Below are positions 1 through 64,000 of a DNA stretch of 64,000 bases, piece after piece. This DNA comes from Bacteroidota bacterium (GTDB taxonomy: Bacteria; Bacteroidota; Bacteroidia; UKL13-3), in assembly GCA_030680835.1 (NCBI GenBank), contig JAUXUD010000057.1, positions 62,001 through 126,000 on the forward strand, read 5' to 3'. The position numbers were made by a program, and so were the translations under genes. Below the pieces are notes generated by a model. The model was not told where the DNA came from and ran no database searches. It saw nothing but the letters and a program-made list of their open reading frames with translations. Every line of letters starts with the position of its first letter. Within the stretch, counting starts at the first letter, position 1.

Positions 1-2
1 AT

Positions 3-167
3 AATATGCCTGCACCTTCTTATAGTGCACCATCCAGTCAACCTTCAAGTCAACCTTCAAGTGCCCCCTCAAGGTCCTATAGCAATCCAACCCCTTCTTC
101 GGGCAATACGCCCTCAAGAGGCGGCGGTGGCGGTGGAGGTACAACACCCCGATCAAGACCACGTTAA
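3..167 (+). CDS. C-terminal fragment of a Ser/Pro/Gly-rich protein
   Basis: A reading frame open from the left window edge ends at TAA 165-167. The visible 54 residues are low complexity: repeated Pro-Ser-Ser-Gln units, then Asn-Thr-Pro-Ser, a run of six glycines and a basic tail rich in Arg-Pro. This looks like the disordered tail of a larger exported or surface protein. Nothing in it identifies a family, and the body of the gene lies outside the window. The unbroken frame and repeated in-frame tetrapeptides support its being coding. Confidence 0.55.
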   Translation, partial: NMPAPSYSAPSSQPSSQPSSAPSRSYSNPTPSSGNTPSRGGGGGGGTTPRSRPR

Positions 168-342
168 TTAGAGTCCGTCTATAATGTCCTCTGGCTGCGT
201 TATGCTCATCCCCAAAAATGCTCATGTACACCAGCACACTACGCTTTTTGGTGAATCGCAAGCCTTGCCAGAGAACATTCTAGCTCAGACTCCTGAATAT
301 ATGAACAAATACTAAATTAATTAAAAACTTAAAACTCAGTTT

Positions 343-1845
343 ATGAAAAAGACAATAACAGGGATTTTTATGTCGTGTTTTTTATTAAATGTACACGCAC
401 AAAACCAGTTGGATATTTTCAGATACAGCAATCAAAACATTAGCGGATCAGCCAGAACGCTTGGACTTTCGGGAGCCTGGGGTGCGGTTGGTGCCGATTT
501 ATCGGCTGCCGCATTTAATCCTGCCGGACTTGGATTGTACCGAAGGAATGACCTGATGGGTGCATTATCTGTTACATCAACCTTAAGTAAAACCGAATAC
601 AGTAATAATTTGATGAGCGATTCGCGAACCGTATTTAATATTCCGAATCTGGGTGTTGCGTTTAACTGGCTCAATCAGTATAAAGGCAGGGATCAACAGG
701 TTGGCGTAGTGAGTTTAACAGGTGCTATTGGGATGAATCGTGTTAATGATTTTCAATCCAATATTATTTATTCAGGAAACAATTCAAACACATCCATCGC
801 GAATTATTTTGCAAAGCAGGCCAATGGAACGGATACTTCCGACATCAATAGTATTTATTACGATAACGAACCTTTTGCTCAGGCCTGGCGCGCCATTTTA
901 ATTGATAACCCCAGCTCACCAAATAAATTCAAATCTATTTTCGAAGCCATGGGTGATTCATTGTATACCGTGAGACAGGGGCAAAGTATTCAAAACCGTG
1001 GTAGAGTAAATGAATGGTACATAGGAGGCGGAATGAACATCAGTAATTTGGTTTATCTGGGAGCCTCTCTGGTATTTGAAGATGTAAAGTTTTCGAGAGA
1101 AAAATCCTATAATGAGTCTGTAATCTCAGCTACGCATACCGACTCATTTTACAAATCCATGAACATGAATGAACACTTGATTTCAAGCGGTTTTGGGGTG
1201 GGTGGAAAATTCGGAATTATCATCCGGCCGTTGGATTTTTTCAGGTTTGGGTTCTCGTACCAAACTCCGGTTCGTATCCGTTTTTTAGATTCGGTTACCA
1301 ATTCATTATCCATGAATTACAACAATGGCTGGACCCCTGTTTATTATCCCGGTTATTCTGAATATACACGTTATCAAATTGTCACTCCTTCGCGTTTTGG
1401 AGCCTCTGCAGCCTTCATTTTAGGCAAGTTGGCGGTTATTGCAGCCGACTTTGAAATGGTTGATTACCGGGAAGGGCGTTTACAGGGTACCAAAGATTTT
1501 AATTTTGATTACTCCATTAGAAACAGCAATAACAAAGCAATTTATGATGTGGGAAGAAATTATAAAATTGGTGCTGAAATTGCGGTGGATTTTGTAAGGG
1601 TAAGGGTTGGTTATGCAATGCTTGGAAGTCCGTATAATACCAATGTTATAAGTAAAGCAGATGGAATGAAACACCTGATTAGTGCAGGTTTCGGATGGGT
1701 GTATGAAGGTGCTTATTTCTTTGATTTTGCCGTAAGCGACAGAATAGGAAAAGATATACTTACACCCTATGAAGGAAATACCTTATCGGCTACCCATACT
1801 TCCCATAAACTGAACTTTGTTATTGGAGGAGGATACCGGTTTTAA
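343..1845 (+). CDS. Outer-membrane transport protein, OmpP1/FadL-like
   Basis: 500 residues. The N-terminus is a signal peptide (MKKTITGIFMSCFLLNVHA, cleavage expected before Gln20). The region around residues 43-70 (GLSGAWGAVGADLSAAAFNPAGL) is the hallmark of Bacteroidota OmpP1/FadL/TodX-type barrels, in which a small hatch segment with an NPAG motif follows the signal peptide. The rest alternates short amphipathic strands with polar loops and ends in GGGYRF, a terminal aromatic residue typical of outer-membrane barrels. The family imports hydrophobic compounds in Proteobacteria; the substrate here is unknown. Relatives are often labelled hemin receptor without good support. The gene appears monocistronic and is closed by a bidirectional hairpin terminator. 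Confidence 0.8.
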   Translation: MKKTITGIFMSCFLLNVHAQNQLDIFRYSNQNISGSARTLGLSGAWGAVGADLSAAAFNPAGLGLYRRNDLMGALSVTSTLSKTEYSNNLMSDSRTVFNIPNLGVAFNWLNQYKGRDQQVGVVSLTGAIGMNRVNDFQSNIIYSGNNSNTSIANYFAKQANGTDTSDINSIYYDNEPFAQAWRAILIDNPSSPNKFKSIFEAMGDSLYTVRQGQSIQNRGRVNEWYIGGGMNISNLVYLGASLVFEDVKFSREKSYNESVISATHTDSFYKSMNMNEHLISSGFGVGGKFGIIIRPLDFFRFGFSYQTPVRIRFLDSVTNSLSMNYNNGWTPVYYPGYSEYTRYQIVTPSRFGASAAFILGKLAVIAADFEMVDYREGRLQGTKDFNFDYSIRNSNNKAIYDVGRNYKIGAEIAVDFVRVRVGYAMLGSPYNTNVISKADGMKHLISAGFGWVYEGAYFFDFAVSDRIGKDILTPYEGNTLSATHTSHKLNFVIGGGYRF

Positions 1846-1868
1846 AGGCATGGGGCATGGGGTTATAA

Positions 1869-1903
1869 AAAAAGCCTGTTCAAGTAATTTGAACAGGCTT
1901 TTT
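1869..1903. terminator. Bidirectional intrinsic terminator
   Basis: Inverted repeat AAAAAGCCTGTTCAA (1869-1883), loop GTAAT, then TTGAACAGGCTTTTT (1889-1903). The GC-containing stem with A and T tracts on its two sides can terminate transcription both ways. It lies between the convergent FadL-like gene and the T9SS-sorted gene, which fits that role. Confidence 0.9.
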
Positions 1904-1920
1904 ATTGATTCAATAATTTA

Positions 1921-2598
1921 TTATTCTGATTTAGTAAATGGTTTTGAAATAATGTGGTTCCCTTCACGGAACCGGATGAAGTAAATTCCATTTTGCAAAT
2001 CACCCACATTGATATCGCTCTCGAAACCGGTGTGGGTAAAGCTTTTTACCTTAGTACCCAAAACATTATAAATATCAATAATAAGGGCATCTTTGGTATT
2101 GTATTTAATCTGTAAACGCTCTTTAACCGGGTTGGGGAAATAGGCAAATTCTCTTACCACACCATTTTCTTTAATGCCGGTTGGCCATGCAGTTATTTGA
2201 AAAATGATGGTATCTGCGTTCGCAGGTATGTTTTTAGGGTAAATAGAAACTTTAGCTGTACCGAAACCTGATTTGCCTTTTATTTCAAAATCACCTGTAA
2301 ACTGGCCGCTTTTAGTTGCAGCTACTGTAAAAATGCCGGTATTGCCTACTTTTAGGTCTGTTAGGCAATTTAACGGATCACACATGCCAAACGCCCATTC
2401 TGTTGGCGCAACTATTTCAAGAATCTTCCATTCAAATTCCACTTCCGTTCCGGTATTGGTAAAATCAGCAACTGTGGCAATGGTAAGCATGGTATTTGCA
2501 CCCTGCCCTTTTGCAATTTTAGGATTAATTGTGAAATTTTGCGCTGTTGCAAACTGAAAAATGCAAATCGCAAAAATATATAGTAGTAGTTTTTTCAT
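1921..2598 (-). CDS. Secreted protein with T9SS type A sorting domain
   Basis: 225 residues from the ATG at 2596-2598. This start is chosen because it places a clean signal peptide first (MKKLLLYIFAICIFQFATA, cleaved before Gln-Asn); a longer frame adds only an unlikely 15-residue leader. The middle (about residues 25-140) is a beta-rich module with no recognised family. The C-terminal 75 residues are a type A T9SS C-terminal domain: FAYFPNPVKERLQI, then LGTKVKSF and NGIYFIRF, ending with a basic SKPFTKSE. The protein is therefore probably exported across the outer membrane and anchored or released. It is single-copy here and convergent with the FadL-like gene. Confidence 0.8.
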   Translation of the reverse strand: MKKLLLYIFAICIFQFATAQNFTINPKIAKGQGANTMLTIATVADFTNTGTEVEFEWKILEIVAPTEWAFGMCDPLNCLTDLKVGNTGIFTVAATKSGQFTGDFEIKGKSGFGTAKVSIYPKNIPANADTIIFQITAWPTGIKENGVVREFAYFPNPVKERLQIKYNTKDALIIDIYNVLGTKVKSFTHTGFESDINVGDLQNGIYFIRFREGNHIISKPFTKSE

Positions 2599-2659
2599 TA
2601 TAGTATAGTTTACTTGCAGCAAAATTAACGAAAATATTTTCAATATTTAAGATTTTTAT

Positions 2660-3073
2660 ATGAAAATCATGATAATTAATGGCCCGAATCTCAATTTATT
2701 AGGAGTGAGAGAGCCTGAAAAGTACGGAAAGTCCACTTTTGAAGACTATTTTAATGGATTAAAGGCCATTTTTCCACAAATACAGCTTGAATATTTTCAA
2801 AGTAATGTGGAAGGCGAGCTGATTAATTGTTTGCACAGGGCAGGATTTTCTTACGATGGAATTATTTTGAATGCCGGCGGCTATACACATACCTCGATTG
2901 CCATTGGTGATGCAGTAGCGGCTATTCAAACTCCCCTTATTGAGGTGCATATAACAAATATATGGGCCCGTGAAGATTTCCGGCAGCAATCTTTTATTTC
3001 GAAAAATGCAGCGGGAATCATTAGTGGCTTTGGATTAAAAAGTTATGAATTGGCGATACATTCCTTTTTATGA
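2660..3073 (+). CDS. aroQ: 3-dehydroquinate dehydratase, type II
   Basis: 137 residues, the usual size for the dodecameric type II enzyme, which converts 3-dehydroquinate to 3-dehydroshikimate in the shikimate pathway. The N-terminus IINGPNLNLLGVREPEKYG carries the conserved Arg17 and catalytic Tyr22. NAGGYTHTS and EVHITNIWAREDFR supply the Asn, the catalytic His and the C-terminal Arg. The segment normally reading H(I/L)SN(I/V)(H/Y)AREEFR has Thr for Ser and Trp for His/Tyr, so the active-site rim is somewhat divergent. The stop codon overlaps the next start (ATGA), so the gene is translationally coupled to the GNAT gene. Confidence 0.93.
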   Translation: MKIMIINGPNLNLLGVREPEKYGKSTFEDYFNGLKAIFPQIQLEYFQSNVEGELINCLHRAGFSYDGIILNAGGYTHTSIAIGDAVAAIQTPLIEVHITNIWAREDFRQQSFISKNAAGIISGFGLKSYELAIHSFL

Positions 3074-3522
3074 AACCCATACAAAAACAAATAGATTATA
3101 CCATTATCAGAGAAGCCAGCATAACCCAAATGCTTAAACAATTTAAGCTTATCCGGCAGCTTAATCCGAATCTTAAATTGGATGCGTTTAATAAAATGAT
3201 ACCTGAAATGGCAAAGCTCAACTATAAAATGTTATGCATTTTTGATGGTAAAAAATGTGTGGCTGTTTCGGGTTATTGGATTGGCGTTAAAATATATTGC
3301 GGCAAATACCTGGAGCTGGATAATGTAGTGGTCGATGAGTCCTATCGTTCAAAAGGTTTAGGAAAACTTTTGTGTGATGAATTGTTGAAAATTGGCATTG
3401 AAAACAACTGCAATGTCCTGATGCTGGATGCATACCTGAGTAATGAACCGGCGCATCGGTTTTATGAACGTGAAGGGTATGTGAAGAAGGGGTACCACTT
3501 TATTAAGAAGGCTGGTAAATGA
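3070..3522 (+). CDS. GNAT family N-acetyltransferase
   Basis: 150 residues. The acetyl-CoA binding motif A is clear: LDNVVVDESYRSKGLGKLLCDELL around residues 85-108, containing the R/Q-x-x-G-x-G/A pyrophosphate loop. Motif B follows in the NEPAHRFYEREGYVKKGYHF segment near the C-terminus. The acceptor substrate cannot be deduced. The start overlaps the aroQ stop by 4 bp, so the two genes form a small operon. A heptad repeat begins immediately after the TGA. Confidence 0.85.
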   Translation: MKPIQKQIDYTIIREASITQMLKQFKLIRQLNPNLKLDAFNKMIPEMAKLNYKMLCIFDGKKCVAVSGYWIGVKIYCGKYLELDNVVVDESYRSKGLGKLLCDELLKIGIENNCNVLMLDAYLSNEPAHRFYEREGYVKKGYHFIKKAGK

Positions 3523-3557
3523 GCATGGAGCAGTGGGCATGGAGCAGTGGGCTTGGG
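3523..3557. repeat. Heptad array GCATGGA/GCAGTGG
   Basis: Five 7-bp units beginning directly after the GNAT stop codon: GCATGGA, GCAGTGG, GCATGGA, GCAGTGG, GCTTGGG. It is one of several sequence families in the window that share a 7-bp period. Confidence 0.75.
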
Positions 3558-3567
3558 GTTTATGTAA

Positions 3568-3623
3568 GATGTACAATGTACGATGTACGATGTACGATGT
3601 ACAATGTACAATGTACAATGTAC
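3568..3623. repeat. Heptad array (G/A)ATGTAC, 8 copies
   Basis: Eight uninterrupted 7-bp units GATGTAC or AATGTAC. The same unit recurs at 7611-7729, 12841-12967 and 51489-51621. The array lies in the convergent gap between the GNAT gene and the methyltransferase gene. Confidence 0.92.
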
Positions 3624-3680
3624 AATATGATGTGCGCGATATAATGCAGATAAAATCCTCTCTTCTTATATTCATATAAT

Positions 3681-3745
3681 CCTACACTCTTACCCTCCTA
3701 TACTCCTACCCCAACTCTAATACTCATACCTAATACCTCATACCT
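3681..3745. repeat. Octad CCTACACT-type and heptad CATACCT arrays
   Basis: Four 8-bp units (CCTACACT, CTTACCCT, CCTATACT, CCTACCCC; 3681-3712) are followed by three 7-bp units CATACCT/AATACCT/CATACCT (3725-3745). The latter is the reverse complement of the AGGTATG unit at 35785. The methyltransferase stop codon (TCA on the plus strand, 3738-3740) is formed by the heptad unit. Confidence 0.8.
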
Positions 3746-4394
3746 CTGGATTTATTTTTGCCACGAGGGCAATTTGAAGGTATAGGGTATCGAATTGGTT
3801 GGTGAGGGTTAGGAGGCTAAAAATAAATGCGAGCAATTGATATTTTATTGATTTGGTTGGGTTAATTCCTTTGATCATTTCAACCTTGTAACCACATTCT
3901 TCAAATAATTTTTTTGAACTTTTTTGGGTAAAAAACCTAAAATGGGTATAGTCCAGAATTCCGGAATCGGTATACTCCCATTCTCCTTTAACCGCAACCT
4001 GAAACAAATTTTTTATATATCTGAAGTTGGGGATTGAAGTGATGATTTTACCCGATTCACTTAATTTTGATTTTAACAATTTTAAATTATCCTTCGGATA
4101 AAGCATGTGCTCCAAAACATCATTAAATATGATTACATCAAAGTAATTTTCGGGAATCTGGTGTATTGCATCTTCCAGTTTCGCGTGGATTACCTTAAAC
4201 AATTTTGAAGCAGCACGTTCGGCAGATGCATCATCTGGTTCAATTCCCCAGCATTCAATTCCCTGAGCGATTAATTGCTTCGAAAAACTGCCTTCACCGC
4301 ATCCTATTTCAAGAATTTTTTGGGCAGTAAGTGGTATAAATGCAAGCATTTCGCTTCGGTTGCTGCCATAATAATCTGACCTGATGTGTTCCAT
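3738..4394 (-). CDS. Class I SAM-dependent methyltransferase
   Basis: 218 residues. Motif I ILEIGCGEGS lies at residues 27-36, followed by the acidic end of strand 2 (GIEPDD) and FDVIIFNDVLEHM, the motif of UbiG/Methyltransf_11/23 enzymes. The C-terminal half (IPNFRYIKNLF, DYTHFRFFT) resembles methyltransferases found in cell-surface glycan clusters, so a sugar or lipid acceptor is possible but not shown. The last codons (Glu-Val-stop) coincide with the AGGTATGA heptad repeat downstream. The gene is separated by 51 bp from the next gene on the same strand and may share its transcript. Confidence 0.8.
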   Translation of the reverse strand: MEHIRSDYYGSNRSEMLAFIPLTAQKILEIGCGEGSFSKQLIAQGIECWGIEPDDASAERAASKLFKVIHAKLEDAIHQIPENYFDVIIFNDVLEHMLYPKDNLKLLKSKLSESGKIITSIPNFRYIKNLFQVAVKGEWEYTDSGILDYTHFRFFTQKSSKKLFEECGYKVEMIKGINPTKSIKYQLLAFIFSLLTLTNQFDTLYLQIALVAKINPEV

Positions 4395-4445
4395 TATTTT
4401 TGCTCCCGATAATTATTTTTAGTCAGTTTGCTTTTTGATCTGTAT

Positions 4446-4826
4446 TTATTTGTCATGCGTCTTTTTTAACTTATAGGGTACATAAATAAAGTGTGCACTT
4501 ATTACTGTTATCAATAAAATACAAATAAATTCTTTCGGATTTTTATAATTTGCTTTAAAATCGGCTTCGCGTTCAGGCAAAACCAGTTTATGCTGAACCA
4601 ATTCTTCTAAAGTGCTTGCATTAATATTAAAATCACGGGCATAGTCCTGAATGAGTAAAATAGGTTCTCCCACTTTTACTTCATGCTGATGTGCGATAAA
4701 AACAGGATATTTTGTATATCCCTCTTTTATCATTTCCAGGGCAACTTCTTTAATCATGTCGCTGTAAAAAATGAGGTCTTCCCGCAACAGTTCCAGCAAC
4801 TTTTTTGTTATATCCGGATTTTCCAT
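4446..4826 (-). CDS. Conserved hypothetical protein
   Basis: 126 residues. I recognise it only as a conserved Bacteroidota hypothetical. The N-terminal half is an acidic, probably helical segment (ITKKLLELLREDLIFYSDMIKEVALEMI). It is followed by KYPVFIAHQHEV and a Thr-Leu-Glu-Glu-Leu segment, ending in KNPKEFICILLI and FIYVPYKL. The C-terminal hydrophobic stretch is more likely two beta strands than a membrane segment, because it is split by a polar Ser-Ala-His. The start codon sits one base from the rlmD stop, so the two genes are surely co-transcribed. No function can be assigned. Confidence 0.7.
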   Translation of the reverse strand: MENPDITKKLLELLREDLIFYSDMIKEVALEMIKEGYTKYPVFIAHQHEVKVGEPILLIQDYARDFNINASTLEELVQHKLVLPEREADFKANYKNPKEFICILLITVISAHFIYVPYKLKKTHDK

Positions 4827-4827
4827 G

Positions 4828-6240
4828 CTATTTCAATTCAAGTAAGGCTATATTTTCAACATGATGTGTATGAGGAAACATGTCGACCGGCTGCACTTTT
4901 GAAACCCTGTAATACGCTGTCATCAATGCAATATCCCTGGCCTGTGTTGCCGGATTGCAACTCACATAAACTATCCGTTTGGGTTTTATTTCCATGAGTT
5001 GTTTTATCACGTCTTCATGCATTCCGGCCCTGGGCGGATCGCTGATCACAACATCCGGATACCCGTGTTTATCTGCAAAATCCCTGCTTAACAAATCTTT
5101 CATGTCCCCTGCAAAAAACGCAGCATTGGTAATCTGGTTCAGGTCTGCATTTTTATGTGCATCTTCAATGGCCTGCACCACATACTCTATGCCGATAATA
5201 TTTTTGCAATGTCTGGCAAGAAATAATGCGATGGTACCCACGCCGGTATATAAATCATAAACCAGTTCCTTGCCTGTTAACTGAGCAAATTCTCTTGTTT
5301 TTGCATAAAGGTTCAAAGTTTGTTCTGTATTGGTTTGAAAAAAGGATTTGGCTCCTATTTTAAACTGTAAATCTTCGAGACTTTCCAGAATAAAATCATC
5401 TCCAAAAAATACTTTGATTTCGAGGTCGTGAATGGTATCGTTTTTTTTATCATTGATTACATACATCAACGAGGTTATCTGAGGAAATGTAATGTGTATA
5501 TAATTTAAGAGGGCAGTTTGCTTTTCTGTATCTTCATATCCAAAGCTCACAATCAGCATCCATTCACCTTTCATATTATTTCGCAATAACAGGTTTCGCA
5601 TCAATCCGGTTTGTCCGTACAGATTAAAAAAATCGTAATCGTTTTGGGTGCAAAATTCTTTGATTCTATTGCGAATCTGATTTTGCAGATCATCCATTAA
5701 GTAGCAGGTATCCACATCAAAAACTTTATCAAATCTGCCCGGAATATGATAGCCCAAACCTGCATTTTCGGCTTTGGTTAAAGAGCCAATATCCGTAATT
5801 TGTGTCAGCCAGCGGCGGTCGGTAAATGAGTATTCCAGCTTGTTGCGGTAATATCTGGTTTTGGCTGAACCGATAATGGGTTCCAGAGTCGGAAACTCAA
5901 ATTTACCGATTCTTTCAAATGCGTCAAGCACTTGCTGTTGCTTGTATTTAAGTTGCACTTCATAGCTCATTTGCTGCCATTTGCAGCCACCACAGGTTCC
6001 AAAATGCATGCAAAAAGTTTCTACCCGGTCGGGCGATGGTGTTATTATTTTTGTAATAACGGCGGTTTCAAAACTGCGCTTTTTAAAAATTACCCGGGCA
6101 TCAATGATATCTCCCGGGACTGCGAATTCCACCATGATTACCTTGCCATCTATCCGGGCTATGCTTTTGCCTTCGCTGCCGGCATTGGTAATTGCCAGAT
6201 TTTCGTAGAACTTTGGTTCTCTGTCTTTTTTTCTTCCCAT
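4828..6240 (-). CDS. rlmD: 23S rRNA (uracil-C5)-methyltransferase RlmD/RumA family
   Basis: 470 residues from the ATG at 6238-6240 (MGRKKDREPKFYENL); the longer frame adds an implausible leader. An N-terminal TRAM RNA-binding domain (about residues 10-68) is followed by the [4Fe-4S] cysteines Cys77, Cys83, Cys86 and Cys179. The SAM-binding motif VYDLYTGVGTIALFL lies at about 327-341, the DPPR loop at 401-404, and the catalytic cysteine in VSCNPATQARD at Cys428. The enzyme makes 5-methyluridine in 23S rRNA. Family members may target U1939, U747 or both; the sequence alone does not decide which. It is the first gene of an operon with the adjoining hypothetical gene. Confidence 0.9.
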   Translation of the reverse strand: MGRKKDREPKFYENLAITNAGSEGKSIARIDGKVIMVEFAVPGDIIDARVIFKKRSFETAVITKIITPSPDRVETFCMHFGTCGGCKWQQMSYEVQLKYKQQQVLDAFERIGKFEFPTLEPIIGSAKTRYYRNKLEYSFTDRRWLTQITDIGSLTKAENAGLGYHIPGRFDKVFDVDTCYLMDDLQNQIRNRIKEFCTQNDYDFFNLYGQTGLMRNLLLRNNMKGEWMLIVSFGYEDTEKQTALLNYIHITFPQITSLMYVINDKKNDTIHDLEIKVFFGDDFILESLEDLQFKIGAKSFFQTNTEQTLNLYAKTREFAQLTGKELVYDLYTGVGTIALFLARHCKNIIGIEYVVQAIEDAHKNADLNQITNAAFFAGDMKDLLSRDFADKHGYPDVVISDPPRAGMHEDVIKQLMEIKPKRIVYVSCNPATQARDIALMTAYYRVSKVQPVDMFPHTHHVENIALLELK

Positions 6241-6316
6241 TGTGTGAATCTGCGAATATCCACTAATCAAGGATGCAATCAAACATATTTCAATTAAATA
6301 TTGTTAATTTGTAATT

Positions 6317-6682
6317 ATGAATCAAGTGTTTTTAGTGGCTATTGGAGGTGCCCTGGGCTCCGTATCCCGCTACGTATTAGGCTGGTTGATTAAACTGGTA
6401 TTTCCGGTTCAGTTTCCGCTTTCAACTTTATTTGTCAATATAATTGGCAGCTTTTTTATCGGACTTATTTTTTCAAGCTTACAACACCACAGTAGTTTTC
6501 CAATTATCAAGCCGCTTATCATCATTGGTTTATTGGGAGGCTTCACAACCTTTTCTGCTTTTTCGTTTGAAGTAATTGAATTGATTGAAACCAAGCAAAT
6601 GGTAAAAGCCCTCCTGTACATATTGTTAAGTAATGGATTAGGCATCACGGCAGCCTATCTGGGGTATAAAGTGCTCGCATAA
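6317..6682 (+). CDS. crcB: Fluoride channel CrcB/Fluc
   Basis: 121 residues with four predicted membrane helices, the usual length of a dual-topology Fluc subunit. Signature segments are present: GGALGSVSRYVLGW near the N-terminus, STLFVNIIGSFFIGL around residues 37-51, and GLLGGFTTFSAFSFE around 72-86 with the Phe-box TTFS. The protein exports fluoride passively as a dimer. I looked for a fluoride riboswitch in the short upstream gap and saw none. The next gene, rsgA, starts 2 bp after the stop, so the pair is an operon. Confidence 0.92.
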   Translation: MNQVFLVAIGGALGSVSRYVLGWLIKLVFPVQFPLSTLFVNIIGSFFIGLIFSSLQHHSSFPIIKPLIIIGLLGGFTTFSAFSFEVIELIETKQMVKALLYILLSNGLGITAAYLGYKVLA

Positions 6683-6684
6683 AT

Positions 6685-7605
6685 ATGCAGGGAATTGTAG
6701 TAAAATCAACAGGCAGCTGGTATCAGGTTCGAACAGAAAAGGGCACAATTATCCTTTGTAGGTTAAAAGGCAAATTCAGGTTAAGCGGAATCAAACATAC
6801 GAATCCGGTTACGGTTGGCGATGTGGTGGATTTTGAAATGGAATCCGAATCGGAGAATGGGGTCATCCATAAAATTTATGAGCGCAAAAATTATATCATC
6901 CGTAAAGCAAATAATCTCTCCAAACAAACACATATTATTGCCAGCAATCTCGATCAGCTGATGCTTATTGCCACACTCGCTTTCCCTAAAACCTCATTTG
7001 GCTTTATCGACAGAATTCTGGTAACTGCAGAAGCTTATCATATTCCTGCCATTATCGTGTTCAACAAGGCAGATCTCATGCAAAACGGGTTTGATCAAAT
7101 GCTCTCTGAAACCATACAATTGTATGAACAGGTAGGATACCCTTGTTTAAAAACTTCGGCAAAAACGGGTGAAGGGCTTGAGGAACTGAAAGCCATGTTA
7201 TGCAATAAAACCACATTACTTAGCGGTCATTCGGGTGTGGGCAAATCAACCTTGTTAAATACCATTGAACCTGCATTAAATCTAAAAACAGGAATCATCT
7301 CCAACTACTCTAAAAAGGGTCAGCATACCACCACTTTTGCCGAAATGCATCACCTGAGTATTGGCGGGTTTATTGTTGATACTCCAGGCATTCGTGAATT
7401 TGGACTGGTTGATTTTGATCTGGCTGAAGTTTCACATTATTTTAAAGAAATGCAACCCTTAATAGGGCAATGTAAATACAATAACTGCATGCATGTAAAC
7501 GAACCGGAATGTGCCATACAAGCCGCAGTGGTAGCCGGACAAATCAGTGAACAGAGGTTTAGCAGTTATCTGAGTATTATCAGTAATCAGGATATATACG
7601 AATAA
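6685..7605 (+). CDS. rsgA: Ribosome small-subunit-dependent GTPase A
   Basis: 306 residues with the circularly permuted GTPase order typical of RsgA: G4 NKAD at 127-130 and G5 SAK at 158-160 precede the P-loop GHSGVGKS at 181-188 and G3 DTPG at 232-235. The N-terminal OB fold covers about residues 1-75. A C-terminal zinc site is formed by Cys263, Cys268, His270 and Cys276. The protein acts late in 30S ribosome assembly. It is transcribed with crcB and followed at once by a heptad repeat array. Confidence 0.95.
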   Translation: MQGIVVKSTGSWYQVRTEKGTIILCRLKGKFRLSGIKHTNPVTVGDVVDFEMESESENGVIHKIYERKNYIIRKANNLSKQTHIIASNLDQLMLIATLAFPKTSFGFIDRILVTAEAYHIPAIIVFNKADLMQNGFDQMLSETIQLYEQVGYPCLKTSAKTGEGLEELKAMLCNKTTLLSGHSGVGKSTLLNTIEPALNLKTGIISNYSKKGQHTTTFAEMHHLSIGGFIVDTPGIREFGLVDFDLAEVSHYFKEMQPLIGQCKYNNCMHVNEPECAIQAAVVAGQISEQRFSSYLSIISNQDIYE

Positions 7606-7610
7606 AAGGG

Positions 7611-7729
7611 AATGTACGATGTACGATGTACGATATACGATGTACGATGTATGATGTACGATATACGATGTACGATGTACGATATACGATGTATGATGTA
7701 CGATATACGATGTACGATGTATAATGTAC
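7611..7729. repeat. Heptad array GATGTAC, 17 copies
   Basis: Seventeen consecutive 7-bp units of GATGTAC and its one-base variants GATATAC, GATGTAT and AATGTAC, filling almost all of the gap between convergent rsgA and the cyclase gene. The variants occur in a near-regular alternation. Open frames that read through it merely translate the repeat. Confidence 0.95.
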
Positions 7730-7738
7730 GATGTTATT

Positions 7739-9823
7739 TCAATATTCAAATACTTCAAATGTTTTCCAGCCGGGGGGTGGACCGTTTTGAGCATGGGTTT
7801 TACTTTGATTGAAATAATATTCTATGACACCATCGTATAATTTTGTTTGTATAAGTTTTTCAAATATCTCTGAAGCCTCGGCAAATTTTTGATCGTAAAA
7901 CAGGGTGATGGCTTTATCAAATTCATCAAGCAATTCAATATTATTTTGATTGTCAAAAAATACTTTGTATAATTTTGTACTGATAGATTTTCCCTTTACC
8001 TGTGCGGTACCGATAAACCGAATATAACTCACCAGATCGGAACCTGTCTTTTTAAAAGTTTCTTCACTGATTATAATGGGTGTTTTGTAAAATTTGGTAA
8101 GCGATTCAATTCTTGCAGCCAGGTTTACGGCATCGGCAATAACTGTAGTATCCATTCGCATGGGTTCACCAACAGTACCTAAAATACACATTCCGGTATG
8201 CATCCCGATTCCAATGTCAATGGTTGGCTTATTATTTTTTTTATTGTCTGCATTAAACTTATCCAAAGCCAGCATCATTGATTTAGCTGCTAAAATTGCA
8301 TCATTCACATTGTTTGGAAACAAGGCCATGATTCCATCACCCATGTATTTGTCGATAAATCCGCCGTGTTTTCGAATGATAGGTGCAATTTTTTTCAGGT
8401 ATTCATTGATAAAAGCAAAGGATTCGGAAGGACTTAGTTTTTCGGAAATAGATGTGAAAGCCCGTATATCGCTGAACATGATGGTCATTTCCCGTTCGGC
8501 ATTGTTGCCAAGGCTTACTTCCGTAATACTTTTTTTATTGAGCAGCCGCATAAAATCTGTAGGTACAAAACGGGAAAGGGATTTGTTTAAATCGCTGAGC
8601 GACACAGAAAGGTTAACTATTTTGCGATTATCGGATGCACTTTTAAAAGCAAGAAAAAAAGCCTGACAAACGATAAAACTTACAACGCCGTATATGATAA
8701 AATTATCGGTATTTATCTTGTTTTGAACATGTAGAATATCATTGATTAATGCAATGGCAAAAATGAAAAACCCTGAAAAAATTATGCGTGCACCGGATGC
8801 CTTTTTTACCAGCGCTTGAAACAGTCCGCTTGAAACGATAACAATATAAATAATTAATACATAATGAAATATTTCGAGTGTATGGCTGAACACCAAAGTT
8901 TTTGTGAACAGGGTTATACCAATAAAAATAAGACTTATTGTAATGGAAGTGATTTTGAAGAACCTCTTAAATTGTTGTGGGAAGGAACGATAAAAGAAAA
9001 TATAAAACAAGGGTAACGACAGGTATAATGCGGTGTACTCTATTTTATTACCCAACTCCCAGTCAAAATCTTTTAAAAAATAATTTACCAGTCTTGCCCT
9101 GAATGATAAAAAAATAAAAATATCAAAACAGAAGAGTCCAAAATTTAACCCAGGTAAATCTTTTTTGTTTAATAAAAACAAACCAATATGATACAATCCA
9201 ATAATAAAAATAATTCCCAAACAAAAGTATGTTCTCAGTGATTCGCGTTCGTGCTGGAGTTTAACCTGACTTGTTTTTACCAGGTTTATATGCGTTTTAA
9301 TCCCTCCTTTATGCTGATGAAAATTGGCAACTTCAATCACAATCTCATAAAAGTTGGTGTCCCCGTGCAGCTCCCGGGTTACTTTTTCGTACATTGGAAC
9401 CGATAAGCTGACAAGGGTATCAACAACACCCACCTGATTCATCAACTCATTATTTATCCATAATTTATAACAACTCGAAATATCCTTGAGCATTAAGGCA
9501 TAATATTCGTTTTTATCTTTTCGTAAAATCATCCGGTAAGAGCCATATCCCAACCCATTTTTTATCAGGCCTGAACCCGCATAATTATTCCAACTGTCGG
9601 GAACTTTAACATAGCTGCATTTTGGCAGGTTCTTATTGGGATAGGTTTTAATGAGTTGTCCTTCGTAAAACTCCCATTCGCCATTTAATTTTAACATTCC
9701 CTTTCCACCTGTATGATAACCCTGCACATTTAAATTCCCTTTTGAAACCAAAGGAATTGCAGCGGTACTATTTTTCTGACTGCAAGAAATAAATAGTAAA
9801 AAAATGATAATGAGGTATTTCAT
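7739..9823 (-). CDS. Membrane-anchored class III adenylate/guanylate cyclase with 7TMR-DISM sensor
   Basis: 694 residues. The N-terminus is a lipoprotein-like signal (LFISC, Cys14). Residues about 30-185 form a periplasmic jelly-roll-like sensor (7TMR-DISMED2 type). Seven membrane helices follow from about 195 to 395 (7TMR-DISM_7TM), then a short linker and a class III cyclase domain at about 443-620. Metal-binding aspartates are Asp452 (FSDIRAF) and Asp496 (GDGIMALF). Asn567 and Arg571 (NLAARIE) are the transition-state residues. Lys492 and the Asp558/Thr pair suggest ATP rather than GTP. A tail of about 75 residues looks TPR-like. The ligand is unknown. The stop lies 10 bp from the heptad array. 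Confidence 0.88.
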   Translation of the reverse strand: MKYLIIIFLLFISCSQKNSTAAIPLVSKGNLNVQGYHTGGKGMLKLNGEWEFYEGQLIKTYPNKNLPKCSYVKVPDSWNNYAGSGLIKNGLGYGSYRMILRKDKNEYYALMLKDISSCYKLWINNELMNQVGVVDTLVSLSVPMYEKVTRELHGDTNFYEIVIEVANFHQHKGGIKTHINLVKTSQVKLQHERESLRTYFCLGIIFIIGLYHIGLFLLNKKDLPGLNFGLFCFDIFIFLSFRARLVNYFLKDFDWELGNKIEYTALYLSLPLFYIFFYRSFPQQFKRFFKITSITISLIFIGITLFTKTLVFSHTLEIFHYVLIIYIVIVSSGLFQALVKKASGARIIFSGFFIFAIALINDILHVQNKINTDNFIIYGVVSFIVCQAFFLAFKSASDNRKIVNLSVSLSDLNKSLSRFVPTDFMRLLNKKSITEVSLGNNAEREMTIMFSDIRAFTSISEKLSPSESFAFINEYLKKIAPIIRKHGGFIDKYMGDGIMALFPNNVNDAILAAKSMMLALDKFNADNKKNNKPTIDIGIGMHTGMCILGTVGEPMRMDTTVIADAVNLAARIESLTKFYKTPIIISEETFKKTGSDLVSYIRFIGTAQVKGKSISTKLYKVFFDNQNNIELLDEFDKAITLFYDQKFAEASEIFEKLIQTKLYDGVIEYYFNQSKTHAQNGPPPGWKTFEVFEY

Positions 9824-9975
9824 GGCTTTTTAATAATGAGGTAAATTTATAATATAGCTGATTAAAAGGCAATAGCGAAAATTATTTATTTTGTATACCT
9901 CTGACTAATGTGTTATCTGAAGTGCAAAAAAAATCAGACTAACATACGCATATAGCTTTTGGATTGTTGTTTTAT

Positions 9976-9982
9976 TATCTTG
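9976..9982 (+). promoter_or_regulatory. Possible -7 element of the polA promoter
   Basis: TATCTTG, close to the Bacteroidota -7 consensus TAnnTTTG, ends 6 bases before the chosen polA ATG. No convincing -33 TTTG was seen at the usual spacing, so the call is weak; if right, the transcript would be almost leaderless. Confidence 0.25.
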
Positions 9983-9987
9983 CGAAC

Positions 9988-12831
9988 ATGGAGGAAAAGA
10001 AATTGTTTTTACTGGATGGCATGGCTTTGGTTTACCGCGCTTATTTTGCGTTCAGCCAAAACCCGCGTATAACCAGTTACGGGTTTAATACTTCAGCTAT
10101 TTTTGGATATGTTACTACCTTACTCGATGTGCTTAAAAGAGAAAAGCCAACGCATATCGGTGTATCGTTTGATACGGCAGAACCAACAGCCCGTCATGTT
10201 GAATTTGAAGCTTATAAGGCACACCGGGAAGAAATGCCCGAAGATATCAGCAAGGCTTTGCCTTATATCAGGCAGATTACTGAGGCACTAAATATTCCCT
10301 TATTAATTATTCCCGGTTTTGAAGCGGATGATATTATTGGCACCCTTGCCAAAAAAGCAGCAATGCAGGGATATACGGTTTATATGATGACTCCTGATAA
10401 AGATTTTGGGCAATTGGTTGATGAACATATTTTTATTTATAAGCCCGCCAGGCTGGGTAATGGTATTGAAATAATGGGTGTACCCGAGGTGCTGAGCAAA
10501 TGGGAAATTAAAGATGTAAAACAGGTAATTGATATCCTTGGATTATGGGGCGATGCCGTTGATAATATACCGGGAGTACCGGGTGTGGGTGAAAAAACGG
10601 CGAAGTTATTGGTTCAAAAATATGGAAGCATGGAAGGCCTGTATGAACATACTTATGAGCTAAAAGGAAAGCAAAAAGAAAATGTTGAAAATTTCCGCGA
10701 ACAGGCTTTTCTCTCAAAGAGACTTGCTACCATTGACGTGAATGTACCCATTGAATTTGATGAGAAGAGTTTGACTTTGGATCCACCGAACAGGGCAGAA
10801 ACAGAACGGATATTTGCGGAACTGGAATTTAAAACTTTACTGAAAAGGGTTTTTGGGGAACCGGCCCAGGTGACCGCTCCTTCATTATTTAATCAGGCTC
10901 CGGCATCTTTCGATTTGTTTAACCAGGGCTCTGCCAAAGCATCCGCTACTGAAGTGTTACAAGAAACCAATCTTGAACCCATTGAAACTGCAGAAGAAAA
11001 TTTAGTTACCCACCTAAACATTGAACAGGTACCTCATACTTACGAATTGACAGATACATTTGAAAAACGGATTTTATTATTGCAGTTATTATTAGCCCAG
11101 AAAGAAGTTTGTTTTGATACAGAAACCTCACAACTGGAAAGTACTGAAGCGGATATTGTAGGCCTGTCATTTTCATATGAAGCACATAAGGCATATTATA
11201 TTCCTTTCCTACAAAATTTTGATGAAGCAAAATTGATCTTACAGGAATTCAGACCTGTATTTGAACATCCGGAAATTATAAAAATTGGCCAGAATATCAA
11301 ATACGATTTAAACATCATCAAAAACTATGGTTTAACCCTTAAAGGCCCGATTTTTGATACCATGCTGGCGCATTATATTATTGAACCGGATTTACGACAT
11401 GGAATGGATTTTCTCTCGGGGATTTATTTAAACTATGAGCCGGTGAGCATTGAAACGCTGATTGGCAAAAAAGGTAAAAACCAACTGAGCATGCGCGATG
11501 TGTCTATCGAAAAAATAAAGGAATATGCAGCCGAAGATGCCGATGTTACCTATCAGCTAAAGCAAAAGCTGGAACCTGAATTAATTGCTAAAAACGGAGA
11601 AGATCTTTTAAATAAACTGGAGCTTCCTTTAATAGATGTGTTGAGTGATATGGAACTGGCAGGAATCCGGATCAATGAAAAGTTTTTGAATGATTATTCG
11701 AAAGAACTGGAGTCGGAACTGGCAACGCTCGAAAAGAAAATAATTGAACTGGCGGGTGTGAATTTTAATATTTCATCGCCCAAACAGTTGGGTGAAGTAT
11801 TGTTTGACCACCTGAAGCTTGACCCTAAAGCAAAAAAGACCAAAACAGGCCAGTATCAAACCGGTGAAGATATTCTGCAAGGCCTCAGTCAGCACGAAAT
11901 TATTGGATGTATTTTGCAGGTGCGCCAGTTTCAAAAGTTAAAATCAACCTATGTAGATGCACTGCCCACCATGATTAATCCAAAAACCGGCCGGGTACAT
12001 ACCTCATTTAATCAGGCAGTGGCTGCAACGGGGCGGCTGAGTTCAACAAATCCCAATTTGCAGAATATTCCCATACGTACGGATAGAGGGAAAGAAGTTA
12101 GAAAAGCTTTTATTCCGCGTAATGAAGATTATCTGTTATTAAGTGCCGATTATTCGCAGATTGAGTTGCGTATTATCGCTTCGATTGCGAACGAAGAGGC
12201 GATGATACAGGATTTTAAAAACGGGTTGGACATACATGCAGCTACAGCAGCCAAGGTTTATGGAAAATCGCTGGAGCAGGTAAGCAGCAGTGAACGGCGA
12301 AATGCCAAAGCCGTAAATTTTGGTTTGATCTATGGTCAGTCGGCTTATGGATTAAGTCAGAACTTAGGTATCCCGCGCAAAGAAGCTGCACAGATAATTG
12401 AAGAATATTTTAAGCAGTATCCACGCATCAAAAACTATATGGATGATACCATCAATTTTGCAAAAGAAAATGGGTATGTTGAGACCTTATTGGGCCGAAG
12501 GAGATATTTAAGAGACATTAATTCTGCAAACTTTACGGTTCGTGGCTTTGCTGAACGCAACGCCATCAACGCACCGATACAGGGCAGTGCGGCAGATATG
12601 ATCAAGGTGGCAATGATAAGGATTCACGATGCAATTAAAGACCCTGCTAATGGAATCAGATACTCGAAAATGATTTTGCAGGTGCATGACGAATTATTAT
12701 TTGATGCACATAAAGATGAAGTTGAAATATTAAAAAAACTTGTGGTTAGAAACATGGAGGAAGCTATGCCTTTGCTGGTTCCGGTAAAGGCAGAAGCGGG
12801 GGTGGGGAATAACTGGCTGGAGGCACATTAA
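9988..12831 (+). CDS. polA: DNA polymerase I
   Basis: 947 residues from the ATG at 9988 (MEEKKLFLLDGMALVYRAYF); an earlier in-frame ATG adds only MLFYYLAN. The three domains are in order. The 5'-3' nuclease (about 1-290) has DKDFGQL and the helix-hairpin-helix GVPGVGEKTA. The 3'-5' exonuclease keeps its acidic residues (CFDTETSQLE, NIKYDLNII, YAAEDADVTYQL), so proofreading is likely active. The polymerase has motif A (SADYSQIELR), motif B (RRNAKAVNFGLIYG) and motif C (QVHDELLFD). A Ser/Pro/Gln-rich linker near residues 285-340 separates the nuclease from the exonuclease domain. The protein functions in repair and Okazaki fragment processing. Confidence 0.96.
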   Translation: MEEKKLFLLDGMALVYRAYFAFSQNPRITSYGFNTSAIFGYVTTLLDVLKREKPTHIGVSFDTAEPTARHVEFEAYKAHREEMPEDISKALPYIRQITEALNIPLLIIPGFEADDIIGTLAKKAAMQGYTVYMMTPDKDFGQLVDEHIFIYKPARLGNGIEIMGVPEVLSKWEIKDVKQVIDILGLWGDAVDNIPGVPGVGEKTAKLLVQKYGSMEGLYEHTYELKGKQKENVENFREQAFLSKRLATIDVNVPIEFDEKSLTLDPPNRAETERIFAELEFKTLLKRVFGEPAQVTAPSLFNQAPASFDLFNQGSAKASATEVLQETNLEPIETAEENLVTHLNIEQVPHTYELTDTFEKRILLLQLLLAQKEVCFDTETSQLESTEADIVGLSFSYEAHKAYYIPFLQNFDEAKLILQEFRPVFEHPEIIKIGQNIKYDLNIIKNYGLTLKGPIFDTMLAHYIIEPDLRHGMDFLSGIYLNYEPVSIETLIGKKGKNQLSMRDVSIEKIKEYAAEDADVTYQLKQKLEPELIAKNGEDLLNKLELPLIDVLSDMELAGIRINEKFLNDYSKELESELATLEKKIIELAGVNFNISSPKQLGEVLFDHLKLDPKAKKTKTGQYQTGEDILQGLSQHEIIGCILQVRQFQKLKSTYVDALPTMINPKTGRVHTSFNQAVAATGRLSSTNPNLQNIPIRTDRGKEVRKAFIPRNEDYLLLSADYSQIELRIIASIANEEAMIQDFKNGLDIHAATAAKVYGKSLEQVSSSERRNAKAVNFGLIYGQSAYGLSQNLGIPRKEAAQIIEEYFKQYPRIKNYMDDTINFAKENGYVETLLGRRRYLRDINSANFTVRGFAERNAINAPIQGSAADMIKVAMIRIHDAIKDPANGIRYSKMILQVHDELLFDAHKDEVEILKKLVVRNMEEAMPLLVPVKAEAGVGNNWLEAH

Positions 12832-12840
12832 GGAATTTAT

Positions 12841-12967
12841 GATGTACGATGTACGATGTACAATGTACGATGTACGATGTACAATGTACGATGTACGATG
12901 TACAATGTACAATGTACGATGTACGATATGCAATGTACGCCCCGATAGCTATCGCGGTACAATGTAC
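12841..12967. repeat. Heptad array GATGTAC with an inserted palindrome
   Basis: Fourteen 7-bp units (GATGTAC/AATGTAC, 12841-12938) are interrupted by a 22-bp segment, 12939-12960, after which the array resumes with AATGTAC (12961-12967). The insert contains the palindrome CGATAGCTATCG (12943-12954) and ends in GTAC, duplicating the last four bases of the preceding unit. Confidence 0.92.
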
Positions 12968-13011
12968 GATGTTAATGAATAAATAATAATATTGATTTAG
13001 ATTAGCAAGAT

Positions 13012-13983
13012 ATGAACCCATTTTGGAAATCGATTATTACCCGTACTGTTCTTCAGGATAAGAAACATGTCAAAACCGATGTTACATCTGAATATAAGAT
13101 GGCCAAGGGGTTTCACAAATTTAAGATTGCAGTTAAAAGGCTTTCAAAAGATTTTATTTTAATTACCGTTGGTATTTTTTCTGCGGCATTTGGGTTAAAA
13201 GGATTTTTATTATACAATCATTTTATTGATGGGGGTGCTACAGGAATATCTCTGTTAATTTCGGCATTAACAAAAATTCCTTTATACCAGTTAATCATCT
13301 GTATAAATATTCCATTTGTTTTTTTAGGTTATAAAATTATTGGGAAGGCATTTGCTGTTAAAACTTCAATCGCCATTTCGGGGCTTGCCTTGGTTTTAGC
13401 AACGGTTCATTTTCCTGAAATTACACATGACAGTTTACTGGTTGCCATTTTTGGCGGCTTTTTTCTGGGAGCAGGCATAGGACTTTCAGTGAGAGGTGGA
13501 GCAGTAATTGACGGAACCGAAGTATTGGCCATTTTTTTAAGCCGCAAAACCGGTACTACCATTGGTGATGTCATCATAGGAATCAATGTGATTATTTTTA
13601 TGACCGCTTCTTATTTTCTTTCTATTGAGATCGCGATGTACTCGATGATTACCTACCTCTCTGCTTCAAAAACACTTGACTTTATCATTGACGGTATTGA
13701 AGAATACACAGGGGTTACGATTATCTCTGCATACAGTGAGGATATCCGTAATATGATTATCAATACCATGGGCCGGGGAGTTACTGTTTACAGTGGGAAA
13801 AGGGGCTTTGGCAAAAAGGGAGAGACTAAAGATGTTGACATTATTTATACGGTTGTAACGCGTTTGGAACTCAACAAGCTGTATGCAGAAATACAGAAAA
13901 TTGATTCTTTTGCATTTGTGGTGATGAGCAGTGTGAAAGACACAAAAGGTGGTATGATTAAAAAACGGCGTTTACATCATTAA
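13012..13983 (+). CDS. YitT family membrane protein
   Basis: 323 residues. After a polar N-terminus of about 45 residues come five to six membrane helices (FILITVGIFSAAFGLKGFLL; DGGATGISLLIS; LIICINIPFVFLGY; SGLALVLATVHF; VAIFGGFFLGAGIGLSVRGG; VIIGINVIIFMTASY), matching the YitT/DUF161 domain. A C-terminal DUF2179 domain (about 230-315: VTIISAYSEDIRNMI, RGVTVYSGKRGF) follows. The function of the family is unknown; a transport or sensing role is guessed from topology. An alternative start at Met30 (13099) would give a shorter N-terminus. Confidence 0.85.
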   Translation: MNPFWKSIITRTVLQDKKHVKTDVTSEYKMAKGFHKFKIAVKRLSKDFILITVGIFSAAFGLKGFLLYNHFIDGGATGISLLISALTKIPLYQLIICINIPFVFLGYKIIGKAFAVKTSIAISGLALVLATVHFPEITHDSLLVAIFGGFFLGAGIGLSVRGGAVIDGTEVLAIFLSRKTGTTIGDVIIGINVIIFMTASYFLSIEIAMYSMITYLSASKTLDFIIDGIEEYTGVTIISAYSEDIRNMIINTMGRGVTVYSGKRGFGKKGETKDVDIIYTVVTRLELNKLYAEIQKIDSFAFVVMSSVKDTKGGMIKKRRLHH

Positions 13984-14006
13984 ACACGGAGCTGAATTCA
14001 TACTTT

Positions 14007-14552
14007 ATGAACACCTATATATCCATTTTAAGAGGAATTAATGTGAGCGGCCATCGAGTCATTAAGATGGATGCATTGAAAAAACTATATGCTGATTTGA
14101 ACCTGAAAAATATACGGACTTATATTCAAAGTGGTAATGTTGTTTTTGAAGAAAAAGATTCGAATCCTAAACTCATAGCAAAACTAATATCTCAAAAAAT
14201 AATGAAGGATTTTGGGTTTGAAGTTCCGGTAATCGTATTGGATTTACCGGATTTAACAACGATTCTGGAAAATAATCCGTTTGTAAATGAAAGAGCAGAG
14301 GATGTTAAATTTTTACATGTAACCTTATTGTCGGATTATCCGGATCCATCAGATATCGATAAAATTAAAGCCGGACCATACGGTGCTGATGAATTTATTG
14401 TTTCGGGCCGAACCCTTTATTTGTTTTGTCCTGCGGGGTATGGAAATACGAAGCTGAGTAATACTTTTTTTGAAAGCAAACTTAAGGTAAGTGCTACGAC
14501 CAGGAATTGGAAAACCATGAATGAATTGTGGAGGATTGCAGCGGGGAATTAA
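14007..14552 (+). CDS. DUF1697 family protein
   Basis: 181 residues. The opening YISILRGINVSGHRVIKMDALKKLY and the following IQSGNVVFE are diagnostic of DUF1697. The later GRTLYLFCPAGYGNTKLSN and TTRNWKTMNEL complete the domain. The biochemical function of this family is not established. The last codons (Ala-Ala-Gly-Asn-stop) fall in a 22-bp sequence repeated exactly at 24084-24105, so a mobile or dispersed repeat forms the 3' end of the gene. Confidence 0.85.
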   Translation: MNTYISILRGINVSGHRVIKMDALKKLYADLNLKNIRTYIQSGNVVFEEKDSNPKLIAKLISQKIMKDFGFEVPVIVLDLPDLTTILENNPFVNERAEDVKFLHVTLLSDYPDPSDIDKIKAGPYGADEFIVSGRTLYLFCPAGYGNTKLSNTFFESKLKVSATTRNWKTMNELWRIAAGN

Positions 14553-14612
14553 ACACATAGAACATAGATTCACATAGAATACACATAGAAAAATCTATGT
14601 GTATTCTATGTG
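14539..14612. repeat. Dispersed hairpin repeat, copy 1 (CACATAG family)
   Basis: A 22-bp segment (14539-14560) identical to 24084-24105 is followed by CATAG-rich units. A perfect 19-bp stem comes next: 14571-14589 pairs with 14594-14612 across a 4-nt A loop. The stem contains CACATAG twice on one arm. It lies between convergent genes and could act as a terminator, although the GC content of the stem is low. Confidence 0.85.
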
Positions 14613-14670
14613 TTTTCCTATTGTGCCTATGTGTTTTATTTTCATTCGGCTAATAGCAATCATCTAAAAG

Positions 14671-15258
14671 TTAAACAAACTCAAAACCGGAAATAATAAT
14701 TACACTATTCACATTACTTGCTAATGTAATTTCAAATTCCTCCTCAATATCTTCAATCACGAAACTCATTCCTTCAGAAATTTCAATTTGCCGTTCTTTA
14801 CAAGTTAAAACAGCATTTCCCCGGTACGCATAAAAATGAAGCAGTTTTGTTGCGGCTGAAAATTGAATTTGTTGCGGCTCATTTGCCTCCAGTTCAATGG
14901 CATTCAATGATGATTGAATATTCCCTTTTGTCATTACATTATAATCCGCCCCGGTTCCTTTACATAACGTATTCCAATCGCCTTGAAAGGTGTCGGTATC
15001 ATAAGGCAGCAATAAGGTGGTGTAGCGGGCCGGATGTTCAATTAGCAGTGCGCCTTCGAGAACCAATAGTTTACGGTCAATATCGGGTAATGAAGTAAAA
15101 ACAGATTGAATTCTTTCGATGCTGGCCCTGCTGATGCGGATAGAAAAGTTTTTTTCGGTATATGTTGACTTATCCGGATAAATGTAAAGTTGCCATACCG
15201 AGCCACCCTCCCATTTGGTTTGCGTATAGTGTTCAGCATTATATAAGGTAGTTTTCAT
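14671..15258 (-). CDS. HutD/Ves family protein
   Basis: 195 residues. The pattern TKWEGGSVWQLYIYP, then FSIRISRASIE, FTSLPDIDRKLLVLEGALLI and FQGDWNTLCKGTGADYNVMTKG matches the cupin-like HutD/Ves family. HutD is often linked to histidine utilisation, where it is proposed to limit pathway flux. The only histidine-degradation gene visible here is ftcD, about 17 kb away, so a link is possible but unproven. The gene stands alone with no operon partner. Confidence 0.8.
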   Translation of the reverse strand: MKTTLYNAEHYTQTKWEGGSVWQLYIYPDKSTYTEKNFSIRISRASIERIQSVFTSLPDIDRKLLVLEGALLIEHPARYTTLLLPYDTDTFQGDWNTLCKGTGADYNVMTKGNIQSSLNAIELEANEPQQIQFSAATKLLHFYAYRGNAVLTCKERQIEISEGMSFVIEDIEEEFEITLASNVNSVIIISGFEFV

Positions 15259-15398
15259 CTAATTTTTTGTAATTATATATGCGTGTGTTACCAATCTGCA
15301 TCAGTGCAAGGTTGACTCTGCAACATATAAAAATTTTAACAAAAAATTAAGATTTTGAAATTGAGTTATCCACGGGCAGTATGTGTAAGCGATCTTTC

Positions 15399-16166
15399 CT
15401 ACTGGTTCAGCCAGTTTTTAAAGTCGTTGGCTTTTTCGCGGCTAACGAGCACTTCGTCATTCACATCGGGTTTAAGCTGCACTTTTAGTTTCCCGTTGAA
15501 ATACGAGTTGATGGATTTAATACTTTCGATATTACACAAAAATTGCCGGTTCAGATGAAAGAAATTTTTAGGATCAAGCATCTGGCTTAATTCTTCGAGG
15601 GTATGGTCGATAATATATCTTTTACCTTCTTTGTTAACCAGATATACTAGTTTATCTGCAGCCATAAAATAAGCAATTTCAATGCAGGGAATGGATTCCA
15701 GTTTATGACCTATTTTTATCAAAAATCTTTGTTTATAGGACTGCACCAAATCTTTTTTGAAACTATTGAGTAATGCACCGATGTTAACAATCTGCGTTTC
15801 CTGTTTTGTTTGTTGCAGGGTATTGAATTTATCAATTGCCTGTTTCAGTTCTTGAGGATCAATTGGTTTTAACAGGTAATCGATGCTGTTTACCTTGAAG
15901 GCTTTCAATGCAAATTCATCATACGCAGTGGTAAATATTACCGGACAGGTAATTTGTACCTGATTAAATATTTCGAAGCTTTGTCCGTCTGCCAGTTCAA
16001 TATCCATCAGCGCCAATTCTGCTTCAGGAAATCTATTAAACAAATTAACAGCCGAACTGATGCTGTCTGCTGTACCCAATATTTCAATATTGATATCCAG
16101 TTCTTTCACCAGTTTACGAATCCGGTTCAAAGCCGGTGCTTCATCTTCAATAATTAGGATATTCAT
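15399..16166 (-). CDS. LytTR-type response regulator
   Basis: 255 residues. The N-terminal receiver domain (1-115) has the acidic pocket Glu7/Asp8, phosphoacceptor Asp55 (ALMDIEL), Thr80 region and Lys100 (LLKP). A C-terminal LytTR DNA-binding domain (about 150-252) follows, with KIGHKLESIPCIEIAYFMAADKLVYLV and FFHLNRQFLCNIESIKSI. It lies 144 bp downstream of a LytS-type kinase on the same strand, and both follow a TonB-dependent receptor. It is therefore probably the output of that receptor or kinase module. Confidence 0.93.
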   Translation of the reverse strand: MNILIIEDEAPALNRIRKLVKELDINIEILGTADSISSAVNLFNRFPEAELALMDIELADGQSFEIFNQVQITCPVIFTTAYDEFALKAFKVNSIDYLLKPIDPQELKQAIDKFNTLQQTKQETQIVNIGALLNSFKKDLVQSYKQRFLIKIGHKLESIPCIEIAYFMAADKLVYLVNKEGKRYIIDHTLEELSQMLDPKNFFHLNRQFLCNIESIKSINSYFNGKLKVQLKPDVNDEVLVSREKANDFKNWLNQ

Positions 16167-16263
16167 ATTGTTTTAAATTTTATATTTTATAAATCTAAAA
16201 TTCGTATCGGTGTAATTTTGTTGCCTTTTTATTTATTACCTTTTGATTTGTTGCCGGGATACA

Positions 16264-16282
16264 GGGTCAATGCAATTGGCCC
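16264..16282. repeat. Small palindromic repeat (GGG-CAAT-GCA-ATTG-CCC family)
   Basis: GGGTCAAT (16264-16271) pairs with ATTGGCCC (16275-16282) across GCA, with one G-T wobble. The hairpin at 25476-25496 has the same plan. It lies between the kinase and regulator genes. Confidence 0.6.
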
Positions 16283-16310
16283 CTACGGGCGTTTACATGA
16301 TATTCTGTTT

Positions 16311-17354
16311 TCAAATAAGTGGCACACAAACTTTAAAAGTTTTTCCATTGTTTTCAATTTCAACTGATTTTTTGCTTAAAAATGCATACCTGCTTGCAAT
16401 ATTATTTAATCCAATGCCATTGCTTTCGGTTAAAACTGTTTTGGGTTGCATATTATTGCTTACACAAATATGGTTCCCTTCACTTTCAATACGAATGGTT
16501 AACGGATTGATTTTACTGATAACATTGTGCTTGATGGCATTTTCAATAAGTATTTGAAGCGTTAATGTTGCCATTTCTCTTGATAATAATTTTGGATCCA
16601 CTTTTATATCTACAATTAAATTTTCACCAAATCTGATTTTGTTTAAAAATACATACGCATTTAAAAAATCGAGTTCTTCATTCAGACTCACTGTTTCCTT
16701 GTCTTTTTGGGTCAGAACATACCTGTAAACACTTGCCAGTTTTTGAACAAAATCTGTTGCCAGTTTGGGTTCATCCTCTATTAAATTGGTTAATGTATTG
16801 AGCGCATTAAACAAAAAATGAGGATTCACCTGGTTTTTTAAACTTTCAAATTCGGCTATGGTATTGTTGTGCTTCAGCGATTCCTGTTCGGTTATGGAGT
16901 TTCGCCAGTAAATAAAAAATTCTCTGGCGGCAAAGATGGCATTAATTAATAAAGTTATGGTTACCGAAACAATCAAAGAAATAATGTTCTCTTTTGAACC
17001 GATATCACAAGGTTTCGCATGAATAGATGGGTAGAAAAACAAACAAAATGCAAAATGAACAGTTACCGGCCATGCCAGGGCAACAAGTGTAGCTATGCTG
17101 ATCTTGATTTTGGTATGCTTTTCCCAACTTAATTTATCATGTGGAATAAGCCCGTATAAAAGCATATTTCCATTCCAGATGATCGCTATATAAATGAAAT
17201 TGGAAACAATATTCCGGGTTAATTCGCTTGTCCAGATAAAGTAATTATGTTCCAGGTAATATACAAGGGCACTTATAGCACCAAAAAATAGTGCTATCAA
17301 TGCGATAATCAGATGCCTGATCATAATATTCCGTTTATCAAAAAATCCTAACAT
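16311..17354 (-). CDS. LytS-type sensor histidine kinase
   Basis: 347 residues. Four membrane helices occupy about residues 12-140. The His_kinase domain begins with NQVNPHFLFNALNTL, His179 being the phosphoacceptor. The ATPase shows the N-box LIENAIKHN near 270 and a short G-box SNGIGLNNIASRY near 320. There is no extracellular sensor domain of any size, so the signal is probably sensed in the membrane or passed from a partner protein. The start lies 25 bp after the TonB-dependent receptor stop, so they are co-transcribed. Confidence 0.92.
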   Translation of the reverse strand: MLGFFDKRNIMIRHLIIALIALFFGAISALVYYLEHNYFIWTSELTRNIVSNFIYIAIIWNGNMLLYGLIPHDKLSWEKHTKIKISIATLVALAWPVTVHFAFCLFFYPSIHAKPCDIGSKENIISLIVSVTITLLINAIFAAREFFIYWRNSITEQESLKHNNTIAEFESLKNQVNPHFLFNALNTLTNLIEDEPKLATDFVQKLASVYRYVLTQKDKETVSLNEELDFLNAYVFLNKIRFGENLIVDIKVDPKLLSREMATLTLQILIENAIKHNVISKINPLTIRIESEGNHICVSNNMQPKTVLTESNGIGLNNIASRYAFLSKKSVEIENNGKTFKVCVPLI

Positions 17355-17379
17355 GATTTGATTTTGTTTATTGTATTAA

Positions 17380-19752
17380 TTAAAAATAAATACGATAAAA
17401 CGGAACCGGGAATAATCCGATCTGATAATCGGTTTGTAATTTCTTTGTTTGTGGATTCCAGTTTTGCTGCAGGATATTTTGGGTATTAAACAGGTTTTGG
17501 ATATCCAATGCCCACTCCTGGGTAAAGCGTTTGCTGTTTTTCCTGAAACTGATTTTGATGTCTGTTCTGAAAAAATCTTTCTGCCGGTCCTGATACGCAT
17601 TGTATGTGTCATATTCTGCCTCTCCACTTGCTTCCGATTTTACCAAATCAATGGGTACAAACCTTCTGCCACCCGCATAGGTAATTTTTAAATTAATGGC
17701 CAATGTATTGTTTTTTGTTTTGCCTGTTTTCCATTCTTTACCGGCAAGGGCATTAACCACAAAGTTTCCGTTAAAAGCCGTGTTACGCCACACCAAATCG
17801 CTTGCCCGGTATTTACTTTCATAAAACGAAGCGGTTAATAAATAATACAATCCCTTATTATAAAACCGTTCAATAGTTACTTCAAATCCATAGTTTTTAC
17901 CTTTGCCTTTATTCACCATTGAATCGGCATATACCGGCACAAAATCCGCTCCAAAATTTACCGTTGAAAAAAATGAAGGATTTTGAGTTACCGGTAAATC
18001 GTATAAGTATTGATAATAGGTTTCTACTTTAATGCGTGTATTTTCAGTGAGCATCATATCGTAACCCAAAACAAAATGTTGTGCCTGACTCATCCCTACA
18101 TTTTTATTGGTTTGTGCATATATATTATTTGGCGTATCAATAAGTGTACGGGTATAATACGTTAAAAGCGGTTCCATCTGACCATGTTTGCCGTAACCTG
18201 CACTGATGGTTTGTTTGGGTGTAATTCTATAATTCATGCTCACTCTGGGATCAATAGAATATGTATTGTTTAAATGCAGGTAATTTGCGTGTATGCCTGA
18301 ATTAAAAGTGAGCTGCTCGTTAAAACGGTGATTTAAATTTATATAGACTTGAGATTGCATGGTGTTTTCAGTAAAATCGAGCCGTTTAAACCATCCGTTA
18401 ATCTGATTGCTCCACATACTGTCTTTCATGTTTCCACTTAAACGTGAAACAATAATGCCTATTTTCAGCGCATTTTTTGTATTAAACTTCCGGTTATAAA
18501 AAGTGTGCAATGCAATTTTACCACTTTGTGTATTCCGGTTCAGGAAATAAAATGAATTGTTTAATTTATCAAGGGTATCTACCCGTGCGCGGTTTCCATC
18601 ACCCGACGCAGTGAGTACACTTTTAAGATATGCTTTTTTACCTATGGGAATCAAATGACTGATACCCACTACTCCCATTTTGCTGCTATAGTCAACATCC
18701 TGCGGGAATGGTGATTTTTCTCTTTCTTCCTTTGTTTTTTTGCTGTCCAATAATTGAGTAGAACTATTACCTCCCATTCCAAATAATGAAATACTGCCCA
18801 AACCGGTTTTTGGGAAATTGAATTTATAAGAAATGTCCTGATAATTTGGAATTCCTGAATTTCCAAATTTTATTCCCACTGCATCAAAGAAACTCAGGGT
18901 TGAGTAACGGTAGCTGATTAAATAGGATGAGCCATTTTTTTTGCTGAATGGACCTTCGGCAACCAACTCCACGCCACCAAATCCAATCTGGCCAATGAAC
19001 TCACGTTTTTCATTATTTCCATTTCGCATTTTTAAATCAAAAACACCGGAGTTTGCATTGCCATACTCAGCGGGAAATGCCCCTGTTAAAAAATCGGAAT
19101 TGGCCAGCAGGTTATTGTTTAATATGCTAACCGGACCGCCATTGGCACCCTGACTGCCGAAATGATTGGGATTGGGAATATCGGCACCTTCAAAGCGCCA
19201 TAAGAGGCCCATGGGTGAATTACCACGGATGATGATATCGTTGCGCTGATCGCTGCCCCCACCAGCCACACCGGCAAAGCTTGAGGCCATGCGGCTGGGA
19301 TCACCAAAACCACCTGCATAGCGCTGGGTTTGATCAATGGTAAATGAACGGCCACTAACCAAAACCAGTTCATTATTGGTTGATGCCTTGTTAATTTTGG
19401 CACTTACAACCACCTCTTTGGCAGTCAATACCTTTTCGATCATGTCAATGTTTAATACCACTTCCTTGGCGGAATTAACGATGATATCACTTAAAATACG
19501 ATCCTCATAACCTAGATAAGTTACTTTAATTGTTTTTCTCCCCAGAGGTACCTGATTGATTCTAAATTTACCATTTTCATCGGCAATGGCTCCTACTGGT
19601 TTTGTGCCGTTTAATACCATAATGGTTGCTCCCGGCAGGGGTTGCCGGGTATCTTTATCAATAATGGTACCCCTGATGGTTTGGGTAATTTCCTGTGCAA
19701 AAGCTGCTGTACCCAAAATACATAAAAAGATAAAAATTATACTGCGTTGCAT
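17380..19752 (-). CDS. TonB-dependent receptor with carboxypeptidase-regulatory-like domain
   Basis: 790 residues from the ATG at 19750-19752, which gives a signal peptide MQRSIIFIFLCILGTAAFA. Residues about 23-105 form a carboxypeptidase-regulatory-like domain (GTIIDKDTRQPLPGATIMVL, GKFRINQVPLG). A plug domain follows (about 115-235, FGDPSRMASSFAGVAGGG and DIIIRGNSPMGLLWRFEG), then a 22-strand-type barrel ending in PFYRIYF. It takes up an unknown ligand using TonB energy; no SusD partner is present, which argues against a classical polysaccharide locus. It is the first gene of a likely operon with the LytS/LytTR pair. Confidence 0.9.
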   Translation of the reverse strand: MQRSIIFIFLCILGTAAFAQEITQTIRGTIIDKDTRQPLPGATIMVLNGTKPVGAIADENGKFRINQVPLGRKTIKVTYLGYEDRILSDIIVNSAKEVVLNIDMIEKVLTAKEVVVSAKINKASTNNELVLVSGRSFTIDQTQRYAGGFGDPSRMASSFAGVAGGGSDQRNDIIIRGNSPMGLLWRFEGADIPNPNHFGSQGANGGPVSILNNNLLANSDFLTGAFPAEYGNANSGVFDLKMRNGNNEKREFIGQIGFGGVELVAEGPFSKKNGSSYLISYRYSTLSFFDAVGIKFGNSGIPNYQDISYKFNFPKTGLGSISLFGMGGNSSTQLLDSKKTKEEREKSPFPQDVDYSSKMGVVGISHLIPIGKKAYLKSVLTASGDGNRARVDTLDKLNNSFYFLNRNTQSGKIALHTFYNRKFNTKNALKIGIIVSRLSGNMKDSMWSNQINGWFKRLDFTENTMQSQVYINLNHRFNEQLTFNSGIHANYLHLNNTYSIDPRVSMNYRITPKQTISAGYGKHGQMEPLLTYYTRTLIDTPNNIYAQTNKNVGMSQAQHFVLGYDMMLTENTRIKVETYYQYLYDLPVTQNPSFFSTVNFGADFVPVYADSMVNKGKGKNYGFEVTIERFYNKGLYYLLTASFYESKYRASDLVWRNTAFNGNFVVNALAGKEWKTGKTKNNTLAINLKITYAGGRRFVPIDLVKSEASGEAEYDTYNAYQDRQKDFFRTDIKISFRKNSKRFTQEWALDIQNLFNTQNILQQNWNPQTKKLQTDYQIGLFPVPFYRIYF

Positions 19753-19915
19753 AAAATTGAATAATTGAGGCACAAAGGTTAATGAACCCGGTGTAATCAT
19801 AAAAGAAAATTAGATTGAACCTGCAATTTTACGGATGAAATGTGAAAAATAGAGGATGAAAAGTGTGAACCTAAACATGCACTACTACTTATAATGGCAT
19901 CATAAATCACAGATT

Positions 19916-20332
19916 CTACTTCCCGCATTCCTTCATCTCCACCCAAATTAAGCTATCCGTAAAATAATGCGTTTCATCTAAAAATTTCTGATAAACATAG
20001 GTGGCAATATTGGCGATTTCCTGGTTTGAGAGGCTTTTGTTGGCAGGCATTGCAAGATTAAACATCTTGTTATTTACGATAATATTTCCCGAAATTCCTT
20101 TGTGAATAATACAGGGCAATGATTTTTTATTGGCTTTTAAATAATCCGAATTCTTTAAGGGTGGCATTAAACTGGCTAAACCCGAACCATCTTTTTGGTG
20201 GCAGTTGGCGCAATACTTTTCATACAATTGTGCTCCCCGTGCCAATTGGTCCATGGATGCCAATTCCGTATCGGAACAGGCTGAACATACCATGATAAAA
20301 ACAATAAAAAAAACAGCAGCAGTTGATCTCAT
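19916..20332 (-). CDS. Small c-type cytochrome (lipoprotein)
   Basis: 138 residues. The N-terminus is a lipoprotein signal ending in CSAC (Cys19). One haem-binding motif CANCH is at 41-45 and a probable axial Met94 is in NLAMPANKSLSNQEIANIATYVY, which is the usual cytochrome c fold. It overlaps the Sco1-like gene by 4 bp (ATGA) and is therefore co-translated with it. A role in electron transfer near the terminal oxidase, or in copper handling, is inferred from that neighbour. Confidence 0.88.
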   Translation of the reverse strand: MRSTAAVFFIVFIMVCSACSDTELASMDQLARGAQLYEKYCANCHQKDGSGLASLMPPLKNSDYLKANKKSLPCIIHKGISGNIIVNNKMFNLAMPANKSLSNQEIANIATYVYQKFLDETHYFTDSLIWVEMKECGK

Positions 20333-20964
20333 TCTTCCTTTAACAATATATCCATATCCTTCATCAACTGATCTACTTCCTCTGTTTCGGTTCCATCGTA
20401 AATACCCCTTACATGTTGTTGCTTATCAACAAGTATAAAGCCTCCGCTGTGAATAAAACCACCCGGTTCGGTTGAATCGGCCAGGGCCGTTGAATAATAT
20501 CCTTTCTCTGCGATTTCATATATTTTCTCTTTCTCTCCGGTTAAAAACATCCACTGTTTTCCGTCTGAACCCATTCGCGTACAAAAGTCTTTTAAGAGAG
20601 CCAGCGTATCGTGTTCGGGGTCTATGGTATGCGATATCAAAATTATATTGGGATTGCCCTTATATTTTTCATAAACCCGCAGCATTTCCCTTTTCATTAT
20701 GGGGCAAATGGTTGGGCAGGTGATAAAGAAAAAATCGGCTACATAGATATTGCCTTTTAAGCTTGCATTGGTTATGTTAACACCATCCTGATTCAAAAAT
20801 GAAAAAGGTGGAATGCTTTGATAAATGGTATCCACAATTGTTTTTCCATCTACAACTTTTTCTTCCGCCACCCGTTCACCCAATATCGGAAGTTTTCTGT
20901 TTTCATTGCAGCTCAGTATAGTCATCGTTAAAACCAAACCCAGGCTTATATTTATTAATTTCAT
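20329..20964 (-). CDS. SCO1/SenC family copper chaperone
   Basis: 211 residues with a lipoprotein-type signal (Cys19). The thioredoxin-like domain carries the copper ligands Cys83 and Cys87 (ITCPTICP) and His172 (GFIHSGG). SHTIDPEHDT and KGYYSTA are also typical of the family. Sco proteins deliver copper to, or reduce, the CuA site of cytochrome oxidase. Coupling with the cytochrome c gene downstream supports such a role. Confidence 0.93.
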   Translation of the reverse strand: MKLINISLGLVLTMTILSCNENRKLPILGERVAEEKVVDGKTIVDTIYQSIPPFSFLNQDGVNITNASLKGNIYVADFFFITCPTICPIMKREMLRVYEKYKGNPNIILISHTIDPEHDTLALLKDFCTRMGSDGKQWMFLTGEKEKIYEIAEKGYYSTALADSTEPGGFIHSGGFILVDKQQHVRGIYDGTETEEVDQLMKDMDILLKEE

Positions 20965-21015
20965 TTTAGTTTATTTATTCATTTTAGATTTAGTTACAAT
21001 TGAGCATAGTTCTCG

Positions 21016-21033
21016 TCCCGATAGCTATCGGGA
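21016..21033. repeat. 18-bp palindrome TCCCGATAGCTATCGGGA
   Basis: A perfect palindrome in the gap upstream of the Sco1-like gene, followed by GATCGCTCGAACTGACAGC. The same core CGATAGCTATCG occurs inside the heptad array at 12943-12954. Confidence 0.85.
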
Positions 21034-21057
21034 TCGCTCGAACTGACAGCAATCCTA

Positions 21058-21090
21058 CCCTCCTATTTTCCTACCCTCTTACCCTCCTTA
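21058..21090. repeat. Octad array CCTACCCT
   Basis: Units of 8 bp: CCTACCCT, CCTATTTT, CCTACCCT, CTTACCCT, the reverse complement of the AGGAGGGT octads beside gpmI. The array overlaps the 3' end of the adjacent lipoprotein gene, including its stop codon (21063-21065). Confidence 0.8.
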
Positions 21091-21506
21091 TTCACAGCTT
21101 CAGCGTTTTCAATACTTGAATAAACCTGTCTCTTCAACTCAGCAATCAACTCCAATTGCCTTTCCAAATATACAATCGAACTATCATGTAAACCCGGTTT
21201 CTGATACTGGTGCATCCAGGCCATCATATCGAGGTCGGATTTGGTCAGTTGATAGGATAATTGTTGTAAGGAATCCTTCCATGCCTGATTTTTGCAAGTA
21301 TCTATCTGTGCATTGAGCTGTTTTCTTAAGGAGAGTACTTTGCTCATTTTGGGCATCACTTCATCATGCATTTTCAATACCGCTTGTTCCCGCTCATCTA
21401 TATTTTTCTTCAATAGTTTCCGGTCGTTTTTACAGGCAAAAAATATCGGAATCATAAATGCAAAAAGGAGGCATACTTTATTGGTGGAAAATGGTATATG
21501 AAACAT
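21063..21506 (-). CDS. Small helical lipoprotein, function unknown
   Basis: 147 residues. A signal peptide ends in PIFFAC (Cys25), so it is probably lipid-anchored. The rest is mostly helical and charged (ERQAVLKMHDEVMPKMSKVLSLRKQL; YLERQLELIAELKRQVY). Similar Bacteroidota proteins are sometimes labelled viral A-type inclusion protein, without functional support. Its position between a TPR gene and sco1/cytochrome c suggests an envelope role. The last residues (Glu-Gly-Lys-Arg-Val-Gly-Lys) and the stop are encoded by an octad repeat, so the original C-terminus was probably replaced or extended by the repeat. Confidence 0.72.
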   Translation of the reverse strand: MFHIPFSTNKVCLLFAFMIPIFFACKNDRKLLKKNIDEREQAVLKMHDEVMPKMSKVLSLRKQLNAQIDTCKNQAWKDSLQQLSYQLTKSDLDMMAWMHQYQKPGLHDSSIVYLERQLELIAELKRQVYSSIENAEAVNKEGKRVGK

Positions 21507-21544
21507 TTTTATTTACTCTGAATTGAAGGTGCAAGTTTAGCGAA

Positions 21545-22474
21545 TTACTCACAATGTTTTTTCAAATAATCCCAGGCTTCACCACATCCCAGTTCAACGG
21601 CTTTTTTAAAGTCGTTACAGGCTTCTTCCCTGTTATATTTGCTGAGTTCGAGCAGGGCCACTCCCCGGTTAAACCAGGCAATCCCCAATTTTGGGTTCAA
21701 TGCAATGGCGGTATCAAAATTTGCTTTTGCGTTGGCAAACTGTTTGAGTTCAAACAAAGCCCTGCCCCTGCTAAAATAGGCATTAAAATTTCCGGGTTTA
21801 TAAAACAATGAACGGTTAAACATATTAATGGCTTCCTTATTTCTATGTAAGCTGATTAAATTCAAACCTCTCAATAAATACAATTCGGGATTGCGTGGTT
21901 GTATTTTTAAGGCCGAATCATAATCATAAATGGCCAGTTGAAACGCTTTCTGAATCCCATACGCATCTGCCCGGTTCACAAACGCATCATAGTAACCCGG
22001 CTGATAAACGAGGGCTTCGGTATAATTTCGAATGGCTTCCTTCCACTTCAGTTCCTTGCTTAATACACAACCCAGATTGAAATAGTACAATGGATTTTTG
22101 GTATCAATGGTAAGGGCAAGGATATAGTTTTTTCTTGCAAGCCTGTAGTCGAGGAGCTTAAAATAAGTGTAAGCACTTAAGGCGTAAGCACTGGCCAGAT
22201 TTTCATCAATCTCAATGGCAAGTGCATAGTCGTGCAAGGCATCGCGGTAATGTTTATTTTCATGATGTGCCTGACCTCTCAACAATAATGCTTCTGTATT
22301 TTTTGGATTTTCGAGTAGAAACTGAGTTGCTTCCGAAATTGTTAAAAAGTAATCATTTTGCAAAAATGCCTGTTTGGCGTTTTGTAAATGGTTCGCTACC
22401 TGTGCCCATAAAATTTGAGCACTTATAAAAAAAGCGATTAGAAAAATTTGTTTTTTTCTGAACCAACCGCGCAT
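21545..22474 (-). CDS. TPR-repeat protein, exported
   Basis: 309 residues. After a signal-like segment (KKQIFLIAFFISAQILWA) there are about seven to eight tetratricopeptide repeats running to the C-terminus. Examples are AEALLLRGQAHHENKHYRDALHDY-type units spaced by 34 residues, with Gly/Ala at positions 8 and 20. It probably acts as a periplasmic or outer-membrane scaffold. The last repeat is incomplete and carries a Cys pair region (EEACNDF, LGCGEAWDYLKKHC). It starts 6 bp after nfu and so belongs to the same transcript. Confidence 0.85.
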   Translation of the reverse strand: MRGWFRKKQIFLIAFFISAQILWAQVANHLQNAKQAFLQNDYFLTISEATQFLLENPKNTEALLLRGQAHHENKHYRDALHDYALAIEIDENLASAYALSAYTYFKLLDYRLARKNYILALTIDTKNPLYYFNLGCVLSKELKWKEAIRNYTEALVYQPGYYDAFVNRADAYGIQKAFQLAIYDYDSALKIQPRNPELYLLRGLNLISLHRNKEAINMFNRSLFYKPGNFNAYFSRGRALFELKQFANAKANFDTAIALNPKLGIAWFNRGVALLELSKYNREEACNDFKKAVELGCGEAWDYLKKHCE

Positions 22475-22480
22475 GTGGTT

Positions 22481-22720
22481 TTAATCAATTACCGCAGTAA
22501 CTTTTATTATTTGCGGAATGGCATTTCTGATGCCGTTTTCTATCCCTGCTTTCATCGTCATGCTGCTCATGCTGCAATTGCTGCAATTACCCAGCAAACG
22601 CAGCTTCACTTCCATTTCATCCGTGAGCTCAATCAATTCTACATCTCCACCATCTGCCTGAAGGAAGGGGCGCATACCATTTAAGGCAATTTCAATTTTT
22701 GCTAATAGGTCCTGATTCAT
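22481..22720 (-). CDS. NifU-like Fe-S scaffold (Nfu domain)
   Basis: 79 residues, a stand-alone NifU C-terminal domain. The conserved opening IEIALNGMRPFLQADGGDVELIEL and the cluster-binding Cys46-x-x-Cys49 (GNCSNCSMS) are intact. Nfu proteins carry [4Fe-4S] clusters to target apoproteins. The mrp gene, another Fe-S carrier, lies upstream on the same strand, forming an Fe-S assembly pair. Confidence 0.93.
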   Translation of the reverse strand: MNQDLLAKIEIALNGMRPFLQADGGDVELIELTDEMEVKLRLLGNCSNCSMSSMTMKAGIENGIRNAIPQIIKVTAVID

Positions 22721-22850
22721 TTGTACAATTATAGGTGATTCTGTGAATATTAACTACTTGTATAGGTAAAAATTGGTTTACAGGGAAATATTTGGTGAAC
22801 TGTAAATATCAATAAATTGGTATTCCCAAATTGATTTGCTTGTACCCCGG

Positions 22851-22870
22851 AGACGCCATAAATGGCGTCT
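22851..22870. repeat. Small hairpin AGACGCCAT-AA-ATGGCGTCT
   Basis: A perfect 9-bp stem with a 2-base loop just beyond the mrp stop codon. It lacks a clear U tract on the transcribed side, so it is more likely a dispersed palindromic repeat than a canonical terminator, though it could stabilise the mrp 3' end. Confidence 0.7.
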
Positions 22871-22884
22871 TTACCGGTTATAAA

Positions 22885-23970
22885 TTACAGATTTGCTGGT
22901 TCGGGTTTGAGTGAATTTAAAATGGCTACCTGCTGGGCAACATTTTCGGCGATTGAAAAAAATGCTTTTTGAACCGAGGTGTCGTTTTCAATTACCGCCG
23001 GATTGCCTTTGTCGCTGCCTTCACGAATGCTCATGTATATAGGAACTTCTCCTAAAAAGGGAACTTCCAATTCATCACTCATTGTTTTTCCGCCTCCGTT
23101 TCCAAAAATAAAATATTTGTTTTCGGGTAATTCAGCAGGTGTAAAATACGACATGTTTTCAATAATCCCGATAATTGGAACCTTTAAAGGGGTCATGGAA
23201 AACATGGCTGAAGCCTTGTAGGCATCTGCCAGCGCCACAGCCTGAGGCGTTGTAACCATTACCACTCCGGTTAAGGGAACCACCTGCAACATGGTTAAAT
23301 GAATGTCGCCGGTACCCGGAGGCAAATCCAAAATTAAATAATCCAATTCGCCCCAGTCGGTATCGTTTACAAACTGACGAAGTGCTGAGGAAACCATAGG
23401 TCCGCGCCAAACCACCGCCTGATCCGCTTTAATTAAAAAACCGATGGATAACAATTTGATGCCGAATTTTTCAATGGGAACCATCAGTTGCTTGCCATCC
23501 ACATCGCGCATTTCGGGCTGTCGGTCCATCACACCAAACATAATGGGGATGGAGGGACCATAAATATCGGCATCCAGTAAGCCTACCTTTGCGCCTTTCA
23601 TGGCCAGAGCCACTGCTAGGTTGCTCGAAACGGTTGATTTACCTACTCCGCCTTTGCCACTTGCTACTGCTATTATATTTTTAACTCCGGGTAAGGTTAA
23701 TTTATCAGACCTGTTGGTGCTTACATTGGCCACCATTTCAATCTGCACTTCCAGGTTTTCATCCACCAGGGTATGTATTGCTTCTGTACAATCCTTTTCT
23801 ATTTTCTCTTTAAGCGGACAAGCAGGGGTAGTTAATACTACTTTAAACTTTACCAACTTGTCATTGATTTCAATATCCTGAATCATTTTCAGATAAACCA
23901 GGTCTTTCTTTAAATCGGGTTCCTGTACGGTGGAAAGGGCCTTTAAAATATCTTCTTTGCTTACACTCAT
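22885..23970 (-). CDS. mrp: Mrp/NBP35-type Fe-S carrier P-loop ATPase
   Basis: 361 residues. An N-terminal MIP18 (DUF59) domain at about 5-85 contains Cys51 and Cys61. The deviant Walker A motif SGKGGVGKST is at about 104-113, followed by LLDADIYGPSIP and DLPPGTGDIHLT. The C-terminal region has IENMSYFTPAELPENKYFIFG where many Mrp proteins have a CxxC; this Cys-less form is common in Bacteroidota as far as I know. It binds and transfers Fe-S clusters. Confidence 0.93.
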   Translation of the reverse strand: MSVSKEDILKALSTVQEPDLKKDLVYLKMIQDIEINDKLVKFKVVLTTPACPLKEKIEKDCTEAIHTLVDENLEVQIEMVANVSTNRSDKLTLPGVKNIIAVASGKGGVGKSTVSSNLAVALAMKGAKVGLLDADIYGPSIPIMFGVMDRQPEMRDVDGKQLMVPIEKFGIKLLSIGFLIKADQAVVWRGPMVSSALRQFVNDTDWGELDYLILDLPPGTGDIHLTMLQVVPLTGVVMVTTPQAVALADAYKASAMFSMTPLKVPIIGIIENMSYFTPAELPENKYFIFGNGGGKTMSDELEVPFLGEVPIYMSIREGSDKGNPAVIENDTSVQKAFFSIAENVAQQVAILNSLKPEPANL

Positions 23971-24083
23971 ATTATTTTGCTATTTGGGAAGGGGCAAATA
24001 TCGTTTTACTTTTTTGGAAATATTGTTAAAATTTTTCTGTTTGATGAATATCAGTATTCATGGGTGGGATTTGTTATAGTTGA

Positions 24084-24157
24084 CAGCGGGGAATTAAACA
24101 CATAGGCATATAGATTCACATAGGTTTCACATAGTTTTTCTATGTGAAACCTATGTG
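24084..24157. repeat. Dispersed hairpin repeat, copy 2 (CACATAG family)
   Basis: It starts with the 22 bp shared exactly with 14539-14560, then CATAG-rich units and a perfect 18-bp stem (24117-24134 with 24140-24157) around a 5-T loop. The stem sequence differs from copy 1 but is compensated on both arms. It lies in the mrp/DUF1624 gap. Confidence 0.88.
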
Positions 24158-24184
24158 GTACTATGTGTTTAAGTGTTTATTTTT

Positions 24185-25366
24185 TTACAAATAACTAAGC
24201 CACCAATGTTTATTTTTGGTTTTATAGTTATTATACCAACTGCAAATTGGATACAATACAATGATTAATCCAATCCAGATTGCATACACAAAATACAGGT
24301 TAAACCCTAATGTAGCCGGCCTGAACAGGAATGGGGAGCCGGGAGTTTGAATATCCGCAGTTGAAAATCCGGTAGCATAAAAAACAATAACTGTTATTAA
24401 GTGAATCACGTAAATGTGAATGATATAATAAAAAAACGGGACCCTTCCGAACACAGCCATTTTTTGGGTGAATGGGTTGCGCAGATTTTCTGTTAATGAA
24501 ATTAAAATGAGTGCAGGCCCGAGTGTTAAACAGGTATACATTAACGAAGGAGGATATTTGTTTACATTGATAAAAGATAGAAACGTATAGAACGAATTTT
24601 TTTGAACCATCCAATAAGCAGGATCCCCATAGGCATTGATTAAACGCAGTGCTATAAATAAAATAAGCAGATTGATACCGGCATACAAAAGTACTTTTTT
24701 CCGCTTTCCCGGATACTGATTCGGTTCAAAAAGCTTACCTACACAATAGCCGCAAAGCATGATGCCGGTCCAGGGCAGAAAACCATAAATAATAAGCAGG
24801 GAATGATTTTGGGTAACAGGAAACACAGTGAAGGCATGGCCATGCATTAAACTCCCCATCAGACCTAATATTCCTTCCATTGAAAATTCAATATTGTCAA
24901 GCAGGTTATGTCCGAATACCAGAGCGATTCCTATAATAAAAATGAGGGTATAAGGTAATCGCACCAATAAGCCCAAAATAAACATGCTCATGCCAATGGC
25001 TCCAATTACCTGAAATACAAATATTTTATAATGAAGATCGAAGGTCCAGCCCAAACCCACTATTGCAAATTCAATAAAAATAAGCCATAAACCCCTTTTG
25101 ATTAAGAAGCCTGCCAATTCAGCCTTGTTCTTTTTTAAACCCATTAAATAGGCAGAAACGCCACTCAAAAAAACAAAAACAGGTGCACAATAATGGGTGA
25201 TCCAACGGGTAAAAAACAATAAGGGTGTTGTGCTCGTCAGGTCAAGGGGTTCATGCAAAAAGGCATCATTGTGCATAAAATCACGCACATGGTCGAGGGC
25301 CATTAAAATCATTACGATTCCGCGCAGGAGATCGATGGAGAAAATACGGTTTGTGGTTTGGGGCAT
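24185..25366 (-). CDS. DUF1624/heparan-alpha-glucosaminide acetyltransferase-like membrane protein
   Basis: 393 residues with about ten to eleven membrane helices. The opening RIFSIDLLRGIVMILMALDHVRDFMHND matches the DUF1624/DUF5009 family, related to HGSNAT acetyltransferases that carry acetyl groups across membranes; the His in LDHVRDF is the candidate active-site residue. The central FLPWTGIMLCGYCVGKLF and C-terminal FGRVPFFYYIIHIYVIH segments are also typical. The acceptor, probably a sugar, is unknown. The gene is monocistronic. Confidence 0.85.
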   Translation of the reverse strand: MPQTTNRIFSIDLLRGIVMILMALDHVRDFMHNDAFLHEPLDLTSTTPLLFFTRWITHYCAPVFVFLSGVSAYLMGLKKNKAELAGFLIKRGLWLIFIEFAIVGLGWTFDLHYKIFVFQVIGAIGMSMFILGLLVRLPYTLIFIIGIALVFGHNLLDNIEFSMEGILGLMGSLMHGHAFTVFPVTQNHSLLIIYGFLPWTGIMLCGYCVGKLFEPNQYPGKRKKVLLYAGINLLILFIALRLINAYGDPAYWMVQKNSFYTFLSFINVNKYPPSLMYTCLTLGPALILISLTENLRNPFTQKMAVFGRVPFFYYIIHIYVIHLITVIVFYATGFSTADIQTPGSPFLFRPATLGFNLYFVYAIWIGLIIVLYPICSWYNNYKTKNKHWWLSYL

Positions 25367-25475
25367 AAAGTAAACTCTTTAAGGTAAACATACTTTTTAT
25401 TTTTTAAAATGCCATGATTATTTTGTGGTTGATTTAATATTTGATGAGTCCATCAATATTTATTATATCCTGGGG

Positions 25476-25496
25476 AGGGCAAATGCAATTTGCCCT
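25476..25496. repeat. Small palindromic repeat AGGGCAAAT-GCA-ATTTGCCCT
   Basis: A perfect 9-bp stem (25476-25484 with 25488-25496) and a GCA loop upstream of thyA. It has the same plan as the hairpin at 16264-16282. Confidence 0.8.
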
Positions 25497-25611
25497 TACA
25501 TGCGAAAACATTTGGATTTTATTACATTTAATCATTTATTCATTTAATGTTGAAAATATTTTTACAAATCCTCGCAATACAATTGCAAATTTGGCTCAAT
25601 ATAAAATTAGC

Positions 25612-26406
25612 ATGAACCAATACGAAAATCTTCTGGCCCATATATACAAAAACGGGACCTTTAAAACCGACCGTACCGGAACAGGCACTCGCAGTATTTT
25701 TGGGGCGCAGATTCGCTTTAACTTAAACGAAGGCTTTCCATTAATCTCTTCAAAAAAGGTTCATTTAAAATCTATTATCCACGAATTGCTTTGGTTCATA
25801 AAAGGAGAAACCAATACCCGTTACCTCAACGAAAATGGCGTAAGTATCTGGAATGAATGGGCAGATGCCAAGGGTGACTTAGGTCCGGTTTATGGCTATC
25901 AATGGCGTTCCTGGCCGGCTCCCGATGGCAGGCATATTGATCAGCTCACGGAAGTAATCGAAACCATCAAAACAAATCCCGATAGCCGCCGCATGATTGT
26001 AAGTGCATGGAATGTGGCCGATTTATCAAAAATGGCTTTGATGCCCTGCCATGCGTTCTTTCAGTTTTATGTGGCCGATGGAAAATTGAGTTGCCAGCTT
26101 TACCAGCGCAGTGCCGATATGTTTTTAGGTGTTCCTTTTAACATTGCGAGTTATGCCTTATTAACGCATATGATGGCCCAGGTATGCCATTTGCAGGTGG
26201 GCGATTTCATCCATACTTTTGGCGATGCACATATTTACAGCAATCATTTCGAACAGGTGGAACTGCAGCTTTCCCGCGAGCTCAGACCTTATCCTACGCT
26301 AAAAATAAATCCGGATAAGAAATCCATTTTTGATTTTGTGTTCGATGATTTTTCTTTTGAAAATTACAACCCGCATCCCGGTATAAAAGCGCCTGTGGCG
26401 GTGTGA
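25612..26406 (+). CDS. thyA: Thymidylate synthase
   Basis: 264 residues from the ATG at 25612, the same length as E. coli ThyA; the in-frame extension upstream to 25441 is not homologous and contains a palindromic repeat. The nucleophile is Cys146 ([10 protein letters not shown]). DRTGTGT near the N-terminus binds phosphate, and [21 protein letters not shown] is the most conserved core. It makes dTMP from dUMP with methylene-tetrahydrofolate. No dihydrofolate reductase gene follows, as the next gene is on the opposite strand. A thymidine kinase gene is also present at 49.9 kb. Confidence 0.97.
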
Positions 26407-26430
26407 GCTTGTCATTGGTAGCCTGTCGAG

Positions 26431-26814
26431 CTACTCCCGTTCAATCCTGAACTCATTAACCTGCAATCCATTGCCATTGTCTTTCATAAAAATATAGGTT
26501 CTGAATTTGCCGTTGGTGGACTCGTAAATGGCAATTGCATATTTTGCGCCCTGAGCCGATGAGCCCCGATGCTGAATACTAACTGATTTTGGAGGATGTT
26601 GCACAAAAAAATTCTTTAACATTTGTTCAGCCTGTAATTTGCTATAAATACCTTCATTATCGAGCAAGGTAAGTTCTACATTGCTATTAAAAAATTTGGT
26701 AACCCCTCCTGCCTGACCACTTTTCATTGCCAGCATTAAATCGTCGAAACCGTCAGCCCGCAGGCTTATGGGTATTAGGATCAGGGCAATAAGTATCAGT
26801 TTTAAACTTTTCAT
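26431..26814 (-). CDS. DUF4783 domain protein, exported
   Basis: 127 residues from the ATG at 26812-26814, giving a signal peptide MKSLKLILIALILIPISLRA. The mature part (DGFDDLMLAMKSGQAGGVTKFFNSNVEL, YSKLQAEQMLKNFF, HPPKSVSIQHRGS, YAIAIYES) matches DUF4783, a small NTF2-like periplasmic fold common in Bacteroidota. The function is unknown. The gene is convergent with thyA and separated from it by 24 bp holding a fragment of a dispersed repeat. Confidence 0.8.
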   Translation of the reverse strand: MKSLKLILIALILIPISLRADGFDDLMLAMKSGQAGGVTKFFNSNVELTLLDNEGIYSKLQAEQMLKNFFVQHPPKSVSIQHRGSSAQGAKYAIAIYESTNGKFRTYIFMKDNGNGLQVNEFRIERE

Positions 26815-26914
26815 TGTATCTATACCTGGGGAGGTTCCAAAAACCATGCCAGCCGGTTTATTCGTAAATAATTACTCAGCCAAATTTAATACAAGTTTAA
26901 TCAAATGAAAGCAA

Positions 26915-26922
26915 TATTTTTG
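26915..26922 (+). promoter_or_regulatory. Possible -7 element of the gpmI promoter
   Basis: TATTTTTG fits the Bacteroidota -7 consensus TAnnTTTG and ends 5 bases before the gpmI ATG. A matching -33 element was not found, so this is tentative; it would imply a leaderless or near-leaderless message. Confidence 0.3.
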
Positions 26923-26927
26923 CAAAC

Positions 26928-28487
26928 ATGAACAAACGTGTTATTCTCTTGATTTTAGATGGCTGGGGAATTGGAAAACCCTATCCCGGAAATGCAATAA
27001 ACCTGGCTCATACCCCCCATTTTGATGCCCTGATTAAAAAGTATCCCGATAGCCAATTACATACTTGTGGCGAATGGGTGGGATTGCCTGATGGGCAGAT
27101 GGGAAACAGTGAAGTTGGACATATGAATATTGGTGCCGGAAGAGTTGTTTACCAGCAATTGGTTTTGATTAATAAAGCCTTTAAAGAAAAATCGGTTTAT
27201 CACAATAAAGTATTGCTCGATGCCATTATATATGCGCGCGTTAAAAATAAAAAAATTCATTTAATCGGACTGGTTAGCGATGGCGGCGTACACAGCAGTA
27301 TTGAGCATCTAAAAGGTTTGTGCAGTATGCTGCATGAAAAGCAATTCAATAACTTTTTTGTGCACGCCTTTACCGATGGCAGAGATACCGACCCTAAAGG
27401 CGGACAACTTTATTTAAAAGACCTTCAAAATCATTTGGTTCAAACCGGCGGTAACATAGCAAGTGTAATTGGCCGCTACTATGCCATGGACCGGGATAAG
27501 CGCTGGGAACGTATAAAATTTGCCTACGATTTACTGGTAAAAGGCAAGGGTGAACCCACAACTGATTTATTAAAAACAATTGCTGAACACTATGCAAATA
27601 ATGAAACCGATGAATTTTTAAAACCCATTATTTGTTTAAACGAACATCAAAATCCGCTTGCTGTTATTGAAGATGGCGATGTGGTTATCAATTTCAATTT
27701 CCGTACCGACCGTGGCCGCGAAATAACCACTGTGTTGACACAACAGGCATTTCCTGAACATGAAATGACTCCCTTGAATCTGAATTATATTACCCTGACC
27801 GAATACGATAAAACCTTTAATCATGTAAGCATTGTTTTTCCAGATATTGAATTAAACAATACCCTGGGCGAAGTGCTTGAACAGCATAATAAAAAACAGG
27901 TTCGTATTGCCGAAACCGAAAAATATCCGCATGTTACTTTCTTTTTTAGTGGCGGTCAGGAAAGCATGTTTAAAGATGAATCCCGCTATATGGCACCCTC
28001 ACCCAAAGTGGCTACCTACGATTTACAACCCGAAATGAGTGCCGAACAAGTATGCCGGTTTACCCTCGATGAAATTGAAAAAGCCGAAGCTGATTTTATC
28101 TGTGTAAATTTTGCCAATGCCGATATGGTTGGACATACGGGTGTAATTCCTGCCGAAATTATCGCGGTACAAAAAGTTGATGAATGCCTGGGAAGAATTG
28201 CAGAAGCTGCTCTGGACAAAGGTTACAGCCTGCTGGTAACTGCCGATCATGGCAATGGCGAATATATGATAAACGAAGAAGATGGAACGCCAAACACCGC
28301 ACATACCACCAATGATGTACCCTTAATATTAATTGAACCGGGTCTCGACTACGCTCGACCTGACAAGCAAAGGATAAAAAACGGAAAGCTGGCTGATTTG
28401 GCTCCCACTATTTTGGAGTTGATGGGCATTGATCAGCCTGAGGAAATGACGGGGGAGAGTTTGTTGGAGAGGAGGGTAGGAGGGTAA
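26928..28487 (+). CDS. gpmI: 2,3-bisphosphoglycerate-independent phosphoglycerate mutase
   Basis: 519 residues; most relatives have about 505-515. Metal ligands and the nucleophile are present: Asp11 (LLILDGWG), Ser61 (GQMGNSEVGHMNIGAG), HAFTDGRDTDP, NFRTDRGRE and TADHGNGEYM. It interconverts 2- and 3-phosphoglycerate in glycolysis. Two oddities: a stretch near the C-terminus (Pro-Gly-Leu-Asp-Tyr-Ala-Arg-Pro-Asp) is encoded by what looks like a dispersed palindromic repeat at about 28338-28362, and the last residues (Arg-Arg-Val-Gly-Gly) plus the stop lie inside an octad array. Confidence 0.95.
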   Translation: MNKRVILLILDGWGIGKPYPGNAINLAHTPHFDALIKKYPDSQLHTCGEWVGLPDGQMGNSEVGHMNIGAGRVVYQQLVLINKAFKEKSVYHNKVLLDAIIYARVKNKKIHLIGLVSDGGVHSSIEHLKGLCSMLHEKQFNNFFVHAFTDGRDTDPKGGQLYLKDLQNHLVQTGGNIASVIGRYYAMDRDKRWERIKFAYDLLVKGKGEPTTDLLKTIAEHYANNETDEFLKPIICLNEHQNPLAVIEDGDVVINFNFRTDRGREITTVLTQQAFPEHEMTPLNLNYITLTEYDKTFNHVSIVFPDIELNNTLGEVLEQHNKKQVRIAETEKYPHVTFFFSGGQESMFKDESRYMAPSPKVATYDLQPEMSAEQVCRFTLDEIEKAEADFICVNFANADMVGHTGVIPAEIIAVQKVDECLGRIAEAALDKGYSLLVTADHGNGEYMINEEDGTPNTAHTTNDVPLILIEPGLDYARPDKQRIKNGKLADLAPTILELMGIDQPEEMTGESLLERRVGG

Positions 28488-28587
28488 GAAAATAGGAGGG
28501 TAGGAAGGTGTGAGCGTAAGAAAATTTTTCATTGTAGATCATACCATCCTACACTCTTACACTCCTACCCTCCTACGCTCTTATACT
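28470..28587. repeat. Inverted pair of octad arrays AGGAGGGT / CCTACCCT
   Basis: Left arm 28470-28525: seven 8-bp units (AGGAGGGT, AGGAGGGT, AAGAAAAT, AGGAGGGT, AGGAAGGT, GTGAGCGT, AAGAAAAT). Right arm 28548-28587: five units (CCTACACT, CTTACACT, CCTACCCT, CCTACGCT, CTTATACT). The arms are approximately complementary and could fold into a long imperfect hairpin between convergent gpmI and the MazG-like gene. Both stop codons (28485-28487 and 28581-28583) are inside the arms. Confidence 0.88.
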
Positions 28588-28916
28588 CCCAATTTGTCAT
28601 TGGCTTTATGCCTTTCAGAATCGCGTTGGGTTTTCTTAGCCATATTTTTTTCAAACGCTTCTGTGAGGTTGATATTGGTTTGATTGGCCAGGCAAATCAG
28701 TACCCATAAAACATCAGCCATTTCATCGGCCAGGTCAATATTGTTATCGCTGCCTTTAAATGATTGATCGCCATATTTACGTGCCATAATGCGGGCCACT
28801 TCGCCTACTTCTTCCATTAAAATTGCGGTATTGGTAAGTTCACTAAAATACCTTACGCCAATGGTTTTTATCCAGTTATCAACCCGTAACTGGGCATCTT
28901 CAATGGTTATACTCAT
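28581..28916 (-). CDS. MazG-like nucleotide pyrophosphohydrolase
   Basis: 111 residues. The all-alpha NTP-PPase signature is present: ILMEEVGEVARIMARKY gives the Glu-Glu-x-x-Glu metal site and DLADEMADVLWVLICLAN the second acidic motif. It probably hydrolyses non-canonical or excess nucleoside triphosphates; the exact substrate is unknown. It overlaps the upstream dtd gene by 4 bp. The terminal Leu-Gly-Val and stop are made by the octad repeat. Confidence 0.88.
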   Translation of the reverse strand: MSITIEDAQLRVDNWIKTIGVRYFSELTNTAILMEEVGEVARIMARKYGDQSFKGSDNNIDLADEMADVLWVLICLANQTNINLTEAFEKNMAKKTQRDSERHKANDKLGV

Positions 28917-29365
28917 GTTTTGTTTTTTGAATCTATAAAAATAGTAACCGGACCATCATTTACCAGCGTTATTTTCATATCCGCACCAAACTCGCCTTGA
29001 GCAACCGATTTGTCAAAATAAAGTTCCAGTTGTTTGATAAATTTTTGATATAAAGGGATGGCAATTTCGGGTTTAGCTGCTTTGATAAATGAAGGTCTAT
29101 TTCCTTTACGCGTATCGGCATGTAAAGTAAACTGGCTCACCACCAATATATCACCAGAAATATCTTTTACGCTCAGGTTCATCAAGCCATTGGCATCTCC
29201 AAAAATACGCAGGTTAAGCAGTTTGTTGGATAGCCAGGTAATGTCTTCTTCTGTATCAGAATCCTCAATTCCCAAAAGCACAAACAAGCCCAATCCGATT
29301 GAAGCAATTATTTGTTGGTTCACCCTAACTGTTGTTTCAGTAACTCTTTGAATAACTACCCGCAT
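28913..29365 (-). CDS. dtd: D-aminoacyl-tRNA deacylase
   Basis: 150 residues, the normal length. The diagnostic SQFTLHADTRKGNRPSF (the SQFTL-x-A site with the catalytic Thr) and the C-terminal NDGPVTIFID (the GPVT cross-subunit Gly-cisPro motif) are intact. The enzyme removes D-amino acids, and mischarged glycine, from tRNAs. It is coupled to the MazG-like gene (ATGA overlap), giving a small quality-control operon. Confidence 0.95.
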   Translation of the reverse strand: MRVVIQRVTETTVRVNQQIIASIGLGLFVLLGIEDSDTEEDITWLSNKLLNLRIFGDANGLMNLSVKDISGDILVVSQFTLHADTRKGNRPSFIKAAKPEIAIPLYQKFIKQLELYFDKSVAQGEFGADMKITLVNDGPVTIFIDSKNKT

Positions 29366-29495
29366 TGAATATTATTTTGCTTACTTAAAATTTATAATAC
29401 ACTTTGAGATTTATCAAATTTAAGTGCTGTTTACTTTAAAAACTAAAATAATATTTCTAAACAAAATGTATAGCGTAATTTTAGACACGAGAAGG

Positions 29496-29568
29496 CGAGA
29501 ATCGAGAATCGAGACTAAAAAATAAAACCAAATTTCTTGTCTCGTTTCTCGTATCTCGCTGTCTCGTT
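29496..29568. repeat. Inverted heptad arrays CGAGAAT / TCTCGTT
   Basis: Left arm 29496-29516: CGAGAAT, CGAGAAT, CGAGACT. Right arm 29540-29568: TCTCGTT, TCTCGTA, TCTCGCT and GTCTCGT, roughly the reverse complement. The intervening 23 bases are A/T-rich. It can form a hairpin between the TonB gene and dtd. Confidence 0.82.
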
Positions 29569-29585
29569 TCTATATATTCAAAGGC

Positions 29586-30404
29586 TTACGGACTAACTTG
29601 AAAATGAATCGGCAACCTTAACCGAACGGCAACCTTATTTCCATTTTGACTACCCGGTATCCAGGTGGGCATTTCCTTAATTACCCGAATGGCTTCATCA
29701 TCACAACCAAAGCCGATGCCTTTTTCAATGTGGGTCATATCAATACTTCCATCAGGCATGATTACAAACGATATAATTACTTTTCCGCTAATGCCGTTTT
29801 GGAGAGCCACAGTCGGATATTGAATATTTTGGTGTATGAAATTGTCCATGGCTCCTGCACCACCTGGAAACTGAGGCATATCGGCTACCCAATCCGTAAT
29901 GGTATTTGTTTTACCTGTTCCCGGAATCGTCCCGCCGCTGCCAATCATTCCGGGGTTGCCAATTACCGGCAATGTTAACTGCAAATTATTAGCACCTGAA
30001 CCTACTTTAATTCCTTCAATGGGTTTTATAATATCCGGTTTTGTGGTTGTATTCTGAACCAACTTGTCTCTAACAATTTTATAAATGGGGTTCAGCGATT
30101 CAACCGCACTGCTCATTGCAGGCATTATAATTTCAATATTTTTCAATCGGATGGGACCCTCATCAACCGGCCTCGCATCGATGATAACAGGCTTTATTGA
30201 TTTTGGAATAATGGAAACCGGATGGAAATAATTCCAGGCAATGCTTCCCAATACCATCAATACCATGGGTGCAATGGTTAATAGCATTCCATGGTTAACA
30301 TGACTGTAATAAGCTTTGCGGATTGCATACGCACCGTACGATTTGTTGCGTTGCTCAAAAACAACTTCATCGAGGTCGCTTTTGAATGTATTAAATAGGG
30401 TCAT
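29586..30404 (-). CDS. TonB-family energy transducer
   Basis: 272 residues. A cytoplasmic N-terminus (MTLFNTFKSDLDEVVFEQRNKSYGAYAIRK, typical of Bacteroidota TonB proteins) precedes one membrane helix at about 38-60. A periplasmic linker of moderate length follows. The C-terminal TonB domain (about 190-270) includes FIHQNIQYPTVALQNGISGKVIISFVI and CDDEAIRVIKEMPTWIPG. It transmits proton-motive force to outer-membrane receptors. No ExbB/ExbD genes are adjacent, so it relies on a complex encoded elsewhere. Confidence 0.93.
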   Translation of the reverse strand: MTLFNTFKSDLDEVVFEQRNKSYGAYAIRKAYYSHVNHGMLLTIAPMVLMVLGSIAWNYFHPVSIIPKSIKPVIIDARPVDEGPIRLKNIEIIMPAMSSAVESLNPIYKIVRDKLVQNTTTKPDIIKPIEGIKVGSGANNLQLTLPVIGNPGMIGSGGTIPGTGKTNTITDWVADMPQFPGGAGAMDNFIHQNIQYPTVALQNGISGKVIISFVIMPDGSIDMTHIEKGIGFGCDDEAIRVIKEMPTWIPGSQNGNKVAVRLRLPIHFQVSP

Positions 30405-30820
30405 GGCTTAATATATTATACCCTATTAACCACTATGTTTTGCCAAATATTGCCGGGGAAATGTAATGTTACTTTAATTTGACAAACGTTGCAGAAATTG
30501 AAAATTAATTATTGGCCGCGCAATAACAAATTCTTGTATAAAAATGTGTATTGCGCGGCCATAAAATTCCGATTCTTATATACATTTGTGTTGCCGCGCC
30601 GGAAATTAACTGGGACATTATAACCATGGTGTTGCCTCCCATGGCTATAATAATGTCACCCCTTCGGGGTTTTGAACAGCTTTAGATTGAAACTACGTTT
30701 TTTGAATCTAAATTTTCTTTAAACTTTAGCTAATGTTTGGACACCCTTTAGGGTTGGGGCCGTGATAATCTCTGGACAACCTTTAGGACCTGCCTTTTGG
30801 CAGACAAGCCGAGGTAGAAA
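30405..30820. repeat. 416-bp non-coding gap rich in palindromic repeats
   Basis: No gene is supportable here. It contains a 12-bp inverted repeat GGCCGCGCAATA/TATTGCGCGGCC (30514-30525, 30549-30560). A degenerate direct copy of its right half follows, ending at about 30601 (ATTCTT...TTGCCGCGCC). A second hairpin lies at 30614-30657 with CCATGG on both arms, then CCCCTTCGGGG (30659-30669). Further on are two CCTTTAGG-containing segments and a small CTGCCTTTTGGCAG hairpin. The collection resembles REP-type or decayed miniature elements. Confidence 0.75.
30614..30657. repeat. Hairpin with CCATGG arms
   Basis: GACATTAT plus CCATGG (30614-30629) pairs with CCATGG plus ATAATGTC (30639-30657), with small bulges and loop TGTTGCCTC. 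It is immediately followed by CACCCCTTCGGGGT. The structure is REP-like; no transposase lies nearby. Confidence 0.75.
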
Positions 30821-31177
30821 CTAAGCATCCTTTTTAAACCACGACTTGCAATTGCCTTCTGGATATACCGGACCTTTAAATAACTGGCAGCCCGGACAAC
30901 CGTTTGGCTGGGTACCCAATTGCATAAATCTGCAGTTGCCGCAGAATTTATCGGGAGTTACTGATTTGGTAACATACTCAACCGATTCTCTTTGTTTTTT
31001 TTCGGCATCGGTTAATGCACTTATATCGTTACAATCGGCTCCCGCTGGTATGCTGGCAGCTGCGTCGGTGCCGGTAGCAGATTCTGTTTTAGGTGCGTCG
31101 CCACCACATGCGCTGAGTAAAATTCCGGTTGATGCTACACCAAATGTTAATGTTTTTAAAAAAATCTTTCTGTTCAT
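30821..31177 (-). CDS. High-potential iron-sulfur protein (HiPIP) lipoprotein
   Basis: 118 residues. The N-terminus MNRKIFLKTLTFGVASTGILLSAC combines a twin-basic-like opening with a lipobox (LSAC, Cys24), so the protein is likely lipid-anchored. The C-terminal 45 residues have the four-cysteine HiPIP arrangement: FCGNCRFMQL, GCPGCQLFKGP and EGNCKSWF. Cys-x-x-Cys is followed by two spaced cysteines, the last before a conserved Trp. A small [4Fe-4S] electron carrier is inferred. The partner oxidase or reductase is not in the window. Confidence 0.83.
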   Translation of the reverse strand: MNRKIFLKTLTFGVASTGILLSACGGDAPKTESATGTDAAASIPAGADCNDISALTDAEKKQRESVEYVTKSVTPDKFCGNCRFMQLGTQPNGCPGCQLFKGPVYPEGNCKSWFKKDA

Positions 31178-31263
31178 AATTATTGTTTTATAAATTCCGC
31201 TTTCAAAAGTAAACCCTTAAGCCAAATCGCATCTTAAATTTTTGTAAAAAAGCTTATTTAGAA

Positions 31264-31953
31264 TTGAACTATATAACGAGGATTATTTCGCACATACGAT
31301 ACGTAAACAGCTATTTGTTTGGCACAAAGCTTTCAAGCTATCAAAGCAAGTTAAATGGCAAGCTGGAGTTGTGGCTGATTGACGGGAAAAAAATACTGAA
31401 CAGCTCCAATGCCAACCTGAGTTATGATAGTTTGCACCGGGTGTTTCAACAGATTTTTCGCAAAATAAATATTCAGAATAAACCTCCTGAACGCGTGCTT
31501 TTACTCGGACTGGGAGGCGGAAGTGTGCCTTGTATTTTATTGGAGGAGCTGCAGTTTAATTGCAAAATTACGGCCATTGAACACGATCCGATGATGATTG
31601 AACTGGCTATTAAAGAATTCAATATAAACAGGTTTAAATCGCTTGAAATTGTTGAGATGGATGCCTATGAATATGTGACGCATTGCAACAAAAAATTCGA
31701 CCTGATTATTGTAGATTTATTTTTGGATGACTATGTACCCCTTCCATTTTGTGAAGAAGAATTCAATACTGCACTCATTAAATTGCTGGATCCCGGTTAT
31801 ATTTTGTTTAATTTCATCAACAAGAATCTGGCTCAGGCTAACCAGTTTGAAAAGCTTCAGCTCATGTATAATTTACAAAGAAACCTGCTGGTGAGCAATT
31901 ACCATCTGGATGGAAATAATGATATGCTGGTGGCAGAAAAAATAAGGAATTAA
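31264..31953 (+). CDS. Spermidine-synthase-like SAM-binding protein
   Basis: 229 residues starting at a TTG; no in-frame ATG exists between the upstream stop at 31210-31212 and this point, so the start is uncertain. VLLLGLGGGSVPCILLEEL at about 78-96 is the nucleotide-binding motif, followed by ITAIEHDPMMIELA and FDLIIVDLFLDDYVP. This matches the spermidine synthase/PABMT fold. It lacks the N-terminal beta domain of a true SpeE and part of the polyamine-binding site, so it is better called a spermidine-synthase-like methyltransferase of unknown substrate. Confidence 0.75.
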   Translation: MNYITRIISHIRYVNSYLFGTKLSSYQSKLNGKLELWLIDGKKILNSSNANLSYDSLHRVFQQIFRKINIQNKPPERVLLLGLGGGSVPCILLEELQFNCKITAIEHDPMMIELAIKEFNINRFKSLEIVEMDAYEYVTHCNKKFDLIIVDLFLDDYVPLPFCEEEFNTALIKLLDPGYILFNFINKNLAQANQFEKLQLMYNLQRNLLVSNYHLDGNNDMLVAEKIRN

Positions 31954-31974
31954 AATTGCGGTATACTTATTATT

Positions 31975-32295
31975 TCAATGCACATAGGCGTAAACAAAAT
32001 AGGCAATTGTAGCAAAAGCAGCCAGCCATATTAAATTAATCATTGCTTTAATAAGAGTACTCACATAAACAATAATGCTAATGCCTAAAAAAACAACCCC
32101 AATGCTAAGCAACTGATCCTGGTATGACGACAAATAATGGATATCATTTGTTTGAATCGTTTTCATCAATTCCTTACCAAATGGATAGCTGGGTTTGTGC
32201 TCCATATATTTCACACACACATACTCAAAAAATGCCTTCCCGCTAATCACCGGTGCCACAATCATCAAAATAATAGATACTATTTTTCTTAACAC
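31975..32295 (-). CDS. Small membrane protein, function unknown
   Basis: 106 residues. There is one N-terminal hydrophobic segment (IVSIILMIVAPVISGKAFF) and two closely spaced C-terminal helices (LLSIGVVFLGISIIVYVSTLI and LIWLAAFATIAYFVYAYV), separated by a polar loop of about 35 residues. I recognise no family. Its coding status rests on an intact frame, plausible topology and a position upstream of ftcD on the same strand. Confidence 0.55.
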   Translation of the reverse strand: MLRKIVSIILMIVAPVISGKAFFEYVCVKYMEHKPSYPFGKELMKTIQTNDIHYLSSYQDQLLSIGVVFLGISIIVYVSTLIKAMINLIWLAAFATIAYFVYAYVH

Positions 32296-32380
32296 ATTTA
32301 TTCAAATAAAATTTCTTATTCCTATTTTGATTCCGGTACTTAGAGCCGATAAGCGCGAAGCGAGACTATATTTGTTTTGG

Positions 32381-32408
32381 TCTCGGTTCTCGATTCTCGA
32401 TATCTCGT
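32381..32408. repeat. Heptad array TCTCGAT
   Basis: Four 7-bp units (TCTCGGT, TCTCGAT, TCTCGAT, ATCTCGT) ending 6 bp before the ftcD stop. They are the reverse complement of the CGAGAAT unit at 29496. A weak opposite arm (GCGAAGCGAGAC) lies at 32355-32366. Confidence 0.75.
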
Positions 32409-32414
32409 TTCTAC

Positions 32415-34100
32415 TTATGAAATAAACGCTTCCACCTTCGCCACCAATGCATCTGATTCCGTTTGTGTTTTATTCATAACAGCTTTTGCTTCACTAATAA
32501 TATTTTGAGCAAAGACTTTGTCTTTTAAACCCTTTGCGTTCACCAATACATTAAAGTATGCGCCTCTTACAGCAGTTTGCACGCACAATACGCCAACGCC
32601 TGCATCTGTAATTGAATTTTGATTTCCTTTTTCAATCATGGGAGCCAATAACTCTAAACTGCTATAGGCCAATTTCATTACTTTCAGAGGCACTTCACAG
32701 GCAAATTTGGTTGCAGTTTCAATGGCCTCGGTTCTTGCTGCTTTTTCTGCATCATTGCCTTTTGGTAACGCAAAGGCCAGCATTATTTCATTAAAAGCTG
32801 CGGTGTCTTCATCTACTGATTTTAACAAAGCGTCTTTTATTTTCTGACCCGATTCAGCCATTTCGCTAAAGAATGAAAACTGCGCTTCCCATCCTCTTTT
32901 GCCGGCTGATAAATTGGCAACCATGGTTCCCAATGCGGCACCCAAGCTGCCTACATAAGCTGAAATAGAGCCGCCTCCTGGGGCAGGACTTTCGCTGGCT
33001 GTTTCATTGGCAAAGGCAATGAGGTTCATTCTGATCAAACGTTCATTTTCGGTATTGCGCAATTTGTATTCTATGATTTTTTGCTGCGGATCAAACTTTG
33101 AAAGTTCATCGAGTCCCAATGATTTCATGGCAATCTCAACCAACTCTCCTTCACTCACGCCTGTTGATCGTTTTTGTTTTTGGAGAAAATATTTACCCGC
33201 TTCCAGCATGGCATCCAAAGGAATTAATCCCACCAACTCACTGCCTGTAACCCGCAATCCCCTGCTATCGGCACTCTTGCACACTTCTTCAAAGGCTTTG
33301 TGCACCGGAGTAATTTTATAATTGGTAAGGTTCATGCTTATTTGCGCAATACCATACTCTTGTATATACCAGCCTATTGCCTTGCATGCTTTTAGGGTTC
33401 CCGGTATGCGTACATCATTTCCATCTGCATCTTTTACTACCTTGCCGGTTACGGGATTGCCTTCGCGTTTTACACGTCCGGCCTCGCGCACATCAAATGC
33501 TACCGAGTTGGCCAAACGCACCGATTTTGTATTGAGGTTGATATTATACGCAATCAAAAAATCTCTGGCTCCAATTACAGTTCCTCCTGCTTTTTCATTA
33601 AAAACAGCCGGACCAAAATCGGGTTTCCATTGCGGCAATTTTATCTTATCGAAGAAGCCTTCATACTCGCCACCACGAATAATGGAAAGATTATTACGCT
33701 CCTTGTTTGGCTGTGCATATTCATATAAATATACCGGAATTGCCAGCTCCTCACCCACTCTTTTGGCAAGCTTCTGCGCATATTTTGCAGTTTCTTCCAT
33801 ACTGATTCCGCTTACCGGAATTAAAGGACATACATCGGTAGCGCCCATGCGTGGATGCTCCCCTTTGTGCTTACGCATATCAATGAGTTCGGCTGCTTTT
33901 TTGATGGCTAAAAAGGCCGCTTCAATCACCTTTTCGGGTTCACCCACAAAGGTTACTACGGTGCGGTTGGTTGCTTTGCCCGGATCTACATCCAGTAACA
34001 TTACGCCCTCTACACTTTCTATACAATCTGTAATTTGCTTTATTAGCTGCATGTCGGTGCCTTCACTAAAATTGGGCACACATTCAATTAATTGGGTCAT
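32415..34100 (-). CDS. ftcD: Bifunctional glutamate formimidoyltransferase / formimidotetrahydrofolate cyclodeaminase
   Basis: 561 residues. The N-terminal formiminotransferase domain (about 1-330) begins QLIECVPNFSEGTD and includes HPRMGATDVCPLIPV with the catalytic His. A short linker leads to the cyclodeaminase domain (about 350-560), marked by SPAPGGGSISAYVGSLGAALGTMVANL. The enzyme completes histidine degradation by moving the formimino group of N-formimino-glutamate to tetrahydrofolate and closing it to methenyl-THF. No hutH, hutU or hutI is adjacent. A long opposite-strand frame inside it is only a codon shadow. Confidence 0.94.
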   Translation of the reverse strand: MTQLIECVPNFSEGTDMQLIKQITDCIESVEGVMLLDVDPGKATNRTVVTFVGEPEKVIEAAFLAIKKAAELIDMRKHKGEHPRMGATDVCPLIPVSGISMEETAKYAQKLAKRVGEELAIPVYLYEYAQPNKERNNLSIIRGGEYEGFFDKIKLPQWKPDFGPAVFNEKAGGTVIGARDFLIAYNINLNTKSVRLANSVAFDVREAGRVKREGNPVTGKVVKDADGNDVRIPGTLKACKAIGWYIQEYGIAQISMNLTNYKITPVHKAFEEVCKSADSRGLRVTGSELVGLIPLDAMLEAGKYFLQKQKRSTGVSEGELVEIAMKSLGLDELSKFDPQQKIIEYKLRNTENERLIRMNLIAFANETASESPAPGGGSISAYVGSLGAALGTMVANLSAGKRGWEAQFSFFSEMAESGQKIKDALLKSVDEDTAAFNEIMLAFALPKGNDAEKAARTEAIETATKFACEVPLKVMKLAYSSLELLAPMIEKGNQNSITDAGVGVLCVQTAVRGAYFNVLVNAKGLKDKVFAQNIISEAKAVMNKTQTESDALVAKVEAFIS

Positions 34101-34156
34101 TCTTATTTTAAGATTTTAATGGAATATTACTTATCGTTTATTTTGTTTGTTCTTCT

Positions 34157-34217
34157 TTGTTTCTTGGTTTTTTTGTAGCAATTGGTAAGTTAAAGGGCTA
34201 CAAAGAAACAAAGAAAC
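34157..34217. repeat. Inverted repeat, CTACAAAGAAACAAAG family, copy 1
   Basis: Right arm GCTACAAAGAAACAAAG at 34197-34213, with an imperfect left arm (TTTGTTTCTTGGTTTTTTTGTAGC) ending at 34179. The same arms occur at 42340-42389. Confidence 0.75.
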
Positions 34218-34289
34218 TAAGAAAATTAAAGTTAATTTATGTAATTGAATGGATTGGTGGATATTGACTGAAAAGGAATAACATACCAA

Positions 34290-34580
34290 TCACTTAACCA
34301 AAACATCGTCTATAAAATCGCAGTTGAGTTCTTTGTTAACCAAATCAATAATGGTTTTGCGCTGATACTGAAGCTCGTTTCTCATGGCAGGCGAGCCAAT
34401 ATGTATAATCAGTTGTCCTTTGAATACATGAATTTTTTCGGTGTTTTTGGCAATCAGGTCACCCACAATTTTCGACCAGCTTTCAATCAATTGGGCTTCT
34501 AACAGCTTAGGTTTTAGTTTGTTCTGATCAACAAATTTGTTAATCATATCCTTCATACTTAACTCGTTGTCTATACGCAT
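34290..34580 (-). CDS. DUF721/DciA-like protein
   Basis: 96 residues. The DUF721 pattern is visible: LLEAQLIESWSKIVGDLIAKNTEKIHVFKGQLIIHIGSPAMRNELQYQRKTIIDLVNKEL. It includes the conserved Trp, the Gly-x-x-Ile and the final helix. In many bacteria DciA recruits or regulates the replicative helicase DnaB. This is a short single-domain form, as is usual in Bacteroidota. The start is clear, and the gene is transcribed alone. Confidence 0.85.
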   Translation of the reverse strand: MRIDNELSMKDMINKFVDQNKLKPKLLEAQLIESWSKIVGDLIAKNTEKIHVFKGQLIIHIGSPAMRNELQYQRKTIIDLVNKELNCDFIDDVLVK

Positions 34581-34709
34581 TTATTAGAGAGTTTGAATGC
34601 CCAAATATCAGTAATTTTGTGGTCTTATTATTGATTTTGGAAAATATTGTTATGAACAAGTGGCTATAAATCAAAACAATTGAGTATCTTGCAAGCCACA
34701 ATCTTAAAT

Positions 34710-35786
34710 ATGGCTATAATAAAATTTGATAACAGCAACGCTCAGTTTTTTAATACTTTACGGCAACGGGTTGATGAATATTTCGTTACAAAAAACATCA
34801 AAACAACAGGTAATTTCAGACTTTTTTTAAAGACCGGTATTTTAATCAGCATTTTGGCTGTTTGCTATACCATTTTGGTGTTTTTCACTCCGGAGTCGGG
34901 TTGGTTAAGTTTGGGTATTTGTGCCATAATGGGTTTTGATATGGCTGCCATTGGCTTTAATGTAATGCATGATGGCGCACACGGAAGTTATTCGAGCAAA
35001 AAATGGGTAAATGAAATGATGAGTTACTCCTTAAATATTATGGGTGGAAGCAGTTATATGTGGAAGCAAAAACACAATATCAACCACCACTCCTATACCA
35101 ATATTGAAGGCATGGATGATGATATCGACATCAAACCCTGGATTCGTGTTCACGAAAATCAACCCCGTCACTGGTTTCATCGTTTCCAGCATGTTTACGG
35201 CATGTTGTTATATGGCATGACGTATTTATTCTGGATATTCATGAATGATTTTACCAAATACTTTGGCGGAAAAATTTCGCAGCATACTACCATGCGTAAA
35301 ATGATACTCAGCGAACACATTATTTTTTGGATTACCAAAATCGGGTACGTGGGTTTGTTTTTAATTCTCCCTTTCTTTTTTGCAGGAGTAATTAATACTT
35401 TAATTGGTTATGCCGTTACGGTTTTTGTATGCGGACTGGTAATCGCGGTTGTATTTCAACTGGCGCATGTTGTTGAAGATGCTCCTTTTATTGATACCCA
35501 TGGAGAGAGTACAAAAATTGAAACCGAATGGGCCATACATCAGTTAAATACTACATTTAATTTTGCCACCGGCAGTAAAATTGTAGGCTGGTTGCTGGGC
35601 GGATTAAATTTTCAGGTTGAACACCATTTATTTCCACGCATCAGTCATGTACATTACCCGCAGTTAAATAAAATTCTGATGCAAACCTGCAAAGATTTTG
35701 GGGTAGCATATAATGAATTTCCAACGGTTATTTCTGCATTGCGTTCACACCTGATGCACTTGAAACAGATTGGAATGACAGCATAG
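34710..35786 (+). CDS. Membrane fatty acid desaturase
   Basis: 358 residues from the ATG at 34710 (MAIIKFDNSNAQFF); the upstream extension is spurious. The three histidine boxes of acyl-lipid or linoleoyl-CoA-type desaturases are present: HDGAH at 87-91, HNINHH at 122-127 and QVEHH near 305. These bind the di-iron centre. At least four membrane helices surround them. There is no N-terminal cytochrome b5 domain, so an external electron donor is needed. It introduces a double bond into membrane fatty acids; the position is not predictable. Confidence 0.9.
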   Translation: MAIIKFDNSNAQFFNTLRQRVDEYFVTKNIKTTGNFRLFLKTGILISILAVCYTILVFFTPESGWLSLGICAIMGFDMAAIGFNVMHDGAHGSYSSKKWVNEMMSYSLNIMGGSSYMWKQKHNINHHSYTNIEGMDDDIDIKPWIRVHENQPRHWFHRFQHVYGMLLYGMTYLFWIFMNDFTKYFGGKISQHTTMRKMILSEHIIFWITKIGYVGLFLILPFFFAGVINTLIGYAVTVFVCGLVIAVVFQLAHVVEDAPFIDTHGESTKIETEWAIHQLNTTFNFATGSKIVGWLLGGLNFQVEHHLFPRISHVHYPQLNKILMQTCKDFGVAYNEFPTVISALRSHLMHLKQIGMTA

Positions 35787-35889
35787 GTATGAGGTATGAG
35801 GTATGAGGTATGAGGTATGAGTAAAAGATTCATTACATAATTAAACATTCACTTTCTCACTCATATCTAATAACTCATACCTAATACCT
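35785..35889. repeat. Inverted heptad arrays AGGTATG / CATACCT
   Basis: Left arm: five perfect AGGTATG units, 35785-35819, the first overlapping the desaturase stop. Right arm: CATATCT, AATAACT, CATACCT, AATACCT at 35862-35889, ending 2 bp before the deacetylase stop. The two arms are approximate reverse complements around an A/T-rich spacer of 42 bases, between convergent genes. Confidence 0.9.
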
Positions 35890-35891
35890 TC

Positions 35892-36926
35892 TTAACTCAG
35901 TTTTCGTTGTACTATAGATCTTCCTCGTATTTTATTAATGGTTTGAAATACCAGCAAAGCCTTTAAATAAGTTTGCATATCGCTTAAATTATTATCGCCG
36001 TCAAAGCGATGTACCATATTCGGTACCATGTCTTTTTTGAGTTTTTGTGAGCCAAAAAGCAATTCAAAAGGTGCTGTTTTCTTTAGTTCATTAAAAAAAC
36101 GCATGGGTGTTTTGATATCGGTAAACGGAAATGAAAACGTACGGTGGGTTTCATTAAAATGTTCCTTCAGGTACTGCATGGCCGATTCGGTTTGATGTAC
36201 CTGTTCATCCGTATCAATATTCCAGTATTCGGGGTGCCACTCGCTATGGCTGCCCAGTATAAATCCTTTGTTTTTTAAGTCCTGAACCTGTGTGGTGTTC
36301 ATGTAAGGTTTATGCTGCTTTAAATAGGCTTCAAACGAGTACTCAATCGCATGCGCAATGATATCATATACCTGTCTGTTTTTATAGTTGATACTTTTTA
36401 TTCCTTTATAATAATCCGGCTGTATTATATTATTTTCAATTAATATTTCCTGAACCTTTTTTATAAGGCTTTCGCTGTTTTGTAATTTAATATATTCCAA
36501 TAATATACTGGCCTTATACCGGTGCAATAATGCCTTATTATCAATCACAGCGGTATTCAGATAAAAGATGGCCGGAATGCCTTTGCGCAACATGATTTCC
36601 GGGGCATTTTCATAGGTTTGTCTCAGGCCATCATCAAATGTAATGATGAAACTTTTAGGTGGAACCGGCTTATTCTCACGGTAACAGGCTAACAAGTCAT
36701 CATAGCTTATGGGCTTTAAATTCTTTAACAACAAATCCATATCCTGTTCAAATTGTCTGCTGTTTTTTGAACCATACGGCAAAATATGTTCGAGGTGAAT
36801 TAAGCGTTCTTCGGTTATTGCATGATAAATGGGAACAAACAAACTGTGTTGTTTATTTAAAGCGGCTAATGGAGTGAAAGGAAGCCAGGAACAGGCTTTA
36901 AAAAAATATTGTTTTTTACTGGGCAT
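35892..36926 (-). CDS. Polysaccharide deacetylase family protein
   Basis: 344 residues from the ATG at 36924-36926 (MPSKKQYFFKACSWL), which overlaps the upstream glycosyltransferase by 11 bp. The NodB-homology motif SFIITFDDGLRQTYENAP around 105-122 supplies the catalytic and metal aspartates. The His pair occurs as LGSHSEWHPEYW around 235-246. It probably deacetylates a surface or cell-wall sugar polymer. Overlap with the GT2 gene suggests the two act on the same glycan. Confidence 0.85.
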   Translation of the reverse strand: MPSKKQYFFKACSWLPFTPLAALNKQHSLFVPIYHAITEERLIHLEHILPYGSKNSRQFEQDMDLLLKNLKPISYDDLLACYRENKPVPPKSFIITFDDGLRQTYENAPEIMLRKGIPAIFYLNTAVIDNKALLHRYKASILLEYIKLQNSESLIKKVQEILIENNIIQPDYYKGIKSINYKNRQVYDIIAHAIEYSFEAYLKQHKPYMNTTQVQDLKNKGFILGSHSEWHPEYWNIDTDEQVHQTESAMQYLKEHFNETHRTFSFPFTDIKTPMRFFNELKKTAPFELLFGSQKLKKDMVPNMVHRFDGDNNLSDMQTYLKALLVFQTINKIRGRSIVQRKLS

Positions 36927-38115
36927 TGGGTTTAATATTTTCCATAACCTCCTCAATACTGATCACATGAGAATGGGAAGTATGGGTATGCTTTTTTGCT
37001 TTACGCACTTTCATCATAGCCAGCATTTGTAAAACCACAAAACGCGGAATTTTAGGCAGTACCTGTACCACGCGCTTGTCGTTTGCATAAGTTAAAATAA
37101 TTAAAACAAAGGAAACAAAAAATGCGGCAATAGAACCGAGCATGATGTATGCAAGCAGCGGGTCTAATAATAAATCAAGCACAATAAACGCAGCAGCAGC
37201 AGGGAATAGCACCACCAAGGGTGGCCGCATATGGTTAATGCCATAATATATTTTATCAAAACTTAAAGAAGTAATGCCTTTTAAAACCACACCTACTCCC
37301 AGTTTGGCATACCTGAAATAGCCATACAGCCATTTTGATCTTTGTTGGATCAGCCCGTCTCCGGTGGATGTTTTTTCATCAAAAACAATGGCCTGCGATT
37401 CGTAGCCGATTCTGTCGACAAGCAGTATAGCAGTTGCCTGCAATTTTTTATCGAAGCCTGATAAGTAAACATCGAATTTAACCTGTTTAAAAACCTCCAG
37501 ATCAATTACAAAACCCAGGCCCCAGATTCCGGATGAGAGTCCGAGTTTGCTTCTGCTGAATTTGTCGATAAAGGTATAATACGTTTCATTGGCAGCATCC
37601 ATGCAAGCGGCATCGGTATTGAGGTTTTTAGGCGCAATGCGGCCCTGAACCATTTTATAACCTTTGTTAAAATAACGGTTCATCAGGTTAAAATATTCGG
37701 GGTGAACCAGATTGTCAGCATCAAATACCGCAATGGCATCGTGCGTTCTTATAAAATTATCGATGGCCAGTTTAATGGATTTGGTTTTCGCATTTAAATC
37801 ATGTTTCGGTTTTAGTATCGTAACATTGGGCGCATTTAAATATGACAGGTCTTCACGAACTTTATCGGCAACTACATAAATATGAATGTTCTTATAAACC
37901 TGTTTTTGCAGAGAATCAACCAGGGGTCCGATAAAAATAGGTTGCTGGTGCGCACACACAATAGCTGCAAAATCATAGTTTTTTGCAATCACAACCGGCT
38001 TTGATTTACCCGGGAATAATAAACGCTTCAGGGTTACCAGAATATAGGCAACAAAAGGCACCAGCAGGTAGAAAATAATGAGGCCCTGGCCAATAACAAG
38101 TAAGACTCTGATCAT
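36916..38115 (-). CDS. Family 2 glycosyltransferase, membrane-bound
   Basis: 399 residues. One N-terminal helix (VLLVIGQGLIIFYLLVPFVAYILV) is followed by the GT-A domain with IVCAHQQP, the nucleotide-metal motif AVFDADNLVHPEY near 140 and the acceptor motif QQRSKWLYGYFRY near 263. Two or three C-terminal helices then occur. The order is that of cellulose- or chitin-synthase-like processive enzymes, although the (Q/R)xxRW motif is QQRSKW. Paired with a polysaccharide deacetylase, it suggests synthesis of an extracellular, partly deacetylated polysaccharide. This is inference. Confidence 0.85.
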   Translation of the reverse strand: MIRVLLVIGQGLIIFYLLVPFVAYILVTLKRLLFPGKSKPVVIAKNYDFAAIVCAHQQPIFIGPLVDSLQKQVYKNIHIYVVADKVREDLSYLNAPNVTILKPKHDLNAKTKSIKLAIDNFIRTHDAIAVFDADNLVHPEYFNLMNRYFNKGYKMVQGRIAPKNLNTDAACMDAANETYYTFIDKFSRSKLGLSSGIWGLGFVIDLEVFKQVKFDVYLSGFDKKLQATAILLVDRIGYESQAIVFDEKTSTGDGLIQQRSKWLYGYFRYAKLGVGVVLKGITSLSFDKIYYGINHMRPPLVVLFPAAAAFIVLDLLLDPLLAYIMLGSIAAFFVSFVLIILTYANDKRVVQVLPKIPRFVVLQMLAMMKVRKAKKHTHTSHSHVISIEEVMENIKPNAQ

Positions 38116-38184
38116 AAACCGTATTTATGTTACGAACATAACAAAAAAATAATTTGTTTTATCCTTATTTTTGACCCCTTACAC

Positions 38185-39963
38185 ATGTTGAAACCGAACT
38201 CAATTAAAATAGGCAATGCTTTTAACTGGAATTTATTTGGTAAAATATTTTCTCTGGCTTTACCCTTTAAAAAACAATTTTACCTGGCCGTATTTTTAAC
38301 GCTGGGCATGTCATTTTTGGGGCCTTACCGCCCATATCTCATACAATATGCCCTTGATCATTATGTTGCTTCGGGCGATGCAAAGGGTTTAATGTGGATG
38401 AGCTTGCTCATTTTCGGACTTTTGTTATTGCATTCTGTAATGCAGTTGGGAAGCACCATACTGGCCAATTTTTTGGGTCAGAATATTATTAAAGACTTAC
38501 GCAATAAAGTATACAGGCATATCATTGGCCTGCAATTGCGGTTTTTTGATAAAACACCGGTAGGCACGCTGGTAACCCGGAGTATCAGTGATATTGAAAC
38601 CATCAGTGAAGTTTTTAGTGAGGGGATGATAAATATTGTGGGAGATATTTTTCAAATCGTTTTTATTCTGATTTTAATGTTTGCAACCGATGTTAAATTA
38701 TCGCTGGTAAGTTTATCGGTTATACCTATCTTGTTTTATAGTGGTTACCTGTTTAAGGAAAAAGTAAAAGAAAGTTTTGAAGATGTAAGAAACCAGGTTG
38801 CCCGGCTCAATACATTCGTACAGGAACATATTACCGGAATGCATATTGTGCAGCTTTTTAACCGGGAGCAACGCGAACTGGAATCGTTTAAAGCAATCAA
38901 TAAAGTGCACAGAGACGCGAATATCAAATCGGTATTTTATTATTCGGTATTCTTTCCGGTGGTGGAAGTTTTATCAGCCATTTCTATTGGATTAATTGTG
39001 TGGTATGGTTCAAAAGGAGCCCTCGAAAATCATATTTCCATTGGAACCCTGATTGCTTTTATTATGTATATCAACTTATTTTTCAGACCCATCAGGCAAC
39101 TGGCCGACCGATTTAACAACCTGCAAATGGGAATGGTTTCGAGTGATCGGATTTTTAAACTCCTGGATCAGAAAGAAAATATTGAACACAGCGGTATACT
39201 CACACTGCAAAGACCTTTGGGCAATATTGAATTTAAAAATATCTGGTTTGGTTACCAACCCCATGAACCCGTTTTAAAAAATATAAACTTCAGGGTGAAC
39301 CAGGGGCAAACCATAGCAATTGTAGGCGCAACCGGGGCAGGCAAATCGAGCATTATCAATTTGCTGGGGAGATTTTACGAAATTGACAAGGGAGAAATTT
39401 TAATTGATGGCCGGAATATTTATGATTACACCAATCAAAGTTTACGCAAATACATCAGTGTGGTATTGCAGGATGTATTTTTATTCAGCGGAAGTATTAT
39501 GGACAATATTAAGCTGTACAATCAAAATATTGATGAAGAAAAAATAATTGCCACAGCAAAACTTTTAGGTGCCCATGAGTTTATAGAACAATTGCCCAAT
39601 GGCTATCATCAGCAGGTGCACGAACGGGGTGCAAGCTTATCAGTAGGGCAACGCCAGCTTATTTCTTTTGTGCGTGCCATGGTAACCAATCCGGCCATTC
39701 TGGTTTTGGATGAAGCCACTTCATCAATTGATCATGAAACCGAAGAAATTATTCAGAAGGCTATTGAAAAAATGCGTAAGGGCCGAAGCAGTATTGTTAT
39801 TGCACATCGTTTAAGTACCGTTATTGATGCCGATGAAATTATTGTTTTAGATAAGGGAATTATTGTTGAAAAAGGAAACCACTTTGAGCTGCTTCAAACA
39901 GAGGGTTATTATAAAAGATTGTATGAACACCAGTTTGCAGTAAGTGGCGGGGGACAAACCTGA
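38185..39963 (+). CDS. ABC exporter, fused permease and ATPase (MsbA-like)
   Basis: 592 residues. The N-terminal six-helix transmembrane domain (about 25-310) ends before an ATPase domain with Walker A GATGAGKSS at 381-389, signature LSVGQRQL near 485 and Walker B ILVLDEATSSID near 508. The fused half-transporter works as a homodimer; lipid, peptide or drug export are all possible. It is divergent from the GT2/deacetylase pair, which hints at a link to surface glycan or lipid export but does not prove it. Confidence 0.92.
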   Translation: MLKPNSIKIGNAFNWNLFGKIFSLALPFKKQFYLAVFLTLGMSFLGPYRPYLIQYALDHYVASGDAKGLMWMSLLIFGLLLLHSVMQLGSTILANFLGQNIIKDLRNKVYRHIIGLQLRFFDKTPVGTLVTRSISDIETISEVFSEGMINIVGDIFQIVFILILMFATDVKLSLVSLSVIPILFYSGYLFKEKVKESFEDVRNQVARLNTFVQEHITGMHIVQLFNREQRELESFKAINKVHRDANIKSVFYYSVFFPVVEVLSAISIGLIVWYGSKGALENHISIGTLIAFIMYINLFFRPIRQLADRFNNLQMGMVSSDRIFKLLDQKENIEHSGILTLQRPLGNIEFKNIWFGYQPHEPVLKNINFRVNQGQTIAIVGATGAGKSSIINLLGRFYEIDKGEILIDGRNIYDYTNQSLRKYISVVLQDVFLFSGSIMDNIKLYNQNIDEEKIIATAKLLGAHEFIEQLPNGYHQQVHERGASLSVGQRQLISFVRAMVTNPAILVLDEATSSIDHETEEIIQKAIEKMRKGRSSIVIAHRLSTVIDADEIIVLDKGIIVEKGNHFELLQTEGYYKRLYEHQFAVSGGGQT

Positions 39964-40131
39964 AATATATCATAAATTCCCATTTGAATGTTATTGGGTA
40001 AATTCATACATTTGAAAAGGACTTCCGGTTTTATTTTGCTGGTTAATCTATAGAAATTGTTAAGCGGCTTACAGAACGGGCAATCCGGATTCGTTTTTTG
40101 AAACAATTTATCCAATCTTAATTTTATCTAT

Positions 40132-42264
40132 ATGAAAATTTATGATGAAAAACACATTAAAAACGTAGTGCTGATTGGCGCCACGAAAAGCGGCAAAACC
40201 ACTTTTGCCGAAACCATGCTATTTGAGGCCGGAATTACTAACCGGCGCGGAACTGTAGAAGAAAAAAACACCATTTCCGATTACCATGAAATTGAACATG
40301 AAAGAGGCAGTTCCGTTTATGCCACTACCCTACACACCGAGTGGCGCGATTACAAAATAAATATTATTGATACCCCCGGACTTGACGATTTTATCGGGGA
40401 AGTAGTTTCTGCAGTTCGGGTATGCGATACCGCCCTGGTATTACTGAATGCACAAAACGGACTGGAAGTAGGCACCGAATTGCTTTGGGATTATGTAAAC
40501 AAGTTTAATAAACCTACCATTATAGCCATTAACCAGCTCGACCGGGATCGGGCGGATTTTAACCATACCCTGGAACAATCGAAAAAGTTTTTTGGCAATG
40601 CCGTTACCGTTATGCAATATCCATTAAATGTGGGTTTAAGTTTTAACTGTATTGTGGATGTATTGAATATGGTGATGTATAGTTTTCCCGAAACCGGTGG
40701 TAAACCCAAAAAGTTACCCATACCGGAGGATGAAATGGAAAGGGCCGAAAAACTACACAATGATCTGGTAGAAAAAGCAGCTGAAAATGATGAAGAACTC
40801 ATGGAGCTTTATTTTCAGAAAGGCAATCTGGATGAAGATGAACTCAGAAAAGGGCTGAAAATAGGCATGATGAAACATCAGATTTTTCCTGTTTTTTGTG
40901 TATGTGCGCGAAAAAATATGGGTGTTGGCAGAATCATGGGTTTCATTGATAATGTTGCCCCTTCGGCCATTGAAATGCCTCCTGAAGTAACTGAACAAGG
41001 GAGCCCTGTTCCCTGTGATCCGGCTAAACCCACCCGCTTGTTTGTTTTTAAAACTCTGGTTGAACCGCATCTGGGACGGCTTTCATTTTTTAAGGTATTA
41101 TCCGGTGAAGTTGCAACCGGTATGGAACTGCAAAACGAAACCACTTCGGTTACTGAGCGTATTGGACAGTTATTTATTGCAGATGGCAAAAACAGAAATC
41201 CGATTGAACGTTTGAAAGCCGGAGATATTGGTTGTACGTTAAAACTTAAAAACACAAATGTAAATCATACCCTGAACGGTAAAGGAGCCAAAGACAATAT
41301 TGCGCCCATACAATTTCCTGAACCTAAAATACGGGTTGCCATACTTACCAAAAACAAACAGGATGATGATAAACTGGGAGAGGTTTTAAGTGAGATGCAT
41401 CAGGAAGATCCTACGGTAATTATTGAATACAACCGAGAAGCCAAACAAATCATTTTGCATGTAATGGGTGAATTGCATCTTTCGGTAACTAAATGGATAT
41501 TGGAACATATTTACAAAATTCCGGTTGAGTTTACCAAGGCAAAAATTCCATACCGTGAAACCATTCAGAAACCTTCAATGGCATCCTATAAACATAAAAA
41601 ACAATCGGGCGGTGCCGGACAGTTTGGTGAGGTTTATATGAAGATTGAGCCTTATTTTGAAGGCATGCCGCAGTTAACCGAATTTCAGGTGCGGGATACC
41701 GAAGTAACCGAATTGCCCTGGGGCGGTAAACTGGTTTTTAACAATTGTATTGTTGGGGGTGTAATTGATGCCCGCTTTATTCCTTCTATTCTCAAGGGAA
41801 TTATGGAACGTATGAATGAAGGACCATTAACCGGCTCCTATGTACGCGATGTAAGAGTGAGTGTTTATGATGGCAAAATGCATGCGGTTGACAGCAATGA
41901 TATTTCATTTAAAATTGCCGGAATGATGGCGTTCCGGGATGCTTTTCATCAGGCTGAGCCCTTATTGCTTGAACCCATACACAATGTAGAAGTTGCAGTG
42001 CCCGATACCATGATGGGTGATGTAATGACTGAATTGCAGGGATGCAGAAGCATGATTATGAATATGGAAGTTGACAACGGCTACCAGGTCATTAAAGCAC
42101 GTACCCCAATGGCCGAGCTTGATAAATTCTTTCACTCATTAAGAAGTGTCAGTCAGGGCCGGGCTAAAGTACGCAGCCATTTTGCCGATTATGCTCCGGT
42201 ACCTTTCGAAATGCAAAAACAATTGGTTGACGAATACCGCAAAACCGAAATGGCGGAGAAGTAG
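40132..42264 (+). CDS. Elongation factor G-like GTPase paralogue
   Basis: 710 residues with the full EF-G domain set: G domain (1-280), domain II, domain III, a domain IV with AGQFGEVYMKIEPY, and a C-terminal domain V. The GTPase motifs are unusual. The P-loop GATKSGKT (16-23) is acceptable, but switch I reads ERGSS in place of RGIT, G3 is DTPGLDDF with Leu84 where EF-G has the catalytic His, and G4 is NQLD rather than NK(M/L)D. This fits the EF-G-like (FusA2/EF-G2) group rather than canonical EF-G. A role in translation under special conditions or ribosome maintenance is possible. Confidence 0.88.
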   Translation: MKIYDEKHIKNVVLIGATKSGKTTFAETMLFEAGITNRRGTVEEKNTISDYHEIEHERGSSVYATTLHTEWRDYKINIIDTPGLDDFIGEVVSAVRVCDTALVLLNAQNGLEVGTELLWDYVNKFNKPTIIAINQLDRDRADFNHTLEQSKKFFGNAVTVMQYPLNVGLSFNCIVDVLNMVMYSFPETGGKPKKLPIPEDEMERAEKLHNDLVEKAAENDEELMELYFQKGNLDEDELRKGLKIGMMKHQIFPVFCVCARKNMGVGRIMGFIDNVAPSAIEMPPEVTEQGSPVPCDPAKPTRLFVFKTLVEPHLGRLSFFKVLSGEVATGMELQNETTSVTERIGQLFIADGKNRNPIERLKAGDIGCTLKLKNTNVNHTLNGKGAKDNIAPIQFPEPKIRVAILTKNKQDDDKLGEVLSEMHQEDPTVIIEYNREAKQIILHVMGELHLSVTKWILEHIYKIPVEFTKAKIPYRETIQKPSMASYKHKKQSGGAGQFGEVYMKIEPYFEGMPQLTEFQVRDTEVTELPWGGKLVFNNCIVGGVIDARFIPSILKGIMERMNEGPLTGSYVRDVRVSVYDGKMHAVDSNDISFKIAGMMAFRDAFHQAEPLLLEPIHNVEVAVPDTMMGDVMTELQGCRSMIMNMEVDNGYQVIKARTPMAELDKFFHSLRSVSQGRAKVRSHFADYAPVPFEMQKQLVDEYRKTEMAEK

Positions 42265-42272
42265 TTAATAAG

Positions 42273-42297
42273 GCCCTTCGACAAGCTCAGGGTGACA
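42273..42297. repeat. Dispersed palindromic repeat (CCTTCGACAAGCTCAGG)
   Basis: GCCCTTCGACAAGCTCAGGG lies 9 bp after the EF-G-like stop, followed by TGACA. It has partly palindromic arms (CCCT/AGGG) and is a kind of repeat widely scattered in Bacteroidota genomes. Confidence 0.6.
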
Positions 42298-42339
42298 TTA
42301 AATATAAATTGCTAGCCGTTTGGCTTTTTAAATTTGTTC

Positions 42340-42389
42340 CTTTGTTTCTTTGTAGCAATATGAATTTTAATGGCTACAAAGAAACAAAG
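42340..42389. repeat. Inverted repeat, CTACAAAGAAACAAAG family, copy 2
   Basis: Perfect 17-bp arms CTTTGTTTCTTTGTAGC (42340-42356) and GCTACAAAGAAACAAAG (42373-42389) separated by 16 bases. A related copy occurs at 34157-34217. It lies in the convergent gap after the EF-G-like gene. Confidence 0.88.
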
Positions 42390-42430
42390 AAACGAATAGG
42401 ATCTCTATATAATTTTAAATACATTGTACC

Positions 42431-42535
42431 TCGTAATTCGTAATTCGTCACTCGTAATTCGTCACTCGTAATTCGTCACTCGTAATTCGTCACTTGTAAT
42501 TCGTCACTTGTAATTCGTCACTCGTAATTCGTATT
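42431..42535. repeat. Heptad array TCGTAAT/TCGTCAC, 15 copies
   Basis: Fifteen 7-bp units. From 42438 the two forms TCGTAAT and TCGTCAC alternate strictly, so the array also has a 14-bp period; two units begin TTG instead of TCG. It sits between the EF-G-like gene and the convergent Fn3 gene. It is not a CRISPR because there are no unique spacers. Confidence 0.95.
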
Positions 42536-42544
42536 TCCTTCCTC

Positions 42545-44338
42545 TTAATGCTGAATGAGGAACTTCATAAGTTGAGTACCTTCACTTCCTTTTACCTGTA
42601 CAAAATAAATTCCGTTTTCTACGGCATCAGTGGCGATTTCAATTTCATTGGAACCTTCAACCACATCCTTATTTTGTAAGATAACAACTTTGCCGTAATA
42701 ATCGTGAATGGTACAACTGATTTGCTGGCTGCTACCCGACTGGTAATACAACTTTAAATTTGAACCTGATGGGTTCGGACCTAATATCAATTGTGGGGGT
42801 GTTTTGAATTTGCTTCCTACCCATTCGCTAAACAAGCCATTGTTTGTGGTGGTTGAGCAAACAGACTGCACCTTCCATTCGTAGTTTGTATTAGGTAAAA
42901 GATTCCCAATTGTTTTTGAGTTTACAGTCCAGAAAGTAGTTGTCCAGTTTAAGCTGTTTAAGGGTTTGTATTTTACATTAAAGCCCATTTTATTACTTGA
43001 ATTCCAGCCTAAGGTAACGTGGCTGAATGAGTGAATAGTTGAACTTAGATTAGTAGGTGCCGGACAAGGATTAGGGGTGCCTCCCAGGGTGGTGAATGTT
43101 TTAAGAGCAGATAATGCACTGGTTATTTCCTTATTGGTTCCTGATGCACCTGCACATACTGTTTGCACCTGATATTGATAAATTGTTCCCGGAGTTAAAT
43201 TATTTAAAATAACATAATTTGTGCTGGTATTTACTGAAGTAAAGTGTTTGTCGGGGGTGATTGTAGCTTTAAAAATAACTTTATAAGCAATTGCACCACT
43301 AACCGGATTCCACATTATTTTGGCACTGTTTGAAGTTATTGCTTTTGCCGATATCTCAGTGGGTACTGCACAGGGTTCTGGATGACTTCCGCCCAAAGTA
43401 ACAAATGGCTTAATGGCAGAAAATGCACTTGTTATAAGCGTGTTGGTTCCTGATTCGCCACAAACCGTTTGTACTTTAAACTCGTAGTTTGTGGCGGGGT
43501 TCAAACCCGAGAGATTTAAATAATTGGTAAGTGTATTTACCGTTGTGGAAGTTGTTGACTTTGTAGATTTGTAAACAACATTATAAGATTTTGCCCCGCT
43601 CACCGGATTCCAGGTTAAGCGTGCTGAGTTTGCTGTAATTTCTTTCGCAAGTAAATCTACCGGAACGGCACAGGGATGTGTAGTGCCCGACAAGGTGCTA
43701 AAAGTTTTAACAGATGAGTAAGCACTTGTAATAACCAATCCTGCATTGCTTCCACCACAAACTGTTTGAACTTTAAATTCATAGAGTGTAGCTGGACTTA
43801 AATTTGTTCTTATTAAGTAATTTACAGTTGTGTTAACTGTTGTATAAGCAACCGATGAATTGGCAACTTTGTACATCACGTTATAAGAAGATGCGCCGCT
43901 TACAGCATTCCAAAATAATTTGGCCGAAGTTGCAGTAATTTCTTTGGCAAGCAATTCAATGGGTACTGCGCAAGGATTTGTAGTGCCTGCTAAAGTGGTA
44001 AATGTAGCCACAGCCGGATTTGAATAAACAACAACACCATTGGATTCACAAACTTTTTGAACCTTTGCCATATAGGTGGTGTTGGCTGTAAGGTTTGCCA
44101 AAGTTGCCGTGCTGGTATTTGTATTTACAAATAAAATGGGCGCGTTTGCAGGTGTTGAAGCCTGATAAGAAATTTTATAACTGCTCACGGTGCTTGTCCC
44201 GCTCCAGCTCAATGTAGCCGATGCAGCAGTTATATTAGCAACCGTAAGTGTGGTGGGTGCCGGGCAAAGAACCTGCCCTGATAAATACATGCATGAAAAA
44301 GCAAAAGAAATAATCAAAGAGTAAATTTTTGTTTTCAT
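42545..44338 (-). CDS. Secreted protein with five Fn3 domains and T9SS type A sorting domain
   Basis: 597 residues. A signal peptide (MKTKIYSLIISFAFSCMYLSG) precedes five fibronectin type III domains of about 95-100 residues. Each opens with a Cys-x-x-Pro motif (CPAPTTL, CAVPIEL, CAVPVDL, CAVPTEI, CPAPTNL) and has a second cysteine in a VC(E/G/A/S) strand, so each probably carries a disulfide. Domains 2 to 4 are very similar (LLAKEITA-type starts and FSTL-type ends), a sign of recent duplication. The C-terminal 75 residues are a type A sorting domain (LGPNPSGSNLKLYY, NGIYFVQV). It is probably an adhesin or binding protein. Confidence 0.88.
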   Translation of the reverse strand: MKTKIYSLIISFAFSCMYLSGQVLCPAPTTLTVANITAASATLSWSGTSTVSSYKISYQASTPANAPILFVNTNTSTATLANLTANTTYMAKVQKVCESNGVVVYSNPAVATFTTLAGTTNPCAVPIELLAKEITATSAKLFWNAVSGASSYNVMYKVANSSVAYTTVNTTVNYLIRTNLSPATLYEFKVQTVCGGSNAGLVITSAYSSVKTFSTLSGTTHPCAVPVDLLAKEITANSARLTWNPVSGAKSYNVVYKSTKSTTSTTVNTLTNYLNLSGLNPATNYEFKVQTVCGESGTNTLITSAFSAIKPFVTLGGSHPEPCAVPTEISAKAITSNSAKIMWNPVSGAIAYKVIFKATITPDKHFTSVNTSTNYVILNNLTPGTIYQYQVQTVCAGASGTNKEITSALSALKTFTTLGGTPNPCPAPTNLSSTIHSFSHVTLGWNSSNKMGFNVKYKPLNSLNWTTTFWTVNSKTIGNLLPNTNYEWKVQSVCSTTTNNGLFSEWVGSKFKTPPQLILGPNPSGSNLKLYYQSGSSQQISCTIHDYYGKVVILQNKDVVEGSNEIEIATDAVENGIYFVQVKGSEGTQLMKFLIQH

Positions 44339-44437
44339 AATGATTGGATTAATCCGATAAAGGTAGTTATAAGTATTTAATAGTCAAGTAAAATTTTGAA
44401 TTTTTAATCCTCTGGGATGATTTGTGTATTTGGTTCA

Positions 44438-44459
44438 GGGCTGACACGTGTGTTAGCCC
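44438..44459. repeat. Small palindrome GGGCTGACAC-GT-GTGTTAGCCC
   Basis: A 10-bp stem with a single G-T wobble (44438-44447 with 44450-44459) upstream of fabG. It is probably another dispersed palindromic repeat. Confidence 0.7.
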
Positions 44460-44501
44460 CGTACAATTAAGTCGGCCCGTATATAATTATGTTTTTGTGG
44501 T

Positions 44502-44509
44502 TATATTTG
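44502..44509 (+). promoter_or_regulatory. Possible -7 element of the fabG promoter
   Basis: TATATTTG matches the Bacteroidota consensus TAnnTTTG exactly and lies 20 bp before the fabG ATG. No -33 TTTG at the right spacing was found. Confidence 0.35.
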
Positions 44510-44529
44510 CTCAAATATTATTTTATATG

Positions 44530-45273
44530 ATGAACCTAAAGGGCAAAACGGCAATAGTTACAGGTGCTTCGCGCGGAATTGGAAAGGGAATTGCGTTAAA
44601 ACTGGCTCAGGCTGGAGCCAATATCGCATTTACCTATGTGAGTTCGGTTGAAAAGGCACTGGCATTTGAAACGGAATTAATCACCCTGGGTATCAAAGCA
44701 AAGGGGTATCAAAGCAATGCCGCCGAATTTGCTTCGGCCGAAAAATTAACAGAAGAAGTGGTAAAAGAATTTGGAACCATTGATATACTGGTGAACAATG
44801 CAGGCATTACCCGCGATAATCTGATGATGCGTATCAACGAACAAATGTGGGATGAAGTGCTGGATACTAATTTAAAATCGGCATTTGCCATGACCAAAGC
44901 CGTTATGCGGCCCATGATGAAAGCGCGGTCGGGTTCCATTATCAATATTACCTCCGTTGTTGGTTTAACGGGCAATGCCGGACAAACAAATTATGCTGCA
45001 TCAAAAGCAGGAATGATCGGGCTTACCAAATCGGTTGCTAAAGAACTCGGTTCACGCAATATACGCTGCAATGCCATTGCACCGGGTTTTATTGAAACCG
45101 AAATGACCGAAACGCTGAGTGATGAAACTCGTGCTGAATGGGTAAAAGGCATCGCTTTGAAAAGAGGCGGCAGTCCCGAAGATGTTGCCAACTGCGTTTT
45201 GTTTCTGGCCAGTGAGGCTTCGTCATATATCAGCGGACAAACATTAAACGTTTGTGGGGGTATGGTAATGTAA
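44530..45273 (+). CDS. fabG: 3-oxoacyl-[acyl-carrier-protein] reductase
   Basis: 247 residues from the second of two adjacent ATGs (44527 or 44530), which gives the normal family length; the longer upstream frame is not conserved. The Rossmann motif TGASRGIGKG is near 11-20. NNAG (about 86-89) and the catalytic Ser (ITSVVGLTGN), Tyr and Lys (NYAASKAGM) follow, then the C-terminal YISGQTLNVCGGMVM. It reduces beta-ketoacyl-ACP with NADPH in fatty acid synthesis. It is not grouped with other fab genes here. Confidence 0.94.
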   Translation: MNLKGKTAIVTGASRGIGKGIALKLAQAGANIAFTYVSSVEKALAFETELITLGIKAKGYQSNAAEFASAEKLTEEVVKEFGTIDILVNNAGITRDNLMMRINEQMWDEVLDTNLKSAFAMTKAVMRPMMKARSGSIINITSVVGLTGNAGQTNYAASKAGMIGLTKSVAKELGSRNIRCNAIAPGFIETEMTETLSDETRAEWVKGIALKRGGSPEDVANCVLFLASEASSYISGQTLNVCGGMVM

Positions 45274-45319
45274 TACCCCAATAAACGATCTATGTTAAAC
45301 CTACCTTTAAATAAATTTA

Positions 45320-47404
45320 ATGAGCTTTAGTGTAAATTATCCCTGGTTATTAATGCTAGCCAGCCTTGTACTGGCAACTGGCGGAAGCTTTTTTTTATAT
45401 TATAATAATCCCTTAAAAATAACAAACAGGTATGTCAGGCTTGCATTATACATGCTCAGATTTACACTGATTTTTTTTCTGTGTTTTTTGTTATTGGGCC
45501 CGCTGTTTAAATTTATCAGTCAAAAAACAGAAAAGCCCATAGTTGTACTTGCGCTCGATAATAGTCAGTCGATTATAAACAACAAAGATTTGGCTTATTA
45601 TAAGGATACATTTTTAAAAGAAATAGAAAAACTTAAACAACAACTCGCCAAAAAATATGACCTGCAATTAATTACTTTTGGCCAAACACAAACTCCAAAC
45701 GGTACGCTCAGCTATAACGAAAAGCAAAGCAATATTTCTGATGCTTTGAATTCGGTTCAGAACAAAAATTACAATTTAAATTTAGCAGCCGTTATTTTGG
45801 CCAGTGATGGCATATACAACCGGGGCAGCAATCCCCTGTATGCCGAAAATAAATCAAAAAGTATTATTTACACCATTGCCCTTGGCGATACGCTACAGAG
45901 AAGAGATGCACTGATAAAACAGGTAAAGTACAATCAGTTGGTATATGCAGGTAATGCTTTTGAAACTGAGGTTGAACTCAAGTCGTTTTTTTGTAATAAT
46001 GAAAGCCTTGTACTATCGGTAAGTGAAAACGGAAAATTGATTACAAGCCGGCAAATAAAAGTGAACAGCAATTCGTTTTTTGCGGGAGTTCCGGTTACTT
46101 TGCCTGCAGCACAGGAAGGACTGCATGTTTATAGCATCTCAATACAAAAGTTGAATAACGAAATAAGTTACGTAAATAATGAAGCCCGCATTCAGGTGAA
46201 TGTGATTAAGACCAAACAAAAAATATTTTTACTGGCCCAAACGCCGCATCCTGATGTTTCGGCGATTCGCCAATGTTTGGCATCAAATCTCAATTACGAG
46301 GTAAAATTTTCCCTGCTCAGTGATTATAACAATGAGTGGATGGATGAAGCTAGCTTGTTTATCTTACATCAGTTACCGGGATTAAGGGGTGAGGGCTACA
46401 ATCTGGTTGCACAGCTTAATAAAAAAAACATGCCTGTATTTTTTATTATTGGCAGGCAAAGTGGTTTAAATGTATTGGCGCAATTGTCGGCATTGCAGGT
46501 TGCAGGCCCTCCCGAAAATTTTAATGAGGCACAGAGTTATTACAATCCGAATTTTAATTTGTTTCAGCCCGAACCAAACCAGCAGGAAATGTTTGGCAAA
46601 CTGGCTCCTTTAATAACGCCCTATGGAACTTATAAAATTCCGAACGATGCTGCAATATTTATGTATCAGCAAATAGGTTATGTAAAAACCACTGCACCGC
46701 TTTTATTTTTTTCGCAAAGCAAGGGCGTTCAGAGTGCTTATTTTTGCGGCGAAGGATTTTGGCGCTGGCACCTGCAGGATTTTATGTTAAACGGGAATCA
46801 TGAATTCACGCAAAGCCTGCTGAATAAAACCATACGTCTTGTGGCCGGTAAAAATGATAAAAGCAGGTTCAGGGTAAATACGGCAAAAAATATCTTTGAT
46901 GAAAATGAACCGGTTCAGGTTGAAGTTGAATTGTATAATGATGCCTATGAATTAATCAATGAACCGGAAGTTTCAATTGTATTCCTCAATGAGAACGGAA
47001 AAAAATACGCTTACAATTTTAGCAAAACGGAAAAGGCGTATCAGCTGGAAACCGGCAATTTGCCTCCGGGCATTTATCAATATGAAGCAAAAGTATCGGG
47101 CAGTAATAAATATGAGAAAAAAACCGGAAAGTTTACCGTAAGTGCTTTACAGGCCGAATTTTTACAAACCCGGGCCGATCATCAGCTCTTGTATAACCTG
47201 GCCGAACAAAATGGAGGCAGCATGTTTTACCCGCATCAGCTGGATGATTTGTATAAGGAGTTAACAAAGAATGAAAATATCAAACCTGTAATTTTTGAAC
47301 AAAATGAAGTGAAAGAGCTGATGCACCAAAAATGGATTTTCGCATTGCTTATACTAATGATGAGCAGTGAATGGTTCATCCGAAAATGGAATGGTTTTAT
47401 TTAG
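45320..47404 (+). CDS. Membrane protein with VWA-like domain
   Basis: 694 residues. Two N-terminal helices (WLLMLASLVLATGGSFFLYY, LALYMLRFTLIFFLCFLLLG) and one C-terminal helix (WIFALLILMMSSEWFIRKW) bracket a large periplasmic region. Residues about 73-185 resemble a von Willebrand A fold: VVLALDNSQSI stands where a MIDAS DxSxS would be, and ILASDGIYNRG follows. The central part (about 290-480) resembles a glutamine-amidotransferase-like module found in this family of Bacteroidota membrane proteins, without a catalytic triad that I can see. It may work with BatA/Aer-type or peptidoglycan-related machinery. Function unknown. The stop overlaps the convergent glycosyltransferase by 8 bp. Confidence 0.72.
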   Translation: MSFSVNYPWLLMLASLVLATGGSFFLYYNNPLKITNRYVRLALYMLRFTLIFFLCFLLLGPLFKFISQKTEKPIVVLALDNSQSIINNKDLAYYKDTFLKEIEKLKQQLAKKYDLQLITFGQTQTPNGTLSYNEKQSNISDALNSVQNKNYNLNLAAVILASDGIYNRGSNPLYAENKSKSIIYTIALGDTLQRRDALIKQVKYNQLVYAGNAFETEVELKSFFCNNESLVLSVSENGKLITSRQIKVNSNSFFAGVPVTLPAAQEGLHVYSISIQKLNNEISYVNNEARIQVNVIKTKQKIFLLAQTPHPDVSAIRQCLASNLNYEVKFSLLSDYNNEWMDEASLFILHQLPGLRGEGYNLVAQLNKKNMPVFFIIGRQSGLNVLAQLSALQVAGPPENFNEAQSYYNPNFNLFQPEPNQQEMFGKLAPLITPYGTYKIPNDAAIFMYQQIGYVKTTAPLLFFSQSKGVQSAYFCGEGFWRWHLQDFMLNGNHEFTQSLLNKTIRLVAGKNDKSRFRVNTAKNIFDENEPVQVEVELYNDAYELINEPEVSIVFLNENGKKYAYNFSKTEKAYQLETGNLPPGIYQYEAKVSGSNKYEKKTGKFTVSALQAEFLQTRADHQLLYNLAEQNGGSMFYPHQLDDLYKELTKNENIKPVIFEQNEVKELMHQKWIFALLILMMSSEWFIRKWNGFI

Positions 47405-48629
47405 AGTCAACAAAATTTTCTATGATTCCTTCGAGCTTTTTGATACGCATTCTCCACGAATTGTCTTTGGCAACCTGCATTCTTTTTGCCAGTTGCTCCT
47501 GCGGATTTTCTTTCAATGCTTTTTTAATGCATTCAATAAATTGTTCATGTGTATCGGCCAAATAAATTACATCGGCAAACGCTGCGATGTCTTTGCTAAA
47601 ATTACTGGAAACACAAGGAATTCCGGCAGCCAGGTATTCATTAATTTTTAGCGGATAAATACCCGCGGTAAGCGAATTGCTTTTATATGGAATAACTGCC
47701 ACTTTACTGTATTTTAAATAAGCCGGTAATTGTTCTATTAGCCTTGAACCGATAAAGTGTAAATTGGAAATCTTATCCAGACCATATTTATGCAGGTCTG
47801 ATTCTACATAAGTTCCAACAAACAAAATTTCATAATCTGTAAACGCTTCGGTAATTTTCTTTACCAGTTCATGATCGAGTCGTAAGTCGCTGTAGTGCCC
47901 GGTATAAATAATTACGGGTTTGGTAAAATCATAAAATTCAGCGGGCTTTTCAAAAGGTTTGTTTATGGCGTTTTCAAAGGTATCATAGTCGGCCGCATTG
48001 GCAAGTAAATGTACTTCTCTGTGGTGTGCCCATGCATGCCGCTCACACAATTTGGTTGAGGTTCCAATGGCAATATCGCAGCCTTTCATGGCAATTTCTT
48101 CTGCATGTATTCCGTGTCTGGCTATATAGGGTTCTTCACTTATTTCATCGAGCGACTGGTATATACTGGCCAAAGGCCGGGGCTTGATAAACGCCGGCAC
48201 GTACGGACACAAAACCGGATGAAACGAATTGAAAAAGATATAGTTTTTAACCTGATAATCTTTAATGATTTGTTTGATTACCCGGTTAACAACATAGTTA
48301 TTGTATCTGTTGAGCCAGTTATAGATTTTACCTTCTGGCAGAAAATTGAGCGGAAGCGAAATCAAGGGGGTAACCTGAATAAAACTGCATTGTTCAAACT
48401 GAATGGTATGGTATATATCCCTGCCCAAAAACAGGGCTTTTAGTTTTCTTTTAAAAGCCGGGTTGCGCCATTCGTGTTTAACATCCTTGAAACTGTACGG
48501 ACGATCGATATAAAAAACCCGGTTGCTTTTAGCCCATTCTTTGGCCCAGGCAACTGAAACAGAAGAAAGGGTATAATCACTTCGTGTCAGTCCAAACATA
48601 AATACATCATAAGGGGGCAACATACGCAC
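47397..48629 (-). CDS. Glycosyltransferase (GT-B type), paralogue A
   Basis: 410 residues. The fold is GT-B-like: an N-terminal half with YDVFMFGLTRSD and NRVFYIDRPYSFKDV, then a C-terminal half with VIIYTGHYSDLRLDHELV, FVGTYVES, HFIGSR and KINEYLAAGIPCVSS, the nucleotide-sugar binding region of GT1/GT4 enzymes. It is clearly paralogous to its upstream neighbour (same opening motif, same RPYSF/RPFSI, same EYLA-G-P-V). The start is 3 bp after the neighbour's stop. Donor and acceptor are unknown. Confidence 0.82.
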   Translation of the reverse strand: MRMLPPYDVFMFGLTRSDYTLSSVSVAWAKEWAKSNRVFYIDRPYSFKDVKHEWRNPAFKRKLKALFLGRDIYHTIQFEQCSFIQVTPLISLPLNFLPEGKIYNWLNRYNNYVVNRVIKQIIKDYQVKNYIFFNSFHPVLCPYVPAFIKPRPLASIYQSLDEISEEPYIARHGIHAEEIAMKGCDIAIGTSTKLCERHAWAHHREVHLLANAADYDTFENAINKPFEKPAEFYDFTKPVIIYTGHYSDLRLDHELVKKITEAFTDYEILFVGTYVESDLHKYGLDKISNLHFIGSRLIEQLPAYLKYSKVAVIPYKSNSLTAGIYPLKINEYLAAGIPCVSSNFSKDIAAFADVIYLADTHEQFIECIKKALKENPQEQLAKRMQVAKDNSWRMRIKKLEGIIENFVDSK

Positions 48630-48632
48630 TGA

Positions 48633-49856
48633 TTAATTTGAGGTGATACGTTTCGTAAAAATATTTTCCATATGTTCAACGCGCCGTTTCCATGTATTTT
48701 TTGCAGCGGTTTCAAAGCGGGTATTCTTTAAATTTTCATTGTCGTTATCCATGGCTATCTGAATACTGTCAATAAATTCGTCATAGGTATCGGCTATATA
48801 TATGATTTCTGAAAACCCATCCAGGTCCTCACTGAAATGGGTAGTAACAACAGGCTTTCCCATAGCCAGATATTCATTTAATTTTAAGGGATACACACTT
48901 TTATTGAGTTCATTACATAAGTAGGGTATTATGGTAACATTCGCTGTATTTAAGTAGCCCGGCATCGATTCATACCTTCTGTTTCCCAGAATAATGAGGT
49001 TACTGATATGCTCAAGTCTGTAATTCAACAAGTCCCTTTCTTCGTAGGTACCAACCATTACCACCAAATAATGGGGATAGGTTTCGCATATCAGTTTTAA
49101 CAACTGGTAATCGATGCGTATAGCACTCAGGTACCCGCAAAACATAATTATTTTTGTATCCCCAATGTTTAACAGATCATAGGGTTTTTGAACAGAATGC
49201 ACCCGGGCCGCTTCATAAAATTCATAATCTACTCCATTCGGAATATAATGAATGTTTGATTTTTGCGAGATGAGTCTTTTAAACTGAAACCTCGAACTTA
49301 CCAGTACAAAATCAGCAAACTCCAGCGCTTTTTCTTCGCCTGCAACTCCATGTTTGGATACATATTTGGAAAGTCTGATATTATTGGTAATATAATAAAT
49401 ATTGGCAAGGGGTTTGGGGCGAATATTAGTTAATACAGGTAAAAGAGCCGGGTTAAAATAATTGATATATATATAATTTTTGATTCCAAATTTCGCAATC
49501 ATTTTTCTGATACAAGCCTTAACCACCCATTGGTTAAACCTGTTAAAAAAATTAAACACAAAACCTTTTGGTAAAAAATTAAGCGGTAAACAAAGTCCGG
49601 GAATTGCCACGGTAAAGTTTGAATAACCTGTATTTACACTGATAAAGGGTTTATGCCTGAATAATATGGCATTGATTCTTTTTTTCAGATCAAAAGTTTC
49701 ATAATCATTAAACAGATCCTTGATTGAAAAAGGTCTGTCGACAAAAAACACCCGGTGATGGCGGCTAAATTCTTTTGCAAATGCCAGGGAAGAACCCGAC
49801 ATGGGGTGATCCCAGCGAGTAAGAGAAAAGATAATTATATCGTAATCGGCGTTCAT
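48633..49856 (-). CDS. Glycosyltransferase (GT-B type), paralogue B
   Basis: 407 residues, paralogous to the downstream gene over its full length: [75 protein letters not shown]. It overlaps tdk by 4 bp, so tdk, paralogue B and paralogue A form one transcript in this order. The pair probably adds successive sugars to a surface glycan, as tandem duplicates often do; this is inference. Confidence 0.82.
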
Positions 49857-50449
49857 AATTCCTTTTGCATACCCAGGTTAAAACAATTCCGGCAACGTGC
49901 ATCATAGGTATCTTTTTCACCCAGCATTATGAGGTTGTTATTTTGCACTTTTCTAAAGGTATGGGTTGCCAGATCACCGCAAATTACACAAATTGCGTGC
50001 ACCTTGGTAACATATTCTGCAACCGCCATTAACCGGGGCATCATGCCAAAAGGTTTCCCCAGGTAATCCATATCCAATCCGGCCACTATAACCCTGATGC
50101 CCTGTTCCGCCAGTTTTTCGCAAACATAAACCAGCTGGTCGTCAAAAAACTGGGCCTCGTCAATTCCTACCACATCTGCATCATTAGCCATTAAAAGAAT
50201 ATTTAATGAACTCGAAACCGGTGTTGAAGGAATTGCGTTTTCATTGTGTGATACTACGTTTACTTCATCATACCTTGTATCCAGGGCCGGTTTAAAAATC
50301 TCTATTTTCTGGTTTGCAATTTTTGCCCGCTTTATCCTGCGTATCAGTTCTTCTGTTTTTCCCGAAAACATGGAACCGCATACCACTTCTATCCATCCTT
50401 TTCGCTGATGTGGGTGGTATCGCGGTTCAATAAACATTTCTTCGGACAT
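49853..50449 (-). CDS. tdk: Thymidine kinase, TK1 type
   Basis: 198 residues. The P-loop GSMFSGKT is at 25-32, the lasso and catalytic glutamate in [10 protein letters not shown], and the zinc cysteines in CVICG and CRNC near the C-terminus. The length is normal. The enzyme phosphorylates thymidine in the salvage pathway, complementing thyA elsewhere in the window. It heads an operon with two glycosyltransferases, probably by chance of position. Confidence 0.95.
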
Positions 50450-50549
50450 AAGTGTGCTTTTAAGTATGCTAATTTGTCAACTAATATCTAAAATTGTTGA
50501 TTAATCTTTGTTAAGAATTCTCAAATTTGCATCAATAATACCTAAAGTC

Positions 50550-51452
50550 ATGAATTCCTTACAATTAGTTAGTAAAATAAAATCAAAAGCTGACGATATA
50601 AATCAAAATATTCGTCAGATTCTGGATCCGGGTCTCAGTTTGACCAGCATAGAAAAGGAATTATTGAAAAAACAATGTCTCGATTTGTACGAACTTTTAA
50701 TGAAACTTAAAAGTGAATCTGACGAATTGGAAGAAAAATTGGCTGCTAAATTACCTCTTGCAGAAATTCAAAAACCGCTTGAAAAACCACTTTCGGATCT
50801 TCCAAAAAACATTGAATCCATTCGCGTTGAAAATACTGTAATTACCGAAAAACCATTACAAGTTGACAGTTTTAAAGAAGTTATGAGCTGGGCTGAACAT
50901 CATGAAGAAACATTGGATTCAATAGAACAAAAAGTAGAATTAAACATTGAAGCCCACATTGAAATTGAAAATGAAACGATTTCGGATACAAAAATCCAAA
51001 ACACGGAACCGTCCATAGATATCAACTTTGAAAAAGCACTGGAAAACAAACGGATTCAATACACGGTGATGCCCGATTCCGACAACAACCGGAATGAAGA
51101 AGCCAAACCTGCGATTCTCAATGCGGTTTTAATAGAAAAAGAAATCAGTTATAATGAACGGATTGCACAAAAAATTCAGGCAAATCCGGTTCCATTAGCT
51201 GACAAAACCATTGAAGCCCCGATTGATAATTTAAAGACTGCTATTAACCTCAACAAGAAAATTGCATTTGTAAACGAATTGTTTAAGGAAAATGTAGTTG
51301 AGTATGCAAAAGCAATTGATAAAATGAACAATGCAGAAGATCGTACCTATGCACTACAGATTTTTAATGAACTCAAACAATTTTATCAATGGCAACATTC
51401 AAATGAGTTGGTTCAGGAATTGGAAAAAATGGTAAAACGCAGGTATATGTAA
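50550..51452 (+). CDS. Hypothetical acidic coiled-coil protein
   Basis: 300 residues from the ATG at 50550 (MNSLQLVSKIKSKADDINQN). The N-terminal 75 residues are helical with a likely coiled coil (LLKKQCLDLYELLMKLKSESDELEEKLA). A long acidic, low-complexity middle follows. The conserved-looking C-terminal domain of about 70 residues (AINLNKKIAFVNELFKENVVEYAKAIDKMN, then ALQIFNEL) resembles a module found at the end of many Bacteroidota hypothetical proteins. No signal peptide or membrane segment is visible, so it is probably cytoplasmic. Function unknown. Confidence 0.65.
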   Translation: MNSLQLVSKIKSKADDINQNIRQILDPGLSLTSIEKELLKKQCLDLYELLMKLKSESDELEEKLAAKLPLAEIQKPLEKPLSDLPKNIESIRVENTVITEKPLQVDSFKEVMSWAEHHEETLDSIEQKVELNIEAHIEIENETISDTKIQNTEPSIDINFEKALENKRIQYTVMPDSDNNRNEEAKPAILNAVLIEKEISYNERIAQKIQANPVPLADKTIEAPIDNLKTAINLNKKIAFVNELFKENVVEYAKAIDKMNNAEDRTYALQIFNELKQFYQWQHSNELVQELEKMVKRRYM

Positions 51453-51488
51453 ATGTACGCTTGCCTGCCGTAACTTTAGTGAAGGCAG

Positions 51489-51649
51489 GATGTACGATGT
51501 ACGATGTACGATGTATGATGTACAATGTACGATGTACGATGTACAATGTACGATGTACGATGTATGATGTATGATATACGATGTACGATGTATGATGTAC
51601 GATGTACGATGTATGATGTACGATTTAGATTTTAGGATTTAGGATTTAA
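51489..51649. repeat. Heptad array GATGTAC (19 copies) changing to GATTTAG (4 copies)
   Basis: Nineteen units of GATGTAC and its variants (51489-51621) run in phase into GATTTAG, ATTTTAG, GATTTAG, GATTTAA (51622-51649). The change of unit without loss of the 7-bp phase suggests the period itself is maintained. Confidence 0.92.
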
Positions 51650-51652
51650 AAC

Positions 51653-51688
51653 AAAAAAGCCCATCACGAAAATCGTGATGGGCTTTTT
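51653..51688. terminator. Bidirectional intrinsic terminator
   Basis: AAAAAA, then stem GCCCATCACGA (51659-51669), loop AAA, stem TCGTGATGGGC (51673-51683), then TTTTT. A strong terminator, downstream of the hypothetical gene on the plus strand and of the giant CHU_C gene on the minus strand. Confidence 0.95.
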
Positions 51689-51705
51689 GTTGTTATGCCG
51701 GGTAT

Positions 51706-54700
51706 TTAATCTTTGATTAAGGTAATAGTACCTCTAACCATTTGATCAGTTTTTCCTCTTAAGCGATACTTAAACACGAAGTAATAAGTACCCTCCGGAT
51801 TTTCTGCACCGGTGTTTTGAGTGCGTCCGTTCCACATTTTCTTGGAATCAGAACTTTCAAAAACAACTCCACCCCAACGGTTCCAAATCTTTAGTTCATA
51901 AAGTTCTTCCCCTTTTATTTTTATGTTAAACACATCGTTAAAACCATCTGCGTTAGGTGTAAACACATTAGGAATTACAATTTCTGTCTGGAAATTATTG
52001 ATAACTGTTTTACAAACCGAGTCATCGCAATTGAGCAGATTATTGGTGGTTGCCCAAATACAAATTTTAAACTCACCTGTATCATTCTTAAAGTCAATTG
52101 CTCCCAAATGATAGAACTGGCTTGCATTATCCGGTACCACTACCTTGGTTCTTTCACTGCCATCCGGATTGTAAATAATCCAAACATATCCAGCTGCATT
52201 GGCACTATCGCTTTCATTCCATACATAGAATTTAGGTAAGCCCAGACTGTCAATTTTCAAACCTGCTTTTGCTTTCCTGGCCTGCACGGTTGTGGTATCA
52301 AATGATGAACACTGCGGCATGCCTTCGAGCATACGGGTTGAGTGCAGCACCACTTTATAAATACCCGCTGTAGTTAAATGGTACTTCCATGCGGTATCCT
52401 GAATGAAGTTTGTTTTATACAAGGTATCCAGTACGGTTGTAAAATCCTGGTTATACAAATACATTCTATACTTGGTAATGGTATCGCGGTTTGACAAATT
52501 CCATACCTGGAATATTTCGCCCACACAAACCTGTTGTTTCGAAACTTCCACATCAACATGGTATGGATCCTTAACGATAATACGGATGGGCTTTTCAATT
52601 CCTCCGGCAGTATCCGGCACATGAATAGGCGGACAATCATTGGAAGGGAATTTATCCCATCCGATTGCTCTCAGATAATACACGCCTTCCTTGTTATATG
52701 TTATTGATAATGTATCAGGGTTTTTGTACGAAATATCATCTCCAACGCCATCCGCTCTTCCTGAGAAAATTTGTGTGGCACCGGTAGTAGTTCCACCCGA
52801 ATCATTCGGATAAATAAGAACCCTTATTGTATATGGAGTACATCCGAGTGTATCATTCAATAATTTAATTCTCGGACGAGGTCCATTAATAAATATATCT
52901 TTTCTAACGGTATCTACGCAACCCTGGGCAGTAAGGATAGATTCCTGAACACGATACCATCCATTTTTGCGATATGGATACAGCGGATCATTAACTTCCG
53001 ACCTCCATGCATTCGGACCGTATCCATTATCACCAAACCACCAATGCCGAACAGCAATCTGGTCGCATGAGGTACCGGTAAGGATAAAACAATCATCCAT
53101 AATATAGCTCGAATCGAAGAATTTAGTTGGATCACTGCACAGGAATATTGATTTGCTGGTAAAATTGGCTACTGGTTTCACCACATCCACAAACATCACA
53201 CAGGTGTCATAATAACCAACCGTATCGCGGCTAATCATAGAAACTTTAAATCGTCCCGGCGTTGCGAATTTATGCGATGGGTTTATACCCGCAAAGTCAA
53301 TCACTCCATCCGATTCAAAATCCCAATAGATTCTTTCATAGAAGAAAGTATCTATTTTGCCCCCTTTGGTAGCATTTGGCCATTTTTTTATGGTATCATT
53401 CGGATAATTGTCCATCCCCCGGTCAAAGGTATTGGAACCCCAGTAGGTTAAAGGATTGGAGCCTGTCTGATATCCGGATAACAAAGGATACTCTCCAATG
53501 TCGAGCGGACGCGAAGGATTACGAACGCCATCATCTTTTGGATACCAGTATCGGATTGAATCTGTAAAGTATCCGGTTTCACCCACACAGAGTATGGCAT
53601 CATTATCCTTAATCATAAATGTATCCATTACTCCAATAACAATCCATCTAAATGACTGATTTGAACATTCAGTAGTTGTGATGAGATTGTGCTGTATCAT
53701 GGTAATATCTCCTTTTATAACAGGGCTACCCGGACCCGCTTTCATTTCCCAGGATGATAAATTATACTGGTGACGAACAGGATGTATAAAAAATGCAGTA
53801 TCAATACGTGTATAAACCTTGGTTACGCTTTGCGGTGCTGCATTATGCAACAGGTCAAAACACTGCCAGATGGTATCATAATGAAACGTATCCAATACCT
53901 GAACTCCTACAGGATAAGGAATGTTCTGACTTATTATTGTCCATGGGAAGGTTTCGGTATTGAACTCATAACGTACCCTGTTTATTGGGTATGTGTGTGC
54001 TGTAAAAAAGGTACTGTCATTCGGATTTGTAGTTGGATGCAAATAAATAAATGTATCTGTTGGATTTGTATAAAACGAATCCACAGTTACAATACCATCA
54101 CCCCAATCCCAAACATCGGCCAATACATAATCCTGTTTAAGCAGATATGTTTCAAACTCAAAAACATCTCCTTTACCATACAAACGACTCCATGGTAATT
54201 TACTTGCAGGGTCATAAGTAAAGTCCTGGCTCGGTAATCTTGCAGGATTTCCATAAACCGGATTCCCTCCAACCTTTTTATAAGTAAACGTACCGTCTAA
54301 AGAAATAAATTGCATGAAATTATGATACCATACGGTATCCGATAAACAGGCCGGAGCATTACATGCAAATGTGGCGCAACCATGTCCGATAATCAAACCT
54401 ACCGTCACATATCCTTTGGGGTCGATTGGACTATTTGAGAATGGCCATGGACCATTAGGCAAATAATGCGTATTGTTTATTCCGCCATTTATGGTTTGCC
54501 ACACGGTTAAAGGATTAAAGTTCGGAGCATTGTTAAACGGAGGCCAACGGGTGCCACCGGGTGTAGTAGCAGAAGGAGGCGTAAACATTGGGGAAGTTCC
54601 GTCAAATTGCACAAATCCATCTAATGCGCAGGGTGTATTGTCATGCCTGTCTAACAATGAATCGAAATTAAACAAGAGATAAGTGCGCTGATTTCCGGTA

Positions 54701-57700
54701 GGGTATAAACCCGGATTGCCCGCTGCAGTACCAAAATGTATTTTAGGATTTCCTCCATTAATACCATCAAAAAATCCCGGACATATTTTCCCGTTTAATC
54801 CCAATCCATAGGCATCTACACCTACCAACGGCAATGTAACGGTTGCTTCTTTACCGCAGTCAAAGTAATCTACAAAGAACTCGTCATCCCGTATCAAAAC
54901 ATATTTCGTAGGCGGAACCGTGCTGTTATCCGAATATAAGGGGTACGCTTTGTAATTGTAAATTAATGTATCGTTTACAATTGAGGGTGGCGAACTGGTA
55001 TATGAGAATGTATCTGATTGATGAATAACTGTATCTAACGGGCTGGATTGAACTTCTGTTTTTTGCTGAATAATTATTTTGCCATTAACCATATTGATCC
55101 GGGTAAATGACTTATATGGATCGTCTGATTGGTTATTAAAACTATCCTTCATATAGAGTCTTACAGTATAACTAGCCGATATTCTCCGTTTGAAGAAATA
55201 ATCATACAATGTATTGGTGGTTCCATCCCCAAGAGGTGTGTTTCCACGGTACCTTCTGAGCGCACCATTGGGTAATTTTGATAAATCGTTCGGGAAAATA
55301 AATAGATTACCGGTATCCAGTCTGTGTCCGGGTCCGATATTATATTGCCAGTAACCTTTTAAATTTGCAATCGGATCTGGTATTGCATTATTTAGGGTAA
55401 TTGGCCTGTTGGGCATAATGTCTGCAGGCCACATTCTTGCTAATGTATCTATCCTTGAAGGAGTTGGCCCGGCCGAGAACATGGGAAGACCCCAGGTATA
55501 CGCGTCTTCCGGATGAACAAGTTTTTTTCCCGTATAATTAGGACCTGCTCCTTGTGGCCAGGTAACCTGGGCTGGATCGGTAGTCCATCCGTTGGCAGAA
55601 GAATCATATGGAGGAAAATCATGCCCGTATTTAAACCAGTTTAATATTTTATCCCATCTTACATAAGAGTGAATAGGTAATGTATCATGCGAATATTTGC
55701 AATTTACCCTTCCCGGATATATGACACCATCAACAATAAATCTGCCTACTGTTCTGTTTAGCATATCATTGGCTGTTGTATACGGTTCACAACCCTGGCA
55801 ACTGTTTGGGTTCACAGGAGAAGCAGGCTTGCTTGGGTCGGGTACCGAAAAGGAAGTACACTTTGGTGAATAATCATCTGCAAAATCCCATCTGATGTAC
55901 AGATTATTTGACTGATACAGGTTGGTTGCATTTACAAACTCAACAGGCAGGTCGGGTCCGCATTGTGATTTCAAATAAGGTTTGATTACAACCGGAGGCA
56001 TTGCCATTGGATCTTCAACCTGAACCTTGGGGCCCAGGATATTTAAACCAAAACCTTGCAGATCTGCGCGTGTTTTGGTATAATTAATTTTGCTGTAATC
56101 ATTGTTAAACCATTTCCAGTACTGAACAATACTGTCAAAAGCCATAACTTCTATTTTTCCCATAAGAGGGGCCACATACGGTGGACTAAGCAGATTAATA
56201 TTTACCGGTGTACCTGCAGGCGTCAGTGCCAGTTTAAAGGTATTGGAAGTAACGGACTGTACATAATAGGTATTACAATTGGTAATTCCGGATACCGAAC
56301 CGGTAACCGTAAATTTAACCGAATCGCCGTTAGCAAAACCATGACCCGGAAGCGTAAATTCTCCTGTTGAAGGGTCTGCTGAGGCTACCGATTTCCAGGC
56401 TCCGGCTACTGTAAATATTTCACGGTACTGCGAAATACAATCATTTGCACTGAACAAATAGCCATTAATTGTATTTAACCTCGGGTTTGTAATGGGTGGC
56501 GGAGAATATTGCGAATCGCTCGCCTTGGCCGTATCAATCCGTGACCAGAAGTTTAGCCTTTTTACAGGTTTGCCCGGACAACCCACATATAAGGATGGGA
56601 AGTATTGCCCCATTCCCTGATACCGGTAACATGGGGTGGCATTATTTAAAAACTTATCAGATCCGGGAGGGTTGGCGTTTGGATCGGCAAAATCCCAAAG
56701 TATTTGAATTTGTGCGTTCACTCCCTGCAGCGGGTAATTATTATACAGGCAAACACCGGCGGTATTCAGGTTATCATTACAAACACTGTCTGCTATGGTA
56801 TCGTTACTAATACTTCTCCGGCTTCTGATATCATACCGGATAACAATATTTTCGGGTAATTGATTATTTGTTTGTGAGTAAACAAAGCTGTCGGTACAAT
56901 TAAAGTACCTGTGTTTTACAACCAAAATCGGATCAAATACCCCGCTTTTTGTATAATAATGCGTAAATCCCGACCATTTGTTTCCGGGGCCAATTACTTC
57001 AGACGGAATCGGCGGGATGCTTGACATGAATGTACTTCCATCGCCGTAATACCATTTAAACCACAATAAACTGGAAGGTGAAACGGGTGTATTATTTACA
57101 AAAATATAAGGTGTGGTATCGCATTTGGGTATTCCATTTACGACAAAAGCGGCATCTATATTCGGTGCAACAAAAACGTTCATGAATGTTTTTGACCAGC
57201 AACCCCCCACATCAGTAGCTCTTACTGAAGTCTGGAATACAGTATTTCCTTTTGTGTAAGTATGGCAAATGGTTCCCCCTGCCGACAAAGACGCACTATC
57301 TCCATCTCCATAGGTTGCAATCATGCTAGTCACCGGTAAACTTGGAAATGCTCCTATTGCTGAGTTGTTTAAAAAGCAATACGAATTGCCCTTAAAGCAC
57401 TGGCTATCCAGGCTTGTTAAGGCAATAATGGCAGTTGGTGGATTGTATACAGTATCCCAAACCTCATAGGTTAAATCGGAGCGGGTCGAAAACCGCACAA
57501 CCACAGAAATTTTATATGCACCTGCGGCACTATATAACTTATATGCATTGTTTTTTGGAGGAGTTCCCGTGCTGAGATCATTATATGAAGAATCTGTTTT
57601 TGCGGCATTCCAATAAAACGTGTAGGAAGTTACATCTCCTGTACCTACCCCCGAAAGCAAGGCATATACCTGAACATTCTGGTTGAGGCAGATGATATTT

Positions 57701-57795
57701 GGAGTAATGGCTAAGTTTACTGACTGACCATAGCTGGCGAGGGCTGATAGCCATAGCAAACTATACAAACCTAATCGCGTAAATAATCGTTTCAT
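51706..57795 (-). CDS. Giant PKD-repeat surface protein with T9SS type B (CHU_C) domain
   Basis: 2029 residues. A signal peptide (MKRLFTRLGLYSLLWLSALASYG) is followed by many beta-sandwich modules. Several carry the PKD signature W-(D/Y)-x-G-D-G, for example YGDGDSASL, WYYGDGSTF, WDFADDYS, WDWGDGIVTVDS and WDFESDGVIDFAG. The C-terminal 90 residues are a type B sorting domain: NVFTPNADGFNDVFNI, LKIWNRWGGVVFES and NPEGTYYFVFKY, ending in GTITLIKD. It is expected to be exported by T9SS and attached to, or extended from, the cell surface. Proteins of this build are often adhesins or gliding-related. It is preceded on the same strand by the anti-sigma/CHU_C and sigma genes. Confidence 0.9.
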   Translation of the reverse strand: MKRLFTRLGLYSLLWLSALASYGQSVNLAITPNIICLNQNVQVYALLSGVGTGDVTSYTFYWNAAKTDSSYNDLSTGTPPKNNAYKLYSAAGAYKISVVVRFSTRSDLTYEVWDTVYNPPTAIIALTSLDSQCFKGNSYCFLNNSAIGAFPSLPVTSMIATYGDGDSASLSAGGTICHTYTKGNTVFQTSVRATDVGGCWSKTFMNVFVAPNIDAAFVVNGIPKCDTTPYIFVNNTPVSPSSLLWFKWYYGDGSTFMSSIPPIPSEVIGPGNKWSGFTHYYTKSGVFDPILVVKHRYFNCTDSFVYSQTNNQLPENIVIRYDIRSRRSISNDTIADSVCNDNLNTAGVCLYNNYPLQGVNAQIQILWDFADPNANPPGSDKFLNNATPCYRYQGMGQYFPSLYVGCPGKPVKRLNFWSRIDTAKASDSQYSPPPITNPRLNTINGYLFSANDCISQYREIFTVAGAWKSVASADPSTGEFTLPGHGFANGDSVKFTVTGSVSGITNCNTYYVQSVTSNTFKLALTPAGTPVNINLLSPPYVAPLMGKIEVMAFDSIVQYWKWFNNDYSKINYTKTRADLQGFGLNILGPKVQVEDPMAMPPVVIKPYLKSQCGPDLPVEFVNATNLYQSNNLYIRWDFADDYSPKCTSFSVPDPSKPASPVNPNSCQGCEPYTTANDMLNRTVGRFIVDGVIYPGRVNCKYSHDTLPIHSYVRWDKILNWFKYGHDFPPYDSSANGWTTDPAQVTWPQGAGPNYTGKKLVHPEDAYTWGLPMFSAGPTPSRIDTLARMWPADIMPNRPITLNNAIPDPIANLKGYWQYNIGPGHRLDTGNLFIFPNDLSKLPNGALRRYRGNTPLGDGTTNTLYDYFFKRRISASYTVRLYMKDSFNNQSDDPYKSFTRINMVNGKIIIQQKTEVQSSPLDTVIHQSDTFSYTSSPPSIVNDTLIYNYKAYPLYSDNSTVPPTKYVLIRDDEFFVDYFDCGKEATVTLPLVGVDAYGLGLNGKICPGFFDGINGGNPKIHFGTAAGNPGLYPTGNQRTYLLFNFDSLLDRHDNTPCALDGFVQFDGTSPMFTPPSATTPGGTRWPPFNNAPNFNPLTVWQTINGGINNTHYLPNGPWPFSNSPIDPKGYVTVGLIIGHGCATFACNAPACLSDTVWYHNFMQFISLDGTFTYKKVGGNPVYGNPARLPSQDFTYDPASKLPWSRLYGKGDVFEFETYLLKQDYVLADVWDWGDGIVTVDSFYTNPTDTFIYLHPTTNPNDSTFFTAHTYPINRVRYEFNTETFPWTIISQNIPYPVGVQVLDTFHYDTIWQCFDLLHNAAPQSVTKVYTRIDTAFFIHPVRHQYNLSSWEMKAGPGSPVIKGDITMIQHNLITTTECSNQSFRWIVIGVMDTFMIKDNDAILCVGETGYFTDSIRYWYPKDDGVRNPSRPLDIGEYPLLSGYQTGSNPLTYWGSNTFDRGMDNYPNDTIKKWPNATKGGKIDTFFYERIYWDFESDGVIDFAGINPSHKFATPGRFKVSMISRDTVGYYDTCVMFVDVVKPVANFTSKSIFLCSDPTKFFDSSYIMDDCFILTGTSCDQIAVRHWWFGDNGYGPNAWRSEVNDPLYPYRKNGWYRVQESILTAQGCVDTVRKDIFINGPRPRIKLLNDTLGCTPYTIRVLIYPNDSGGTTTGATQIFSGRADGVGDDISYKNPDTLSITYNKEGVYYLRAIGWDKFPSNDCPPIHVPDTAGGIEKPIRIIVKDPYHVDVEVSKQQVCVGEIFQVWNLSNRDTITKYRMYLYNQDFTTVLDTLYKTNFIQDTAWKYHLTTAGIYKVVLHSTRMLEGMPQCSSFDTTTVQARKAKAGLKIDSLGLPKFYVWNESDSANAAGYVWIIYNPDGSERTKVVVPDNASQFYHLGAIDFKNDTGEFKICIWATTNNLLNCDDSVCKTVINNFQTEIVIPNVFTPNADGFNDVFNIKIKGEELYELKIWNRWGGVVFESSDSKKMWNGRTQNTGAENPEGTYYFVFKYRLRGKTDQMVRGTITLIKD

Positions 57796-57888
57796 TTTAA
57801 ATAATAATTAATGTTTATAATAATTTATGGTTCTTTTTTCTATTTATAATTTTGCTAACTTACATCTATTTTTTCTCATTAACAATTT

Positions 57889-58809
57889 TCATCGATTCAA
57901 CAATAACCAATCTATTTTATTTTGAACCGGTTTAGAATTGTTTAGTTGATAATCAAATGAGTATGTATAATATCCAACTTCGCAATCCATACCCGTTTTC
58001 ATATCTGTTCCATTCCAGGTATTGCTTTTATCAGAACTTTCAAATACCACTTTCCCTTTAAAATCATAAATAATTAAATGATAGTAAACCGGATTCTCAA
58101 TTTCAATATCAAACTTATCGTTAATTCCATCTCCGTTTGGTGTAAAAACATTTATAATTTCAAGCGTTGATGACTCAGATTTTTGGAGATTCTTCATTTT
58201 TGGAACTGGTATTGTATCAATATCATCAAGTCTTTTTGCAGGTGTTTCTTTTTTAGCAGGATTGCTTAACCTGGCTGCAATGCCACTTCCTGTATTAACA
58301 GAATTTTGTTGTCCCGCATTTGTTTCCGGATTCGGTGTATTTGATTTGTTTTCAATCACCGGTAAAATCGGGTTGTTGTTGGGTTTGCTTTTACCCGAAT
58401 TGGATTCTTGTGCAACGGCACTTGCTGAATTGCTAATATCTGAACTTTCTACTCTTTTCGGTTCCGCCAATACTTGATTATTTTCTTCAGGCTCATTTGA
58501 TTTTACATCTTCTAAAACCTGATTAGCCGGAGAAACCGTTGCCATTTTGGTTGCCGGTTCTGATTGAAACATTAAGTAAACGCCAAGCAGGGAAGGAACA
58601 ACAGCCAGTAAAGCAATTTTGGTAATAATGCCGGCACTTTTTATTGCATTTACTATTTTACCTGCATTTCCCAGGTGGCTTTGGGTTGAACCCATAGGTG
58701 CCTGTACCAGGTTTTGCTCAAGGTGAGCCCAAACATCGGCAGGCGGGGCCGGTTGATAATTCTCCATCCCCTTCTTTAAAATTTCGTCTATGTTCTCAAA
58801 TGCTTTCAA
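57889..58809 (-). CDS. Anti-sigma-like membrane protein with C-terminal CHU_C domain
   Basis: 306 residues. There is no signal peptide. The first 60 residues (FENIDEILKKGMENYQPAPPADVWAHLEQNL) resemble the cytoplasmic N-terminus of Bacteroidota proteins that follow ECF sigma genes: an acidic helix, then a P-P-x-x-V-W motif. One membrane helix (IITKIALLAVVPSLLGVYLM, 62-81) leads to a Ser/Asn/Pro-rich linker (about 85-205). The last 90 residues are a type B/CHU_C domain (INVFTPNGDGINDKFDI, VVFESSDKSNTWNG). A CHU_C domain on an inner-membrane-anchored protein is unexpected, because such domains normally steer export through T9SS. Sensing of envelope state is a tempting but unproven idea. Confidence 0.78.
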   Translation of the reverse strand: MKAFENIDEILKKGMENYQPAPPADVWAHLEQNLVQAPMGSTQSHLGNAGKIVNAIKSAGIITKIALLAVVPSLLGVYLMFQSEPATKMATVSPANQVLEDVKSNEPEENNQVLAEPKRVESSDISNSASAVAQESNSGKSKPNNNPILPVIENKSNTPNPETNAGQQNSVNTGSGIAARLSNPAKKETPAKRLDDIDTIPVPKMKNLQKSESSTLEIINVFTPNGDGINDKFDIEIENPVYYHLIIYDFKGKVVFESSDKSNTWNGTDMKTGMDCEVGYYTYSFDYQLNNSKPVQNKIDWLLLNR

Positions 58810-58823
58810 AATTTTCTATTTGC

Positions 58824-58895
58824 TTTTGGTCTGGTCTGTTTTTGGTCTGGTCGCGTTTTGGTCTGGTCGCGTTTTGGTCTGGTCGCGACCAGACC
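58824..58895. repeat. 16-bp tandem repeat TTTTGGTCTGGTCGCG ending in a palindrome
   Basis: Four 16-bp units at 58824, 58840, 58856 and 58872, the first with CTGT instead of CGCG at its end. The last unit runs into the perfect 20-bp palindrome GGTCTGGTCGCGACCAGACC (58876-58895). It lies between the sigma factor gene and the anti-sigma/CHU_C gene, upstream of the latter on its strand. Confidence 0.93.
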
Positions 58896-58902
58896 CTACA
58901 TC

Positions 58903-58944
58903 ATTTTCTATTTTCTATTTTCTACTTACTACTTACTACTTATT
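58903..58944. repeat. Heptad array ATTTTCT/ACTTACT
   Basis: Six 7-bp units: ATTTTCT three times, ACTTACT twice, then ACTTATT. The last units contain the stop codon (58936-58938) and final two codons of the sigma factor gene. Confidence 0.85.
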
Positions 58945-59472
58945 TAATTTTAACCAGGTTTGAATGAAAATGGCCCTCGCACGCGACAACTGACTTTTAG
59001 AGGTTCCTTCACTAATTCCCAACATCTCTCCAATTTCCGCGTGGGTATATCCTTCTATTGCATACAAATTTAAAACTGTTCGGTAACCCGGTGCCATTTT
59101 GCTTAGTACAGCCATAATTTCTTTCTGTGAAATCTTTTCCAAAGCATAAGATTGCTGACTGATATGATAGGCCTCATCTACATCGCTTTGCTGCATATAA
59201 ACTTTATTTACCCGGTAATGTTCCAATGCCGTATTAATAAAAATTCGTTTCATCCAACCTTCCAAAGAACCTTTGCCACTGTATTGGGCCAATTTGCTGA
59301 AAACCTTTACAAAGCCATCCTGCAAAATGTCTTTTGCATCTTCCTTTGTATTGCTGTATCGCAAACAAACTGCATACATGGTACTGCCAAAATGATGGTA
59401 AAAAGCTTTCTGCGCTTTCAACTCATTATGCAAACATCCTTGCAAAATATGTGGTTCAAGTTGTTTGCTCAC
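58936..59472 (-). CDS. ECF-type RNA polymerase sigma factor
   Basis: 178 residues. Region 2 (RYSNTKEDAKDILQDGFVKVFSKL, about 38-61) and GSLEGWMKRIFINTALEHYR fit sigma-70 region 2. Region 4 (about 120-175, MAPGYRTVLNLYAIEGYTHAEIGEMLGISEGTSKSQLSRAR) is the -35-binding helix-turn-helix. There is no region 3, so it is an ECF sigma. It lies immediately upstream of the anti-sigma-like CHU_C gene and downstream of gldJ behind a terminator. Its regulon is unknown, but the neighbourhood suggests surface or secretion genes. Confidence 0.93.
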   Translation of the reverse strand: MSKQLEPHILQGCLHNELKAQKAFYHHFGSTMYAVCLRYSNTKEDAKDILQDGFVKVFSKLAQYSGKGSLEGWMKRIFINTALEHYRVNKVYMQQSDVDEAYHISQQSYALEKISQKEIMAVLSKMAPGYRTVLNLYAIEGYTHAEIGEMLGISEGTSKSQLSRARAIFIQTWLKLNK

Positions 59473-59540
59473 TTTTGCATTGTTATTAGGATAGACGGAA
59501 GCATGTGTTGGAAGGTTGCAATGGTAAATTTTTTTTATAA

Positions 59541-59566
59541 AAAAAGGAGCCGTTAAGCTCCTTTTT
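59541..59566 (-). terminator. Intrinsic terminator of gldJ
   Basis: AAAAAGGAGC (59541-59550), loop CGTTAA, GCTCCTTTTT (59557-59566). The stem plus T tract on the minus strand ends gldJ transcription before the sigma gene; the A/T tracts on both sides would also work for the other strand. Confidence 0.9.
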
Positions 59567-59586
59567 ATTCAATATCTGATTGTTTG

Positions 59587-61032
59587 TTATTTTCCTTTGC
59601 TGGTCATGTCGCCTACCCGGTCAACCACGCAGCGGAATCCAATGGTTGCAGTAGATTGCTCCTGATCCAGGAAACGGCGGTTTCCGGGGCTCATCCAATA
59701 GGCTCTGTCGGCCCACGATCCGCCTTTGTATACGCGGGCGGCATTGTCAATTAATGTAGATGCACCATACTCATATTTTTGTTCGATATCGGTATACTGC
59801 AATTCATCTTTGAAACCAATATTATCGGCACGTTTGTAGTTTCTGCGCTTGGCATTGTCTTCTTCAGTCACATCAATATAAATCATACGGCCCAGGCTGT
59901 CTTTTTCCGATAAATAACCATCGGCATCAGCCTTATATTTCTTATAACTATTACCACGGTATGGGTTAAACCCGGTCATATCTTCCAATGAAAGCGGACG
60001 ATAAATATCATTGGTCCATTCGCTTACATTACCTGCCATGTGATACAAACCATAATCGTTGGGAAGGAATTTTTTGTCCTTCACTCTGTATGTATAAAGG
60101 GCGGCATCATTTAAGTTACCTGCAATACCGGCGCCATCACCACGTCCACGGGTATAATTGGCATACATTTTACCGCGTGCTTTTTCGGTATCGCTCCTTC
60201 TCATGGTTAAACCATTCCAGGGATAAATACGCTTCACATCCACATTTTCATTATATCCGGCAGATTTAAATCCGCTGGCGGCATATTCCCACTCGGCTTC
60301 TGTAGGCAGTCGGTAGCTGGGTAATAAAATCCCGTCTTCCATACGTACCTGACGACCTTTGCCACCTGGTGAAAAATCTTTCAGTTCTTTTTTGATATCC
60401 GGCTGGTACAAGCCCAACAAATAGGCCTCTGTATTGAAGTTATTATCTCCTGTTTGTTTTTGAATTTCAAGTTTAATCAAACCTTCGCGAACCATGATCA
60501 TTTCATTTACGCGGTCGGTACGCCATTTGCAATATTCTGCAGCCTGAACCCAGCTCACTCCCACTACAGGATAATCGCGGTATGCAGGGTGACGCAGGTA
60601 ATACAGCACATACGGTTCATTATAGGATAATTTATCACGCCATACCAGGGTGTCGGGTAATGATTTCTTGTAAATAATCGGGTTATCTGTATTTAACAGC
60701 ATGATCCAATGCAAGTATTCCAGATAATTAAAATTGGTTACTTCGGTTTGATCCATATAAAAACTGCTCACCGAAATTCTTCTCTTAAAATTATTGTGAT
60801 CATAGGTTAAATCTGTTTCGCTGGAACCCATAGTAAAGGTACCTCCTTCAACAAAAATAAGACCCGGGCCGGTTTCCTGCTCTTTAAACTTGTGTTTTTC
60901 GAACCCACCCCATTTGTGATCATTGTACTTCCAGCCGGTATTGCTGGACTTGTTCCCCTGACTACATGACGATGTATAAAACATGCCTGTAACAATCATA
61001 GAGAGAAGTAAAAATTTTGAAACAATTTTCAT
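59587..61032 (-). CDS. gldJ: Gliding motility/T9SS lipoprotein GldJ
   Basis: 481 residues. A lipobox SSC places the lipid-modified Cys at 23. The rest is an FGE/sulfatase-modifying-factor-like domain: GPGLIFVEGGTFTMGS, FYMDQTEVTNFNYLEYLHW, YPVVGVSWVQAAEYCKWRTDRVNE, YRLPTEAEWEYAA and GGSWADRAYWMSPGNRRFL. The GW-x-x-N-D/GGF start and the DTLVWRDKLSYNEPYVLYYLRHPAYRDYPVVGV block are GldJ-like. GldK has a different opening, and gldLMN, which normally follow gldK, are absent. GldJ is an outer-membrane-associated component needed for gliding and T9SS stability. PorU lies nearby, as in Flavobacterium johnsoniae to my knowledge. Confidence 0.8.
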   Translation of the reverse strand: MKIVSKFLLLSMIVTGMFYTSSCSQGNKSSNTGWKYNDHKWGGFEKHKFKEQETGPGLIFVEGGTFTMGSSETDLTYDHNNFKRRISVSSFYMDQTEVTNFNYLEYLHWIMLLNTDNPIIYKKSLPDTLVWRDKLSYNEPYVLYYLRHPAYRDYPVVGVSWVQAAEYCKWRTDRVNEMIMVREGLIKLEIQKQTGDNNFNTEAYLLGLYQPDIKKELKDFSPGGKGRQVRMEDGILLPSYRLPTEAEWEYAASGFKSAGYNENVDVKRIYPWNGLTMRRSDTEKARGKMYANYTRGRGDGAGIAGNLNDAALYTYRVKDKKFLPNDYGLYHMAGNVSEWTNDIYRPLSLEDMTGFNPYRGNSYKKYKADADGYLSEKDSLGRMIYIDVTEEDNAKRRNYKRADNIGFKDELQYTDIEQKYEYGASTLIDNAARVYKGGSWADRAYWMSPGNRRFLDQEQSTATIGFRCVVDRVGDMTSKGK

Positions 61033-61138
61033 TGTTGTATATTATTTGGAATTTTCAAATATAACGGATTTTTTAAATAAAAATTTCTTTTGCACTTTTT
61101 TTTGGAATAAATCTAATGTAAACCCCTGGTTTACCTCA

Positions 61139-62131
61139 TTAAAGTTCTGGGCATCTGAGTCTTGAATTATACCTGGGACCCCTGGGACCCTTGGTTTTTA
61201 TTTCGAATACAAGGGAAACTTCATGGGAACCCACGGTTGCTGTTTTGGCTTTTGAAATAATGGCATCGTAACTATAACCTATTTTCACACTTGGAAAACG
61301 CATGCCTATTAAAAATATTGCCGCATCGCCGTTGGTAGAGGTTTGACGGAACCAACCGCCTAAAGTGAGTGCTTTTTGTTTTACATAAAATCCCAGGTTC
61401 ATCTGATAGAAATTTCGTTGCTGCATAAACAAAACATTGGGAGAAAAAATAATCCGGTCTTCGTCGTACCGGGTTTTGTTCAATGAAATATTAATCCCCC
61501 CGTGAACTGTATATTTTCTTGGCAGTTTCAAAGGAGCGTCGTCTTTATCGCGGTAATAAAATGATTGATTGGGTTCGAGCAGATTGTGTATGGCAAACCC
61601 AAAAAACATTTTGTTATTGTACAGCAAACCTCCGGTTGAAAAGTTGGGTATCATTATTTGCTCCAGATTTTTTACCTCTTTGGTGGCCAAAACCGGGCCC
61701 CGAACCGGATCAATCATGTCTTCAAAAACATACTTGCTGAAATCATATCGCTTTTGAATCATGCCTCCCTGCAGCGCTGCATTAAACGCCCAGTCACGGT
61801 TAATATCGAGATTATAGGAATAAATAGCTGAGAATGTTTGGGTAGTTAAAAAGCCATCTCCGGCAATATCGTACGAACTGATGAAACCAATCCCACTTTT
61901 TACCTTGCCAATATAAGCATCAAAACTTGCCACACCGGTTTTATAATTGTTGTTTAAAGCGGTATATTGGGTACGGGCACTAATGGCAATTCTGATTTTT
62001 CGGGCTGCTCCCGCCATGGCAGGATTGGTAAAAATGGGTGAGGCGTAGTATTGCGATAATTGCGGGTCCTGAGCAAATGCTTCACTTGAAATTGCAATAA
62101 ACAATAAAAATATTTTTAATGTAAATTTCAT
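61139..62131 (-). CDS. PorP/SprF family type IX secretion membrane protein, copy 1
   Basis: 330 residues. Signal peptide (MKFTLKIFLLFIAISSEAFA), then the diagnostic AQDPQLSQYYASPIFTNPAMAGAAR. Barrel strands follow, with LLYNNKMFFGFAIHNLLEPNQSFYY and MRFPSVKIGYSYDAIISK. PorP/SprF proteins bind and anchor type B T9SS cargo at the outer membrane, which fits the CHU_C proteins at 51.7-58.8 kb. It has a close paralogue directly upstream, so duplication is likely. No SprE/SprD-like gene is visible here. Confidence 0.92.
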   Translation of the reverse strand: MKFTLKIFLLFIAISSEAFAQDPQLSQYYASPIFTNPAMAGAARKIRIAISARTQYTALNNNYKTGVASFDAYIGKVKSGIGFISSYDIAGDGFLTTQTFSAIYSYNLDINRDWAFNAALQGGMIQKRYDFSKYVFEDMIDPVRGPVLATKEVKNLEQIMIPNFSTGGLLYNNKMFFGFAIHNLLEPNQSFYYRDKDDAPLKLPRKYTVHGGINISLNKTRYDEDRIIFSPNVLFMQQRNFYQMNLGFYVKQKALTLGGWFRQTSTNGDAAIFLIGMRFPSVKIGYSYDAIISKAKTATVGSHEVSLVFEIKTKGPRGPRYNSRLRCPEL

Positions 62132-62175
62132 TTGTAGCTAATTAGTCCGCAATATATAACTTAATTTTTTTATAT

Positions 62176-63174
62176 TTAATAATCAGGGCAATGCAAAATT
62201 GGAAATTTTGGTCTGCGTATTCTCTTTTTTAACTCAAAGGCAATTGACACTTCATGCGAATTTACTGCACCGGTGCGGGCTGCACTTATGGTTGCATCGT
62301 AGGAGTATCCTACTTTAACTTTTTGGGTTCTGTAACCCAGTAGAATGATAAAAGCATCAGCATTTACACTATTCTGACGAAAATACACTCCACCTACCAT
62401 TGAACCCCTGCTTAAATATAAACCCAGATTTAGTTGATTAAATTGCCTTTGGGATTTAAATATTACATTGGGAGAAAGGTTTACCCTGTATTTTGGGTCT
62501 TGTGTTTCAACGATCGGAATAATATAGCCTGTATTTACGGTAAATCGTCTGGGAATATTATTGCCCTTAACAGATTCAAAGAAATTTTGTTCGGGTTCCA
62601 GTAAATTGTGGACCGCAATTCCGATAAAAAAATTCTTCGAATAACCCACAATACCTGTTGCAAAATTGGGCGACAAGATGGAAGGATTGCCAGGAGGTTC
62701 GGCCGTAGGATTGATGAATCCCTGAGTTAAAATAATCTGATCGTACCATAACAATTTGCTAAAATCAAGGGTCTTCTGAAATACCCCTGCCTGTAATGCC
62801 ATTCTTATAGTAAACCGGCGATTTACTTCAAGCATGTATGAATAAATGAAATTGATGGTATTGGTACGTAAAGTACCCACACCCTGTTCATCGTAAGTAG
62901 CCTGTATGCCAAAACCTCCGTTAATCGACTTAAAATGTTCATCGTAACTCACCGCGCCGGTTCTAAATGCCCCTGCAATACTTGGCCACTGGTTTCTCAT
63001 ATTAATCACAATCCGGCCTACATTGCTGGTACCAGCAAATGCCGGGTTCGTATATATGGGATTTGCATAGAATTGCGAGAACTGCGGATCCTGAGCCAAA
63101 GCCTGCTTCCCTGCAATAAGGGACCAAAGTATGAATAAGATTACTCGAAGCACCGAGGCTCTGCTAAAGGTCAT
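62176..63174 (-). CDS. PorP/SprF family type IX secretion membrane protein, copy 2
   Basis: 332 residues. Signal peptide ends ALA before QDPQFSQFYANPIYTNPAFAGTSNVG, the family opening. IVGYSKNFFIGIAVHNLLEPEQNFF and GYRTQKVKVGYSYDATISA match copy 1 segment by segment. Separated from copy 1 by 44 bp and expressed on the same strand, it probably forms an operon with copy 1 and gldJ. It starts 148 bp from the divergent porU. Confidence 0.92.
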   Translation of the reverse strand: MTFSRASVLRVILFILWSLIAGKQALAQDPQFSQFYANPIYTNPAFAGTSNVGRIVINMRNQWPSIAGAFRTGAVSYDEHFKSINGGFGIQATYDEQGVGTLRTNTINFIYSYMLEVNRRFTIRMALQAGVFQKTLDFSKLLWYDQIILTQGFINPTAEPPGNPSILSPNFATGIVGYSKNFFIGIAVHNLLEPEQNFFESVKGNNIPRRFTVNTGYIIPIVETQDPKYRVNLSPNVIFKSQRQFNQLNLGLYLSRGSMVGGVYFRQNSVNADAFIILLGYRTQKVKVGYSYDATISAARTGAVNSHEVSIAFELKKRIRRPKFPILHCPDY

Positions 63175-63322
63175 TTTTTTTGTACGTCTTTAATTCTAAT
63201 TAAATGCAATTATACTGTTAACTTATTAATAAAGTTATATACAACCACACAATTTGTTTTAATTTGTTGTCGTTTTAATTCCTGCTAACGAATTTTCAAT
63301 AATAAGTATTTTGTCATTTACA

Positions 63323-64000
63323 ATGAAATATATTAAAAAAAATAGAATTTTAATGTCCCTATTTAGATATGGTCTATTTGGAAGTTTTATTTGTGCAACT
63401 CCCTTGTTCTCAGCAACAATAACCCTTACCCGCACTTTAAAATGGACTCAGATAAGCCCTTATACCCTTGAAAACAAAAGCTTTACAAATTACCAGACTT
63501 TTCAGGGAGCCAGCCATTTGGCATTAAAAAATTACCTTCCGGGATACCAGGAAATAATTCCACTACAGGAAGATTTAATAGAAAGCGTTATCATAAGTTC
63601 CCTGAATTTTGAAAATTTAAGTCCATCACAAACACAATCGGCCCAATTTATAACTTCAGATTTTCAATTGAAATACCAGTTGGCCTATCAAAACGGCAAA
63701 CCTTTTGTGATTGTTGAGTTTATACCCATGCTGATGAGAAATGGAGTGATTGAAAAGTTAATCACATTTTCAATAGAAATAAAAACCAGCCCATCACCCG
63801 GAAACCAATCTGCTTTATACAAAAAAACTTTCGCTCCCAACTCGGTATTGGCAAGTGGTAACTGGTATAAACTGGCAACATTAAACAACGGTATCTACCG
63901 CATTGACTATGCCAATTTAAAAAACATGGGCTTAAATCCGGATATTATCGACCCGAGAAAAATTCAACTTTTTGGACATGGTGCCGGTATGCTGCCCAAG
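63323..64000 (+). CDS. porU: PorU N-terminus, T9SS sortase (cut by window end)
   Basis: 226 codons from the ATG at 63323, with no stop before 64000. An N-terminal hydrophobic signal (about 11-33, MSLFRYGLFGSFICATPLFSA) precedes a region ending in SVLASGNWYKLATLNNGIYRID and DPRKIQLFGHGAGMLPK, the segment of PorU that precedes its gingipain-like C25 peptidase domain. The catalytic Cys/His region lies beyond the window. PorU removes the C-terminal sorting domain and attaches cargo. It is divergent from the PorP/SprF pair, so a shared control region of 148 bp is possible. Confidence 0.85.
   Translation, partial: MKYIKKNRILMSLFRYGLFGSFICATPLFSATITLTRTLKWTQISPYTLENKSFTNYQTFQGASHLALKNYLPGYQEIIPLQEDLIESVIISSLNFENLSPSQTQSAQFITSDFQLKYQLAYQNGKPFVIVEFIPMLMRNGVIEKLITFSIEIKTSPSPGNQSALYKKTFAPNSVLASGNWYKLATLNNGIYRIDYANLKNMGLNPDIIDPRKIQLFGHGAGMLPK

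Follow-up and report, generated by a model that had tools for sequence, protein, structure and literature searches.

How does a single heptamer, GATGTAC, come to stand in tandem in several gaps between unrelated genes (housekeeping and others), and what fixes its position and its strand? The window, that is, the whole stretch of 64,000 nucleotides that was analysed, contains four such arrays. Direct counting of units and TRF agree on all four; none overlaps a called gene, and the one-base variants AATGTAC, GATATAC and GATGTAT are present in them, as an earlier note made from the sequence had it. Other gaps hold other 7-mers or 14-mers (at 3523, 3717, 35785, 42438 and 58903), again in line with that note. 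The features of the window are as follows.

3523..3556, plus strand: GCATGGAGCAGTGG (14-mer) repeat, immediately behind the stop codon of gene 3070-3522
3568..3623, plus strand: GATGTAC array of 8 units, in a convergent gap on the 3' side of gene 3070-3522 (plus strand; GNAT acetyltransferase)
3717..3746, minus strand: CTCATAC repeat, adjoining the methyltransferase gene 3738-4394 (minus strand) at its 3' end; its sense reading is AGGTATG-like
7611..7729, plus strand: GATGTAC array of 17 units, 5 bp past the rsgA stop codon (7605), in a convergent gap with a 7TM-adenylate/guanylate-cyclase gene on the far side
12841..12967, plus strand: GATGTAC array of 14 units (12841-12938), a 22-nt hairpin insert and one last unit (12961-12967), 9 bp past the polA stop codon (12831) and preceding a YitT-family gene
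12939..12960, no strand assigned: hairpin insert GCCCCGATAGCTATCGCGGTAC, which splits the array 12841-12967; near-copies at arrays L145, L146 and L149
28470..28525, plus strand: repeat of an octamer of the AGGAGGGT type, where gene 26928-28487 (plus strand) has its stop codon
28542..28589, minus strand: repeat of an octamer of the TCCTACAC type (AGGAGTGT-like when read in sense), where gene 28581-28916 (minus strand) has its stop codon
35785..35821, plus strand: AGGTATG array of about 5 units, where gene 34710-35786 (plus strand) has its stop codon
35859..35886, minus strand: CTCATACC-type repeat, 3' of gene 35892-36926 (minus strand)
42438..42532, minus strand: GAATTACGAGTGAC array (two related heptamers), 12 bp past the stop codon of gene 42545-44290 (minus strand)
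51459..51488, no strand assigned: hairpin element GCTTGCCTGCCGTAACTTTAGTGAAGGCAG, between stop codon and array; copies at arrays L112 and L159
51489..51621, plus strand: GATGTAC array of 19 units, 36 bp past the stop codon of gene 50550-51452, in a convergent gap shared with the gene of a T9SS-sorted protein
51652..51689, no strand assigned: bidirectional intrinsic terminator (AAAAAAGCCCATCACG...CGTGATGGGCTTTTT), distal to the array; its position is conserved in five sister genomes

AGGTATG, at 35785, represents a second unit family in an equivalent post-stop position. The repeat at 35859-35886 is complementary to that at 35785-35821, so the gap between the two genes is able to form a hairpin. 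Hairpin elements of two kinds, CCCCGATAGCTATCGGGG and CTTGCCTGCCGTAACTTTAGTGAAGGCAGG, both small and dispersed, occur in or beside arrays at the positions and arrays listed above; CCCCGATAGCTATCGGGG repeatedly separates one TAC of the unit from the next, in the manner of REP-type insertions. A 16-mer, TTTTGGTCTGGTCGCG, is present in four copies at 58824-58887 between two same-strand genes, where it adjoins ATTTTCT and CTACTTA heptamers.

Abundance and placement in the host genome

The host belongs to the Bacteroidota, as indicated by the T9SS C-terminal domain encoded in the window and by its relatives, and its genome comprises 4.3 Mb in 104 contigs. Genome-level results were drawn from sequence searches and from sampled stretches, the sample consisting of 464 kb (the window and 20 stretches picked regardless of arrays). 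Genes were called by a simple codon model, under which individual gene boundaries are approximate and stop codons can be trusted where genes are long. Searching the whole genome returned 129 exact matches to (GATGTAC)3 (92+37) and 102 to (AGGTATG)3; the reversed string of each gave no match genome-wide. Period 7 is special in this genome: 19 arrays of this period scoring at least 14 were present in the 464 kb, compared with none in Markov-shuffled sequence, and the remaining periods between 5 and 12 yielded 0-3 arrays each. Of these 19 arrays, 18 are intergenic, though 89% of the sample is coding. Copy number in host arrays reaches about 30. Contigs C1, C6, C10, C15 and C34 start or finish within heptamer arrays; the arrays thus probably break the assembly, and their true number is probably higher than counted.

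The arrays do exist, are abundant and keep strictly to places behind stop codons in the sense orientation, with nearly absolute polarity. This anchoring and polarity constitute the main regularity, which the earlier note overlooked. Placement was analysed for 38 GATGTAC arrays (most of the listed sites, read with their flanks) and for AGGTATG in 20 stretches chosen for that unit, with 2000 random placements within the same gaps as the null. The loci were picked by sequence and not by position, and the placement result is therefore not circular. A same-strand gene lies on the 5' side in 34 of the 38 GATGTAC arrays; the median distance from the 5' end of the array to the stop codon of that gene is 6.5 bp, and that to the next gene is 100 bp. 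Within 12 bp of a stop codon, 23/38 GATGTAC arrays stand in sense and 1 in antisense (null mean 4.6, maximum 11), as do 26/41 AGGTATG arrays in sense and 2 in antisense (null mean 4.8, maximum 12). Only one of the 38 GATGTAC arrays is within 12 bp of a start codon. In convergent gaps, the array is nearer the gene that is read in sense in 19/20 GATGTAC and 16/16 AGGTATG cases (35/36). Many arrays begin at the stop codon itself, for example TGATGTAC or TAAATGTAC. At L152, L143 and L216, the heptamer register (GAATGAC, GAAGTAC) crosses the stop codon into the last codons, and the stop codon itself falls within a unit.

Empty sites and turnover of units

At the orthologues of site 51489 in five sister genomes (G004, G006, G009, G012 and G017), a conserved terminator hairpin (AAAAAAGCCATCCGA...TCGGATGGCTTTTTT) comes 0-45 nt after the stop codon and precedes the end of the convergent gene. 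This array-free layout is the ancestral one. The terminator of the window begins 200 nt past the stop codon, and the array and the small hairpin element make up the difference. The array, placed past the stop codon but ahead of the conserved terminator, is therefore part of the transcribed 3' untranslated region (3'UTR), and it appears to be dispensable, since orthologous genes manage without it. A role of the arrays as terminators was rejected: terminator-like hairpins follow 7/82 arrays versus 30/328 genes, about as often, so the arrays are no replacement for terminators, and at 51489 the terminator is distal to the array and conserved.

The units themselves are replaced from genome to genome. 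(GATGTAC)3 was found in 3/64 genomes of the family, that is, in two besides the host, and was absent from all 18 congeners searched. The closest sister, G002, carries TTAGCTG/TTAGCCG units directly behind the rsgA stop codon, and has few heptamer arrays in 216 kb. Behind polA, GATGTAC was found in no sister genome, and G011 has CAGCTAG/CTTCTGG units (other 7/14-mers) there. G006 and G009 are rich in TATGAAT/TATGAAG arrays. Within host arrays, multi-unit blocks recur, and the edges consist of GANTTAY units in register (GAATTAC, GATTTAC or GAGTTAT) around an interior of GATGTAC or GAGGTAT, a layering that successive expansions inside an older array would leave. The frequent variants, G1>A and C7>T, are the deamination products at the CpG that joins units. 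Two further candidates were discarded. One-way growth until an ORF is reached was dropped because the arrays show no consistent gradient of purity and because slippage leaves flanks unoverwritten. As for three-frame stop cassettes, TATGAGG has stops in every frame and GATGTAC in none.

GATGTAC arrays also occur in scattered genomes of several phyla, the nearest matches to the long arrays being mostly Bacteroidales, Chitinophagales and Saprospiraceae MAGs. In the Kiruna MAG, 21/34 arrays are anchored at stop codons in sense (median 3 bp), and 13/34 lie before a start codon on the opposite strand. In TACGANN arrays from 18 additional genomes, the end closer to an ORF is the 5' one in 38 cases and the 3' one in 8, with anchoring at stop and start codons alike. 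Several of the genomes displayed other arrangements. Kiruna_bin-10044 (L015, L040, L043, L048 and L058) has period-8 arrays, AAATGGTG/TTTCACCA; several of them finish as TTTCACCA 5-8 bp ahead of a start codon, sometimes directly behind a GATGTAC array. In G139 and G257 (L222-L230 and L239-L241), TACGA cores come in fours with 2-nt linkers of mixed sequence, and TTGAACYTCAA usually stands about 10 nt further on; the whole resembles a dispersed element more than a simple tandem array. In G162 (L235-L238), an array faces an inverted array across 18-60 nt (about 410 nt in L238), so that the whole gap is able to form a hairpin. In a rabbit-gut Akkermansia MAG of low coding density, GATGTAC blocks recur every 136 bp within a larger repeat (L033, at 3424, 3560 and 3696).

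Origin of the arrays and of their polarity

On balance, we lean towards the reading that the arrays are a lineage-specific heptamer satellite with high turnover, residing in the transcribed 3'UTR between stop codon and terminator. The dozens of loci, the stop-anchored 5' end, the unit on the coding strand, the orthologous sites that are empty or hold other repeats, the duplications and the degenerate edges all point to it. The most likely mechanism would be turnover of the satellite kind, with selection sparing coding and promoter DNA. Copy number would shift by replication slippage and unequal exchange inside arrays, and the dominant unit would move between loci by recombination or conversion. 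Purifying selection would exclude arrays from coding DNA and from the vicinity of start codons, leaving the 3'UTR, and the arrays would need to serve no function for the gene. Slippage, which the earlier note had offered, agrees with the layered and duplicated units but leaves unexplained the strand polarity and the recurrence of one unit across dozens of loci; by itself, neutral slippage would give no polarity, whereas the polarity observed is nearly absolute.

RNA folding bears on this point. Self-pairing of (GAUGUAC)n involves, per unit, GUAC/GUAC, two G.U pairs and one A.A mismatch. For arrays of the window, the sense RNA folds more strongly than the antisense RNA (-36.5 versus -21.5 and -43.8 versus -24.7 kcal/mol), because the G.U pairs form in the sense strand only, and AGGTATG arrays fold at -14.7 in sense versus 0 in antisense. 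Folding of the sense strand, as modelled here, could be the reason for polarity: expansion might be favoured in ribosome-free nascent RNA just behind the stop codon, a step proposed because the sense strand, G+T-rich and able to form RNA hairpins, folds there. However, for AGGAGGGT and GGAGATG, both in sense behind stop codons, the computation gave no fold; such units are polar too, and folding is therefore not a sufficient reason for polarity. Also counter to this step, many arrays in other genomes are antisense ahead of start codons.

The same folding underlies a functional alternative, in which the array RNA folds into a long hairpin rod and so protects the 3' end of the mRNA or keeps read-through from entering the convergent neighbour. 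The location of the array in a transcribed stretch ahead of the terminator is consistent with such an element, as is the preference for convergent gaps, which hold 14/25 heptamer-type arrays and account for 49/281 gaps in the sample. In the host, variants that keep pairing (G1>A, 71; C7>T, 23) also exceed the pairing-breaking G4>A (8), but CpG deamination would equally yield G1>A and C7>T. The Kiruna MAG's commonest variant, G4>T, breaks pairing, and conserved RNA pairing by way of compensating variants, which fits the host genome, was rejected because it fails there. With orthologous genes that lack arrays, other units unfolded in the same place (AGGAGGGT, GGAGATG) and start-anchored antisense arrays in other genomes, we consider a functional 3'UTR element unlikely.

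We hold it to be improbable that the arrays are sites for an RNA- or DNA-binding protein at 7-nt spacing, with a 5-nt core, TAYGA, and 2-nt linkers. GATGTAC, GAATTAC, GAGGTAT and GAGTTAT all reduce to TAYGA+NN; the core is present in 12/21 de novo period-7 arrays versus 1.4 expected from letter shuffles, (TAYGANN)4 has 420 matches in the host genome versus 1 for the reversed control, and four cores with mixed linkers recur in some other genera. Yet only 3/10 distinct host units have the core, and variation in GATGTAC arrays hits the core and not the linker. A universal TACGA core was rejected, since across Bacteroidota TACGANN was found in 19/296 genomes but an arbitrary control, TGACANN, in 6/118. 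The earlier note had suggested a protein ruler, for which no candidate protein was found: the copy number of RRM proteins does not follow the arrays (G006 has arrays and no RRM match), so docking of an RRM protein was dismissed, and the consulted passages of a study on RbpB mention no such motif. It is highly improbable that the arrays derive from a mobile element, as its remains or ends, or were made at ORF boundaries by a templated enzyme that adds repeats: identical dispersed units, one heptamer in several phyla, the conserved TTGAACYTCAA stretch in G139 and G257 and the fixed phase of array ends speak for such an origin, but in the host genome no flank was found to be conserved outside the heptamer register, neither a target duplication nor a linked enzyme was found, and older in-register units explain the end phase.

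Relation to known repeat systems

The satellite reading places the arrays among intergenic heptamer repeats known from other bacteria. G-rich heptamers, GGGAATC in Xanthomonas and GGGGA(T/C)T in Nostoc, have their 5' end near an ORF and lie on the coding strand if downstream of it (Rehm et al. 2015, PMC4692102). The host arrays, too, have their 5' end near an ORF and lie on the coding strand downstream of it, and they share with those heptamers the dispersed intergenic arrays, the convergent-oriented pairs and the neighbours without functional class. However, GATGTAC and AGGTATG have no run of three Gs and cannot form a G-quadruplex, whereas the units of Rehm et al. bear G-tracts, and start-codon anchoring, frequent in those heptamers, is rare in the host genome. 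The same placement rule in units without G-tracts is thus independent of G-quadruplexes, and its occurrence in Xanthomonas, Nostoc and the host with unrelated units argues against a G-quadruplex link as its cause. It seems distinctly unlikely that post-stop sense placement holds for heptamer arrays of bacteria in general, irrespective of sequence, and points to a directional process, tied to the termination of transcription or translation, by which 7-nt repeats arise or persist in nascent RNA that is uncovered, or in its DNA template. Two non-G-rich families at dozens of loci, together with empty sister sites and the different heptamer of G002, make the origin of polar arrays directly testable.

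The short tandemly repeated repetitive (STRR) sequences of cyanobacteria are tandem, intergenic repeats of period 7 with several families per genome, and the host arrays are alike in each of these respects. The resemblance to STRR that the earlier note saw is therefore apt as a comparison of kind; the phylum (Bacteroidota) differs, as the units appear to. Two other classes were rejected. The arrays lie behind stop codons and away from start codons, unlike phase-variation contingency loci, in which a repeat within an ORF or promoter lets copy number switch expression, and their units are contiguous with no unique spacers, unlike CRISPR arrays.

The earlier note knew of no description for this lineage, but the phylum is covered: MacGregor (2015, PMC4679880) reported TAACTGA repeats in Beggiatoaceae, Cyanobacteria and some Bacteroidetes, with intergenic heptamer arrays in five Bacteroidetes. 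As in the host, one heptamer occupies many intergenic loci and is patchy across phyla, and in Gramella and Aequorivita other heptamers share gaps with TAACTGA (PMC4679880). TAACTGA is mostly present in 2-6 copies just upstream of start codons, whereas host arrays lie downstream of stop codons and reach about 30 copies; the host units are unrelated to it in sequence, and it is not among them. Long simple sequence repeats with units of 5-11 nt, as summarized in PMC4679880 from Mrazek et al. (2007), are genome-specific and non-coding, and heptamers are their commonest unit size. The host arrays are likewise tandem arrays in this unit range, beyond chance and mostly noncoding; against that summary they differ in nothing of kind and provide a further case. 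The arrays thus belong to a known class of intergenic heptamer repeats, for which the lineage is new, and what they add to it is a stop-codon and sense-strand rule in units that are not G-rich, empty orthologous sites and the replacement of units at the same site.

What the first reader, a model, noticed from the sequence alone, without database searches (positions are those of the whole stretch)
14539..14612. Two copies of a CACATAG hairpin element sharing a 22-bp start but with different stems
Seen: 14539-14560 and 24084-24105 are identical, yet the following perfect stems (19 bp and 18 bp) differ in sequence with both arms changed together. Covariation like this suggests the hairpin form is what is kept. 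In copy 1 the shared end also encodes the last residues and stop of the DUF1697 gene.
Basis: seen in the sequence. Interest (0 to 1): 0.5.

Follow-up and report, generated by a model that had tools for sequence, protein, structure and literature searches.

The report
Dispersed hairpin repeats behind bacterial genes
The two hairpins are copies of a dispersed, roughly 90-letter palindromic DNA repeat that sits just behind genes in this bacterium and serves as a landing site for a jumping element; it resembles known bacterial repeats but appears to be an undescribed kind in its phylum.

Summary
Both hairpins exist at the stated coordinates (19-bp stem, 4-nt loop; 18-bp stem, 5-nt loop) and exceed chance. 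They are cores of two copies of a longer imperfect palindrome (14549-14638, 24094-24172). The window's genome holds 22 places with this repeat, mostly 0-45 bp behind a stop codon; none of 19 classifiable copies lies between divergent genes. A same-genus genome with both neighbourhoods lacks both copies, and its DUF1697 ends differently, so copy 1 looks like an insertion that re-cut the gene's end. Covariation is real but thin (8 double-changed cells of 522; 3 from copy 1). In another genome (G043) the arms' variable bases do not compensate, so selection for pairing is not shown. All seven junctions seen of an IS110-family element lie in this repeat (six) or a CTATG-rich stretch like it (one); its non-coding end carries candidate bridge-RNA guides matching CACATAG. 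Similar CAC-NN-AG "heptamer ladder" palindromes occur in 27 of 119 genomes of the class. Y1 transposase genes usually lack them nearby, so it is not a classical REP/RAYT system. Best reading: a non-autonomous mobile intergenic palindrome (mover unknown), used as an IS110 landing pad; a 3'-end RNA role is possible but unshown.

The parts
14549..14638 (.). Copy 1: whole composite palindrome (TTAAACACATAG ... CTATGTGTTTTA)
   Evidence: Covariance-model match G000:C30:76549-76638, E 7e-20; sequence
14543..14548 (+). Copy 1: purine-rich end GGGGAA shared with many copies; with TTAA it supplies the stop of DUF1697
14571..14612 (.). Copy 1: inner perfect hairpin, 19-bp stem, 4-nt loop
14007..14552 (+). 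DUF1697 gene whose last codons and stop come from the repeat's end
   Evidence: PF08002 E 9.6e-41; orthologue in G018 ends differently
14671..15258 (-). Convergent neighbour of copy 1 (195 aa); its stop lies 32 bp from the palindrome
24094..24172 (.). Copy 2: whole composite palindrome (TTAAACACATAGGC ... CTATGTGTTTAA)
   Evidence: Covariance-model match G000:C30:86094-86172, E 1.5e-14; sequence
24088..24093 (+). Copy 2: purine-rich end GGGGAA
24117..24157 (.). Copy 2: inner perfect hairpin, 18-bp stem, 5-nt loop
24185..25366 (-). Gene (HGSNAT_cat/acyltransferase-like) whose 3' end lies 12 bp from copy 2

Best explanation
The feature is a non-autonomous, dispersed composite palindrome of about 80-95 bp: two to four CACATAG heptamers per arm, spaced about 8-11 bp apart, facing their inverted copies across a short loop, with a purine-rich GGGGGAATT end and often an A-run at the other end. 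It spreads or is copied within the genome by machinery not identified here, and is retained mainly just behind stop codons, where it does little harm because it gives stops in all three frames and avoids promoters. There it is recognised by an IS110-family recombinase: inferred bridge-RNA guides (CACAUAG for the right target) direct insertion at the CT between the two outermost heptamers. Shown: dispersal, location, absence of both window copies in a syntenic relative, IS110 insertions in the repeat. Inferred: active mobility, bridge-RNA guidance, any RNA-level 3'-end role.
For: 22 places in the own genome at E up to 0.0075. Of 18 same-genus genomes, 17 had no match; G003 had one weak, uninspected place. 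Both window loci lack the repeat in syntenic G018. 9 convergent, 10 tandem, 0 divergent of 19 classifiable copies; 18 of 21 within 45 bp of a stop, median 18 bp. IS110 transposase (PF01548, PF02371). Of the IS junctions seen, 3 of 3 RE and 3 of 4 LE lie in the repeat; the fourth LE (C41) lies in a related CCTATGTGTCTATG stretch. The non-coding end holds CACATAG (right-target guide) and ACAGAAT (left-donor guide) in bridge-RNA order; 7-mers of both guides in that order occur in 6 of 2000 mononucleotide shuffles.
Against: No transposase carrying this repeat as its ends was found, and no target-site duplication was demonstrated; G018 is too diverged (62-70% protein identity) for a clean empty site. 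Location statistics are weak (P about 0.05 and 0.03, background from 52 rough gene calls in one window). Single guide 7-mers arise in about 6% of shuffles each, and left-target matches are only 5-6 consecutive bases.
Confidence: 0.6

Rival explanations
1. A structured 3'-end RNA element (bidirectional terminator or 3' exonuclease barrier) kept by selection on the transcribed hairpin.
For: Position right behind stops, 9 of 19 between convergent genes; very stable folds, 22 copies, median -42.8 kcal/mol; compensatory changes.
Against: No U-tract: 3 of 35 readable ends have 6 or more T in 10 nt, 9 have 6 or more A; the genome has an ordinary terminator with a T-tract at 51654-51688. Absent at the syntenic loci of G018. 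No Rfam family over its threshold (8 loci).
Confidence: 0.2
2. A REP sequence mobilised by a REP-associated tyrosine transposase (RAYT / TnpA-REP).
For: Dispersed intergenic palindromes; Y1 transposases in the genome (3); subclass 2.6 of Bacteroidetes is reported to have atypical REPs (PMC6006769, section 25 and passages).
Against: None of the 3 own Y1 loci has CACATAG within about 1.5 kb; 37 of 40 Y1 loci from other genomes lack a paired CAC-NN-AG (or CRC-NN-AG) motif nearby. No GTAG foot. Y1 genes seen here sit with other, GC-rich repeats.
Confidence: 0.1
3. The matched arm changes are mutational: template switching at quasi-palindromes copies one arm onto the other, without selection for pairing.
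For: The inner stems are often perfect while outer arms are bulged; heptamers and spacers are shuffled between copies, e.g. the AATA spacer of copy 1 recurs at another position in C58.
Against: In G043 arms remain mismatched at 22 of 30 heptamer pairs, so copying is not universal.
Confidence: 0.1

Closest known systems
REP sequences / REPINs (GTAG- and CGTC-tagged repeats)
   Same: Dispersed intergenic palindromes, and known targets of insertion sequences (PMC1525189 abstract; PMC3733652 abstract start and one passage)
   Different: About 80-95 bp heptamer ladder, no GTAG foot, no Y1 transposase partner found
ERIC / MITE-type imperfect palindromes
   Same: Length, one large imperfect palindrome, non-coding, able to fold when transcribed (ERIC properties recalled, plus passages of PMC2267715)
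   Different: Tandem CACATAG heptamers; no parent IS with these ends and no target duplication found
IS621 and its REP target (IS110 family bridge RNA)
   Same: IS110 recombinase, CT core, insertion into a repeated palindrome, guides in the upstream non-coding end (PMC11208160 passages)
   Different: The target here is the CACATAG palindrome; guide matches are partial and untested

Membership tests
REP / RAYT system | Short palindrome with GTAG (or CGTC) foot | tested here: not met
   Ends are AATTAAACACATAG-like; no GTAG/CGTC foot at the ends of the copies printed (read by eye)
REP / RAYT system | Copies flanking a Y1 transposase gene | tested here: not met
   0 of 3 own Y1 loci; 3 of 40 other Y1 loci have a paired heptamer motif nearby
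MITE | Short non-coding element with terminal inverted repeats | tested here: met
   Outer helix 93.8% of cells paired; GGGGG-type ends on both sides in C13 and AGGAGG-type on both in C43
MITE | Target-site duplication and a parent IS with the same ends | tested here: inconclusive
   Absent in G018 but flanks too diverged to see a duplication; no parent IS recognised, but flanking ORFs were only located, not identified
Intrinsic terminator | Stem followed directly by a U-tract | tested here: not met
   3 of 35 readable ends
Conserved structured RNA | Compensatory changes and a described family | tested here: inconclusive
   8 double-changed cells against 2.3 in shuffles; no Rfam match over gathering score on the 8 loci searched
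IS110 element (the insert, not the repeat) | DEDD_Tnp_IS110 and Transposase_20 domains | tested here: met
   E 2.2e-21 and 2.5e-25
IS110 element (the insert, not the repeat) | Bridge RNA with guides for target and donor | tested here: inconclusive
   Right-target and left-donor 7-mers present in order; left-target and right-donor matches weak

The most novel reading that the evidence does not exclude
A superfamily of 'heptamer-ladder' palindromes runs through the Bacteroidota: arms built of CAC-NN-AG heptamers at near one-helical-turn spacing, with NN and the outer shell replaced between genomes (CACATAG, CACAAAG, CACAGAG, CACTAAG, CACGAAG) and even between copies. It would be moved and recognised by an unknown protein that reads the CAC..AG ladder on double-stranded or hairpin DNA, not by Y1 transposases, and IS110 elements have reprogrammed their bridge RNAs to use it as a safe harbour.
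Probability: 0.3. Interest if true: 0.6.

Novelty: new variant of a known kind. Interest (0 to 1): 0.4.

Why it matters
Dispersed palindromes shape 3' ends, genome rearrangement and transposon targeting in Proteobacteria. A Bacteroidota counterpart without a Y1 partner would mean another, unidentified mover. The IS110 junctions give a natural test case for how bridge RNAs settle on repeated, harmless sites.

Tried and rejected
Flavo-1 RNA: the Rfam hit in L049 lies elsewhere in the locus (2396-2506), not on the hairpin, and is below threshold. miRNA-family hits on the hairpins are far below gathering score and reflect hairpin shape only.

RAYT partner: tested on 3 own and 40 other Y1 loci; rejected. 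Of the three exceptions, L231 has a ladder about 1.3 kb from the gene and L240 a single paired motif on one strand; L266 has four CRC-NN-AG motifs near the gene and was not followed further.

Phage or plasmid origin: no hit for an 18-base arm in viral contigs and none for one copy in plasmids. IS110 beside the repeats in other organisms: none among the 151 loci scanned with tblastn apart from the own-genome locus L181.

Literature: nine searches answered; none listed a paper that I could recognise as describing this repeat. Literal heptamer-pair strings gave one unrelated eDNA paper. The library holds open-licence papers only. RepRanger (PMC12306157, one passage) counts palindromes in two Flavobacterium genomes but I saw no sequences there.

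One search's comparison of arms within and between copies is not used: it was not register-aligned. In one search the second set of ten elements mixes three genomes with different heptamers, so its high match (16 of 27) is not evidence of covariation. G003's weak match (L051) was not inspected. Repeat C60 (E 0.64) was dropped from the count of 22. C85b and C10:31144 (cut by IS110) and C60 were left out of alignment A3 (20 rows). The binomial test was first run with n 20 and corrected to n 19.

Full report
Observation. The two stretches are identical over 22 bases and are followed by perfect stems of 19 and 18 bp with 4- and 5-nt loops. Twenty dinucleotide shuffles of the window gave no stem of 16 bp or more, and CACATAG is enriched, 14 against 5.4 expected, 12 of the 14 within the two elements. 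CTATGTGTTT.

Genome-wide family. A covariance model from 12 copies finds 22 distinct places in the window's genome (4.3 Mb, 104 contigs) at E up to 0.0075, usually on both strands because the element is palindromic; one further place at E 0.64 was dropped. The 12 copies match by construction. Two inner types occur: CACATAG-GTTT-CACATAG and CCATAGG-CACATAG. Copy 1 has AATA in place of GTTT, with TATT opposite. The same AATA spacer appears at another position in copy C58, which points to shuffling of modules.

Ends. Many ends read outward as TTAATTCCCCC or TTAATTCTTCC (18 of 35 readable ends have such a pyrimidine run) and 9 of 35 are A-rich; only 3 of 35 are T-rich. The consensus purine-rich end followed by the first heptamers contains stops in all three frames.

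Place. With rough ORF calling, 9 of 19 classifiable copies lie between convergent genes, 10 between tandem genes and none between divergent genes; 18 of 21 lie within 45 bp of a stop codon, median 18. Against the window's own intergenic lengths (52 called genes), this gives P 0.05 for no divergent and 0.03 for the convergent excess, so the bias is suggestive rather than strong.

Insertion. G018, the one same-genus genome with both neighbourhoods (contig C52), has no repeat at either place. Its DUF1697 ends KIAKEMA-stop; here it ends RIAAGN-stop, with G-N-stop read from GGGGAATTAA. This fits an insertion into the last codons of the gene. Protein identity is 62-70%, too low to see a clean empty site or target duplication. 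Of 18 same-genus genomes, 17 had no match and G003 one weak, uninspected place.

Covariation. On 20 copies and 29 pairs, 94.1% of cells pair, 5 pairs have double changes, 8 cells against 2.3 in shuffles. Three of the eight are copy 1's. Ten of the 29 pairs never vary. In G043, ten elements with variable heptamers (CAC-N-AAG) match across arms in 8 of 30 heptamer pairs, 12.0 expected by shuffling. There, pairing of the variable base is not maintained, though CAC..AG is.

IS110. A 344-aa IS110-family transposase lies in contig C10, and five further contigs (C41, C58, C85, C98, C99) break off inside copies of the same element. All three RE junctions (C10, C98, C99) follow AATTAAACACATAG; LE junctions in C10, C58 and C85 lie in the repeat; the fourth (C41) lies in a CCTATGTGTCTATG stretch that the model did not report. 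In the transposase sense the target reads CTATGTGT-CT-ATGTGTTT, with the CT core also used by IS621 (PMC11208160, passages). The 248-nt upstream non-coding end holds, in bridge-RNA order, a weak left-target match, CACATAG (right target), ACAGAAT (left donor) and a weak right-donor match; 7-mers of the two strong guides occur in order in 6 of 2000 mononucleotide shuffles. This is inference from sequence, not a demonstrated bridge RNA. REP sequences as insertion-sequence targets are established (PMC1525189, abstract).

Relatives. The Flavobacterium copies listed share the terminal arms but have a different interior. A looser pattern, CCACNNAGRNACNNAG...CTNNGTG, matches in 27 of 119 genomes of the class, while its backward control matches in one. 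Heptamers include CACATAG, CACAAAG, CACAGAG, CACTAAG and CACGAAG. In G043 the ladder sits in at least two outer shells, GTTACTATTC... and AGACCTCTTG.... The genome's name was not determined; Bacteroidota is inferred from these relatives.

What it is not. Not an ordinary terminator: U-tracts are lacking, while the window has a textbook one at 51654-51688. Not a RAYT-linked REP on present evidence: 0 of 3 own and 3 of 40 other Y1 loci have ladder motifs nearby. The reported atypical REPs of Bacteroidetes subclass 2.6 (PMC6006769, section 25 and passages) could not be compared by sequence. No Rfam family matches over threshold.

Verdict. A real, dispersed, probably mobile palindrome and IS110 landing site; a new variant of the known kind 'bacterial intergenic palindromic repeat'. 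The mover and any RNA role are open.

Noticed in passing
window 51654-51688: Perfect 16-bp stem followed by a T-tract: an ordinary intrinsic terminator, useful contrast to the CACATAG repeats.
   Followed up: partly
window 12841-12939: Tandem array of a 7-bp unit (GATGTAC, 14 copies) behind the gene ending at 12831, which reads like DNA polymerase I (gene name recalled from its sequence).
   Followed up: no
L027-L029 (own genome C45, C42, C72): Three Y1 transposase genes, each beside its own GC-rich short palindromes or repeats (e.g. CCCCTTCGGGG units), i.e. REP-like families distinct from CACATAG.
   Followed up: partly
L209-L218 (G043): Ladder palindromes with the fourth heptamer base usually mismatched between arms (22 of 30 pairs; P 0.04 for so few matches) and two different outer inverted repeats in one genome.
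   Followed up: partly
L060-L137 (Flavobacterium): Related elements with a conserved GGCGTTTCACTT stretch and small inner palindromes (CACATAGCTATGTG, GAAACTAGTTTC) inside the CACATAG arms.
   Followed up: no
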